The translations under genes were made by a program, and so were the position numbers. A stretch of 40,363 nt of DNA from a virus, in the IMG/VR virus record IMGVR_UViG_3300042466_002033, positions 1 through 40,363 of that record; one strand, written 5' to 3'. Under the pieces are notes generated by a model. It did no database searches. It was not told the DNA's origin and saw only the letters and a program-made list of their open reading frames with translations. Shown in pieces: positions 1-40,363 of the stretch (the stretch's first letter is position 1; each line of letters opens with the position of its first letter).

Positions 1-2
1 TG

Positions 3-524
3 CTGATCGGTCATGCACAAGTCAAGCGGGTGGAGCCGCCTGATCAAGTGCAAGCCTACGACCGCTATGAGCTGAAGCTCATTAAGCAGACGGGGCCGCT
101 GGTGAAGGAATGGGTGGACCACCTGTTTTTTCTCAACTTCAAGACACGCATCGTGGAGTCGGAATCTGGCAAAGCCAAGGGCCGAGGCGGCAAGGAGCGG
201 GTGCTCTATACCACGCATACGGCGGCATACGATGCCAAGACTCGCTCGGAGCTGGCGGATGAGTTGCCTCTGGACTACGCGAGCATTTCCTCGCTCTTTG
301 GGGCGGTGAAGGCTCCGGTGGCGGCTGCGGCTCAAGCCTATGCGGCGGCTCAACCTCTGGAGACTTACCTCGAACCCCATGAACAGGCGGTGAATGCCTG
401 GCTCTTGGCGAAGGGCAAGATCACCGAGGGGCAGACTTGGCGGGATATGCCGCCTGCGCTGCGGGACCAGGTATCGGCGAGGCCGGAGGATTTCCTCCAA
501 GCTGTGGCGAAAGCTGTTGCGTGA
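3..524 (+). CDS. Sak4-like RecA-fold ATPase, C-terminal part (5' truncated)
   Basis: The reading frame is open from the window edge and stops at 524, so this is the C-terminal 173 residues of a longer protein. The visible text starts with LIGHAQVKRV followed by a Tyr/Glu-rich helix and VKEWVDHLFFLNF, which resembles the C-terminal half of the Sak4/AAA_24 phage nucleotide-binding family, single-strand annealing recombinases. The Walker A region would lie upstream of the window. It heads an operon with a nuclease, SSB-like protein, resolvase and helicase, which fits a recombination or replication role. A GTG at 30 could be read as a start, but family-like sequence continues upstream of it. The family call is from recognition of the C-terminal pattern only. 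Confidence 0.6.
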   Translation: MIGHAQVKRVEPPDQVQAYDRYELKLIKQTGPLVKEWVDHLFFLNFKTRIVESESGKAKGRGGKERVLYTTHTAAYDAKTRSELADELPLDYASISSLFGAVKAPVAAAAQAYAAAQPLETYLEPHEQAVNAWLLAKGKITEGQTWRDMPPALRDQVSARPEDFLQAVAKAVA

Positions 525-784
525 GCGTCGAGCGCACATGTCGCGAGGTGCTGGGGGAGGACATTGGGTTGTTCCAACTCAAAACCTCCCCCGATGGGGG
601 GATCCAACGCCGCCTGCGTTACGAAACCTACTCGCACAGCGACATTCGCGCTCTACCGCCCTACCTCTCGGTCTCGAGCTGCGATGAATTCAACGCTGCG
701 TGCGACAGGTTTCTGGCCTCCCGAGGAAAAAAGACAGGAAGAGATTACGCAAAACACATCAACAAAAAGCATTATGACATCTAA
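521..784 (+). CDS. Small conserved-looking phage protein, 87 aa, unknown function
   Basis: A GTG start at 521 overlaps the TGA of the upstream ATPase gene (GTGA), and the stop at 782-784 overlaps the ATG at 774 of the next gene. These two junctions are the main reason for calling it real. The product is mixed basic/acidic with a Tyr-rich middle (RRLRYETYSHSDIRALPPY) and a lysine-rich C-terminus ending HINKKHYDI. It has no membrane segment or metal motif that I recognise. A competing reading extends the downstream nuclease upstream to 564 in another frame, but that extension is low-complexity and lacks family features. Function unknown. Confidence 0.55.
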   Translation: MSVERTCREVLGEDIGLFQLKTSPDGGIQRRLRYETYSHSDIRALPPYLSVSSCDEFNAACDRFLASRGKKTGRDYAKHINKKHYDI

Positions 785-1808
785 TATCAGACACAGCATG
801 CTGCCGAAGCTGGCGGCTTGCCCGAAATACACACCGAAGCCGGGGGATGCGGGTCCAGCGGCCCTGCGGGGAACGGTGATGGACGAGGCTTTTCGTTTGG
901 GGTTGCAGGGCGACCGCTCGAAAATCGACGCGCTGCCGGCGGAGGACCGCCCAGCGGTGGAGTGGGCGGTCGCCCTTATGGAGGACTACAAGCGGACGGG
1001 CACCATCGAGGCTCGGGAGGAATACTTGGCCATGCACACTCCAGGCATCGCCCATGTCGGCACGGCCGATGCGCTCTGCGAGAAGCTCGGCTGGGTGGCA
1101 GACCTCAAGACGGGGTCCGTGCGTGGATATATGGAACAGCTCGCAGCCTACTGCTACGCCATGATGCACAAGAACTTTGAGCAGGACTACGCTGCGCATT
1201 TGCTCTACTGCGACCACCAAGTGGTGAAGAGCTACCGCTTCACGCTGGAGCAGGCCAAGCAGATTGTGGAACGCATTATTGCGGAGGTGAATGACCCGTC
1301 TGCAGAGCCTCGGGCGTCGGAATACTGCGGCTGGTGTGCGAATCACGATTCGTGCCCTGCCGTTGTGAAGCCGGTGGAGCAGGGCTTGGCGGTGATCGCC
1401 GAGGGAGTCCAGACCCTGCCAGCGATGTTGGAGCGGGTGCTGGAGTCGCCGGAAAAGCTCGGGCAATTTGTGGCGCAGTGGAAGGCCGTGGAAAAGGCCA
1501 TCGCCGAACCGGCTCTGGAGGCGCTCAAGGCGATGCTCGAGGACGGCCGCGAGGTGGATGGCTGGAAGCTGACCGAGGTGAAGGGGCGCGAATACTTTGA
1601 TGTGGAGGGGATTCTGTGGGTGGCGAGGGAGACGAATGCGCCGGTGGAATCCATCATCCTGGCACTCGGGGGAAAGATGTCCGGCAAAGCCTACCGCGAG
1701 TGGGCGGCGCAACTGGGCAAAGAACCGCTGAACGCGCATGTGCGCACGGGTTCGACGACAAAGCAACTCAGACAAGTGAAAACAAAACAAACCAAACAAC
1801 TAAACTAA
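774..1808 (+). CDS. PD-(D/E)XK nuclease, Cas4/RecB-like, with likely Fe-S cluster
   Basis: The 344-aa product shows the RecB/Cas4 nuclease core: GTAD (Asp99), VADLKTG (Asp110, Lys112) and QLAAY (Gln122), in the spacing expected for PD-(D/E)XK exonucleases of the phage DUF2800-like group. One early cysteine (Cys16) and a late CGWCANHDSC cluster (Cys185, 188, 194) match the four-cysteine Fe-S arrangement of Cas4/AddB-type nucleases; that the cluster forms is inference. The role is probably 5'-end resection of DNA to feed the single-strand annealing ATPase upstream. ATG 774 is chosen over the frame's earlier start (564) because the nuclease fold begins here and it overlaps the upstream stop; no clear Shine-Dalgarno is present. 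Confidence 0.8.
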   Translation: MTSNIRHSMLPKLAACPKYTPKPGDAGPAALRGTVMDEAFRLGLQGDRSKIDALPAEDRPAVEWAVALMEDYKRTGTIEAREEYLAMHTPGIAHVGTADALCEKLGWVADLKTGSVRGYMEQLAAYCYAMMHKNFEQDYAAHLLYCDHQVVKSYRFTLEQAKQIVERIIAEVNDPSAEPRASEYCGWCANHDSCPAVVKPVEQGLAVIAEGVQTLPAMLERVLESPEKLGQFVAQWKAVEKAIAEPALEALKAMLEDGREVDGWKLTEVKGREYFDVEGILWVARETNAPVESIILALGGKMSGKAYREWAAQLGKEPLNAHVRTGSTTKQLRQVKTKQTKQLN

Positions 1809-1811
1809 TAT

Positions 1812-2306
1812 ATGGATAACGAAAATAGATATGTGAACGAGTCGGGCCGCTACCTTTGCAAGGTGAAGGCGCCGGGGAATGGCTGGATCGGGGTGTCGGG
1901 GAGCGGGAGCGAATTCATTCGCATTCCATTGCTTGTGACCGATGCGGGCTCGCAGGAGGGGCGCGAGATCGTGTGGCGGGGCTACCTGACGGAGGCCGCG
2001 GCGCGGCGGACGATCCAGACGCTGGACGATTGCTTTGGCAAGAACTGGGACATCAAGTCCTTGGCCAGCGGGGCGGCGAGCTTTGCGGGTCAGATGGCTC
2101 GGATCACGGTGGACTCCGAAGAATACAACGGGGAGACTCGGCACAAGGTGAAGTGGCTGAACCCTGCGGAGATGGCTCCGAAGAACGAGGTGGATTCCAC
2201 GGTGATCGAGGCGCTGGCCGAGCGGGTGGCGAAGATCGACCGGGGCGATGATGTGAAGGCGCCAACGAAACCTGCACCCAAAACCTCGGACGACATTCCG
2301 TTTTAA
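1812..2306 (+). CDS. Phage single-stranded DNA-binding protein (DUF669-like)
   Basis: A 164-aa protein starting 3 nt after the nuclease stop. The N-terminal beta-rich stretch (GRYLCKVKAPGNGW) and the central TEAAARRTIQTLDDCFG helix resemble phage DUF669-type SSB analogues. The C-terminus is a charged, proline-containing linker ending in DDIPF, the acidic tip used by SSBs to recruit partner proteins. It probably coats ssDNA during replication and annealing. Its position between a recombination nuclease and a resolvase supports this. The assignment rests on the C-terminal tip and context more than on a diagnosable OB-fold motif. Confidence 0.7.
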   Translation: MDNENRYVNESGRYLCKVKAPGNGWIGVSGSGSEFIRIPLLVTDAGSQEGREIVWRGYLTEAAARRTIQTLDDCFGKNWDIKSLASGAASFAGQMARITVDSEEYNGETRHKVKWLNPAEMAPKNEVDSTVIEALAERVAKIDRGDDVKAPTKPAPKTSDDIPF

Positions 2307-2308
2307 CC

Positions 2309-2536
2309 ATGAGGGGGATACTGGAATTCGACCTGCCGCAGGACCAAGCGGAGATGCGCTACGCACAGGCGGGGCTGGATGCCTTGCTGGTGCTGAACGA
2401 TCTGGACCAAGAGTGCCGGAGCCGTCTCAAGCACGGCGCCGGCGCGTTTGCCGACCTCGATGAGAGCACCATCGAGCGGGTCCGCGAATGGGTGAGAGGC
2501 GAGTCGGTGCGAAGGAACCTACCGGAGTTGGAATGA
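2309..2536 (+). CDS. Small phage protein, 75 aa, replication-module accessory
   Basis: Begins 2 nt after the SSB-like gene. The text (GILEFDLPQDQAEMRYA ... VLNDLDQECRSRLKHG) resembles a short protein often found in phage replication modules that begins with a TLEFNLPEE-like motif and carries a conserved DLDQxxR segment. The family has no function I can name. The product is acidic, all-soluble and helical. Tight spacing implies co-translation with its neighbours. The gene call is secure; the role is unknown. Confidence 0.65.
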   Translation: MRGILEFDLPQDQAEMRYAQAGLDALLVLNDLDQECRSRLKHGAGAFADLDESTIERVREWVRGESVRRNLPELE

Positions 2537-2539
2537 GGC

Positions 2540-2746
2540 ATGATCTGGAACCGGCCAGTCACAGAAGCGTGCAATTTCAATGCTCGCCGATGCATGTGCC
2601 TCAAGAAGAAACGCTACGACACAAAAGAAATGGCCGCCGCGAAGTTGGAGAAGCGCATGGCCTCGGAGAAAAACCCACCAGAATACCTGCGAGCCTACCA
2701 CTGCATCATATGTAAGGGCTGGCACTTAACGAAACAGAAAAGATGA
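2540..2746 (+). CDS. Small zinc-binding (treble-clef-like) phage protein
   Basis: A 68-aa basic protein with CMC near residue 18 and YHCIICKGWHLT near the C-terminus. The pattern Cys-x-Cys, then Cys-x2-Cys-x2-Trp-His-Leu-Thr, is typical of a family of short phage zinc-binding proteins with a treble-clef or recombination-endonuclease-like look. Four cysteines and a histidine could bind one zinc. It overlaps the RuvC-like gene by 4 nt (ATGA). It may bind nucleic acid; no catalytic residues are evident and function is not established. Confidence 0.6.
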   Translation: MIWNRPVTEACNFNARRCMCLKKKRYDTKEMAAAKLEKRMASEKNPPEYLRAYHCIICKGWHLTKQKR

Positions 2747-3177
2747 GATTATTTATAGGAATAGACCCCGGTATCAACGGCGGCATCGCGTTCATCCCAA
2801 GCACCGGCAACCCTTGGGCGCACAAGATGCCTGAGACGGACAAGGACCTCATGGAGCTCCTGCGGGATTCCATCAACATCGCCACGCCGAAAGCGCTCAT
2901 CGAGCTGGTGCATTCCTCGCCGCAAATGGGTGTCAAGTCGGCATTTACTTTTGGTGAGGGCTACGGCCGTTTGCAGATGGCACTGACGGCGCTTGGCATC
3001 CCCTACGAGCGCATCAGGCCCGCCATGTGGCAGAAGGCGATGGGCTGCCTCACCAAAGGAGACAAGAATGTCTCGAAGAGCAGGGCGCAGGAGCTTTTCC
3101 CCTCCATAAAGGTCACGCATGCCATTGCAGATGCTCTCCTTATAGCCGAGCACAACCGGAGAACAGCGACAATTTAA
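2743..3177 (+). CDS. RuvC-like Holliday junction resolvase
   Basis: A 144-aa RNase H-fold endonuclease. It opens with FIGIDPGINGG (Asp8), has IELV at 53-56 (Glu54) and ends with THAIADALLIAEH (Asp130), which supply the acidic residues expected for two-metal catalysis in RuvC-family resolvases. The GRLQMALTALGIPYERIRPAMWQK stretch (positions 75-98) matches the family's junction-binding region. Phages use such enzymes to resolve branched DNA before packaging. The start overlaps the previous gene by ATGA, and the stop TAA shares its last A with the next gene's ATG. Confidence 0.85.
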   Translation: MRLFIGIDPGINGGIAFIPSTGNPWAHKMPETDKDLMELLRDSINIATPKALIELVHSSPQMGVKSAFTFGEGYGRLQMALTALGIPYERIRPAMWQKAMGCLTKGDKNVSKSRAQELFPSIKVTHAIADALLIAEHNRRTATI

Positions 3178-4691
3178 TGCAATACCCCGAAAAAGAGAGC
3201 GCCGTTGTTGGCTACATTAGCGTCGCTGGATTCGCCGGCGTGCCGAAGTCGGCGGTCGTGGACCCCGAGGCATTCAGCTCAACGCTGAATGGGCTCTACT
3301 ACGCCGCCGCGCACCGGCTCCACCACGCTGGCAAAGCGGTGGTAGGCACGACGATCCTCGAGGCCATCGAGCGGGAGCCGTATTGGCTGAAGCTCGCCGA
3401 GGCCGAGGCGCAGGCCGCCGGGATGGTGTCGTGGCAGGATGGCGTGGTGCTGGCAGATACCTCGCTGGCATTCAACCCAGCGGGCGGCGCCATCATTGCC
3501 GAATACCTGGCCGACATTTCCTCCGCCTCGAACCACCGCAAGGCGACGCAGATCGGGCGTAAACTGGCGACCGGCGACATGCCTGTGGCCGAGGCGCTCG
3601 AGGAACTGAAACTCCTGGCGAAGCCCAAGTCGGCCATGGTCGGCGTGGAGATGCATACCTTCGAGCAACTTTGGGAATACAAGGCGGAAGACGATTCCAG
3701 CACCTTGGTGGGGAACCGCTGGCTGTGCCGTGGCGGCCAACTCCTCCTCCTCGGTCAGTCGGGCATCGGCAAATCCTCCTACACACTCCAGCAGGCGATG
3801 ACCTGGGCGCTGGGCATGCCGTTCTTTGGAATGAAGCCTAAGCAGAAGCTCAAGTGCCTGATCGTGCAGGCTGAGAACGATATGGGCGACATGGCCGAAG
3901 TGGTGCAAGGCGTGATGTCCTATGTCGTCGCGCAAAGCAAGATGACGCAGCGCGAAGCGGTGGATATCCTGCGGGAGAATGTGGTCGTGGCTCGGGTCAC
4001 AGCACAGACCGGCGAGGCATTCATCGAGGTGATCCGCGAGCTGATCGTCAAGCACGGGCCGTTCGATCTGGTCTACGGGGATCCGCTGCTGTCATTCATC
4101 GGCGACGACATTTCCCAACAAGCTGTAGCCAGTCACTTCCTGCGCGAGCTCTGCAACCCGCTGGCCTTCGAGCATGGGTTCGCATGGGTATGGAGTCACC
4201 ACACCGGCAAACCACAAAGCGACAGCAAGAGCCGAGCGCATTGGAATGCGAATGACTACGCCTACATCGGCCTCGGCTCATCTGAGCTAACGAACTGGGC
4301 ACGCGCCATCTGCGTGCTGCAAACCACCAAGCATGAAGGAATCTTCAAGGTTCTCCTGGCCAAGCGTGGCAACCGCGCCGCTGTAGTAGACGAACACGGC
4401 CACCCGACCACGGACATCATCATCAAGCACGCCGACAAGGGACTGCACTGGGAAGTCGCAGAACTCCCCGAGGAGACCCAAGAAGAGGGCAAGCCGCAGG
4501 GTAAAGCGGGACGCACGCCGAAGATATCTGCCCTCGATGAGGCTGAGATCGTGGCAAAGCACGCAGTATGGCCGCAAGGCGCTCGGGGATTCTATGCCGA
4601 GATGACGGCCAAGTATGGCGTGTCCCGCGACACTATCGAACGAATTCTCCGCCGGTCCAAGAAGGCCGAGCAATCACTCAAAGCAGCATGA
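3177..4691 (+). CDS. RepA/AAA_25-type replicative helicase
   Basis: A 504-aa protein. An N-terminal helical region (about 10-150) resembles the DnaB-type N-terminal collar. A RecA-fold ATPase follows, with Walker A GQSGIGKS at 193-200, a likely Walker B in the LVYGDP segment near residue 300 and a WVWSHH sensor-like stretch, as in hexameric RepA-like (AAA_25) helicases. The C-terminus (GFYAEMTAKYGVSRDTIERI) looks like an appended helix-turn-helix. The product probably unwinds phage DNA, and the C-terminal HTH might contact the repeat array directly downstream. ATG 3177 is preferred because it overlaps the resolvase stop; an earlier start at 3027 lies inside the resolvase gene. No DNA polymerase is visible in the window. 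Confidence 0.8.
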   Translation: MQYPEKESAVVGYISVAGFAGVPKSAVVDPEAFSSTLNGLYYAAAHRLHHAGKAVVGTTILEAIEREPYWLKLAEAEAQAAGMVSWQDGVVLADTSLAFNPAGGAIIAEYLADISSASNHRKATQIGRKLATGDMPVAEALEELKLLAKPKSAMVGVEMHTFEQLWEYKAEDDSSTLVGNRWLCRGGQLLLLGQSGIGKSSYTLQQAMTWALGMPFFGMKPKQKLKCLIVQAENDMGDMAEVVQGVMSYVVAQSKMTQREAVDILRENVVVARVTAQTGEAFIEVIRELIVKHGPFDLVYGDPLLSFIGDDISQQAVASHFLRELCNPLAFEHGFAWVWSHHTGKPQSDSKSRAHWNANDYAYIGLGSSELTNWARAICVLQTTKHEGIFKVLLAKRGNRAAVVDEHGHPTTDIIIKHADKGLHWEVAELPEETQEEGKPQGKAGRTPKISALDEAEIVAKHAVWPQGARGFYAEMTAKYGVSRDTIERILRRSKKAEQSLKAA

Positions 4692-4697
4692 AAACAA

Positions 4698-4874
4698 GTG
4701 CCGCAGAATTACCGCAGAATTACCGCAGAATAGAAATTATGCGGCACAGGATGACTGCCGCAAAATTAGTGCCGCATAATCCCCCCTTAAAGGGGGGGAA
4801 TTATTCTGCGGCACTTAATTTTTCGGCGTCGTCATTTCCGTCCTGTAATTGCCGCAAAATAGATTTGTGCGGTA
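4698..4874 (+). repeat. Iteron-like repeat array with central GC hairpin: candidate replication origin
   Basis: Eight clear copies and one degenerate copy of a TGCCGCARAATTA-like unit lie in 177 bp. Plus-strand copies are at 4699-4711, 4711-4722, 4722-4732, 4756-4768, 4770-4780 and 4850-4861; inverted copies are at 4735-4747 and 4799-4814, with a weak inverted one at 4865-4874. The copies at 4770 and 4799 face each other across a C6-TTAAA-G7 hairpin (4781-4798). An array directly after a replicative helicase gene fits iteron-type origins. It could instead be a multi-operator control region or, through the hairpin, a terminator. Confidence 0.6.
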
Positions 4875-4881
4875 GCACACT

Positions 4882-5139
4882 ATGAACACCCCCAAAAAAC
4901 AAACCGACCCATACATCGCTTGCCAAGCATGCGGCCGCGAATGGCAAGACCACCCAGGCGTCGCCCACACCTGCCGGCTTGCCTCAGACCTCGCATCCTC
5001 CCTCCGCTGGGCGCTCAACCACATCGAGCCCCCAGAATACACCCGAGATATCTCCGAGCAGGAAGTCTACTGGCATTCCGCAGAAGAAGCCCGGCGACTC
5101 GTCGTTGAGGCCAGCAATTGGAAATACCCACGCCCATGA
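4882..5139 (+). CDS. Small hypothetical protein, possible zinc binding, 85 aa
   Basis: The first gene after the repeat array. CQACG at 14-18 and HTC at 29-31 give three cysteines plus a histidine, a plausible single zinc site (AxCGREWxDH-like). The C-terminal half is acidic and helical with several Trp/Tyr residues. It overlaps the next gene by ATGA at 5136. I do not recognise the family. Such short CxxC proteins are common in phage early regions. Confidence 0.55.
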   Translation: MNTPKKQTDPYIACQACGREWQDHPGVAHTCRLASDLASSLRWALNHIEPPEYTRDISEQEVYWHSAEEARRLVVEASNWKYPRP

Positions 5140-5924
5140 AACCCAAACGATCCGCCAAACCCGAAACAAAGCACAGCATCGCAACCAAGCTGGCCGCAGA
5201 ATTCCATGTCAGCGTCCAGACAGCCACCCAATGGTTCGATGCCGGTTGCCCGATGAACTACGAGGAGGCCAAGGAATGGAAGCTCCAGAGGCGCGCACAG
5301 GCCGCGATTAAGTCCGAGATGGGGTCTAAGCCTAATAAGCTCGAGAAAGCGTTAGAACAGGCCGCTGCGTGCGAAGAAACGGTCAACTGGGATGCGATGA
5401 GCAGTCAGTTTCGCCAGATGTGCGATATCGTAGCCGATTTCTACCTCATGGGCATGACGGTCTCAGCTATCAACACAAAGCTGGGAGTAAAACCCGCTGT
5501 CATCTCCCGCATCATCGCTAACCACCCAGACACTAAAGACAAGGAAGCCCAAGTTGCAGCCTCAAGCTGGAAAGATGTCCGCCGCCTGGCAGTCGATGCC
5601 CTCCGCGACAAACTCAACGACCCAACCCAAGTCAGCAAGATGAAAGCCGCCGAGCTCAACTTCGTAGCCGGAACCGCTCAAGACAAGATCCGCGACAGCG
5701 AAGGAGGAGCACAGCTCACCATCAACATCAACCAGAAGATCAATGCGTTGTCGTTTGAGGAGCTCATCAACAGCATCCCCAAGAAGGCCGATGACATCGA
5801 TGGCGAATTCCAGATCGAGACCCCCTCGGGAACCAGTAGCGAGGCGGAGAACCCTCCGTCAAACTTGCCGCTCAGTCTCAATAACGGACCCAAAAACAAG
5901 GGAATTACTGACGCGTCCGAGTAA
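5136..5924 (+). CDS. DNA-binding protein, candidate terminase small subunit
   Basis: A 262-aa product. Residues around 18-45 (KLAAEFHVSVQTATQWFDAGCP) form a MerR/Nu1-like helix-turn-helix. A second HTH-like stretch (MTVSAINTKLGVKPAVISRII) lies near the middle, and the segment KMKAAELNFVAGTAQDKIRD recalls helical oligomerisation regions in small-terminase-like proteins. The tail is acidic and low complexity. Located about 1.9 kb upstream of the large terminase, it is the best candidate for the DNA-recognition subunit of the packaging motor. A transcriptional or replication regulator is the alternative. ATG 5136 is chosen for its overlap with the upstream stop. Confidence 0.5.
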   Translation: MKPKRSAKPETKHSIATKLAAEFHVSVQTATQWFDAGCPMNYEEAKEWKLQRRAQAAIKSEMGSKPNKLEKALEQAAACEETVNWDAMSSQFRQMCDIVADFYLMGMTVSAINTKLGVKPAVISRIIANHPDTKDKEAQVAASSWKDVRRLAVDALRDKLNDPTQVSKMKAAELNFVAGTAQDKIRDSEGGAQLTININQKINALSFEELINSIPKKADDIDGEFQIETPSGTSSEAENPPSNLPLSLNNGPKNKGITDASE

Positions 5925-5999
5925 GTCACTGCAAATCAACACAAGCTCACTATCTATAAGAGGCGTTATCAGAAGTTATCAACCAATAATCGCCAGATA

Positions 6000-6040
6000 G
6001 GGGGGGGGAGGGGGGTCGGTCCGCTGGCTCCGCAAAATTA
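6000..6040. other. G-rich tract plus lone iteron-like copy in a 146-bp noncoding gap
   Basis: Between the candidate small terminase (stop 5924) and the next start (6071) lie a G9-A-G6 run (6000-6015), a C5 run (6041-6045) and one copy of CCGCAAAATTA (6030-6040), which matches the core of the 4.7-kb repeat array. G- and C-runs could pair or the G-run could form a quadruplex. A packaging-start site (pac or cos) next to a small terminase gene is possible, but nothing here proves it. Confidence 0.3.
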
Positions 6041-6070
6041 CCCCCACTCGTCCAGCCGCCGAAAAATTTT

Positions 6071-6349
6071 ATGAAAAAAACCCAATCGAACAAGCAAGAA
6101 ACAAAACAAGATCAACCATTTGCCCCGCCCGAGTGGCCGAGGATGGGCAAGGCCGCGCCTGGGCGGCAGCCGCAGAACCCCCGTGTGTTGAGGGTAGACC
6201 TCGACGGCGAGGTGGTGAATGTGCAGGTCCGGTCGAATACCTTCTACCGGGCGAACGAGCCGGTCTTGGTGGGAGTGGACGCCGGAGGTGCGTTGGTGGC
6301 GGTGAAGCCGAAGACGAATGCGCTGTTGCACGGGGGGTATGAGGGATGA
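6071..6349 (+). CDS. Hypothetical protein, 92 aa
   Basis: A polar, lysine- and glutamine-rich N-terminus (about 1-30) is followed by a small beta-rich segment (RVLRVDLDGEVVNVQVRS ... EPVLVGVDAGGALVAVKP). No membrane segment, signal peptide or catalytic motif is evident. It overlaps the next gene by 4 nt and so heads a run of six or seven small coupled genes leading to the large terminase. Family not recognised. Confidence 0.55.
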   Translation: MKKTQSNKQETKQDQPFAPPEWPRMGKAAPGRQPQNPRVLRVDLDGEVVNVQVRSNTFYRANEPVLVGVDAGGALVAVKPKTNALLHGGYEG

Positions 6350-6543
6350 CGCCAAACGAAATGCTTTCTATGATTGCGCAGCTACGGCGCGAGCGCAATG
6401 AGGCTTTGGCTCAAGTCAAAGAGCTAATTTATATCGCCGAACGCGCTATCGATTTGGCTGAAATAGACTTTGAGAACGACAAGTTTGGAGTCGTCTCTGA
6501 GCTTCGGGATGGGGTGGAGCGGATCAAGGAGGGCGCGAAATGA
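6346..6543 (+). CDS. Short coiled-coil protein, 65 aa
   Basis: Almost entirely helical, with LRRERNEALAQVKEL early and a Glu/Asp-rich C-terminal half; heptad-like hydrophobic spacing predicts a coiled coil. It carries the first of five copies of an RERDEA-like motif spread over three neighbouring genes (DNA at 6391-6404). Start and stop overlap both neighbours by ATGA. No function can be assigned. Confidence 0.55.
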   Translation: MTPNEMLSMIAQLRRERNEALAQVKELIYIAERAIDLAEIDFENDKFGVVSELRDGVERIKEGAK

Positions 6544-7145
6544 GCGACACACCGGAGACAGACGCAAGTCGTGGATACGCACTTTCCAGCCACTACGGGC
6601 GGATTGAGGGGAGCTATCTGCAAATGGATCGTAGCGGGCCGTTTGTTCATGCAGAAGTAGCTCGCAAACTGGAACGCGAGCGCGACGAGGCGAGAGCGGA
6701 GCTATCCTTGAAATGTCAATCCGTGACAATCGCAAGTGGAACCATTTCCGACCTACTCAAAAAAAGCGAGCGTCTCGAAAAACAGATCGAAGGTTTGAAT
6801 AATTTTGCCAACGAAAGGTTTGATGAGATTCAGCGGGTTAGGCGCGAGCGTGACGAGGCGAAAGCAGAGCGCGACATCCTGCGGCTTGAGGCCCAACGCG
6901 AGGCCGAACACCACGACCGAATGGTTGGCGAACTCGAAAAGGTTTACAAAGAGCGCGATGAGGCGCGAGACGCAATCCCCGCTGGCGAATGGGTGGCCTA
7001 CGAAGACCACCAGAAAGTCCATGACGCTGCGAGTCGCCTATTGGTTGCAATCAACAAACAACTGCCAATCGGCTGTTTTATATTGATAAACACCGAATAT
7101 CACAGACTCCAAAACGCGATTTACGGAAAGGATGAGGTAAAATGA
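6540..7145 (+). CDS. Coiled-coil phage protein with N-terminal TPETDA motif, 201 aa
   Basis: The N-terminus (MSDTPETDAS) and the following VHAEVARKLERERDEAR resemble a widespread but uncharacterised phage family that begins with a T-P-x-T-D-A motif followed by an A/V-R-x-L-E-R-E helix. Residues about 40-140 are continuous coiled coil with three copies of RERDEA-like text (DNA 6676-6692, 6844-6860, 6951-6965). The C-terminal 50 residues look globular. Gene boundaries overlap both neighbours. Role unknown. Confidence 0.6.
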   Translation: MSDTPETDASRGYALSSHYGRIEGSYLQMDRSGPFVHAEVARKLERERDEARAELSLKCQSVTIASGTISDLLKKSERLEKQIEGLNNFANERFDEIQRVRRERDEAKAERDILRLEAQREAEHHDRMVGELEKVYKERDEARDAIPAGEWVAYEDHQKVHDAASRLLVAINKQLPIGCFILINTEYHRLQNAIYGKDEVK

Positions 7146-7378
7146 AATCAATACAAGTTTCGCCTGATACAATCATTTCCGTCTGCGACGCACCAGACAA
7201 CGAGATCACCGTCAATGGGCGCATTTGGCGTTTTGATTTTGACCGGCACCTTGGACCGACTTGGCTCCGAAAGGATGGCTCCGACCGCAAGTGTCAGAAT
7301 CCGAACAAGAAAGTTTGGGATGAGTTTAAAAAATGGTTTGCTGAATACACTTGGAAAAATTGGGAGGAAACAAAATGA
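7142..7378 (+). CDS. Hypothetical protein, 78 aa
   Basis: A compact, Trp-rich protein (five Trp) with a beta-like N-terminal half (IQVSPDTIISVCDAPDNEITVNGRIWRFDFDRHLG) and a basic helical C-terminus (VWDEFKKWFAEYTWKNWEETK). The start overlaps the upstream stop, and its own stop overlaps the next ATG. Base composition is less GC-rich than the structural genes. I do not recognise it. Confidence 0.5.
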   Translation: MKSIQVSPDTIISVCDAPDNEITVNGRIWRFDFDRHLGPTWLRKDGSDRKCQNPNKKVWDEFKKWFAEYTWKNWEETK

Positions 7379-7581
7379 GCAGACCAACACCAGTGAGTGA
7401 TATGAAAACAAATATATTACGGTTGCTTTCGGAAAATGCGAAATTACAGCGAGAGCGCGACGAGGCGAGGGAGATCGCAGGCAGGTTGGCGCATTTTCTG
7501 GAGCGCCCAGCTTACTCGGTGGATGAGGCAATCGCCCGAATGGAGGCGTTGAATTCTTACAAGAAGCAAAAAAGCCAATGA
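7375..7581 (+). CDS. Short coiled-coil protein, 68 aa
   Basis: Start ATG 7375 is supported by a GGGAGGA Shine-Dalgarno about 8 nt upstream and the ATGA overlap; an in-frame start at 7351 lies inside the upstream gene. The product is a helix with LQRERDEAREIAGRLAHFLE, the fifth copy of the RERDEA-type motif in this cluster (DNA 7451-7467), and a C-terminal YSVDEAIARMEAL helix. Function unknown. Confidence 0.5.
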   Translation: MSRPTPVSDMKTNILRLLSENAKLQRERDEAREIAGRLAHFLERPAYSVDEAIARMEALNSYKKQKSQ

Positions 7582-7829
7582 CCTGCCCGACTTGCCAATC
7601 TCCCACGCGAGTGGTCTCCTGCCGTTCTGTTGGCGAGGGGTTTATTCGTCGGCGCCGGTGTGAGAACGACCACCGTTTCAACACCGCCGAGGTCTCGCAC
7701 CTCGGCCCCTTCCCCTGGGCAAAGAAAACCGTGACCAAGCCCACCAAGCGCCCCAAACGCACCCACAAGGCCAAGCCTAAGCCCTCGGATTGGCTCACCC
7801 GCATCAACGACAAGCTCGCCACCCTATGA
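7578..7829 (+). CDS. NrdR-type zinc-ribbon protein, 83 aa
   Basis: The first 38 residues closely follow the zinc ribbon of the ribonucleotide-reductase repressor NrdR: CPTC at 3-6, SVGEGFIRRRRCENDHRF at 17-34. The second metal knuckle reads C-x3-H rather than the usual C-x2-C. The ATP-cone that follows in NrdR is absent; a lysine/proline-rich tail takes its place. It is thus probably a free DNA-binding zinc ribbon, not a nucleotide-sensing repressor. It sits immediately before the terminase gene and overlaps it by ATGA. Confidence 0.65.
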   Translation: MTCPTCQSPTRVVSCRSVGEGFIRRRRCENDHRFNTAEVSHLGPFPWAKKTVTKPTKRPKRTHKAKPKPSDWLTRINDKLATL

Positions 7830-9436
7830 CATTCACGCAAACCGCCCACCCTCTGCTGCCATTTATCCCGCCGGAGCTTTTCGTTGCCGACTTTGAGGCG
7901 GCGAAGGCCCTGCTTGTCGAGAGGGAACGCCGCATTGGGTTGGAAAAAGAGGATCCCATCCGCTACGGCTACGAGCCCGAGCACTGGCAGAAAGCCGAGA
8001 AGATCGCCAAGCGCTACCGCGACCTCTTGGTGCTCGGCGGCAACCGCTCCGGCAAGTCCACTTGGGCGGGAAAAATGGTCGTCCGCACCCTACTGGAGAA
8101 GCCCGCGAGCCGCGTGTGGTGCTTCCAGACCACAAACGACAACTCCATCTCCATGCAGCAGCCCATCGTGTGGAATTTCATGCCCGCCGAGCTGCGAACG
8201 GCCAAGCGCAGCAAGATCACCAACATTTCCTACACCCAAAAAAACGGATTTTCGGAAAATACCGCCGTTCTTCCCAATAAATCGCAGGTCTGGTTCCGAA
8301 ATTACGCCCAGGACATCACGACAATAGAGGGTGGTGAGATAGATTTAGCCTGGTGCGACGAATTATGCCCCCTTGAGTGGCTTGAAACAATCCGGTTCCG
8401 ATTATTAGATCGAAATGGCATTCTCCTTGTGACATTTACGCCGATTGAAGGTTATAGTCCCACGGTAAAAAACTACCTGCAAGGCGCCAAGACGCTCGAG
8501 GAGTGCGATGCCGAGCTTTTGCCGAGAAAAAACGGCAAGGGATTTGAAAAAGTCCCTGTGGTGCAGGAATGCGTCACTCGCCACGCCGGCATCATTTATT
8601 TCCAGACCAAAAACAACCCGTGGGCAGGCTACGGGCGCATGAAGACCGAGCTCGCCAAGCAACCCCGCGAAAAAATCCTCTGCCGCGCCTACGGCGTCCC
8701 CGTCAAGGCCGCCGCGACGCGCTTTCCCCGCTTCCGCGAGTCGGTGCATGTCGTCAAGGCCGACCAGATTCCCCAGGAAGGCACGAACTACCTCTTCTGC
8801 GACCCCGCGGGCGGGAAAAACTGGTTCATGCTCTGGATCCGAGTGGACGCCGCCGAGCGGGCGTGGGTCTACCGCGAGTGGCCGCAGACCGACACCTACA
8901 TCGAAGGCGTCGGCTACGCCGGGCCGTGGGCGATCTCCAGCGGCAAAAAAGCCGACGGCGAAGCCGGTGAGGGGCAGAAATCCTTCGGCTTCGGCCTGCT
9001 CGCCTACAAGGCCGAGATCGAACGCATGGAAGCCCTCGACGGGGTCAAGATTTTTGAGCGCTGGATAGACTCAAGGTATGCGAACACCACCGTCGCCGGC
9101 ACCCGCGAGCAATCCACCACCCTCCTCGAGGAACTCGAAGATGTCGGCATGTCCTTCCGATCCTGCCCTGGCGAGAACATCGAGGAAGGCGTCGGCCTCA
9201 TCAACAACGCACTCTACTATGACGAAGAAGCACCCATCGACCACACCAACGCGCCTCGGCTCTATATCTCCGAGTGCTGCACCAACACCATCTGGGCCCT
9301 CAAGGAGTGGACCGGCACCGACGGCCAGAAAGGCGCCAGCAAAGACCCCATCGACTGCCTCCGCTACCTCCTCACTTCTGGAGTCGGCAATGTGGAAGGA
9401 GGTCGGCTCCATGTTACCGGAGGAGGTGCCTATTAA
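7826..9436 (+). CDS. terL: Terminase large subunit (packaging ATPase/nuclease)
   Basis: A 536-aa two-domain motor protein. Walker A is GGNRSGKST at 71-79, and the Walker B-like stretch EIDLAWCDE lies near residue 172. The C-terminal nuclease domain starts around residue 325 with FCDPAGGKNW and includes FERWIDSRYA and KDPIDCLRYLL, supplying acidic metal ligands. It cuts concatemeric DNA and pumps it into the prohead with ATP. The start overlaps the zinc-ribbon gene. An AT-richer patch with atypical codons (about 8220-8470) falls inside the ATPase domain, suggesting past recombination. Confidence 0.9.
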   Translation: MTFTQTAHPLLPFIPPELFVADFEAAKALLVERERRIGLEKEDPIRYGYEPEHWQKAEKIAKRYRDLLVLGGNRSGKSTWAGKMVVRTLLEKPASRVWCFQTTNDNSISMQQPIVWNFMPAELRTAKRSKITNISYTQKNGFSENTAVLPNKSQVWFRNYAQDITTIEGGEIDLAWCDELCPLEWLETIRFRLLDRNGILLVTFTPIEGYSPTVKNYLQGAKTLEECDAELLPRKNGKGFEKVPVVQECVTRHAGIIYFQTKNNPWAGYGRMKTELAKQPREKILCRAYGVPVKAAATRFPRFRESVHVVKADQIPQEGTNYLFCDPAGGKNWFMLWIRVDAAERAWVYREWPQTDTYIEGVGYAGPWAISSGKKADGEAGEGQKSFGFGLLAYKAEIERMEALDGVKIFERWIDSRYANTTVAGTREQSTTLLEELEDVGMSFRSCPGENIEEGVGLINNALYYDEEAPIDHTNAPRLYISECCTNTIWALKEWTGTDGQKGASKDPIDCLRYLLTSGVGNVEGGRLHVTGGGAY

Positions 9437-9602
9437 ACGCCGCACGCTCCGCAAGCGCGATGTCATGGACCTCCTCGGCATCTCGGAGCGGACATACAAG
9501 ACCTACCTCGAGGTCGGCCTCCTGCACCCGATCCCCGCGCCACGGCAGAAACGCCACACCTTCAGCCTCGCAGCCATCATCAAAAAATTCCAACTCGCCT
9601 GA
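9411..9602 (+). CDS. MerR/excisionase-like HTH protein, 63 aa
   Basis: Start ATG 9411 has a near-perfect Shine-Dalgarno (AAGGAGGT, 9396-9403) inside the terminase coding region; the gene overlaps the terminase 3' end by 26 nt in another frame. The product RKRDVMDLLGISERTYKTYLEVGLLHPI is a MerR-type helix-turn-helix with a short wing, ending FSLAAIIKKFQLA. It probably binds DNA, perhaps as a late regulator or packaging accessory. A second in-frame ATG at 9390 is less well placed relative to the ribosome site. Confidence 0.6.
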   Translation: MLPEEVPIKRRTLRKRDVMDLLGISERTYKTYLEVGLLHPIPAPRQKRHTFSLAAIIKKFQLA

Positions 9603-9605
9603 CCT

Positions 9606-9887
9606 ATGATCACCCTAAAAAAAACCACCCGCTACATCCTCCCCGACCGGCTCGACGACGACGACATGGCGACCGCGCTGTGCATGCCAGGAAGCAAGCC
9701 ACTCGTCGTGCAAGCCGTCCTCCAAGTCCTCCGCGACCACATCGACGACTCCGTCGAATTGGTCGGCAGCATCAAGGTTGCCACCGAGCACGGTCAGCTC
9801 GCCCACTGCGCCGGCGCCCTCGACGCTCTGCGCGGCCTTGAGTCCGACCTCCTCCAGCGAATCGACGAAGCGAGTAAGAAGATGTAG
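9606..9887 (+). CDS. Hypothetical protein, 93 aa
   Basis: Starts 3 nt after the HTH gene. The product is acidic and helical (VVQAVLQVLRDHIDDSVELVGSIKVATEHGQLAHCAGALDALRGLESDLLQRIDEASKKM). The central His/Cys and helix-hairpin layout does not match a family I know. It is the last gene before a 444-bp noncoding gap that separates the packaging genes from the capsid genes. Confidence 0.5.
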   Translation: MITLKKTTRYILPDRLDDDDMATALCMPGSKPLVVQAVLQVLRDHIDDSVELVGSIKVATEHGQLAHCAGALDALRGLESDLLQRIDEASKKM

Positions 9888-10331
9888 AAACCAAATGATC
9901 GGCGGGTGAGATCCAATACTATCGCCATCCAGGTGGAGAGATTGAGGATCAATAATACCGAGTTAACCCGGTCACCATTTTTGTTCTCTGCCAGAGGCAG
10001 GAAACCTACAGAGGCTTGACCACTGAGCCAGCAATGCAAATCAGTGGTATCCCAATGTTGAAAAAACAGCCTTCTTTTTTCAACGATTAGAAAAAGCCGT
10101 GCAAACACAAGTCATGCTTGAACTGCTCGCCAAATTCTAATCACTCCGTGTCCTCTGTGTTCTCTGTAGTCAAATCTCCTTTTTTTTCTGCCGTTATAGG
10201 TCGGTCGATGCCTGTTTCTGCCGCTCTGGGTGCGGCTCTATAGATTTCCAGAATTCTGTCGTCATTCTGAATTTCAACGAGCCCCTGTGCCGCTCGACCC
10301 AAAAGGCGCTGACCCACTTGGTTGGATTACC
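9888..10331. other. 444-bp noncoding gap upstream of the capsid operon
   Basis: No convincing gene on either strand. It holds two short hairpins: CCACTGA/TCAGTGG (10020-10047) and a perfect 10-bp stem GTTGAAAAAA/TTTTTTCAAC (10057-10084). It also holds the inverted copy of a CACAGAG-type dispersed repeat (10144-10169). Base composition is lower in GC than the flanks. It is well placed to carry the promoter for the scaffold-capsid-portal genes, but I cannot point to a clear -35/-10 pair. A 104-codon minus-strand frame (9794-10108) crosses the upstream gene and looks like chance. Confidence 0.4.
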
Positions 10332-11360
10332 ATGACGACAGACACACAAGACACCCCACTATCGCTCACCGACATTGCGGCCGAAATCGGCTTCGATCTC
10401 GAGGAGATAACCCCGCAGGAACAACCCGCCGCCGAGGAGACCGAGGACGCGCCAGAAGCGCAGCCAGAGGCCACCGAGACGGAGGACGCCTCAGCGGAAA
10501 CTGATCTTTCACAGGATACCGACTCCGAAGAAAACACTGAAGACGACAGCGACGCCGAGTCCGAAGAGGACAAAGACGACGCCGAGCCCGAAGAGGAAAA
10601 GAACCCCGTCCCCGAGAAGCTTCTCAAGCGCATCGACAAAATCACGGCCAAGCGCCGCGAGGCCGAAGAACGCGCCGAGACCCTCGAGAGCGAGGTCAGC
10701 GAGCTGCGAGCCAAACTCGACGCCACCGTTCCCATCCAAGTTACGCCCACCGCGAGCGACCCGCTCGCCGATGTGGAAACGCCCGAGCAACTCGAAGACC
10801 GAGTTGCCACCGCGAAGAAAATCCGCGCTTGGGCCATCAAGAATTTGGAAGGCGGCACCGTCCAGAATGCCGCCGGCGAGGATGTCTACTACGAGCCCTC
10901 TCAGGTTCGTGAATACCTCGCCACCGCCGACGAGCTCCTCACCGAGCACGCCCCCAAGCGCAAGGAATGGATCTCGCAGCGCAGCATGGTCCTCACCGAA
11001 GCCAAGGCCGTCTACCCGGCTCTCTTCAAGGCAGGCACCCAAGAGCACGAAAGCCTCTTGGCCACCATCAAAGCGCACCCCTACCTCAAAGGTCTCCCTC
11101 AACTGGAGATGATCGTAGGCGACGCGATGGAAGGCATGAAGCTCCGGTTCGCCCGCCTCGAAGCCGCACAGAAAAAAGCCGCATCGTCCAAGACCGAGTC
11201 GAAATCCCCCGTGAAAGCCAGCAACCCGCCGAGTCCCGCCAAAGGTGCCCGAGTGCCCGCCCAAGACATAGCGAACCGCGAAGGAGCAAAAAACCTGTTC
11301 TCTCGAGGATCCTCGCTCAAGACCGACGACATCGCAGCGTTCCTCGAAAGTGCGCTCTAA
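10332..11360 (+). CDS. Capsid scaffolding-like protein, acidic, 342 aa
   Basis: Placed directly before the major capsid gene. The N-terminal third (about 20-95) is extremely Glu/Asp-rich. It is followed by a Lys/Arg-Glu coiled coil (LKRIDKITAKRREAEERAETLESEVSELRAKL) and a basic C-terminus, the usual make-up of scaffolding proteins that template prohead assembly and then leave or are digested. No protease motif is seen. ATG 10332 is preferred over an in-frame ATG at 10230, because the sequence between reads like noncoding leader. No Shine-Dalgarno is visible. Confidence 0.65.
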   Translation: MTTDTQDTPLSLTDIAAEIGFDLEEITPQEQPAAEETEDAPEAQPEATETEDASAETDLSQDTDSEENTEDDSDAESEEDKDDAEPEEEKNPVPEKLLKRIDKITAKRREAEERAETLESEVSELRAKLDATVPIQVTPTASDPLADVETPEQLEDRVATAKKIRAWAIKNLEGGTVQNAAGEDVYYEPSQVREYLATADELLTEHAPKRKEWISQRSMVLTEAKAVYPALFKAGTQEHESLLATIKAHPYLKGLPQLEMIVGDAMEGMKLRFARLEAAQKKAASSKTESKSPVKASNPPSPAKGARVPAQDIANREGAKNLFSRGSSLKTDDIAAFLESAL

Positions 11361-11396
11361 CCCCCCAAATCCAAACCAACCCCCCCCCTTAACACA

Positions 11397-12416
11397 ATGC
11401 CCGCAACACTCATCACCTCCCAGACTGGCATCCGCCAGGATCTCTCCGACCTCATCGCGGTCGTAGACGCAAAAACCTGCCCCGTCATCTCGATGGCGAA
11501 AAAAGGCGCAGAGCCCATCAACCCCCTCACACAATGGCAAGCCGACGCATTCAATGCGGCAACGGTTCCCGCCGGCGTCCTCTCGAACACCGATGTTTCC
11601 TCATCTGATTTCGTGGACAACGCCGCAAACCGCGTGCTGCTCTCGGCCCGCATCCAGAAGTTCCGCGAAGTCCCATCCGTGGACGATCTCGCGCAGCATG
11701 TCTCCGAAGTTGCCGGCATCGGCAAAAAGAAGGAGATGGCCCGCGCCGTCAGCAAATCCCTCGAGCAAATGAAGCGCTCGATGGAAGCCGCATTCTGCTC
11801 CGACCAAGAAGGCGTCGAGCAATCCGGCGCGACCCCCTACAAGACCCGCGGTCTTGGCAAGTGGATCCAGAACGGCGCTCAGTCCGACCTCCCCGTCAAC
11901 TCGGCCTACCGCACACCGACCGCGTCGATCAACACGACCGTCACGGCCAGCCTCACCGAGAACAACATCCAAGACATGTTGCAGTCCCTCTACGAGCAGA
12001 CCGGCAAATCCCAGACCTACAGCCTCGTCTGCGGGCCTGCACTCAAGCGCCAGTTCACCTCGTTCACACGCACCCAATTCGCTTCGACGAATGTCGCCAG
12101 CGCCATCCGCGTGTTGAATCAAAAGGACAGCTCCAAAATCGTCAGCTCTGTTGACATTTTTGAAGGTGACTTCGGCACCCTCGAGCTCATCCCATCGCTT
12201 TTCCTGGCGAAGGACGCAACCGTCAACGCAGCCGCCGTGCAGAACGGCCGTGGCTATGTCCTCGACATGGACATGGTCGAGCTCCGCTACAACCGCAAGC
12301 CCCGCTTCCAAGAGCTGGAAGACCGTGGCGGTGGCCCACGCGGCATCGTGGACGCGATCTGCGCCCTCTGCGTCAAGAGCCCTCTGGCTCTCGGCAAGTT
12401 CGCACCGACTGCCTAA
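11397..12416 (+). CDS. Major capsid protein, SU10-type (DUF5309-like)
   Basis: A 339-aa protein with the layout of the SU10-like major capsid family: N-terminal TSQTGIRQDLSDLIAVVDAKTCPVISMAKKG, a loop with FVDNAANRVLLSARIQKFREV, a central EQMKRSMEAAFCSDQEGV helix and SLVCGPALKRQFTSFTRTQF, then a C-terminal beta-rich half containing DMDMVELRYNRKPRFQEL. HK97-fold coat proteins of this family build podovirus heads. A C-rich leader (ACCAAC plus a C-run, then AACACA) sits just before the ATG; a related leader precedes the fibre gene at 16508. A strong hairpin follows the gene. Confidence 0.8.
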   Translation: MPATLITSQTGIRQDLSDLIAVVDAKTCPVISMAKKGAEPINPLTQWQADAFNAATVPAGVLSNTDVSSSDFVDNAANRVLLSARIQKFREVPSVDDLAQHVSEVAGIGKKKEMARAVSKSLEQMKRSMEAAFCSDQEGVEQSGATPYKTRGLGKWIQNGAQSDLPVNSAYRTPTASINTTVTASLTENNIQDMLQSLYEQTGKSQTYSLVCGPALKRQFTSFTRTQFASTNVASAIRVLNQKDSSKIVSSVDIFEGDFGTLELIPSLFLAKDATVNAAAVQNGRGYVLDMDMVELRYNRKPRFQELEDRGGGPRGIVDAICALCVKSPLALGKFAPTA

Positions 12417-12426
12417 TACAGCCTCC

Positions 12427-12496
12427 CCCGCATAGGCCCTACGGAGGGGCGCTCACCACCCTCCAGATTAAAACTGAGCGCCCCTCCCAATGCGGG
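12427..12496 (+). terminator. Nested hairpin after the major capsid gene
   Basis: Perfect 12-bp stem GGAGGGGCGCTC (12443-12454) / GAGCGCCCCTCC (12476-12487), enclosed by an outer stem CCCGCAT (12427-12433) / ATGCGGG (12490-12496). It lies wholly in the gap between the capsid gene and the next start. Only a weak AAATTT follows, so it may be a partial terminator, an mRNA stabiliser or an attenuator that gives capsid mRNA an excess over the portal. Confidence 0.55.
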
Positions 12497-12508
12497 ACAA
12501 ATTTCTAA

Positions 12509-12841
12509 ATGTCCGACCTCGCAGTAGAACTTGAAGCCGATCTTGGTGACCTTGCCCCGCTGGTCACTGAGGAACTCCGCACCGGTTGGCACGCCAGCAT
12601 GGTCAACGCCGAGATGCGGCAACAACGCATCAAGGCCGCGAGCGACCGCATCGCCGCAGCCCGCAGCACGGTGGAAGGCATCGGCCAGCACACCATGAGC
12701 GTCGATTTCGACAGCTATATCTACTGGAACAACCTCCTGCCGGGTTGCTGGAAGGACAAAGGATTCCGCGAGGAATTCAAAAAAGCCAACCCCCACACCG
12801 TCGTCACCACCACCGCCAAGCCGACCATCGTCGTCCAATGA
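12509..12841 (+). CDS. Hypothetical virion-region protein, 110 aa
   Basis: Lies between capsid and portal genes. Mostly helical N-terminal 60 residues (DLAPLVTEELRTGWHASMVNAEMRQQRIKAASDRIAAARS) followed by an aromatic segment (MSVDFDSYIYWNNLLPGCWKDKGFREEF) and a Thr/Val-rich tail. The stop overlaps the portal ATG. The position suggests a head component or assembly factor. I recognise no family; the aromatic stretch resembles a segment seen in small phage head-region proteins, but I would not name a function. Confidence 0.55.
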   Translation: MSDLAVELEADLGDLAPLVTEELRTGWHASMVNAEMRQQRIKAASDRIAAARSTVEGIGQHTMSVDFDSYIYWNNLLPGCWKDKGFREEFKKANPHTVVTTTAKPTIVVQ

Positions 12842-14919
12842 AATCCTCCGCCATTTCAGAAATCATCGGCCTCGTCGAGGAAGCGGAGACCGACGCCGCG
12901 AACTACTGGTCGCGCAAAAATCTCAACTACAACCAGCGCTTCTGCCTCTGGCCAGGACAAGACGACACCGGCCGCAAATACTCGTCGAACCTCGGCAAAA
13001 ACGCCTTCCCATGGGATGGCGCTTCCGACTCCCGAATCCGCCTTTCTGACATGCTCATCAACGAGCGTGTGCGGTTGATGAAAAACTCCTTCACCCGCGC
13101 CCGTCTCGCCGTCATGCCCACCGAGACGACCGACATCCAAGCCGGCCGAAAAGTCGAGACCGTCATCCAGTGGATCCTCAATTCCCACTGCGCAGCCATG
13201 ACCAAGCGCGAGATCGAACTCGCCGCAAACATCCGCGAGACCTACGGCCTCGCCGTCATGGGCGTCTTCTGGCGCCGCACCACTCGCAACGAAAAGCTCA
13301 CCTTCACGCTCGAGTCCCTGCAGATGCAATACATGGAGACCGGCGACCCCCAGCTCGCCCTCATCATCGAGGCGATCCTTGATCCCACGCAGGAAGAAGC
13401 CGTGGCCCGCGAGATGGATCTCCTGCTCCCCGGCCAAGGCACCGCAGCCAATGTCCGCAAGCTCCGCGAAACCGGAGCGTTTGAATACGACTCGCCCTAC
13501 ATCTTCGAGAACCTCCCCGACTGGCAAGCCTACGAGCCCTGGGAGGACATTATTTTCCCTCCGAGCACCTACGACCTCCAGCGGGCACCCTTCATCGCCT
13601 GCCGCGAACTCCTCCGCGAAGACGAGCTCCGCGAGCGCGAGGTCACCGAGGACTACGACCCACGCTGGATCGAAGAGGCCGTGAAGCACAAAGGCATCTC
13701 CCGCCGCACCGGCCGGAACATGTATCGCATCACCGATACATTCCTGCTCTCCGACGACCGCGACATGATCGAGGTCTGGCGTGTCTACCAGAAAAAGTGG
13801 AACGAAAAGATCGGCGCCATGGAGGTCATCTGCACCCACATTCAGCCCAGCGTCGTGGACCGCGTCGCCAAGTCCGAGGCCATGGGCTACGAGCACGGCC
13901 AGTATCCCTTCATCGAGCTACCCCTCGAGCGCACCAGCCGCCCCCTCATCGAGGCCCGAGGCGTGCCCGAGCTCGTCGCCAGCCAGCAAAGCGAGATTAA
14001 GGTGCAACGCGACTACCGCAGCGACCGCGCCTCACTGACCATCCTCCCTCCCCTCAAAATCCCGGCTTCGAGAGGAAAAATGGAAATTGTCCTTGGCCCT
14101 GCCAAGCTCCTCCCAGAGCGTCGCCCCGGCGAATTCCAATGGATGGCCCCGCCTGTAAATGACATGGGCACCATCGAAATCGAAGCCGCCACCCGCCGCG
14201 ATGTAGATGAATATTTCGGCATCCCCCGCGCCGACATGGCCCCGCAGCGTGCTCTCCTCGCCCAGCAGGATCTGGTCGATACCTGGCTCGCCGACATGGC
14301 CCTCATCCTCGGCCAGACCTTCCAACTCTGTCAGCAATACCTCGACGACATCCAATTCGTTCGAGTCGCCGGCGGACTGCCCACCCCCTTCCGCGCCAGC
14401 CGCCAGGATATCCAAGGCAAATACGATCTCCGCCTCGACTTCGACGCCCGCACGCTCGACTCCGAGGCCCTCAAGATCAAGCTGCAAGGGCTCACCCAAC
14501 TCATCCCCCTCGATACGCAAGGCGTCATCGACCGCGCCGGACTCGTCAAATTCCTCTTCGGTTCCATCGACCCAAATCTCTCCGAGCTCCTCATCCGCGA
14601 CGCCGAAGCCGCCAGCCAGCAAGAGATCGACGACGAGCAAGTCCAGTTCACCAAAATCGCCGCCGGCACCGAGCCACCGCTCAAAGGCGAAGGCCAAAAC
14701 TTCCAACTCCGCCTGCAAACCCTGCAAAACATCGTGCAGAGCAACCCCGCCATCCAGCAGCGCCTGCAACAAGACCAAATCTTCGCCGCCATGCTCAACG
14801 CCCGCATGGAATCCTTCGCCTTCCAAGTCCAACAACAACAAAACGCCCAAATCGGCCGCGTCGGCGCCCAACCCGGCCTGCAAAAAGTCGCCGAGGAAAT
14901 GCAAGGAGGAGCACAATGA
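12838..14919 (+). CDS. Portal protein
   Basis: A 693-aa protein in the canonical place after the capsid gene. The N-terminal domain contains WSRKNLNYNQRFCLWPGQ and WDGASDSRIRLSDMLINERVRLM, typical of large podovirus portals. A wing/stem region follows, with ILPPLKIPASRGKMEIVLGPAKLLP and a DEYFGIPRAD turn. The last ~120 residues are a Gln/Asn-rich helical barrel (LRLQTLQNIVQSNPAIQQRLQQ). Twelve copies would form the DNA gate for packaging and the tail attachment point. ATG 12838 overlaps the upstream stop. The size is above that of siphovirus portals (about 400-500 aa), in line with a P22- or SU10-like virus. Confidence 0.8.
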   Translation: MKSSAISEIIGLVEEAETDAANYWSRKNLNYNQRFCLWPGQDDTGRKYSSNLGKNAFPWDGASDSRIRLSDMLINERVRLMKNSFTRARLAVMPTETTDIQAGRKVETVIQWILNSHCAAMTKREIELAANIRETYGLAVMGVFWRRTTRNEKLTFTLESLQMQYMETGDPQLALIIEAILDPTQEEAVAREMDLLLPGQGTAANVRKLRETGAFEYDSPYIFENLPDWQAYEPWEDIIFPPSTYDLQRAPFIACRELLREDELREREVTEDYDPRWIEEAVKHKGISRRTGRNMYRITDTFLLSDDRDMIEVWRVYQKKWNEKIGAMEVICTHIQPSVVDRVAKSEAMGYEHGQYPFIELPLERTSRPLIEARGVPELVASQQSEIKVQRDYRSDRASLTILPPLKIPASRGKMEIVLGPAKLLPERRPGEFQWMAPPVNDMGTIEIEAATRRDVDEYFGIPRADMAPQRALLAQQDLVDTWLADMALILGQTFQLCQQYLDDIQFVRVAGGLPTPFRASRQDIQGKYDLRLDFDARTLDSEALKIKLQGLTQLIPLDTQGVIDRAGLVKFLFGSIDPNLSELLIRDAEAASQQEIDDEQVQFTKIAAGTEPPLKGEGQNFQLRLQTLQNIVQSNPAIQQRLQQDQIFAAMLNARMESFAFQVQQQQNAQIGRVGAQPGLQKVAEEMQGGAQ

Positions 14920-15863
14920 AGGCCACTCCCTACCGCACCGTCCGCGATGGCGTGATTTCCCGCATGGGCATCGACCCCGCGCAGCCGCTTATGGCCTCGC
15001 AGGCCACGGCGCTGGCGGAGTATTTGACCACCGCTGCCGCGACGGCTTGGACATTTTTCGATTGGCCGGATGTCTATCTCACCGAGGCCCGCACGCCGGT
15101 GGGCGAGGGCTACGCGCCGGGTCTCTACACTTTCGAGAGCGATTATGTAGGCACGACATCCTACATCGGCCGCGCCTTGCAGGGCTCGCAATTTGCGGAC
15201 CCGGTATGGCGGATCAAGCGCGTCACCACGACCGCAGCGGGCGATATGCTGAATATCGACACCGCCGTGGATGTCGCGTGGAACGACCGCACGACCGCGA
15301 CCTACATTGAGACGAGCACGAATGCGCCTGCGGAGGAGTTCATCCCCTACATCCCGCTGCTGGCTCCAGGCCAGAAGGCCATCGGCAATGTGCTGAAGGT
15401 TTATGACATCAAGCCCGACGAGGGCCGCATCACAAAATCCCTTTCCTTCGTCGTCACCGAAGACCGCATCCTCATCACCGATACGGACTACATCTCCGGC
15501 CAAGTCTGGGTGGAGTTCTCGCTACCGCAGCCGAAGTTCACCGCCACCGCGTTCAACGCCTCCACCGCTTACGCAGCGGGCGATCTTGTTTACTACAACA
15601 CCACCGGCGATTGCTACGAGGCCATCGCCGACACGACCGGCAATCTCCCGACGAATGAGGAGTTCTGGCTACGCCACCGCATCCCGGCATTCCTCGCGGA
15701 CTACCTCAAGTTCTACGCGCTCGCCGAAACGCTCAGTGAGGACGGCCAGATGGACAAGGCCAACTACCAGTTCTCCCGCGCCGAAGGCATCCTGCAACAA
15801 CGCATGGACGACGCCTGGCTGCGCAAAGGCGAGGTGCGCCGCTACTCCGCCAGCTTCCAATAA
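14916..15863 (+). CDS. Head-tail connector / tail-tube-like structural protein, 315 aa
   Basis: Coupled to the portal (ATGA overlap) with a strong AAGGAGGAG ribosome site at 14902-14910. The N-terminal part (YRTVRDGVISRMGIDPAQPLM) resembles podovirus head-completion or adaptor proteins. Residues about 209-248 (FNASTAYAAGDLVYYNTTGDCYEAIADTTGN..., positions 15547-15660) look like a ChiC/CBM5-12-type carbohydrate-binding fold (A-Y-xx-GDLVYY pattern). A C-terminal helical arm (AETLSEDGQMDKANYQFSRAEGILQQRM) would dock on the portal ring. The exact ring position cannot be told from sequence alone. Confidence 0.6.
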   Translation: MKATPYRTVRDGVISRMGIDPAQPLMASQATALAEYLTTAAATAWTFFDWPDVYLTEARTPVGEGYAPGLYTFESDYVGTTSYIGRALQGSQFADPVWRIKRVTTTAAGDMLNIDTAVDVAWNDRTTATYIETSTNAPAEEFIPYIPLLAPGQKAIGNVLKVYDIKPDEGRITKSLSFVVTEDRILITDTDYISGQVWVEFSLPQPKFTATAFNASTAYAAGDLVYYNTTGDCYEAIADTTGNLPTNEEFWLRHRIPAFLADYLKFYALAETLSEDGQMDKANYQFSRAEGILQQRMDDAWLRKGEVRRYSASFQ

Positions 15864-15871
15864 CCACCCCC

Positions 15872-15900
15872 TTGACACCCTCTCCCATAATTAAATTAAC
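15872..15900 (+). promoter_or_regulatory. Possible promoter before the adhesin genes
   Basis: A perfect TTGACA (15872-15877) lies in the 40-bp gap after the connector gene and is followed by an AT-rich stretch CATAATTAAATTAA (15886-15899). The best -10-like hexamers (TAAATT at 15892, ATTAAC at 15895) are imperfect in sequence or spacing, so this is a weak prediction. Confidence 0.3.
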
Positions 15901-15903
15901 GAC

Positions 15904-16191
15904 ATGAGTAACCCCACAGTCCAGATCGCCGCACGCTCTTCATCGGGAGTCGTGCAACCCGTGCAAGCCACTCCTGATGGGGCTCTGCGCGTCACCACAG
16001 GATTTCCTCTTCCTCTTTACGATGCCTTCAGCATTGTGCGTGTTGGCTCCACAAATAACACCGACTACACGCAGTATTCTTTCGGCGGCACAGCGGTGGC
16101 TCGCGTGAAGGTTACCTACTTTGGCGGCACGCCGACTACGGATAACGCCTCAATCTCCGGCTCGTTTATTCAGTTTCCGCCTTTCGCATAA
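15904..16191 (+). CDS. Small virion-associated protein, 95 aa
   Basis: A Ser/Thr/Gly-rich, beta-type protein (VQIAARSSSGVVQPVQATPDGALRVTTGF ... FGGTAVARVKVTYFGGTP) in the tail-fibre region. The opening has the look of short phage structural proteins that begin with an xVRxSxGxVxPVxxxxDG pattern. No signal peptide or metal site. It precedes another small gene by 1 nt. Probably a minor tail or decoration protein; function inferred from position only. Confidence 0.5.
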   Translation: MSNPTVQIAARSSSGVVQPVQATPDGALRVTTGFPLPLYDAFSIVRVGSTNNTDYTQYSFGGTAVARVKVTYFGGTPTTDNASISGSFIQFPPFA

Positions 16192-16192
16192 C

Positions 16193-16465
16193 ATGGGACA
16201 GATCGCCTTTGATCCATTGACCGGCAGCATGATTTCGACCACTGCGCAAAACGCGCAGCTCGACTCCTCGGGCCAAATCTCCGGCGCGATGATCCCCGAC
16301 GACTTTGACGATGTGCAGCAGTTCCCAAGCGTCGCTGAGTTTCCGAACCCCGGCACCGTGGCCCGCATCTACTTTCCGCAAGACACAAACATCCCGCACC
16401 GCTGGGATCCGGACACACTTTCCTACAAACCCATCTCCGCCGACACCGACGGAGGGGAGTTTTAG
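16193..16465 (+). CDS. Small virion-associated protein, 90 aa
   Basis: ATG 16193 follows the previous stop by one base. The product begins MGQIAFDPLTGSMISTTAQNAQLDSSGQISGAM and ends with a Pro/Asp-rich segment (FPNPGTVARIYFPQDTNIPHRWDPDTLSYKPI) that resembles the short baseplate or fibre-linker peptides in which a W-D-P-x-T-xx-Y motif closes a small beta fold. Function is not known; the place in the adhesin block suggests a tail accessory. Confidence 0.5.
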   Translation: MGQIAFDPLTGSMISTTAQNAQLDSSGQISGAMIPDDFDDVQQFPSVAEFPNPGTVARIYFPQDTNIPHRWDPDTLSYKPISADTDGGEF

Positions 16466-16507
16466 GACTAACCCCCGCAGTAACACCAACCCCCCCAAAA
16501 CAACACA

Positions 16508-17395
16508 ATGGCAAATATCCTTAGAATCAAACGCCGCCTTAGCGGTGCCGCTGGAGCCCCCTCCACAGCAAATGCAGGCGAACTTGGCTGGAACAAAGTT
16601 GACGGCAAACTCTACATCGGCGATGGCGTCGAGAATCATGTTCTTGCTGGCCCCGGCCACTTCGCCACTCTCACCCAACTCGCTTCGGAGACCTCGGCAC
16701 GCGAAGCAGCAATCACCAGCGTTTCCTCGGACCTCTCTTCGGAGGTTACCCGTGCGACCGCAGCGGAACAAGCCCTCGGCGTCCGTATCGACAATGTTCT
16801 CTCGAATGTTGATCCCGCGACCGTTGACAGCTTCACCGAGGTTGTCGCAGCCTTTGAGGCCGCCGACAGCAACCTCAACAACGCCATCACCACACTGGCG
16901 AACAACTCCACTAGCGCCCTCAACGCGGCAGTAGCCACCCTCGAAGCCGCTGATGACACGCTGCAAGACAATATCGACAGCGAAGCCAGCACTCGCGAGG
17001 CAAACGATTTGACCCTCCAGGGCAACATCGACGCCGAGGCGACCACTCGCTCAAGCAACGACGCCATCCTCCAATCGAACATCGAAAGCGAAGCCAGCAC
17101 CCGTGCGGCAGCCGTAAGCGAGATTGAAGGCGACATCAGCAGCCTGGAAGGCCGTGTGCAGACTCTCGAAAATGCCAGCGCCGACGCCCGCCTCGCCGAG
17201 GTGGAGTCCGACATCGCCGCGCTCGAGAACCGGGCTTCCGACATCGAGTCCGCAGCGTCATCCCTCGAAGGCCGTGTTTCGAGCGTCGAGACCACGGTAG
17301 CCGGTCTCGGCACCATGAGCACTCAGAATGCCGACAATGTCGCAATCACCGGCGGCAGCATCGACGGCATCAACTTCGACGGCGGCAGCTTCTAA
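16508..17395 (+). CDS. Tail fibre with Mtd-like N-terminus and long coiled coil, 295 aa
   Basis: The N-terminal 40 residues (RIKRRLSGAAGAPSTANAGELGWN, then LYIGDG) resemble the virion-anchoring domain seen at the start of Mtd-type and other phage adhesins. Residues about 50-270 are a trimeric-looking coiled coil with short repeats of the type EASTRxANDxxLQxNI. The C-terminus GTMSTQNADNVAITGGSI plus FDGGSF is the common beta-tip of phage fibres. A C-rich leader like that of the capsid gene precedes the ATG, suggesting strong expression. The tip is short, so receptor binding may rest on a partner fibre. Confidence 0.75.
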   Translation: MANILRIKRRLSGAAGAPSTANAGELGWNKVDGKLYIGDGVENHVLAGPGHFATLTQLASETSAREAAITSVSSDLSSEVTRATAAEQALGVRIDNVLSNVDPATVDSFTEVVAAFEAADSNLNNAITTLANNSTSALNAAVATLEAADDTLQDNIDSEASTREANDLTLQGNIDAEATTRSSNDAILQSNIESEASTRAAAVSEIEGDISSLEGRVQTLENASADARLAEVESDIAALENRASDIESAASSLEGRVSSVETTVAGLGTMSTQNADNVAITGGSIDGINFDGGSF

Positions 17396-17413
17396 GAGCC
17401 TCCATCCCTCACA

Positions 17414-17443
17414 GCGGTGGCGCGGTCCATCCCGCGCCGCCGC
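17414..17443 (+). terminator. GC hairpin after the coiled-coil fibre gene
   Basis: A 12-bp stem, GCGGTGGCGCGG (17414-17425) and CCGCGCCGCCGC (17432-17443), with one T-G wobble and a 6-nt loop, begins 19 nt after the stop at 17395. There is no following T-run, so it may act as a weak terminator or protect the 3' end of the mRNA. Confidence 0.5.
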
Positions 17444-17455
17444 CCAAGGGCCACG

Positions 17456-17489
17456 CTGAAAACTTCAAACTGAAAACTCAAAACTCCCG
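17456..17489 (+). repeat. AAAACT-type tandem leader repeat, copy 1
   Basis: Short units of the form (G/T)AAAACTYAAA run straight into the start codon and end with AAAACTCCCG-ATG. The same ending occurs in copy 2 before the gene at 20729. No Shine-Dalgarno is present in either, so the repeat itself may be the leader. Confidence 0.55.
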
Positions 17490-17858
17490 ATGCCCACGGT
17501 TGTCAAACTCCTGAGAACGACGGTCCCTAATCGAGTCCCTACCGCCTCGCAAGTGGCCGAAGGCAGCCTCGCCATCAACCTCTCCGACCGACGCCTCTAC
17601 AGCAAAGACCACCTGGGAGAAGTCTTCCGCCTCGCCCGCCCCCGCGACCCCAGCGAATACCTCCAACTTTCCGCAACAGATGGCACCGACCTCTACCTCG
17701 GCCGCCTCGCCTGGACCGATTACCCCGCCTCCGGCCCAGCCGAGGACGCCGCAGAGTGGACCATCTACCGCATCACGACCAACGCCGCAGGCGATGTCGT
17801 CTCGGAGCAATCCGCCACCGGCGCGTGGTCGAACAAAGAAACTCTCACCTACAGCTAA
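17490..17858 (+). CDS. Small adhesin-related protein with Mtd-like N-terminus, 122 aa
   Basis: The N-terminal 45 residues (KLLRTTVPNRVPTASQVAEG, then SLAINLSDRRLYSKDHLGEVF) follow the same pattern as the fibre encoded at 16508: short strand, P-T-xx-xxAEGxLAIN, then a LYxKD turn. It thus looks like a second, shortened copy of the anchoring domain. The rest is a small beta domain (AAEWTIYRITTNAAGDVVSEQSATGAW). It may cap or anchor a fibre. It follows the AAAACT leader repeat. Confidence 0.6.
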   Translation: MPTVVKLLRTTVPNRVPTASQVAEGSLAINLSDRRLYSKDHLGEVFRLARPRDPSEYLQLSATDGTDLYLGRLAWTDYPASGPAEDAAEWTIYRITTNAAGDVVSEQSATGAWSNKETLTYS

Positions 17859-17870
17859 AATCCAAACACC

Positions 17871-18152
17871 ATGAACGCTACAGCACCCATCGAAATCAAC
17901 GGCAAATCATTTGACCGTTTCTCGCTCAATTTAATAGTCAGCGGATCATACAATTCCGAGGGCCAGCCAGACGCATCTGTAGTCTGCAACCTCGTTCCAA
18001 CGCGCATCGACGGCGACATGGTGGAAACCGCCCCGCAGCACGCCCTCAACATCCGCCTCGGCAAGCTCGACCAAGCCGACGAGCCGACTCTCGCAGCCGT
18101 GACAGCAATTCACGCCGCTCTCCAAACATTCATCACCTCGAAAGGAATCTAA
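17871..18152 (+). CDS. Hypothetical protein of the tail-fibre block, 93 aa
   Basis: A beta-rich N-terminal half (APIEINGKSFDRFSLNLIVSG and PDASVVCNLVPTRIDGD) followed by a helix (EPTLAAVTAIHAALQTFITSKGI). Spaced 12 nt from its upstream and 4 nt from its downstream neighbour. The composition fits a small virion protein or fibre chaperone. I do not recognise it. Confidence 0.5.
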   Translation: MNATAPIEINGKSFDRFSLNLIVSGSYNSEGQPDASVVCNLVPTRIDGDMVETAPQHALNIRLGKLDQADEPTLAAVTAIHAALQTFITSKGI

Positions 18153-18156
18153 TATT

Positions 18157-20148
18157 ATGGCAACAGCACGCGCAATCGCCTCCGGCAACTGGAGCGCAAC
18201 AGGCACATGGAACGGCGGCGTCCTCCCCGGCAACGGCGACACGGTTTACGCAAACGGATTTACGGTGACCATCGACCAAAACATCAACATCGGCGGGGCA
18301 AATAACCCCATCGTCAATGCCGGATCATTCGTGAGCGGTCAATGGTATGAGATCACATCCTCCGGCACGACGACCTTCCCCGGCGCAGCCTCCAACGCGG
18401 TCGGCACAATTTTCCAAGCCAACGGTGTAGGATCGGGAACCGGCCAAGCTCGCGCCCGCGCTACCCTGACCACGGCTACAAATACCGCCGCAGGAGCAAC
18501 AACGGGTGGAGGTGGTTTTGTTATGAACACTGTGCGGAATCTAACTACTGATATTCGCGCAGGGACTACATTATGTTTTGATTTAACAGCCTCCAGTGAA
18601 ACACTAAATATTGATTCACTATTTTTGATTGGCGGGTCTTCCACGAATGCTAATGCGGTGAGAAATAGCGGAGCCGCTTCTATTAGCGTCACCGCATCAA
18701 CGCTATTGGCTGGCACCGGCGCTTCCACCATGGCTATTGCAAATAATGGCACTGGAAACATTTCGATTTCTGGCGGATCAATTAGTGCTGGCGGGGGGAA
18801 CCCAGGCATATGCGTCGCCAACGGATCTGCTACAGGAACAATTTCATTAAGCCTTTGCACAATAACAGGCGGTGGGTCAGGGGTTAACAATGTTGCCGTA
18901 AACAATGGTTCGTCTGGAAATATTACGATAAGTTCTTCAACGCTTGTTGCAGGCTCAAGTTTCGGGGCAATCAACAATGCACTAACAGGAACAATATCAG
19001 TAAATTCAAGCACGGTGACGGCGTCATCTGGATCGGCCGCAATTTCTAACGCTTCAAGCGGAACTCTCGTTTGCACAGCTTGCACAATTACTGCCGCCAA
19101 CGCCTCTGCCGCCATTTCATCCACAAACGCCAGTGCGACCAACCGATTCAGCGGCACATTCGTCAGCTCGCAAAACGGAACTCAGCCTATTAACGCAACT
19201 CGTTGGATTCTTAATAGCAGCCCTACAGCCAGCTACATCCAACACGCTCTTGACGGAATCAACGCAAGCTCATTCGTGCGTTTCTTCACCGCCGACAACA
19301 ACCTCGGCCAAGCCAACCCGACGGATGTCCGCAGCGGCGCGAGCTACGCCAGCGGCAACCTCACCGGCCGCCTCACCGTCCCCGCTCGCGGCTCGGTGGC
19401 GCTCTCGGTCAACTACGGCCCGTCGATGCCATTCACAGCAACCCGCAGCGGCACGACCGCTACGGCAACGATGGCTTACAGCTACCCGCTTGTCGTCGGC
19501 GACCAGATCACCGTCACCGGTGCATCAAACTCCGAATGGAACAGCACCTACACCATCGCCTCGGTCGTGAGCGGAACATCGGTGACATTCGTTGTCCCGG
19601 CCACCCACAGCGCCACCGCAGGCACAGGCGCACTCATGCAAACAACCGGCACAGCCGTCCTCGATCCCGCAGCCGTTGCCTCGGCAGTGTGGGGAGCAGC
19701 CAGCCGCACCATCACCGGCGGATTGGTCGATACCGCGACAACCCTTACCAATGCGCCAACGGTTCCAAGTGTGGTTCAAATCCGTGAGGAAATGGACGCC
19801 AACAGCACAAAACTCGCTAACCTCGACGCCACCGTTTCCAGCCGCCTCGCTCCAAGCGGCACGCTCGCCCGCGTCACGCTTACCGATACAGCAACAACCC
19901 TCACCAACGCACCGTCTGTGCCAAGCGCCGCTTCGATCCGTGCAGAGATCGACGCCAACTCGACTCAGCTTTCAGCCATCAAAGCCAAGACAGACGCCCT
20001 CCCCGCCTCGCCAGCAGCGACCGGAGACATCCCGAGCGCGAACATCTCGGCCATCAAAGCCAAAACGGACCTGCTCAACACAGACCGCCTTGCCCAGGTT
20101 TCGACGGTCTCGACCACCGGAGCGCAGCTCGCCGCCGCCCTCAGCTAA
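18157..20148 (+). CDS. Tail spike/fibre, beta-helix-like, 663 aa, mosaic
   Basis: It begins with SGNWSATGTWNGGVLPGNGDTV, a motif common at the N-terminus of beta-helical adhesins. Residues about 120-340 are Ser/Thr/Gly/Asn-rich short repeats (NNGTGNISISGGSISAGG-like), as expected for a right-handed parallel beta-helix. Two later repeats carry DTATTLTNAPxVPS and an EIDANSTQL/KAKTD helical tail. The DNA for the helix part (about 18520-19260) is clearly less GC-rich and uses A/T-ending codons, unlike both flanks, so the receptor-contact region was probably swapped in. It is most likely the main host-range determinant. Confidence 0.75.
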   Translation: MATARAIASGNWSATGTWNGGVLPGNGDTVYANGFTVTIDQNINIGGANNPIVNAGSFVSGQWYEITSSGTTTFPGAASNAVGTIFQANGVGSGTGQARARATLTTATNTAAGATTGGGGFVMNTVRNLTTDIRAGTTLCFDLTASSETLNIDSLFLIGGSSTNANAVRNSGAASISVTASTLLAGTGASTMAIANNGTGNISISGGSISAGGGNPGICVANGSATGTISLSLCTITGGGSGVNNVAVNNGSSGNITISSSTLVAGSSFGAINNALTGTISVNSSTVTASSGSAAISNASSGTLVCTACTITAANASAAISSTNASATNRFSGTFVSSQNGTQPINATRWILNSSPTASYIQHALDGINASSFVRFFTADNNLGQANPTDVRSGASYASGNLTGRLTVPARGSVALSVNYGPSMPFTATRSGTTATATMAYSYPLVVGDQITVTGASNSEWNSTYTIASVVSGTSVTFVVPATHSATAGTGALMQTTGTAVLDPAAVASAVWGAASRTITGGLVDTATTLTNAPTVPSVVQIREEMDANSTKLANLDATVSSRLAPSGTLARVTLTDTATTLTNAPSVPSAASIRAEIDANSTQLSAIKAKTDALPASPAATGDIPSANISAIKAKTDLLNTDRLAQVSTVSTTGAQLAAALS

Positions 20149-20150
20149 CA

Positions 20151-20342
20151 ATGGACCACCATCAAGCCACCGCTTCCTTCACCGGCCTCGTCGCTACGGC
20201 GACGGGGCTCACGGTGTCGCTGCTCCCGGAGATAGAAGCCTGGCTGCGCATCGCCTCGCTGCTCATCGGCTGTGCCGTTGGCTTGGCGTCCTTCGCAGTC
20301 ATCGTCCGCAACTGGACCAAAAACCACCACCCCCATGAATAA
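20151..20342 (+). CDS. Holin-like small membrane protein, 63 aa
   Basis: Two probable membrane helices (about FTGLVATATGLTVSLLPEI and LRIASLLIGCAVGLASFAVIV) with a short polar N-terminus and a basic C-terminus ending NWTKNHHPHE. It heads a four-gene lysis cassette of two small membrane proteins, a lipoprotein and a cell-wall enzyme. Holins time lysis by opening the inner membrane to the endolysin. It overlaps the next gene by 8 nt. Which of the two small membrane proteins is the holin and which a partner cannot be decided here. Confidence 0.6.
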   Translation: MDHHQATASFTGLVATATGLTVSLLPEIEAWLRIASLLIGCAVGLASFAVIVRNWTKNHHPHE

Positions 20343-20502
20343 AATCTTCTCGCACCTCAAACAGCCCTCCACCTTTCGCGGCCTCGCCGTGCTCGGCGGC
20401 CTCGCTGGATTAAGCCTTTCGCCCCAGCATTGGGAAGCCATCGGCAGCGCCGTGGCTGCGCTCGTCGCCCTCATCGAAATTTTCCGCGACGAGAAGAAAT
20501 GA
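20335..20502 (+). CDS. Second small membrane protein of the lysis cassette, 55 aa
   Basis: The sequence FSHLKQPSTFRGLAVLGGLAGLSLSPQHWEAIGSAVAALVALIEIFRDEKK matches a common phage holin-like form: a K-x-PSTxRGL start, one hydrophobic helix, an S-P-x-x-W-E turn and a second helix with a charged tail. It is probably a holin or holin partner. It overlaps the upstream gene by 8 nt and the lipoprotein gene by ATGA. Confidence 0.6.
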   Translation: MNKIFSHLKQPSTFRGLAVLGGLAGLSLSPQHWEAIGSAVAALVALIEIFRDEKK

Positions 20503-20663
20503 TCCCTCCCGCCCAGATCGTGACTGGCCTCCTTGCCGCGGCCTTTGCTGTCGGTGCGCTCCTGCTTCTGAGCGGGTGCAGCACGCTGGGCGTCTCGCTC
20601 CAGACGGACTACGGGCAATTCAGCTACACGCTGCCCGAGGTGCCAGCCCTCAAGGATAAATAA
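20499..20663 (+). CDS. Small lipoprotein, possible outer-membrane spanin
   Basis: A 54-aa protein with a signal-peptide helix and a lipobox LLSGCS; the mature part would be only about 29 residues (STLGVSLQTDYGQFSYTLPEVPALKDK). Very short lipoproteins next to holin and endolysin genes are typical of o-spanins, which help break the outer membrane. A matching inner-membrane spanin is not obvious, unless one of the two upstream membrane proteins serves. Start chosen at ATG 20499 by the ATGA overlap. Confidence 0.55.
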   Translation: MIPPAQIVTGLLAAAFAVGALLLLSGCSTLGVSLQTDYGQFSYTLPEVPALKDK

Positions 20664-20728
20664 CCACAGAGGACACAGAGAGCACAGAGGGAGCCTTAAA
20701 ACTTAAAACTTAATCCTTAAAACTCCCG
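20664..20728 (+). repeat. CACAGAG dispersed repeat followed by AAAACT leader repeat, copy 2
   Basis: 20664-20690 is a run of CACAGAG(G/A)A-type units (CCACAGAGGACACAGAGAGC...); an inverted relative lies at 10144-10169. 20694-20728 is a tandem CTTAAAA unit ending AAAACTCCCG just before ATG 20729, matching the end of the leader at 17456-17489. Together they fill the gap before the cell-wall enzyme gene. Confidence 0.55.
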
Positions 20729-21274
20729 ATGCTCCCCCCGAGCCGCCCACAGCAAGCAAAGTCCAAGACGCAAGCCCTGCTCACCAAGGCCCGCGTGGAT
20801 GATGCCGTGGCGCTTGTGGGTATTCGAGGCTACTACCGCGACAGCATGGGAGTGCCCGGCGAGAACGACCGAGGCATCTATGACGACGCCATTTTCCTCG
20901 TCTCGCCAAACGCCTACGCCAGCTTCAACGCCAACACCGATCCCTCGATCCGCCGCAAAGGCATCGCTGTGCTGAAGCCCGGCGTGCATCGCTACCGCAA
21001 AGGCAAGCATGGACTCAGCAAGCCCGGCGGCGGCTATCCTGCCTTGCGCCCAGCTAACTCCGCTGAAGAACTCCCCGTGACCCGCGACGGCACGGGCGAC
21101 AGTATGGGCATCGCAATCAACATCCACAAAGGCGGCTTCCGCACCACCAGCAGCGAAGGCTGCCAGACCATTTACCCCAGCCAGTGGGAGTCTTTCATTT
21201 CCCTGGTCTATTCCGAAATGGACCGCGCCGGGCAGAAGACAATCCCTTACCTACTCACCGAGGAAGAAGCATGA
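20729..21274 (+). CDS. Putative cell-wall enzyme (L,D-transpeptidase-like), endolysin candidate
   Basis: A 181-aa protein with ALVGIRGYYRDSMGVPGENDRGIYDDAIF near the N-terminus and INIHKGGFRTTSSEGCQTIYPSQW at 130-153. The His133 ... Ser-Glu-Gly-Cys145 arrangement resembles the catalytic His/Cys motif of YkuD-type L,D-transpeptidase folds. Coming directly after holin-like and lipoprotein genes, it is the best endolysin candidate, although a lysozyme-type catalytic pair is not apparent. The protein lacks a signal peptide, in keeping with holin-dependent export. Its catalytic class is uncertain. Confidence 0.5.
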   Translation: MLPPSRPQQAKSKTQALLTKARVDDAVALVGIRGYYRDSMGVPGENDRGIYDDAIFLVSPNAYASFNANTDPSIRRKGIAVLKPGVHRYRKGKHGLSKPGGGYPALRPANSAEELPVTRDGTGDSMGIAINIHKGGFRTTSSEGCQTIYPSQWESFISLVYSEMDRAGQKTIPYLLTEEEA

Positions 21275-22278
21275 AAACATCCTGGAGTTCCATAGCCCGC
21301 GAGCAAGCGGACAAAGCGCACAAGACCGAGGTCGATGCGCTTAAAGCAAAACTCGCTCAATACCAAGCCAGCGTGGAGTCGCTTGAAAAGCAACTCGGCA
21401 TCGCGCTCTCGCTCGGCAAAACACGCATCCGCCCGCATCCGCTCTCGGTCAACATGAACGACAAGGCCGAGGCTGTCGCCATCGCACTGGCCAGCGATTG
21501 GCATGTGGAGGAAACGGTAGAAGCGTCCTCGGTGAACGGGCTCAACGAATACCGGCTGCCCATCGCCAAGACGCGCATCGAGAAATTTTTCGCCACCATC
21601 GCCCGCCTCACCGAGATCGAGCGGCACGGGGCCAAGATCGACGACCTCATCCTCTGGCTCGGCGGCGATTTAATGACCGGAATGATTCACGAAGAGCTTG
21701 CCGAATCGAACTCCAAAACCCCGACGCAAGTCATCCTCTGGCTCCAAGACCGCCTCGCAGACGGCCTCGCCACGCTCAAGCCGCACTTCAAGCGCATCCT
21801 CATCCCGACCAGCTACGGCAACCACGGCCGCACCACCGTGAAGCCTCGCCACGCTACAGGTGCCGCGCACAGCTACGAATGGCTTCTCTACAAAATCCTC
21901 GAAGGCCGATTCATTGATGACCAGCAGATCGAATTTCAGATCGCGGACAGCTATTTCAATTTCATGGAAGTGTATGGCCGCCGCCTGCGCTTCCACCATG
22001 GCGATGGACTCAAATTTCAAGGCGGCATCGGGGGCCTCACGATCCCTACCGAAAAAGCAATAGCTTCATGGAATAAGTCGCCGAACCGAGCCGACCTTGA
22101 TCTCTTCGGCCACTGGCACCAATACCAGCAGAACCGGCACTGGCTCTGCAACGGTAGCCTCATCGGCTACAACGCCTACGCCCTCTCGATCAAAGCCAGC
22201 TTCGAGCCGCCGACGCAGACCTATTTCCTGCTCGATAAGAAACGCGGCAGAACCATGACCTCCCCCATCTACCTATGA
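21271..22278 (+). CDS. Calcineurin-like metallophosphoesterase, 335 aa
   Basis: All five metal-binding motifs are visible in order: DWH (Asp76, His78), GGD (131-133), GNHGR (183-187), HHGD (242-245) and GHWH (280-283). An N-terminal coiled coil (about 10-45) precedes the catalytic domain. Phage members of this family may act as nucleases or nucleotide phosphatases; the substrate cannot be told from sequence. ATG 21271 overlaps the upstream stop. The placement between the lysis and tail genes is odd for a replication nuclease and may hint at a virion-linked role. Confidence 0.8.
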   Translation: MKTSWSSIAREQADKAHKTEVDALKAKLAQYQASVESLEKQLGIALSLGKTRIRPHPLSVNMNDKAEAVAIALASDWHVEETVEASSVNGLNEYRLPIAKTRIEKFFATIARLTEIERHGAKIDDLILWLGGDLMTGMIHEELAESNSKTPTQVILWLQDRLADGLATLKPHFKRILIPTSYGNHGRTTVKPRHATGAAHSYEWLLYKILEGRFIDDQQIEFQIADSYFNFMEVYGRRLRFHHGDGLKFQGGIGGLTIPTEKAIASWNKSPNRADLDLFGHWHQYQQNRHWLCNGSLIGYNAYALSIKASFEPPTQTYFLLDKKRGRTMTSPIYL

Positions 22279-22715
22279 CCTGGAAACACCTCGCCAAAAA
22301 GTCCAACTCGCTCCCGCCCGGCTGGAGCACGACCGACGAAATCGCCGCCGACCTCGATTGCGAACCAAGCGAAGTCCCAAAAATCCTCGCCGCCTCGATC
22401 CGCGACGGCCTCGTTGAGAAGCAGAACTTCCCACACTGGCAACCCGGCAGTAGACAGCTCCTCTACCAGACCGGCTACCGGCAAAAGACCGGCAAGGTTA
22501 TCTCAGAAAAAAGCCCACAAGTTTCTGACAAAACCCCAGACTCCATCCCCGGCATCCCCGCCGATTTGCTGCCAAAAGTGCGAGACAAAATCCTTGCCCA
22601 CCCGCACAAAACAGCCAGCGCCATCAAAGATCTATTCAGCACAAACAACCGCATGCGCCTGAGCGTTGCAGCCATTCGAGGGCTACTTGACAAGGCTCCG
22701 CACAATAAAAAGTAG
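22275..22715 (+). CDS. Winged-helix-like protein, 146 aa
   Basis: Residues about 15-70 (GWSTTDEIAADLDCEPSEVPKILAASIRDGLVEKQNF) read as a winged-helix/HTH followed by a short wing (QLLYQTGYRQK). A second helical module (LLPKVRDKILAHPHKTASAIKDLFSTNNRMRLSVAAIRGLL) could be another HTH. It overlaps the metallophosphoesterase gene by ATGA, and the two may act together. It likely binds DNA; the role is unknown. Confidence 0.5.
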   Translation: MTWKHLAKKSNSLPPGWSTTDEIAADLDCEPSEVPKILAASIRDGLVEKQNFPHWQPGSRQLLYQTGYRQKTGKVISEKSPQVSDKTPDSIPGIPADLLPKVRDKILAHPHKTASAIKDLFSTNNRMRLSVAAIRGLLDKAPHNKK

Positions 22716-24617
22716 ATGCCAGACGACCAAACCATAGTCGAAGGCGATGCCGGATTCCTCGGCATGGCCAGCCGCTTAAACCCGCTGCAACTCCAGCCGG
22801 GTATGGTTCAATACGCCGAAAACATGCGCCTTGATCGTGGCGTGGCTCAGACTCGCAAAGGGGCCAAACGCCTGGGCGATGGCATCTCCGCAGGCACGCA
22901 GCCTCTCACTCTCCCATTTGTGCTGGATGCCAATGCCCGCGTGCGCACAATCTACAGCGGCGGCATCTTCGCCTCGGGCGTTTTCTCCTCGCCGAACTAC
23001 GATGATGAAAATGAATACATAATCCTCTGCGGGCCGACCTCGGCGTTTCTCTACCGGCAGGACGAGCCTATCGAGGAAATCAACTATCCCGCCACCGGCA
23101 CAGCATCCGACGAGATCATCGAGCCCACGGACAGCGTTTCGACGCTCCAAGCATTCAACCGTTTCTACCTCCTGCGCGAGGCCGACATGACGCTGCCTAG
23201 CTGGGATTGGAAATACACCACCGCCAGCGGCATCGCAGTCTCTGGCGCCACGGCCACCGTCCATATCACCGCCCATGGCCTCGCTGCTGGCCAGCGGGTG
23301 CGGATAGAGGAGGGGAGCCAAGCGGCTTTCCAAGGGCATGAGTATGACATCCTCACCGCTACGGCCAATTCCTTCACCATTGAGGTGCCCGCTGGCACAT
23401 CGCCGGATGTCTCCGCCAACATCGCAATCCGCCGCGTCAAAGCCCCGCTCTGGTGGGATGGATCGACGATGGAGTTTCAACGCGCCGCCTCGGGCGTGCC
23501 TGCCGAGGGCGTGAGTTTCAAAACCCTGCGCTCTACTGGCTGGGCCAGCTACATCGGCAACCGCCTGTGGATCCCCGATGGCCGCGACACCGTGGCCATC
23601 TCGGATGTTCTCGACCCCGACCTCTACGACCCGTTTTTCCAATCTTTCCGCGCCAACCAGGGTAGCAACGACTACCTCGTCGCCATTCACCCATGGGTCG
23701 AAGGCCAAGCGCTGGTCTTCCTACGCAACTCGATCTGGCTGGCCAACCTCGCCGACACCAGCAACGCCGCCGGCGACACCTTCACGGTGGACTCTGCCGT
23801 TTCCAAGCTCACGCTCCTCACCGACGAGATCGGCTGCGTAGCCCGCCGCTCGATCCAGACGGCAGGGCAATTTGTTTTTTTCCTCTCCGACGCCGGAGTT
23901 TACCGGCTGGACACCCAGCTCGACCTAAAGCTCCGCGCCAACACTCAGCCGCTCTCGGACCCTATCGCCGACCAGATCGACGAGATCAACAGCGACTACG
24001 CTCATCTCGCCGTAGGAAAATGGTGGAACAATCGCTACTACCTCGCCGTGCCCATCGGCGAGAACGCCACAAGCAACAACACCCTTTTTCTCTGGAACGC
24101 CCTCAACTCGCAATGGGAAAGCCGCGACACCTACGCCATCAATCTCGACGAGCTTCTGGTCGCCGCCTACTCCAGCCAACGCCGCCTCTTCGCCGCCAGC
24201 CGCGCCGGAACGCTCTTCCTGCTCGATGAGCTGGACTACGGCGACGATGTGCCATACGCCAACGCGCAAGACCTCTACACCAAAATCCCCTCCGAACTCA
24301 TTACCCGCCGCTACGGCTGGGGGAGCCTCAATGCCAAGCGCCTGACTCGCGCCAAAGCCAGCGTGCTCCTACCAGACGCCTCCGCTTGCACGCTGGACGC
24401 CGTAACGACCGACTACGACGCTGACTTCCAAGTCGCCGCCCTGGAGAACACCACCGGCGAAGAGGAAGACTACACGCTCAAAGCCCCCCTGCGCTGCAAA
24501 GCCACCGGCCTCGACCTCCGCTTCCGCACGCAAAGCGGCCGCCCCATTCTCCGCCAGATCAGCGCCGAAGCCACCCGCTCCGCCCTCGACCCCACCGAAA
24601 CCCGCACCCTCAACTAA
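22716..24617 (+). CDS. Large virion structural protein, beta-propeller-like, 633 aa
   Basis: Starts right at the previous stop. The N-terminal LNPLQLQPGMVQYAENMRLDRG with QTRKGAKRL resembles tail or neck proteins of P22-like podoviruses (gp10-type stabilisation proteins). Blade-like repeats follow: GNRLWIPDGRDTVAISD, EGQALVFLRNSIWLAN, GQFVFFLSDAGVYRLD, NNRYYLAVPIGENA and RRLFAASRAGTLFLLDE, typical of a beta-propeller. A small Ig-like insert may lie at about 170-235. It probably plugs or extends the portal channel. The specific gp10 equivalence is inference. Confidence 0.6.
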   Translation: MPDDQTIVEGDAGFLGMASRLNPLQLQPGMVQYAENMRLDRGVAQTRKGAKRLGDGISAGTQPLTLPFVLDANARVRTIYSGGIFASGVFSSPNYDDENEYIILCGPTSAFLYRQDEPIEEINYPATGTASDEIIEPTDSVSTLQAFNRFYLLREADMTLPSWDWKYTTASGIAVSGATATVHITAHGLAAGQRVRIEEGSQAAFQGHEYDILTATANSFTIEVPAGTSPDVSANIAIRRVKAPLWWDGSTMEFQRAASGVPAEGVSFKTLRSTGWASYIGNRLWIPDGRDTVAISDVLDPDLYDPFFQSFRANQGSNDYLVAIHPWVEGQALVFLRNSIWLANLADTSNAAGDTFTVDSAVSKLTLLTDEIGCVARRSIQTAGQFVFFLSDAGVYRLDTQLDLKLRANTQPLSDPIADQIDEINSDYAHLAVGKWWNNRYYLAVPIGENATSNNTLFLWNALNSQWESRDTYAINLDELLVAAYSSQRRLFAASRAGTLFLLDELDYGDDVPYANAQDLYTKIPSELITRRYGWGSLNAKRLTRAKASVLLPDASACTLDAVTTDYDADFQVAALENTTGEEEDYTLKAPLRCKATGLDLRFRTQSGRPILRQISAEATRSALDPTETRTLN

Positions 24618-24619
24618 CC

Positions 24620-25855
24620 ATGGCAACTCTCACTAAAGGCAAAACATTCGTAAACGGCGAACTCGTCACCCCTGCCAACCTCCACCAGATGGTCGATGCC
24701 GCCACCGTCGCCAACATTGTCAACGCCGACATCGCCTCAAATGCCGCCATCGCCGACACGAAGCTGGCCACCATTTCCACGGCAAATAAGGTGTCCCAAT
24801 CCGCCGTAACCAATCTCACCACCGACCTAGCAGGGAAAGCAGCGTCCATACACCAGCACGCTATTGCGGATACCACTGGGTTACAGACGGCGCTCGACGG
24901 CAAAGCGGCTGCAAGCCACAACCACGACGACCGTTACTACACAGAGTCGGAGATGAATACTCTGTTGGCAGGCAAGCAAGCGTCTGGAAGCTATGCACCT
25001 GCCAGCGGCATCGCGCCAAGCGCCATCACCGGCACGGCAGTTATCACGACTGACTCCCGTCTCTCGGATTCGCGGTCGCCGCTCTCGCATCAGCATGGGA
25101 ACATCACCGCCGCAGGAGCTATTGGAAACATAGCAAATATGCCAGTCATGACCACGACTGGAGGAGTGCTGACAACAGGTTTCTTTGGCGATCTTCCAAA
25201 TACCTTTTGTTCAGGAACTGATCCTCGGCTATCAGATGCACGGCAACCGATTTCAACCCACTTAGGATTAGTGAAAGCGTGGGTGAATTTCAACCACACC
25301 CGGATGCTGGGAGTCACTAATGCAGCCAATGGCGAGTCTATTTCTGTCACTGCCGGAACCTCCTCTGGGATATGGAATAGCACGACGGCTTTTTCAATAG
25401 GGCAGATTGGTATTATTTATTACATAACAAGCGCAGGAGCAGTTCCAAACGCTTCGCTTGGAGGTATCAATGTCTCCACACTTGGGTTTCAGATACGGGC
25501 CATTTCTGGTAATACTGCCACAATAAAACTTATTGCAGGCCCAGCTACAACTTCACAAACAATTACGGGCAATGGTGGCACAAGTGGTTTCCAGTATATA
25601 AGCTACGGAATTAGGGCCCAATACGGCGTGTCAAGCATCACTAAAGCAGCGTCTGGAAGTCACATGAACTTCACATTTAATTTTTCAACCCCGTTTGATT
25701 TCATTGATTATTGCTATAATTTACAGATGGATGCGAGGTCTTCGGGTGATTTTTATGTCCAAGGTAAACACCAAAGCAGCATTCAAATACAAGTATTAAA
25801 CTTCTCTGACGCCTCCGTTTCCAGTCAGATAAATTTCATGGCTTTTGGACTATGA
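24620..25855 (+). CDS. Tail fibre with HxH motifs, 411 aa, mosaic C-terminus
   Basis: N-terminal GKTFVNGELVTPANLHQMVDAATVANI is a widespread phage-fibre start. Collagen- or triple-helix-like linkers follow, with SHNHDDRYYTESEMNTLLAGKQ and SDSRSPLSHQHG repeats. HQH, HNH and HQH triplets could bind metal ions along the trimer axis, as in HxH fibres. From about 25100 to the stop the DNA becomes AT-richer with different codons, and the protein turns into a beta-rich tip ending INFMAFGL. It thus looks like an anchored shaft with an exchanged receptor-binding head. The stop overlaps the SET gene start. Confidence 0.75.
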   Translation: MATLTKGKTFVNGELVTPANLHQMVDAATVANIVNADIASNAAIADTKLATISTANKVSQSAVTNLTTDLAGKAASIHQHAIADTTGLQTALDGKAAASHNHDDRYYTESEMNTLLAGKQASGSYAPASGIAPSAITGTAVITTDSRLSDSRSPLSHQHGNITAAGAIGNIANMPVMTTTGGVLTTGFFGDLPNTFCSGTDPRLSDARQPISTHLGLVKAWVNFNHTRMLGVTNAANGESISVTAGTSSGIWNSTTAFSIGQIGIIYYITSAGAVPNASLGGINVSTLGFQIRAISGNTATIKLIAGPATTSQTITGNGGTSGFQYISYGIRAQYGVSSITKAASGSHMNFTFNFSTPFDFIDYCYNLQMDARSSGDFYVQGKHQSSIQIQVLNFSDASVSSQINFMAFGL

Positions 25856-26250
25856 CAAAAGCCCCAACCATGCTCCGTCCCGAGCCATACCACGCGACCA
25901 AGCTCGCCGTGCGGCGGTCCCCGTTGCACCGGTGGGGCGTCTTTGCCACCGCTCCCATCGCCAAGCACGAAGTGCTCGAGGAGGCCCCCTACGCCTGCGT
26001 GCCCAAGAAGCAACTCGCCAAAGCCCCCGCCTGCGAGACCTACAGCTACTACCTCGACGACTCTAACAGCATCCTCGGCTTCGGCCTCGCCCCCCTCTAC
26101 AACCACCACGACACCCCCAATGCCTGCCATGAGATCGACCAGGTAAACGAACTCATGCGGCACTACGCCCTGCGCGACATCGCCCCAGGCGAAGAGATCA
26201 CCCTCAACTACGGCGCAGAAAACGCCAAGCACTTCTTAGAAAAGGAATAA
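25852..26250 (+). CDS. SET-domain protein lysine methyltransferase
   Basis: A 132-aa protein that is little more than a SET core: RWGVFA at 27-32, NHHDTPNA at 84-91 and DIAPGEEITLNYG at 109-121, the three signature stretches that bind S-adenosylmethionine and form the pseudoknot. No pre-SET or post-SET cysteines are present. It would transfer methyl groups to a lysine side chain. ATG 25852 overlaps the fibre stop (ATGA), and a Gly/Met-rich virion protein gene follows 4 nt later, so a virion protein or a host protein are both possible targets. SET enzymes are unusual in phages. Confidence 0.85.
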   Translation: MTKAPTMLRPEPYHATKLAVRRSPLHRWGVFATAPIAKHEVLEEAPYACVPKKQLAKAPACETYSYYLDDSNSILGFGLAPLYNHHDTPNACHEIDQVNELMRHYALRDIAPGEEITLNYGAENAKHFLEKE

Positions 26251-26254
26251 CCCT

Positions 26255-28804
26255 ATGGCAATGAACATGAGCAACAGCGGCGGAGGAGGGGGAATGTCCG
26301 GCGGAGGAGGAGGCGGCGGTGGCGCGATGAGCGCTCCCGCGATGAGTGCAGCCATGTCCGACAACAACATGGGCGGCAACGCCATGTCCGGCGGCAACAA
26401 CAACGCCATGTCAACAGGGTCAACAGGGTCAGCAATGTCCAACGCCATGAGCGGCGGCAACGCCATGTCCGGCGGAGGAAGGTCCAGCGGCGGCATGGGC
26501 ATGGGCGGCATGAGCGCCCCGCCAGCCCCGCAGCAGCGCAGCCTCGCCGACGAGATGGCCGCGATCTCAGGCTACGCCCAAGCAAACGCCCAAGCGCAAG
26601 CCAACACCACCGTCGATACCGCAGACCGCCTCAGCGATCAGGCCATCGAGAACACCGGCGACATTGCGCAAAGACTCCAAGACAGCACCTACACGGGCGC
26701 TGCCAACCAAAATATCCGCGACGCCGGAACCTCTGCCGCCCAGCTCGGCCAGAGCTACAACCAAGTCGGCCAGACTGCCGACCGCGTAGCGGCCTACAAC
26801 GACCCCGCCCAAGCCCGACTGAACCAGATGGCCCTCGGCCAGCTCTACCGGCCCGACCAAATTTCCTCCCAGAATGTCTCCGCCGATCAGGTGACCGGCT
26901 CTCGCGTTGCCAATGTGGGCCAGATGGACTACGCCCGCCTCGGCCAAGTTGCCGATGTCCAAGGCCCAGCAGGCTACACGCCTGACCAAATCCGCGCCCA
27001 ACGCATCCGCGCCGCTCAAGCGGGGGCCGTGGCCGATGTCAACGCCCAGCAAATAAACGCCGCCAGCACCGGAGGCATCGAGCGTGTTGGAGGCACACAG
27101 GTATCCTCGGTGGACCCCATGCAAGCCGCTCGCATCCGCCGCACGCAGGATGTCGCATCCCGAGACATCCGCGCCAGCGCCGCCGAGCGTGGCCTTATGG
27201 ACGAAGCCCGAGGCAATGGACTCTATGGGCAACTCCGTAATCAAGCCAGCAACGACCTCGCCCTCGGCCGGTCTCTCTCCGCCGAGCAGAGCCGCGACGC
27301 AATCCAATCCTCCCGCGCCGCATCCTCCGCCCGTGGCCTTGGCCTCGGCCAATCTGCCATGGCCGCCGAGCTTCTCAACCGCGACCGCTTCGGCACTGCC
27401 AGGGAAAACGAACGCCGAGCTTTTGCTGGCAATGTCCTTGGACAAGGCACCGCCGTCCAGCAAGCAGCCAACCAAGCCTACATGGGCCGCCAAGAAAGCA
27501 ATGTCGGCCGCTCCCTCCAAGCAGGGCTCGCCAACCAATCCGTCGCCGCCAACCGATCCCTACAGCAAGCCCAGCTCCAGCAGCAGGCCAACCTCACCAC
27601 CAACCAAAACGAGCAGCAGCGCGTGCTCGCCGATGCCGGTTACGCCCAGCAGGCCGGACTCTCGAACCAAAGCCTCGGATTCCAAAGCGCCAGTCAGGAT
27701 GCTCAATTTTCCCAAGCCGCAGCTCTGGCAAACCAAGACGCCTCACTTCGAGCCGCCCTAGCAAACCAATCTGCGGGTCTCACATTAGGCCAGACGAACG
27801 CCCAGCTACGGCAAGCCGCCTCTATCCAATCGGCCCAAAACCAACTCGCCGCACAGCAAGCCAACCAAGCCGCCAACGCCCGAGCCGCTGAATTTGCGCA
27901 GCAGGGCGGGCTTCAAGCCTCCTTGGCAAACCAGCAAGCCGGACTCTCTCAAGCCGCCGAGCAGGCCCGCCTGCAACAAACCGCTATTGGCGCGTCCTAC
28001 GACGCATCCCAGCAACGCGCCATGGCCGATGCAGGCTATGCCCAACAGGCCAACCTCGCCAACCAATCGGCCAACCTCAACGCCGCCCAATACAACAGCA
28101 GCCAAAACCTCGCAGCCCAGCAGGCGAACCAATCGGCAAACTACAACGCCACCTACGCGAACCAAAATTTCCTGCAAGGCGTCGCCAGCCAGAACTTCAA
28201 CCAATTCAGCGGCCAGCAAAGCATGCTCGGCAGTCTCTACGGCCAGCAAGCAGGCATCGCCCAAAACCAATACGCCAACAACCTCGGCCTCGCCCAAGCC
28301 AATGTCGCCCTCGACCCCTACCAACGCGCACTCGGCAGCAACATCCCTATAGCCAGCCAAGGCAACGCCGCCAACATGATCGGCACAGCCTACGGCCAGA
28401 CCATGAACTACGGCTCCGACCTCTTCAACACCAACACCAACATGCAGGCCAGCATCTACAACAGCTTCCAAAACAACCAAGCCTCGTTGCAAGGAGCCCG
28501 CTTACAAGCTGGTGCAAGCGCAGCCGCTGGACAAAGCGGCATGATCGGCAGCATTGCCGGTGGTGCTGGAGCGGCAATCGGCGGAGCGGCTATTGCTGCC
28601 GTGTGCTGGATCGCTCGAGCGGCATTCGGCGTAGAGACAGATCGCTGGCAGAAATTCCGCCGCGCCATGCTCCGCCATGCCAGCGACCGCACGATCCGCC
28701 TCTACTGCCAGCATGGTCAATCCATCGCCGCCACTCTCACCACCCCCCTGCGTCGCCTTGCGGCTCGACTCACGCTCCGCTCGCTGGAATTTGCATGGAA
28801 ATAA
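26255..28804 (+). CDS. Gly-rich and Gln/Ala-rich virion (injected) protein with CWIARAAFG motif, 849 aa
   Basis: Residues 1-93 are Gly, Met, Ser and Asn repeats (blocks of 5-8 glycines, AMSGG units). Residues about 94-760 are Gln/Ala/Asn-rich helix-prone repeats such as ANQSANLNAAQ and AGYAQQA, as in podovirus internal or ejection proteins. Near the end, a Gly/Ala membrane-like helix (about 765-783) leads into CWIARAAFG (784-792) and an Arg-rich amphipathic tail. This matches the short C-x-I-A-x-A-x-x-G motif seen at the ends of phage virion and secreted proteins. It probably crosses into the host envelope during DNA entry. It is encoded between a SET and a YcaO/TfuA pair, so it is a prime candidate for modification. 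Confidence 0.65.
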   Translation: MAMNMSNSGGGGGMSGGGGGGGGAMSAPAMSAAMSDNNMGGNAMSGGNNNAMSTGSTGSAMSNAMSGGNAMSGGGRSSGGMGMGGMSAPPAPQQRSLADEMAAISGYAQANAQAQANTTVDTADRLSDQAIENTGDIAQRLQDSTYTGAANQNIRDAGTSAAQLGQSYNQVGQTADRVAAYNDPAQARLNQMALGQLYRPDQISSQNVSADQVTGSRVANVGQMDYARLGQVADVQGPAGYTPDQIRAQRIRAAQAGAVADVNAQQINAASTGGIERVGGTQVSSVDPMQAARIRRTQDVASRDIRASAAERGLMDEARGNGLYGQLRNQASNDLALGRSLSAEQSRDAIQSSRAASSARGLGLGQSAMAAELLNRDRFGTARENERRAFAGNVLGQGTAVQQAANQAYMGRQESNVGRSLQAGLANQSVAANRSLQQAQLQQQANLTTNQNEQQRVLADAGYAQQAGLSNQSLGFQSASQDAQFSQAAALANQDASLRAALANQSAGLTLGQTNAQLRQAASIQSAQNQLAAQQANQAANARAAEFAQQGGLQASLANQQAGLSQAAEQARLQQTAIGASYDASQQRAMADAGYAQQANLANQSANLNAAQYNSSQNLAAQQANQSANYNATYANQNFLQGVASQNFNQFSGQQSMLGSLYGQQAGIAQNQYANNLGLAQANVALDPYQRALGSNIPIASQGNAANMIGTAYGQTMNYGSDLFNTNTNMQASIYNSFQNNQASLQGARLQAGASAAAGQSGMIGSIAGGAGAAIGGAAIAAVCWIARAAFGVETDRWQKFRRAMLRHASDRTIRLYCQHGQSIAATLTTPLRRLAARLTLRSLEFAWK

Positions 28805-29970
28805 CCAAACATCGCGCAGATGGCGCCCACCGCGCTTGCACCCCTGAGCAGACGCTGGAGCGCATGCGGCCGCATTTCCACGCCGCAGGCATTACCCGCC
28901 TCGCCGAGATCACCGGTCTGGACCGCATCGGCATCTGTGTCGCGCAGTGCATCCGGCCCGATGCCATCGTGCTGGCCGTGGATTCTGGCAAAGGAGCCAC
29001 CCCCGCCGCAGCCAAGTGCTCGGCCATGATGGAAGGCTTCGAGCGCCATGTGGGCGAGACAAGCCATGTCCCTCACTTTACGGCCACCGCAAGCAGCCTC
29101 GGCCAAAGCGCAGAAACGCGACTACCTCTTCTAAATGGGGCGGCATTCAATCCAAATATCCCAATCCGCTGGGGCATCGCGCAGGGAATAAAAAGCGGGG
29201 CGGCAAAACATCTCCCCCTTGCAGCCATACATCTCACTGCCCGTGGACCCGCTGACGAACCATTAGCGGCATCTATGTTTTCCTGCACAAGCAACGGACT
29301 ATCTGCGGGGAATACCTATGCAGAAGCAATCTGTGGCGGGCTCTACGAAGTCATCGAGCGCGACCAAGTGGCCATAGGCATGGAAAACCCAAAACCTGTG
29401 CCGCGTGTTGATCTCGACACCATCACCGACAGCACCTTGTCTGGCATTGTCCGCCGCCTGCGACAGGCCGACCTCATGCCTGTGCTTTTCGATTGCACCT
29501 CTGATATCGGCGTGCCGACTTACACGGCTTATATCTACGACACAGAAGAGCGTGGAGTCGGATTCTACCGAGGCTACGCGGCACACCTCGACCCCGCTGT
29601 CGCTCAGTGCCGGGCATTGTGCGAAGCAATACAAGGCCGCCTTGTTTATATCGCCGGAAGCCGCGACGACATCTTGCACGAACGCTACCAAGCAACGAAA
29701 GACTCCGACACCGCTCATAATCTGGGGCGACTCCTGGCAGTCAAAGATGTCGTCTCAAGCCGCGCCCACCCAGACCGATCAGGCGACACCTTTGAAGAGG
29801 ATATCGACACCCTTCTGAGCCTCCTCGCCGCCGCCGGCATCCCCGAGCCGCTCGTCCATGAGTTCACCCATGATTACCCTTGCAGCGTCGTGCGAGTCAT
29901 CATACCGACCCTTGAAGGATACTACAACCGACACATAGCGCGTGGATCCCGCGCCAGGAGGAACGGATGA
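28795..29970 (+). CDS. YcaO-domain ATP-dependent cyclodehydratase/thioamidase
   Basis: The 391-aa product carries the YcaO core: DSGKGATPAAAKCSAMMEGF with ERH (63-85), AGNTYAEAICGGLYEVIERD (171-190), QCRALCEAIQGRL (271-283), GSRDD (288-292) and VVRVIIPTLE (365-374). The Glu/Arg residues in these blocks coordinate ATP-Mg in known YcaO proteins, which activate a backbone amide for heterocycle, amidine or thioamide formation. A TfuA gene follows with ATGA overlap, the pairing known for thioamide formation. No partner C or ocin-ThiF gene is present. It overlaps the end of the Gly-rich virion gene by 10 nt. Confidence 0.9.
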   Translation: MEITKHRADGAHRACTPEQTLERMRPHFHAAGITRLAEITGLDRIGICVAQCIRPDAIVLAVDSGKGATPAAAKCSAMMEGFERHVGETSHVPHFTATASSLGQSAETRLPLLNGAAFNPNIPIRWGIAQGIKSGAAKHLPLAAIHLTARGPADEPLAASMFSCTSNGLSAGNTYAEAICGGLYEVIERDQVAIGMENPKPVPRVDLDTITDSTLSGIVRRLRQADLMPVLFDCTSDIGVPTYTAYIYDTEERGVGFYRGYAAHLDPAVAQCRALCEAIQGRLVYIAGSRDDILHERYQATKDSDTAHNLGRLLAVKDVVSSRAHPDRSGDTFEEDIDTLLSLLAAAGIPEPLVHEFTHDYPCSVVRVIIPTLEGYYNRHIARGSRARRNG

Positions 29971-30959
29971 AAATCTTTATCGGCCCCACTCGCCCCGGCA
30001 ATATCCCCGCCGATGCCGACATACGCCCTCCAGCGCAGCAAGGCGACATCGCCGCCGCCGCACTGGAAGGTGCCGACACGCTCATATTGATTGATGGATT
30101 CTTCCACCAGACTCTCGCCCCTTGGCATAAGGAAATCCTCTTCGCCATCGAGCGTGGCTGCCGCGTCATTGGAGCAGGGAGCCTCGGCGCACTCCGCGCC
30201 GTCGAGTGCGCCCGCTACGGAGCCGAGCCTGTCGGCGTCATCGCGGGGTGGTATGCCGACGAATCCTGCGCCGACGATGCCGATGTAGCTTTGGCTCATG
30301 CCTGTGCCGAAGACGGCTACCGCCCGCTCTCCATCCCACTCGTAAACCTCCGCGCCACAGCAGAAGCTCATATCGACGAAGCCGGTCACATCCTCGCCGT
30401 TGCCCGCTCCATCTACTACCCCGAGCGCACCTGGCAGCGCCTCCGCCGCGACCTCGGCGATGTGGTGGATATCCTGCAAGCACGCTACATCGACCAGAAA
30501 GCCCTCGACGCCGAGGAAGCTATCCGCCACGCCCAGCATGTCGCCGCTCCCGTCCGTTGCGATACCCCTCAGCACATCCACACGGCACATCTCCGGGCTT
30601 TGCTTGACAACGATCTTCCAACTCCCGCAGGCCGCACCTACACGCTTTTCCCAGACGCCCAGCGCCAAGCGGCAACGGATGCCAGGCTACTCGCCGAGCT
30701 CGCCCAAGCGGCAGGCATCACCATCACGCCTCACGATATCATCCAAGCCTCCCGCAGCATGTGGAATCGGCTTGGCATACAGGACGAAAAGACCGCCTCA
30801 CATTGGCTTTTAGAAAACCAAATCCCCGAAGCCGCATGGACCCAAGAGTCCATGAACGAAGCCCTGCGCACAGCCGCACGCAACTGGCTCTCCTCTGCAA
30901 GTAATTCGTTCGACGCTATACCCATCACAAAACTCCACACAACAATCCACCCCTCATAA
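29967..30959 (+). CDS. TfuA-like protein (YcaO partner)
   Basis: A 330-aa protein whose first 115 residues follow the TfuA pattern: FIGPTRPG (4-11), PPAQQGD (21-27), LIDGFFHQTLAPWHKEILFA (41-60), GAGSLGALRAVE (69-80) and a DDADVALAH acidic stretch (103-111). TfuA partners YcaO in trifolitoxin synthesis and in thioamidation, where it is thought to help deliver sulfur. The C-terminal 200 residues are helical and look less conserved. A strong AGGAGGA Shine-Dalgarno (29956-29962) and ATGA overlap couple it tightly to YcaO. Functional thioamidation in this phage is inferred, not shown. Confidence 0.85.
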   Translation: MKIFIGPTRPGNIPADADIRPPAQQGDIAAAALEGADTLILIDGFFHQTLAPWHKEILFAIERGCRVIGAGSLGALRAVECARYGAEPVGVIAGWYADESCADDADVALAHACAEDGYRPLSIPLVNLRATAEAHIDEAGHILAVARSIYYPERTWQRLRRDLGDVVDILQARYIDQKALDAEEAIRHAQHVAAPVRCDTPQHIHTAHLRALLDNDLPTPAGRTYTLFPDAQRQAATDARLLAELAQAAGITITPHDIIQASRSMWNRLGIQDEKTASHWLLENQIPEAAWTQESMNEALRTAARNWLSSASNSFDAIPITKLHTTIHPS

Positions 30960-30962
30960 ATT

Positions 30963-31502
30963 ATGCCATACGCCCCCACCGTAAACGACCGATCTGGAGA
31001 AATCCTCGCAAATGCCACAGCCAACGCAGCTCAAATCCGCGCCCAAGGCATGATGGCTATGGGCGAGGGAATAGGCGACGGCCTCGCCGCAATCGGCGGC
31101 GGTCTATCTCAAGGCATGACGAAAAGCCAAGAAAACCGCATCGCCTCCGACGGCGCCAACGCCAAGTTCGACATGCTCAAAGGCATGAAAAAAACCGATG
31201 ACCAACCCCTTTTCAGTCAAGAAACCATCGACAAATTCGACACCATGCCGCTCGGTAAGCGCCAAGCCATTGTGCAGACAGCCGAGGCCATTATGGACGA
31301 CGACCTAAAGCGCTGGATGTATCAGACCCAATACAACGCCCAAGCCAACCGCGTGAACGCTAACATGCTAGCCCAGCAACCTGCTGCCAACCAAGTCCCC
31401 ATGAGCCCATCGGCTAATCCGGCACCAGCAACCAATCCAGCCCCAGCGCCGGCGTCTCCATACACTTTCAACCCGAATATCAAAACCCGCTCAGGCTACT
31501 AA
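30963..31502 (+). CDS. Internal virion protein candidate, 179 aa
   Basis: The N-terminal half has GEILANATANAAQIRAQGMMAMGEGIGDGLAAIGGGLSQGM, a Gly/Ala/Met helix pattern seen in the short internal proteins of podoviruses. The middle is helical and the C-terminus is an Ala/Pro/Asn linker (PSANPAPATNPAPAPASP) ending KTRSGY. It is 3 nt downstream of TfuA and 2 nt upstream of another virion gene. It is small and Gly-rich and could also be considered as a YcaO substrate. No known family name. Confidence 0.55.
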   Translation: MPYAPTVNDRSGEILANATANAAQIRAQGMMAMGEGIGDGLAAIGGGLSQGMTKSQENRIASDGANAKFDMLKGMKKTDDQPLFSQETIDKFDTMPLGKRQAIVQTAEAIMDDDLKRWMYQTQYNAQANRVNANMLAQQPAANQVPMSPSANPAPATNPAPAPASPYTFNPNIKTRSGY

Positions 31503-31504
31503 AC

Positions 31505-32392
31505 ATGAATCCCCCCTACCAAGACCCGGCCTTGCCGCAGCAGCAGCCAACGGATGAAGACCTTCTAGCATTTACCCAACCTGTGGCGGAGATGGACATG
31601 TCTCAGCCAGCAGCTCCGGTAGCCCAACCCCGCGCCGCCAAGGGACTCTCCTTCGACTGGTCCGTGCTGAACGCCCAGACCCAAGAGGAATACGACGCCA
31701 AGCCTCCCGCCATCCAACACCTCATCCACGAAATCCAACAACTCGGCACTCTTCCGTCCCAAGAATGGGCCGCCAACCGCGTGCTGGAAATTCAAAAAAA
31801 CATAGACGAGCGCAATTCGCCACAGGCGCAGGCGCAATTACAGAAAGCCAAGATCGACATTGAAAAGGCATCCGCAGAAGCCGCACAAGCCCAGCAGCGC
31901 AAGCAGGCCGCAGCCTCTGAGATCGCGAACATGCGCACCATGCTCTCCGACCTCAAAAGCCACGCAGGCATGAGCACATCGATTGGCGCCAAGGGCGCTG
32001 AATACCTTTTTGGCATGAAAAAAGAACCGATTGCCGGAACAAAGGCCGCCGACTTCTACAGCCTCCTGGAACAAGTCCAAGGCGGCACATTCATGCAAGC
32101 CTTCAACAACCTCAAAGGCGCCGGCCAGATCACCGAGCAGGAAGGTGCAAAAGCCACTGCCGCCATCGCACGACTCAACGCCAGACAATCCGAAGAGGGA
32201 TTTGGAAAAGCCCTCATGGATTTCGACGGAGTCCTCGCACAAGCTCAGGCACGCTCACAGCCCGCCACCGAGCAAGGCGCCCCAGCCGCTCCCCAGCAAG
32301 GCGCACCGCAATCTGCCGCAGCACCAGTCAAAATGATCGGCAACCGCAAATTCGTTCTGCAACCAAACGGAAAATATGTCGAATCCCGCTGA
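31505..32392 (+). CDS. Internal virion / DNA-injection protein candidate, 295 aa
   Basis: Residues about 95-140 are a Gln/Ala/Lys coiled coil (QAQAQLQKAKIDIEKASAEAAQAQQRKQAAA). A small domain follows at about 178-245 (AGTKAADFYSLLEQVQGGTF plus FNNLKGAGQITEQEGAKAT), a pattern often seen in short virion proteins of podoviruses and jumbo-like phages (AGTPAADFxxxLxxLKGxxFLxAFxxLKGxGQITxxEG). The C-terminal Pro/Gln linker ends with a small beta tail (MIGNRKFVLQPNGKYVESR). It overlaps the 1680-aa gene by 17 nt. It probably travels in the virion; enzymatic activity is not evident. Confidence 0.6.
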   Translation: MNPPYQDPALPQQQPTDEDLLAFTQPVAEMDMSQPAAPVAQPRAAKGLSFDWSVLNAQTQEEYDAKPPAIQHLIHEIQQLGTLPSQEWAANRVLEIQKNIDERNSPQAQAQLQKAKIDIEKASAEAAQAQQRKQAAASEIANMRTMLSDLKSHAGMSTSIGAKGAEYLFGMKKEPIAGTKAADFYSLLEQVQGGTFMQAFNNLKGAGQITEQEGAKATAAIARLNARQSEEGFGKALMDFDGVLAQAQARSQPATEQGAPAAPQQGAPQSAAAPVKMIGNRKFVLQPNGKYVESR

Positions 32393-35300
32393 GTATACAG
32401 CCGAGGAGCTCGACGCCATGGCAGCCGCCGAGCTGCCGGTGCAAGACGCCCCCATCCCCCCGAACGCCTCTACGGCCATCGCCGCAAGCGGAGCGCCTGA
32501 ACAGACAGGCTCACCCGAACTGATCACCGGGGAGGGGGCTCTTCCTGCCCGTGGACCTGCCATGGGCCCCGTAGCACAGATAGAGGAAGGCCGCGAGTAT
32601 TCCGCAGAGGAGCTTGACCTCCTCGCTCAATCCTCCACGCCTCCGCCTCCACAGGAATTCTCAGCGGAGGAACTCGACCAGGAAGCGGTCCGCCTCTTCG
32701 ACGACCCGACCTACGCACCTACCCGCGACGAGTATTTTGAGCTGAAAGCCACCAAGGAACGCCTAAAAGCGGAGGGAAAACTTCCCAGCGGATTCGAGAT
32801 CGCCAAGCAAGCCGTCGGCGGCCTCGTCGTCACCGCGCTGGATGCATTCAACACCGCCGTCTACTCGCCCCTTGAGACCATAGCCAAATCGCCAGCCACG
32901 ATGCAGACCGGCATCGGCCGCGCAGCGCTTGGCGCCATGCAGCTTGGCGGATGGGTAAAGGAAGGAATTCAAGGCGCCCCCAAATACCGCGACGAAGAGA
33001 CCGGCGAGTTTTTCTTCTACAACAACGAGGTCCAACTCCAGAACGCCCTTGAGAGCGGCCGCAAGCTCCGCCCCACCACCGAGGACGATCTCAAAGACCA
33101 CGAATTTGAAGGCTACATCGCCAAAAAAGGCATCGATGCCGAATACCAAGACCTCGCTACCAAGACCGCCCCCACCGAGCTTCTGACCATGCTCACCACC
33201 GGCCGCCGTGAGCAGGAAACGCCCAACTTGTCGCAGGCCGGCGTCATCGAAATGGTCGCCGACCCTACGAACCTCATCCCCTTCGGTGCCGGAGCCAAGG
33301 CCATTGGCGTCTCTCGTCTCGGTAAAGTCGTCAGCTCCCAAGCCGCCGGAGCAGTTGAAAAAGCCGCAGGCGCTCTGGTAAAAGGCAACGACGCCCTCGC
33401 AGAGCGCTTCGCCAATGTCGTCACCAACGCTACAGGATTCACGCCGCGTGATATCTCCGCCGCAGGCAAGGTCCTCAATTTCGGTAAAAATGTCGGCATC
33501 GGCGGTGGAATCGCCGCAGGAGCCGCCGCAGTGGGGGCGCCCCCCGAGTTAGCCGCCACCATCGCCGGGTTCTACCCAGTCTACAAAGCAGGCTTCGGCG
33601 TGCTCCGCAAAATCGAGACCGGCGCAGGCACTGCCAAGATCATCCTCCGCGAATCCGCCGACGCAACCAACGGCCTCGACCAAGCCGCCCGAGCCGCTGT
33701 GCTTGCAAACGACGCCGTGCCGCAAGCCTTCAAAGAAGTTCTCGAGCGCCCCAGCCAATTTGTAAGCATCGAAAGCACGCCTGCCCGCCTCGCTGCCAAT
33801 CAAGCCCTCTCGCCACAGATGCGAGCCCTCGCCAGCAAACTCTCCACCCCCGCCATCGTCCAAGCAGTGCGAGGATCCAGCGCAGTCGCCACAGGCGCAG
33901 TGAAAGGTGCAGCCATCAACGCCCCCTTCTCGCTTCTCGCCGCCAACGCAGGCGACGACGAAGAAGCCGCCGCCATCCTCGGCGCAGGTGCAGCCTTCGG
34001 TGCCGCAGGTGCAGGTGTGCAGCGCTTTACTGGCCTCCAGCAGCGCCGCCAGCAAGCCGCCATCAGTGATGTCTCCCGCATGCTCGTCGATGTCGAACTC
34101 AACGGTGGTGATGTCAGCAAGATGATGTCCACCCAGACGCCAGACAGCCTGGTCAAGCTCGCCGCCATGCAAGGCACCTTCCGCAACGCCCTTGACTTCG
34201 TGCCGCTCAACTCCACCGACTACAACGCCAATGTCCAAGCGCAAGGCGGAGCAGGTTCTGCCGGTCTCTTCGTTCAATCCGCCCCTGGAGAACGCGCCAA
34301 GGTTTTCATCAACCTCGACGCTAAGCGAACCGGCATCGAACCCCACGAATTCGGCCACGCCCTCCTCGCCAGCGGAGCCCTCGACGGCCAGCAAAAATAC
34401 GCCGCCCGTGCCTGGGTGGATAAAACCTACGGCCCCGAAGGCGTCCAAGCCCGCGCCGCTGAATACGCCAGCAGCATCATCCGAGGCAAAAACTCCGAGG
34501 CATTTCCCGACGGCAACTTCGAGATTACCCCCACCACGCTCTCCAGCGAGATGGAGAACCTCACCCAAGGCGGACTCGCCCGAGGCGACATGGACGGCCT
34601 CGACTGGGCCCGCGACGAGATATTCGCCGAGACCTTCGCCCAAGCCAGCCAGTCCATGGATTTCGCCGCCATCCGCCGAGGCGCCCCCGCAGGCGAAAAC
34701 TTCCTCACCTTTGCTGAAGGCATCCTCGGCGCCCAAGCCCGCTCCCTCACCGCCAGCGGCATCCGCATCGACGGCCAGACCGGCCGTCCGCTTGACACCC
34801 CCGGCAGCCTCTTCAAAGAAAACCCCCTCCTCGCCACCGACAAAGCGCTCCTCGGCCAGCTCGGCACCTACATCAACAACTACCGGCAGTGGGCCAACAA
34901 CCCCACACACGAAAAACCTGCCGGCGTGAAGATCGCCCCCAGCGGCCGCGCCAGCGACCTCGCCAACAACCCCCAGGTCACATTCTACGACCGAGGCGAC
35001 GGAGTAAAAGCCAACGCCTTCGCCATCCAGGATCCCGTCACCGGCCAAGCCATCCTCCGCGACCAGCGAGACCTCAACGCTGAACACGCCAAAGTCAAAG
35101 CCCAGCTCAAAGCCCTCGGCGGATCCAAGCTCCTCGAGCCAAGCAACCCCATTCTCGGCCCCAAGAAGACCGCCGACGGCCGCGTCACCATCCGAGGCAA
35201 AACGCTCCCGCAGTCCTTCGATTTCCTCAACGGCTTCATGCCGCATATCCGCAACTTCGCCCGCCAGTTCGAGCAATTCGGCCAGACCGGCGAAAGCATG

Positions 35301-37418
35301 CAGGTCCGCTACCACGCCATCGGCAGCGGTGACTCCGGCGCATTCCAGGTCAAGAAACTCGGCAACCTCGAAGCCGTAACCCGCGAGGTGCTCCCTTTCG
35401 AGTGGCAACTCACCAAGGCTGGAAACCTCAACGCCGTCCTCCTCGACCTCACCCAATTCCGCAACCGCGCCATGCGAGCCATCAACGACCGCAACGACGC
35501 ACTTGCCCCCTTCAACTGGGAACTCAGCCAAGTCGAGACCGACCTCAAGCAGTGGATGGATAACCACCGCAACAACCTCCCAGGCGAAAACAAAATCGGC
35601 ACCGCCAAGCGCGACGCCATAAATTCCCTCGTCGGCATCGCCACGAACTACAACAGAGGCAAAAACCCCCTCAACGGAGCCTTCGGCCCCGGCAGCGCCA
35701 TCAAACAATTCCGCCTCGACCGCGTAGACGCCGCCGTAGGCACCGGCCGCCAAGGCTTCCACTTCGACTACGACAAAGCCAACGGCAACCTCCTGCCAAA
35801 CATCCCCGCCGCCATGCCGGACTTGTCGAAAGACCTGCCAACCGCTAAAGGTCAGGCGATACCGGATGCTGTTGATATGCCCGTAAAATTAGGCAACCAA
35901 AATTTTATGCTCCGCCCCGCAGGCATGGTATCGATGCCTGGCCAAGCGTTTCCAGCCTACCACGGCACGCCGCACAAGGTGGACAAGTTCAGCCTAGACA
36001 AGATCGGCACCGGCGAAGGAGCGCAGGCTTATGGATATGGATTATACTTCGCTCAATCCAGGGATGTTGCCAAAACTTACGTCGACGTTGGAATAGGGAA
36101 TAGAACCCTATCCGAACAATCGGCGGCACGGCAAATTTTTGATTACAAGCGCATGAGTGGGGACCTTAAAGAAGGCCGCGATTTGTGGGTAATGAACCAA
36201 GGGGCGGAAAATCGCCAAGCCGCTCTTGAAATTTGGAATCGTGTATCACGCAATCCAGAAGCGTTTAGAACAGGCAACCTCTACACCGTCGATCTCGATG
36301 TCGAACCGGAAGACCTGCTCGATTGGGACAAGCCTTTGAGTGAGCAGAGCGAGAAGGTGCAAAAGGCAATTAAGAAAGTAATCACAGACCCAACTGGCCA
36401 GCGTGCTTTTGGAACTAACGGTAGGACTATCTACGAAAATCTTTTACGGGAGGTTAGAATTGACGGTTCAACCCCGCCTAAAAAGGCATCCGAAAAACTC
36501 GCATCCCTCGGCATCCCCGGCATCCGCTACCTTGATCAAGGCAGTCGAGGATTCCGACAGATAAAATGGAAAAACGAAGCTGCAAAAAGCAAATATGATC
36601 GTCCTGATTTTATTGCCGGAATCGTAGAAAATTACCTTGAAATCAGCAATGGCAGCGCCAGAGATGCGCTCAAGAGACTTCGGGAATCTCCGCCGCAGCA
36701 ATATCAAATTGCAGCCAATGCGTTAGAGTCTGAGGATATTGTCCCATCTCCTACCTACAACTATGTGGTCTTCGACGAGAACCTCATCAAGATTAAAGCC
36801 GAGAATGGCCAGCCCGTCTTCCCGCAAAACTTGTCAAGAGACCTGCCAACTGCTAAAGGCCAAGCCATGCCGGATGTAGTCAAAAGCGAAGCTGAATGGG
36901 GCACCCCTCTTTATGAGCCGTTGCCAAAAAAGGAATTCACCGTGCGACTTCACCACGGCACATGGCGTGGAGGCTATGATTCGTTCAAAGACGGATCGCA
37001 TTTTTCAAAAAGTAAAAAATATGCGTCCCGCTACATGCAAACATCAGCCTCCTCAATGGGCATGTCTGGGCTCAAGGAAGCGTCCAAGCAAGAAATCATC
37101 AGCGCGGATGTGACATTCAAAAAAGTTTTCGACACCCGCAATCCCGCAGACAGAAAAATTTTTGAGCAAGAATTCTATCGCAAATATGGAACGGGAACTC
37201 CCGTCGGAGAACGCGGTCTTCCCGATTGGACCGATGCCGTGGATTTGGCCGAATTTTTGGAAGAGTCGCATCCCAAATATGACGGCATTGTTTTAGACGA
37301 AGGCGGAGAACCCTTGCCCAATGGCGAAGTGCGGGTGCGTCCCGAAGTGTTTGTTCCACTCAAAGGAGCAAAAATCAAAATCGCAGACCGCACCCCGCTG
37401 GCTGATTTTAGCGAGTAG
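32376..37418 (+). CDS. Polyvalent injected protein with zincin motif and two ADP-ribosyltransferase-like domains, 1680 aa
   Basis: The N-terminus has three short AEELD repeats (YTAEELD 7-13, YSAEELD 75-81, FSAEELD 95-101). A long helical and Ala/Gly-rich membrane-like region follows to about 560. HEFGH at 657-661 in an EPHEFGHALLASG context is a zincin (HExxH) protease motif. YHGTPHKVDKFSLDKIGTGEG from 1195, then GYGLYFAQ, marks an ADP-ribosyltransferase domain of the kind found in phage polyvalent proteins. RLHHGTWRGGYDSF from 1524 and a YDGIVLDEGGE stretch mark a second one. Near-identical linkers LSKDLPTAKGQAIPDAV (1150) and LSRDLPTAKGQAMPDVV (1486) flank the first ART. The DNA from about 35930 onward is AT-richer. 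It is probably ejected with the genome to modify host targets. Confidence 0.75.
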   Translation: MSNPAEYTAEELDAMAAAELPVQDAPIPPNASTAIAASGAPEQTGSPELITGEGALPARGPAMGPVAQIEEGREYSAEELDLLAQSSTPPPPQEFSAEELDQEAVRLFDDPTYAPTRDEYFELKATKERLKAEGKLPSGFEIAKQAVGGLVVTALDAFNTAVYSPLETIAKSPATMQTGIGRAALGAMQLGGWVKEGIQGAPKYRDEETGEFFFYNNEVQLQNALESGRKLRPTTEDDLKDHEFEGYIAKKGIDAEYQDLATKTAPTELLTMLTTGRREQETPNLSQAGVIEMVADPTNLIPFGAGAKAIGVSRLGKVVSSQAAGAVEKAAGALVKGNDALAERFANVVTNATGFTPRDISAAGKVLNFGKNVGIGGGIAAGAAAVGAPPELAATIAGFYPVYKAGFGVLRKIETGAGTAKIILRESADATNGLDQAARAAVLANDAVPQAFKEVLERPSQFVSIESTPARLAANQALSPQMRALASKLSTPAIVQAVRGSSAVATGAVKGAAINAPFSLLAANAGDDEEAAAILGAGAAFGAAGAGVQRFTGLQQRRQQAAISDVSRMLVDVELNGGDVSKMMSTQTPDSLVKLAAMQGTFRNALDFVPLNSTDYNANVQAQGGAGSAGLFVQSAPGERAKVFINLDAKRTGIEPHEFGHALLASGALDGQQKYAARAWVDKTYGPEGVQARAAEYASSIIRGKNSEAFPDGNFEITPTTLSSEMENLTQGGLARGDMDGLDWARDEIFAETFAQASQSMDFAAIRRGAPAGENFLTFAEGILGAQARSLTASGIRIDGQTGRPLDTPGSLFKENPLLATDKALLGQLGTYINNYRQWANNPTHEKPAGVKIAPSGRASDLANNPQVTFYDRGDGVKANAFAIQDPVTGQAILRDQRDLNAEHAKVKAQLKALGGSKLLEPSNPILGPKKTADGRVTIRGKTLPQSFDFLNGFMPHIRNFARQFEQFGQTGESMQVRYHAIGSGDSGAFQVKKLGNLEAVTREVLPFEWQLTKAGNLNAVLLDLTQFRNRAMRAINDRNDALAPFNWELSQVETDLKQWMDNHRNNLPGENKIGTAKRDAINSLVGIATNYNRGKNPLNGAFGPGSAIKQFRLDRVDAAVGTGRQGFHFDYDKANGNLLPNIPAAMPDLSKDLPTAKGQAIPDAVDMPVKLGNQNFMLRPAGMVSMPGQAFPAYHGTPHKVDKFSLDKIGTGEGAQAYGYGLYFAQSRDVAKTYVDVGIGNRTLSEQSAARQIFDYKRMSGDLKEGRDLWVMNQGAENRQAALEIWNRVSRNPEAFRTGNLYTVDLDVEPEDLLDWDKPLSEQSEKVQKAIKKVITDPTGQRAFGTNGRTIYENLLREVRIDGSTPPKKASEKLASLGIPGIRYLDQGSRGFRQIKWKNEAAKSKYDRPDFIAGIVENYLEISNGSARDALKRLRESPPQQYQIAANALESEDIVPSPTYNYVVFDENLIKIKAENGQPVFPQNLSRDLPTAKGQAMPDVVKSEAEWGTPLYEPLPKKEFTVRLHHGTWRGGYDSFKDGSHFSKSKKYASRYMQTSASSMGMSGLKEASKQEIISADVTFKKVFDTRNPADRKIFEQEFYRKYGTGTPVGERGLPDWTDAVDLAEFLEESHPKYDGIVLDEGGEPLPNGEVRVRPEVFVPLKGAKIKIADRTPLADFSE

Positions 37419-37419
37419 C

Positions 37420-38415
37420 TCACATCCCCCAAAACTTCTCCGCCTCCGTTTGCCGGACTGCCCGAGCATAGGTTTTATTGACCATCTGCGGCGACGAGTG
37501 CCCTAGGAAAAAGGCCGTCTTCCCCGAGTCCTGCCACATTGCCAAGTGCATCGAGGCCGCTGTGTGGCGCAGGCAATTCTGCGGCCACTCCTCCCATCCC
37601 ATTTCCTCAGCCAATGCGGTGCGTGAACGCTTGATGGAACTTTCCTCCAGGCAGTCCCATTTCTTCGGCAGATGCCGAGTCAGAGCAGGCAAGATCGGCA
37701 CATAGCGCTTCCTCGGCACCGGATCAGTGGACTTGATCCTTGGCACTAAAATCTCTGTCGCCTCCACATGGTCCGGCACACAGCCCGCCACCTCGCTCAT
37801 CCGCATCCCCCCAAAGACCCCCAGCACCAACCAAGCCCGCAGCCGGTCATCCTCCGCCGTCAACTCCAGCAGTCGCTCCACATCAGAGACCGCCAACAAA
37901 TGATGCTGCGCCGTCTTCCTCGGCACCTCCGCCTTCAACACCGGCGACTTCTCGATGTAGTCGTATCTGACAAGCCAATTAAAAAACAACCGCAGGTAAA
38001 CATAGCCCTGCGCCCGCGTCGTCCCAGTCCAACCCTTCCGGCTGAGGAACGCATCAATCGTGCGTGCCGACACCGCCCCCAAATCCAGACCGCCAAACTT
38101 CTCAGCAAACTCATCCAGCCACCACTTCACCAACCGCAGGTGATTTCCCCGCAGGCTATCCCGCCTCGCCGCCAAGAAATCCTTTATCCCCTTCGACACC
38201 GTCATCCCCTTCGCATTCTCAAAAGAATCCGTCCCCTGCCGGGACAACTGCTCCAAGGTATGCTGCCGAGCCTGCTCCGCCTCCCCCCAGCTCTCAAAAA
38301 AACGCCGCTCCACCTTCCCCCCAATCCGCCGCCTCAACCGCCAAACTTTTTTCCCCCGCAAAACAAACTCCGTCACCGTCACCGACACACTTCCCGTTTC
38401 AATATGTTTTTTCAT
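37420..38415 (-). CDS. int: Tyrosine recombinase (integrase)
   Basis: A 331-aa integrase with an N-terminal arm-binding-like beta region (1-45), a SAM-like core-binding domain (about 70-165) and a catalytic domain: Arg205 (GGMRMSE), Lys228 (RIKST), Arg283 in NCLRHT, His306 (LGHSS) and nucleophile Tyr316 (KTYARAV). The first position of the usual HxLR box is Asn280 rather than His, a variant that need not abolish activity. The gene is convergent with the 1680-aa gene (1-nt gap), and its start faces the attachment site at 38428-38667. It would insert the phage into a tRNA-Thr gene. Confidence 0.9.
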   Translation of the reverse strand: MKKHIETGSVSVTVTEFVLRGKKVWRLRRRIGGKVERRFFESWGEAEQARQHTLEQLSRQGTDSFENAKGMTVSKGIKDFLAARRDSLRGNHLRLVKWWLDEFAEKFGGLDLGAVSARTIDAFLSRKGWTGTTRAQGYVYLRLFFNWLVRYDYIEKSPVLKAEVPRKTAQHHLLAVSDVERLLELTAEDDRLRAWLVLGVFGGMRMSEVAGCVPDHVEATEILVPRIKSTDPVPRKRYVPILPALTRHLPKKWDCLEESSIKRSRTALAEEMGWEEWPQNCLRHTAASMHLAMWQDSGKTAFFLGHSSPQMVNKTYARAVRQTEAEKFWGM

Positions 38416-38427
38416 GTTGATCTATCT

Positions 38428-38667
38428 GTTGCCACCGTTGCCATGAAAAGGCAATTTTTAAGAAACAAGTGGCAACAAGTAGCACCAACCAACAACACAG
38501 CCAAAAACCCCGCAGACCCAGTAAACAAGCACCTCTCCAACCGTATCTCTTTGCACAAAAGAAGAGAGCCGACGGCGGGAATCGAACCCGCATACATCGA
38601 TTACGAATCGTGTTTTCTGCCATTGGTTAGCAATAGGTTATGGCGTGTGTTGCCACACTGTTGCCAC
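38428..38667. other. attP: attP region: tRNA 3' core flanked by arm-type repeats
   Basis: Five GTTGCCAC-like octamers surround the tRNA fragment at 38567-38610. On the integrase side they are at 38428-38435, 38437-38444 (7 of 8) and 38469-38476 (inverted). On the far side they are at 38649-38656 and 38660-38667. Paired spacings of 9 and 11 bp are like integrase arm sites. Arms on both sides of a single core indicate attP, not attL or attR. Confidence 0.65.
38567..38610 (-). tRNA. 3' fragment of tRNA-Thr(CGT), integration core, not a functional tRNA
   Basis: On the minus strand, a complete T-arm (38575-38591), the 3' acceptor strand CGTCGGC (38574-38568) and an anticodon loop TTCGTAA (anticodon CGT, 38607-38601) are present. 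The 5' side of the anticodon stem pairs in only 3 of 5 positions, and there is no D-arm or matching 5' acceptor strand upstream. It therefore restores the 3' end of a host tRNA-Thr gene on integration. Confidence 0.7.
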
Positions 38668-38675
38668 GGCAGGCG

Positions 38676-39074
38676 TTATTTTTGCGAGAGAGCGAGTGGC
38701 TTGGGACTTGGATACAGGTGGGCGTGCGGGTGGATGAAGGCGACTTTTTTTGGTGGGATGGTGGTGGTGAAAAAATGTTGTTCTTGGGAGCTGCCGTCCC
38801 AGAAGCGGGCTCGGATGATTTGCACGGGGTTGCCGTTGAGGGGCCAGCCGTTTTGGTAGCAGCGCTTGAGCTCGAGGGTGCAAGGGGTGATGCCGATGAC
38901 ATCGCCGTTGAGGTCGATCATGGCGCCGTAGGGGAGGGTGTGGATTTCGACGGTGCGGTCGCTGTGCTTGGCTTCCCAGGCGCGTTTGCTGGCCTCGAGG
39001 TCGATGGTGCTGCTGGGGGTGGCGCAGCCGCTGAGGAGTAGGGCGAAAGCGAGGAGCAGCGGAGCGGTTTTCAT
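38676..39074 (-). CDS. PEGA-like lipoprotein, 132 aa
   Basis: A signal peptide and lipobox LLLSGCAT place the mature protein in the envelope. The middle (HTLPYGAMIDLNGDVIGITPCTLEL) matches a PEGA-type beta motif (extracellular, surface-layer-associated fold), followed by a beta-rich C-terminal half. Start ATG 39074 overlaps the upstream gene by ATGA; an earlier in-frame start would add a basic stretch before the signal peptide. Encoded in the lysogeny block next to the regulator, it may be expressed by the prophage, for instance for superinfection exclusion; this is inference. Confidence 0.65.
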   Translation of the reverse strand: MKTAPLLLAFALLLSGCATPSSTIDLEASKRAWEAKHSDRTVEIHTLPYGAMIDLNGDVIGITPCTLELKRCYQNGWPLNGNPVQIIRARFWDGSSQEQHFFTTTIPPKKVAFIHPHAHLYPSPKPLALSQK

Positions 39075-39349
39075 TTTTGTTTTTCTAAAAGGGCGTCGTA
39101 TTCTTTTTGGTGCCGCTCTTGTCTTTCTTTTCGATACCAATCGAATTCTGAATAGTAGATTTCTTCCTCAAGATCGCTGCGGAGTTTTTGGTTTTTTTGC
39201 ATGAGGGGCTGGATGACAAATAATGCGAGCAGGCTGGAGGCGGTCAGGAGACCTTGCAGGAAATGGAGGGCAGTGCTCGAACTGCCGACGGTAAAGAAGA
39301 GAAGGCCGATGGGGGCTATGGCGATGAGTAGGATGGTGGTTTTTTTCAT
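39071..39349 (-). CDS. Small membrane protein with charged coiled-coil tail, 92 aa
   Basis: Two hydrophobic segments (TTILLIAIAPIGLLFFTV and ALHFLQGLLTASSLLALFVI) followed by a highly charged helix (SDLEEEIYYSEFDWYRKERQERHQKEYDALLEKQK). The start lies 7 nt after the stop of the ribbon-helix-helix gene, and the stop overlaps the lipoprotein start, so the three form one leftward operon. Not recognised as a known family. The membrane pairing with a lipoprotein suggests an envelope role in the lysogen. Confidence 0.6.
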   Translation of the reverse strand: MKKTTILLIAIAPIGLLFFTVGSSSTALHFLQGLLTASSLLALFVIQPLMQKNQKLRSDLEEEIYYSEFDWYRKERQERHQKEYDALLEKQK

Positions 39350-39356
39350 GGCGAGG

Positions 39357-39698
39357 TCAGGTCGATGACTTGCGCCGTCCAGCCTTCTGGTAGCGGGCCG
39401 TCGTAGCTGTTGATAATCCACCATCTAAGGTCTCGGTGGAGGGCCGGATCAATGTGTCCTGGGGCGTATGGGGGTCTTCATTGAGCCGGTAGCGTGGCAT
39501 GTCGGGCATGGCTTGGCCGGTCATGAATGAAGCGGTGTGGCGGGCTCGGTATTCACGGATGGCTTCCTGCACAATTCTGCTGGCGCTCCAGGCTTCGCCG
39601 TATTTTTCGGCGCGAATCTTTGCTTCGGCTTTAAGCCATTCATGAACCTCTGGAGGCAGCGAGACGCTGACTTTTTCAAAGTTTGGTTTTTTCTTCAT
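39357..39698 (-). CDS. Ribbon-helix-helix (CopG/Arc-like) DNA-binding protein, 113 aa
   Basis: The N-terminal 55 residues (NFEKVSVSLPPEVHEWLKAE, then SASRIVQEAIREYRARH) have the beta-strand, helix, helix layout of ribbon-helix-helix regulators. A polar tail follows. Start ATG 39698 is chosen because the beta-strand begins 7 residues later; an in-frame ATG at 39728 would run through the operator-like word. It heads the leftward operon with the membrane protein and lipoprotein and is divergent from another RHH gene. It may act as lysogeny repressor or autoregulator. Confidence 0.65.
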   Translation of the reverse strand: MKKKPNFEKVSVSLPPEVHEWLKAEAKIRAEKYGEAWSASRIVQEAIREYRARHTASFMTGQAMPDMPRYRLNEDPHTPQDTLIRPSTETLDGGLSTATTARYQKAGRRKSST

Positions 39699-39718
39699 TG
39701 ATACATCAGTAACACTTT

Positions 39719-39857
39719 TTACTACCAAGGCAAAAATTTTTTTTCGTCCGCAAACCCAGTCCTGATGCGGGTGTCAAGTGTTTTTTTCATATGGGGTGAT
39801 CTACTTATTGACCCGCTGGGGAAAATTTTATTGCGACTTCTTACTACTTGGTAGTAA
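39719..39857. promoter_or_regulatory. Divergent control region with shared operator-like word
   Basis: A perfect palindrome TTACTACTTGGTAGTAA (7-bp arms, 3-bp centre, 39841-39857) lies just before the rightward RHH gene. Its 11-nt half CTTGGTAGTAA recurs exactly, in reverse orientation, at 39719-39729, about 21 nt before the leftward RHH start. The space between is AT-tract rich (runs of A and T) with a TTGACC (39808-39813) that may be a weak -35. It looks like a lysis-lysogeny or autoregulatory switch bound by one or both RHH proteins. Confidence 0.6.
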
Positions 39858-39867
39858 CAACTGCTCC

Positions 39868-40044
39868 GTGCAAACCGCATTTGTAAAAACAAGCATCTCG
39901 ATGCCTTTGGAGATGCTGGAGTGGGCGAAAGCCCGTTCTCGGGAAGAAGGCAGCTTGCCGGTGTCGAGAATCATCACTCAGGCGATTCGGGAAAAGATGG
40001 CCAGCGAGGCCAAAACCAAAACCAAGGGGAGGGCGTCGAAGTGA
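39868..40044 (+). CDS. Ribbon-helix-helix DNA-binding protein, 58 aa
   Basis: VKTSISMPLEMLEWAKARSREEGSLPVSRIITQAIREKM is a full RHH domain with a short Lys-rich tail. GTG 39868 is the preferred start because it lies after the palindrome and just before the beta-strand; the frame stays open to an ATG at 39778 upstream, which would put an implausible hydrophobic leader on the protein. Its stop overlaps the next gene's GTG. Encoded opposite another RHH gene with a shared operator word, it may be the antagonist in the switch. Confidence 0.65.
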   Translation: MQTAFVKTSISMPLEMLEWAKARSREEGSLPVSRIITQAIREKMASEAKTKTKGRASK

Positions 40045-40241
40045 TCACAATCGATGAGGCGGCTGCGGAGCTTCGTTTGGCTCCGTTCACGGTCAGGAAG
40101 TATGCCCGACTGAATATCATCCCGGCGACGAAGGTCGGGCGGTCTTGGATGTTCGACAATGCGGAGACGCTGAAGGTGGCGCTCCAGGTGAAGGGTGGAA
40201 ACAAACTTCAGCAGGCTCGCCTGCGGGGGAGGATCCAATGA
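40041..40241 (+). CDS. Excisionase/MerR-like HTH protein, 66 aa
   Basis: GTG start 40041 overlaps the RHH stop (GTGA), with GGGGAGGG about 8 nt upstream. ITIDEAAAELRLAPFTVRKYARLNIIPATKVGRSWMFD is the HTH_17/excisionase-type winged helix, the fold of many phage Xis proteins. The short basic tail fits a small DNA-architectural protein. Given the integrase and attP nearby, excision or early-gene control are both plausible. Confidence 0.65.
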   Translation: MITIDEAAAELRLAPFTVRKYARLNIIPATKVGRSWMFDNAETLKVALQVKGGNKLQQARLRGRIQ

Positions 40242-40363
40242 AGGCGCCGCGACTCTACCTGTGTGAGGGCTATGACCCTTTGTTCGGGCCGGTGCGGCAC
40301 ATGATCAAGGCATGCGGGTTTAGCGATGCTCGGACGAAATTTTACCACCTGCATGGCATTCAA
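40238..40363 (+). CDS. Partial early protein, N-terminal 42 aa (3' truncated by window)
   Basis: ATG 40238 overlaps the upstream stop (ATGA), and the frame stays open to the window end. The visible text (MKAPRLYLCEGYDPLFGPVR, then HMIKACGFSDARTKFYHLHGIQ) is too short to assign. It continues the rightward early operon, whose next genes presumably lead to the Sak4-like ATPase seen at the left edge if the genome is circular, but the missing ATPase N-terminus shows that the edges do not meet directly. Confidence 0.5.
   Translation, partial: MKAPRLYLCEGYDPLFGPVRHMIKACGFSDARTKFYHLHGIQ

Follow-up and report, generated by a model that had tools for sequence, protein, structure and literature searches.

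A minimal SET domain in tailed phages is paired with a methionine-rich tail on a neighboring virion-type protein

What does a tailed phage do with a SET domain, and which protein does the enzyme engage? The question is raised by a 40,363-base IMG/VR record (IMGVR_UViG_3300042466_002033), referred to here as the window and analyzed over its full length. Genes for a terminase, a scaffold, and a major head protein lie nearby, which identifies the window phage as tailed. The SET gene at 25852–26250 (plus strand) encodes exactly 132 amino acids and is located within this block of virion genes, as the first-pass annotation of the sequence had proposed. The three motif blocks on which that annotation based a minimal SET domain, RWGVFA (residues 27–32), NHHDTPNA (84–91), and GEEITLNYG (113–121), are all present, and the open reading frame (ORF), the profile match, and a structural model agree on the assignment. 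The Pfam SET profile (PF00856) gives the protein 51.5 bits (E = 1.5e-13), the curated cut-off being 22.4, and a profile search of the whole record returns one SET match, in the same ORF. The ORF is confirmed as a real gene, far beyond chance.

The phage enzyme is an additional member of the SET superfamily. A phmmer search of the PDB places PBCV-1 vSET first (E = 3.3e-13), followed by S. pombe Set7 and COMPASS Set1. The AlphaFold model of the 132-residue protein has a mean pLDDT of 87.7 and a pTM of 0.79, and Foldseek matches it to Set7 (5h6z; E = 1e-9, TMq 0.75, probability 1.00) and to vSET (3kma; E = 1.1e-9, TMq 0.71, probability 1.00). vSET (A612L; PDB 1n3j, 3kma), the H3K27 methyltransferase of a chlorovirus, is thus the best sequence match and the second-best fold. 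Like the window protein, it is viral and consists of a minimal SET domain that lacks pre- and post-SET regions; the two share about 30% identity, the NH pair, and the catalytic tyrosine, and 132 residues fit the range of about 120–135 seen for stand-alone SET proteins of the vSET type. Unlike vSET, the window SET comes from a phage of prokaryotes, which offers no histone H3 target, and is paired with a Met/Gly tail. Set7 (PDB 5h6z) and the KMT2/COMPASS SET domains have the same fold, with an S-x-(I/L)-H-x-W-G-(V/L)-(F/Y) start in the KMT2 type, but they are cellular and larger, act on chromatin substrates, and lack a paired tail gene.

Residues expected for cofactor binding and catalysis are retained: W28-G29-V30-F31, Y64, N84-H85 with P89-N90, E115, and Y120. 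The W28–F31 block, N84-H85, E115, and Y120 are invariant across 30–31 aligned SET sequences. Loss of the Asn–His pair in a structural model had been named earlier as grounds for abandoning the assignment; the pair is intact. The sole Pfam match spans residues 28–121, and the RuBisCO-LSMT substrate-binding domain is absent from the 132-residue protein. PHROGs and NCBIfam searches assign no family to it. The gene looks like that of an active minimal SET methyltransferase, whose predicted activity would be SAM-dependent methylation of protein. Across 51 window-family sequences dN/dS is about 0.11, indicating that the gene is under purifying selection. A 135-residue antisense ORF also lies over the SET gene (window 25825–26232, minus strand). 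Across 185 SET stretches the matching frame is open in 112, and the other two antisense frames are never open; the ORF probably reflects codon usage in GC-rich genes.

The earlier view that SET genes are unusual in phages stands for cultured phages, with one SET-bearing genome among the 50,697 INPHARED records (a 735-kb uncultured phage, in two records, 37% identity), but fails for uncultivated ones. A first pass through IMG/VR gave 52 SET loci, and at least 231 SET relatives occur there, the collection searches recovering only relatives that share short peptides. One scan of bacterial genomes gave six distant SET matches, and UniProt holds a few entries automatically annotated as "SET domain containing protein [uncultured Caudovirales phage]". 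A literature search on SET with phage or cyanophage returned nothing relevant on phage SET proteins.

In IMG/VR, the SET gene occurs in five contexts, and no proteins are detectably common to the window and the others. Group a is the window family, with SET identities of 90–98% in one group and 61–70% in another. Group b comprises podoviruses with another terminase (L052, L069, L145) together with L141-type contigs, and group c T7-like contigs with SET beside the portal (L068, L070). Group d is T4-like, with the tail gene in phrog_358 (L072, L135, L138, L139, L143, L149), and group e is marine (L074–L082). The SETs of T7-like L068 and of L145, from the other terminase group, are sisters in the SET tree (support 100/98), so the gene moves between phage types, and a Met tail adjoins SET in both. 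That all tailed-phage SETs form one clade is neither demonstrated nor rejected (p-AU 0.224), and vSET, a long branch, falls in a part of the tree with poor resolution. Within the window family, L061 and L062 have a SET only about 62% identical to that of the window and an upstream gene, g22716, that is 94% identical; two divergent SET alleles appear to exchange at one site. The marine SETs have an acidic C-terminal end (e.g., EEDEEDFGDY) and lie beside an HNH-type gene, and some of these contigs carry glucose-6-phosphate-dehydrogenase-like and integrase-like genes, as judged by eye.

The arrangement around the window SET gene is compact. Its start codon overlaps the stop codon of a tail-fiber-like gene (24620–25855, plus strand) in a four-base ATGA (25852–25855), bearing out the overlap described earlier. 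The fiber-like protein varies among relatives, and its match to the phage tail repeat PTR (E = 1.3e-5) is under the curated cut-off. An AAGGA ribosome-binding-like site (26242–26246, plus strand) lies within the 3' end of the SET ORF and precedes a gene starting at 26255, whose product is termed the partner here. Both the overlap and this site, read directly in the sequence, suggest that tail fiber, SET, and partner are translationally coupled. The partner has 849 residues: a tail of about 90 residues rich in Met, Gly, Ser, and Asn (26255–26524, plus strand; 16 Met, no Lys), beginning MAMNMSNSGGGGGMSGGGGGGGGAMSAPAMSAAMS, and a Gln/Asn/Ala-rich body (26525–28804, plus strand) with a Gly-zipper-like hydrophobic stretch and a CWIAR C-terminal domain. 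Its place beside tail and ejection-type genes suggests a virion or ejected protein.

This N-terminal tail recurs wherever groups a–c were compared: the product of the gene directly downstream of SET opens with a tail made up of Gly, Met, Ser, Ala, and Asn. In ten representatives, the first 60 partner residues are 73–100% Gly, Met, Ser, and Asn; 248 other genes of the representative loci all stay below 60% over their first 60 residues. By criteria and thresholds set after the first examples had been inspected, all 58 distinct downstream N-termini (groups a–c, podovirus-type) have at least four methionines after the start within 60 residues, and 55 of the 58 have no lysine. The methionines follow Ala, Gly, or Asn and precede Ser or Gly, forming (A/G)-M-(S/G) repeats. 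In window-family tails, M-S occurs 408 times against 94 expected by shuffling, and M-M never occurs. No relationship is detectable among the partner bodies of the window type, the L052/L069/L145 type, and the T7-like L068/L070. This conserved pairing with the downstream gene strengthens the earlier suggestion that SET is linked to a virion protein, and as far as could be found, the SET-plus-Met-tail pair is undescribed.

Two simpler signatures do not hold. GGGMxGGG runs were considered as a SET marker, and a pattern scan gave 80 loci, one of them with SET; internal or C-terminal Gly-Met runs are therefore common and unlinked to SET, the link being only with the tail at the end of the neighboring protein. 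Methylation of the N-terminal alpha-amine is possible but non-discriminating, since SET-positive tails have Ala, Ser, Gly, or Pro at residue 2, as do many SET-negative relatives.

Relatives without SET provide the comparison. Among the loci recovered with g22716 (22716–24617), 50 have SET, and at least 17 relatives with readable next genes lack it; whole-record searches of nine of the latter, which may be fragments, find SET nowhere else. In most SET-negative relatives, the partner homolog directly follows the tail fiber. L376 and L378 lack SET and have a body 80–81% identical to the window partner, yet they start MGKKKKSKQEAPPPP or MSKKKKPSAPPA, a basic tail (MGKKKKSK...). At the position of the window's Met tail and the APPAPQQRS after it, L376 begins MGKKKKSKQEAPPPPQPRD and L378 MSKKKKPSAPPAPQQRD. 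The g22716 tree implies about 10 SET changes, and six of six well-supported independent pairs show SET and the Met tail changing jointly (p = 0.031). Partner lysine content is 0.24% with SET and 2.26% without (p = 2e-9). None of the other testable neighboring families is lysine-depleted with SET, and the tail fiber is slightly lysine-richer. In SET-positive partners, lost lysines are replaced by Asp, Gln, or Arg.

Lysine methylation of the neighboring virion protein, one of the functions suggested earlier, is rejected for most SET-positive phages. The adjacent protein is nearly lysine-free (two lysines in the 849 residues of the window partner, none in L058 over 602 residues, and none in the partial, 374-residue L055), and the lysine-to-methionine swap tracks SET, which makes such simple methylation unlikely. 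The idea that lysine is lost completely across the whole partner was softened: lysines of SET-negative partners lie mostly in the first ~80 residues, and the body of a second lineage, described below, keeps about half its lysine level.

A different possibility, which we consider doubtful, is that SET is an ordinary lysine methyltransferase of other virion or host proteins and that the adjacent protein shed its lysines to avoid mistaken methylation during synthesis nearby. The lysine-type motifs and catalytic tyrosine are canonical, the closest characterized relatives are all lysine methyltransferases, and depletion is limited to the adjacent protein. Virions package vSET, the nearest characterized viral relative, and it methylates a host histone; both properties are known for vSET only (PMC7019647). 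Phages without a Met tail, such as L149 and L074, still retain SET. Such avoidance would leave unexplained, however, why methionine in (A/G)-M-(S/G) context replaces lysine across unrelated lineages, why the L070 tail keeps lysines, and why other neighbors are spared, the tail fiber being slightly richer in lysine with SET. Specific lysine loss from a virion-type protein next to a lysine-methylating fold might also suggest counter-defense, in which the lysine-free partner and methylation of other exposed lysines by SET block host ubiquitin-like conjugation or lysine-directed defenses. Other virion proteins are normal in lysine content, and methionine enrichment would again be unexplained, making this highly improbable.

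The second lineage, defined by the terminase of L052, L069, and L145, shows the same association. With this terminase as query, two SET-positive loci are found, both with a Met tail; none of 78 loci without a SET match has one, although some lack coverage of the site, and the single flagged match among them, L292, is a different gene. On a common partner body, GKLDLQGIVNAGYKNIANIERG, four distinct SET-positive proteins have no lysine and 4–6 methionines in the first 60 residues, whereas 36 distinct SET-negative proteins have 2–18 lysines and 0–1 methionine (p = 0.001 and 2e-5, uncorrected for phylogeny). An example is GGGGAMSSGGGG with SET against GGGGNKPSGGGG without. The closest pair are both Gly-rich: L309, without SET, has MSKNKGGGGGGGNKPSGGGGGGGGNKPSGG, and L069, with SET, has MGGMGGGGGGGMGGGGGGGGAPSGGGGGAMSSGG.

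The gene near the portal starts Lys-rich in T7 (gp7.3), S-CBP3, and S-CBP4, none of which has SET, and Arg-rich in DSL-LC07. T7 gp7.3, a host range and adsorption protein whose gene lies immediately upstream of the portal region, is the positional counterpart of the partner in SET-positive L068 and L070. Its N-terminus is Lys-rich (MGKKVKKAVKK); T7 differs in having no SET and lysine rather than methionine in the tail, and the likeness to the L070 partner is positional. The L070 tail mixes the two residues, MGKKKGMGKMGMGMGM, as if they were interchangeable.

In the T4-like phages L072, L135, L138, L139, and L143, the orientation is reversed: a Met/Gly/Ser tail is C-terminal on the upstream tail protein, right before an S74 chaperone whose motif, MGM/SDIxLKxN, follows the segment. 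If the chaperone is cleaved off, as its family would suggest, the segment would form the C-terminus of the mature protein. The exceptions to the pairing are the T4-like L149-type contigs, with a Pro/Arg tail and few methionines in L149, marine L074–L082, whose SET is unaccompanied by a Met tail across the sequence read (for L074, the first 80,000 of 80,569 bases), and L070, with its combination of Lys and Met. In all five T4-like SET-positive contigs examined for it, two ORFs in different frames, overlapping or abutting, together encode the S74 chaperone (L072 5283–5549, L135 3681–3950, L138 3666–3929, L143 3686–3952, L149 3670–3927), which would reflect either a programmed frameshift or a separately translated chaperone.

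Since neighboring genes can be swapped together, co-variation within a family could be linkage. SET and the low-complexity start of the next gene might form a single recombination block, the tail being a sticky or flexible linker with no functional connection to SET. SET is flanked by the variable tail-fiber and partner genes, and its dS (0.25) is about half that of neighboring genes (0.5–1.0), so it may serve as a recombination anchor. L068 and L145 also combine close SETs with similar tail starts (MPMGGMGG/MSMGGMGG). IMG/VR contigs are mostly fragments, and Gly-rich repeats can be misassembled (L144 versus L145). Against mere linkage stand recurrence with unrelated bodies, SET-negative comparators in two lineages, and the reversed placement in T4-like phages. 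The tail remains rich in Met and nearly always free of lysine while SETs diverge to about 45–50% identity; in T4-like phages it lies on the opposite side of SET and at the opposite end of its protein; and no SET-negative relative with a visible N-terminus, in either lineage, has a Met tail. Linkage is therefore unlikely to account for the pattern, and a genetic partnership between SET and the Met tail is well supported.

The favored interpretation, to which we assign a probability of about 0.55, is that SET works with the Met/Gly-rich tail and that methionine occupies the SET site. Most weight is placed on methionine in the site because methionine fits the lysine channels of SET domains, as in Clr4 and SETD3. 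In SETD3, a histidine methyltransferase, methionine at the target site of an actin peptide is bound 76-fold tighter and can be methylated (reviewed in PMC8537074). This is a precedent for a SET active site methylating a methionine thioether, although SETD3 has 594 residues and a RuBisCO-LSMT substrate domain, and its methionine methylation is on an altered peptide rather than a natural tail. Trapping of the Clr4 SET domain by H3K9M depends on SAM (PMC5030085), and EZHIP with EZH2 is another K-to-M trap (PMC6513997). In these systems, methionine in place of the substrate lysine engages SET, much as SET-positive phage tails have methionine where SET-negative relatives have lysine. They differ in that the trap is a mutation or a chromatin inhibitor, whereas the phage ligand would be an encoded, repetitive tail of a virion protein. 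The AMSAPA of the window tail resembles the H3K27M context, a likeness that may reflect composition.

The tail would then be a multivalent ligand of SET, with methionines in (A/G)-M-(S/G) context taking the place of the substrate lysine in the channel beside SAM. From there, two outcomes are conceivable. In the first, methyl transfer to the thioether would produce a sulfonium and restore positive charge to a neutral tail, which would substitute for the basic lysine tail that SET-negative relatives encode directly. In the second, the tail would be a K-to-M docking or inhibitory ligand, keeping the enzyme attached to the virion protein while assembly proceeds or for delivery. Methylation and docking or inhibition are about equally likely, methylation being at most slightly favored, so that it takes about half of the probability given to the partnership. 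That SET is a natural protein-methionine methyltransferase, S-methylating partner-tail methionines to create a permanently cationic poly-sulfonium tail in place of a Lys-rich one, is accordingly a tentative proposal. To our knowledge, natural methylation of protein methionine is essentially unprecedented, and where body lysines are replaced, Asp or Gln often takes their place without conserving the charge. Physical interaction, methionine in the active site, methyl transfer, and presence in the virion are what we infer from the sequence comparisons.

The pairing bears on SET enzymes beyond chromatin, for which few partners are known, by directly naming a candidate. The phages provide a repeated natural experiment, in which SET gain accompanies lysine loss and methionine gain in one tail of one neighboring virion protein. 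Should the methionines be methylated, both the natural modification and this means of charging a protein tail would be new; if they only dock, the pair would be a K-to-M system of viral origin, evolved independently of oncohistones.

The region downstream of SET varies in other respects. The partner C-terminal domain CWIAR...RW..FR (window 28550–28804) is present in the window, L023, and L029 and missing in relatives whose partner is followed by a PAPS-like cassette. A site 3' of the partner (window 28801–30959; loci L002–L049) occurs in three states: YcaO with TfuA, a PAPS-reductase/CysD-like ATP-PP-loop protein with a small CxxCxxCC protein, or nothing. A tie between SET and the YcaO/TfuA pair was rejected, as the state of the site varies and both enzyme cassettes occur in SET-positive and SET-negative relatives. 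Sulfur-type enzymes interchange in the virion block independently of SET, and the closest NCBIfam models for YcaO and TfuA, below cut-off, are the McrA-glycine thioamidation pair.
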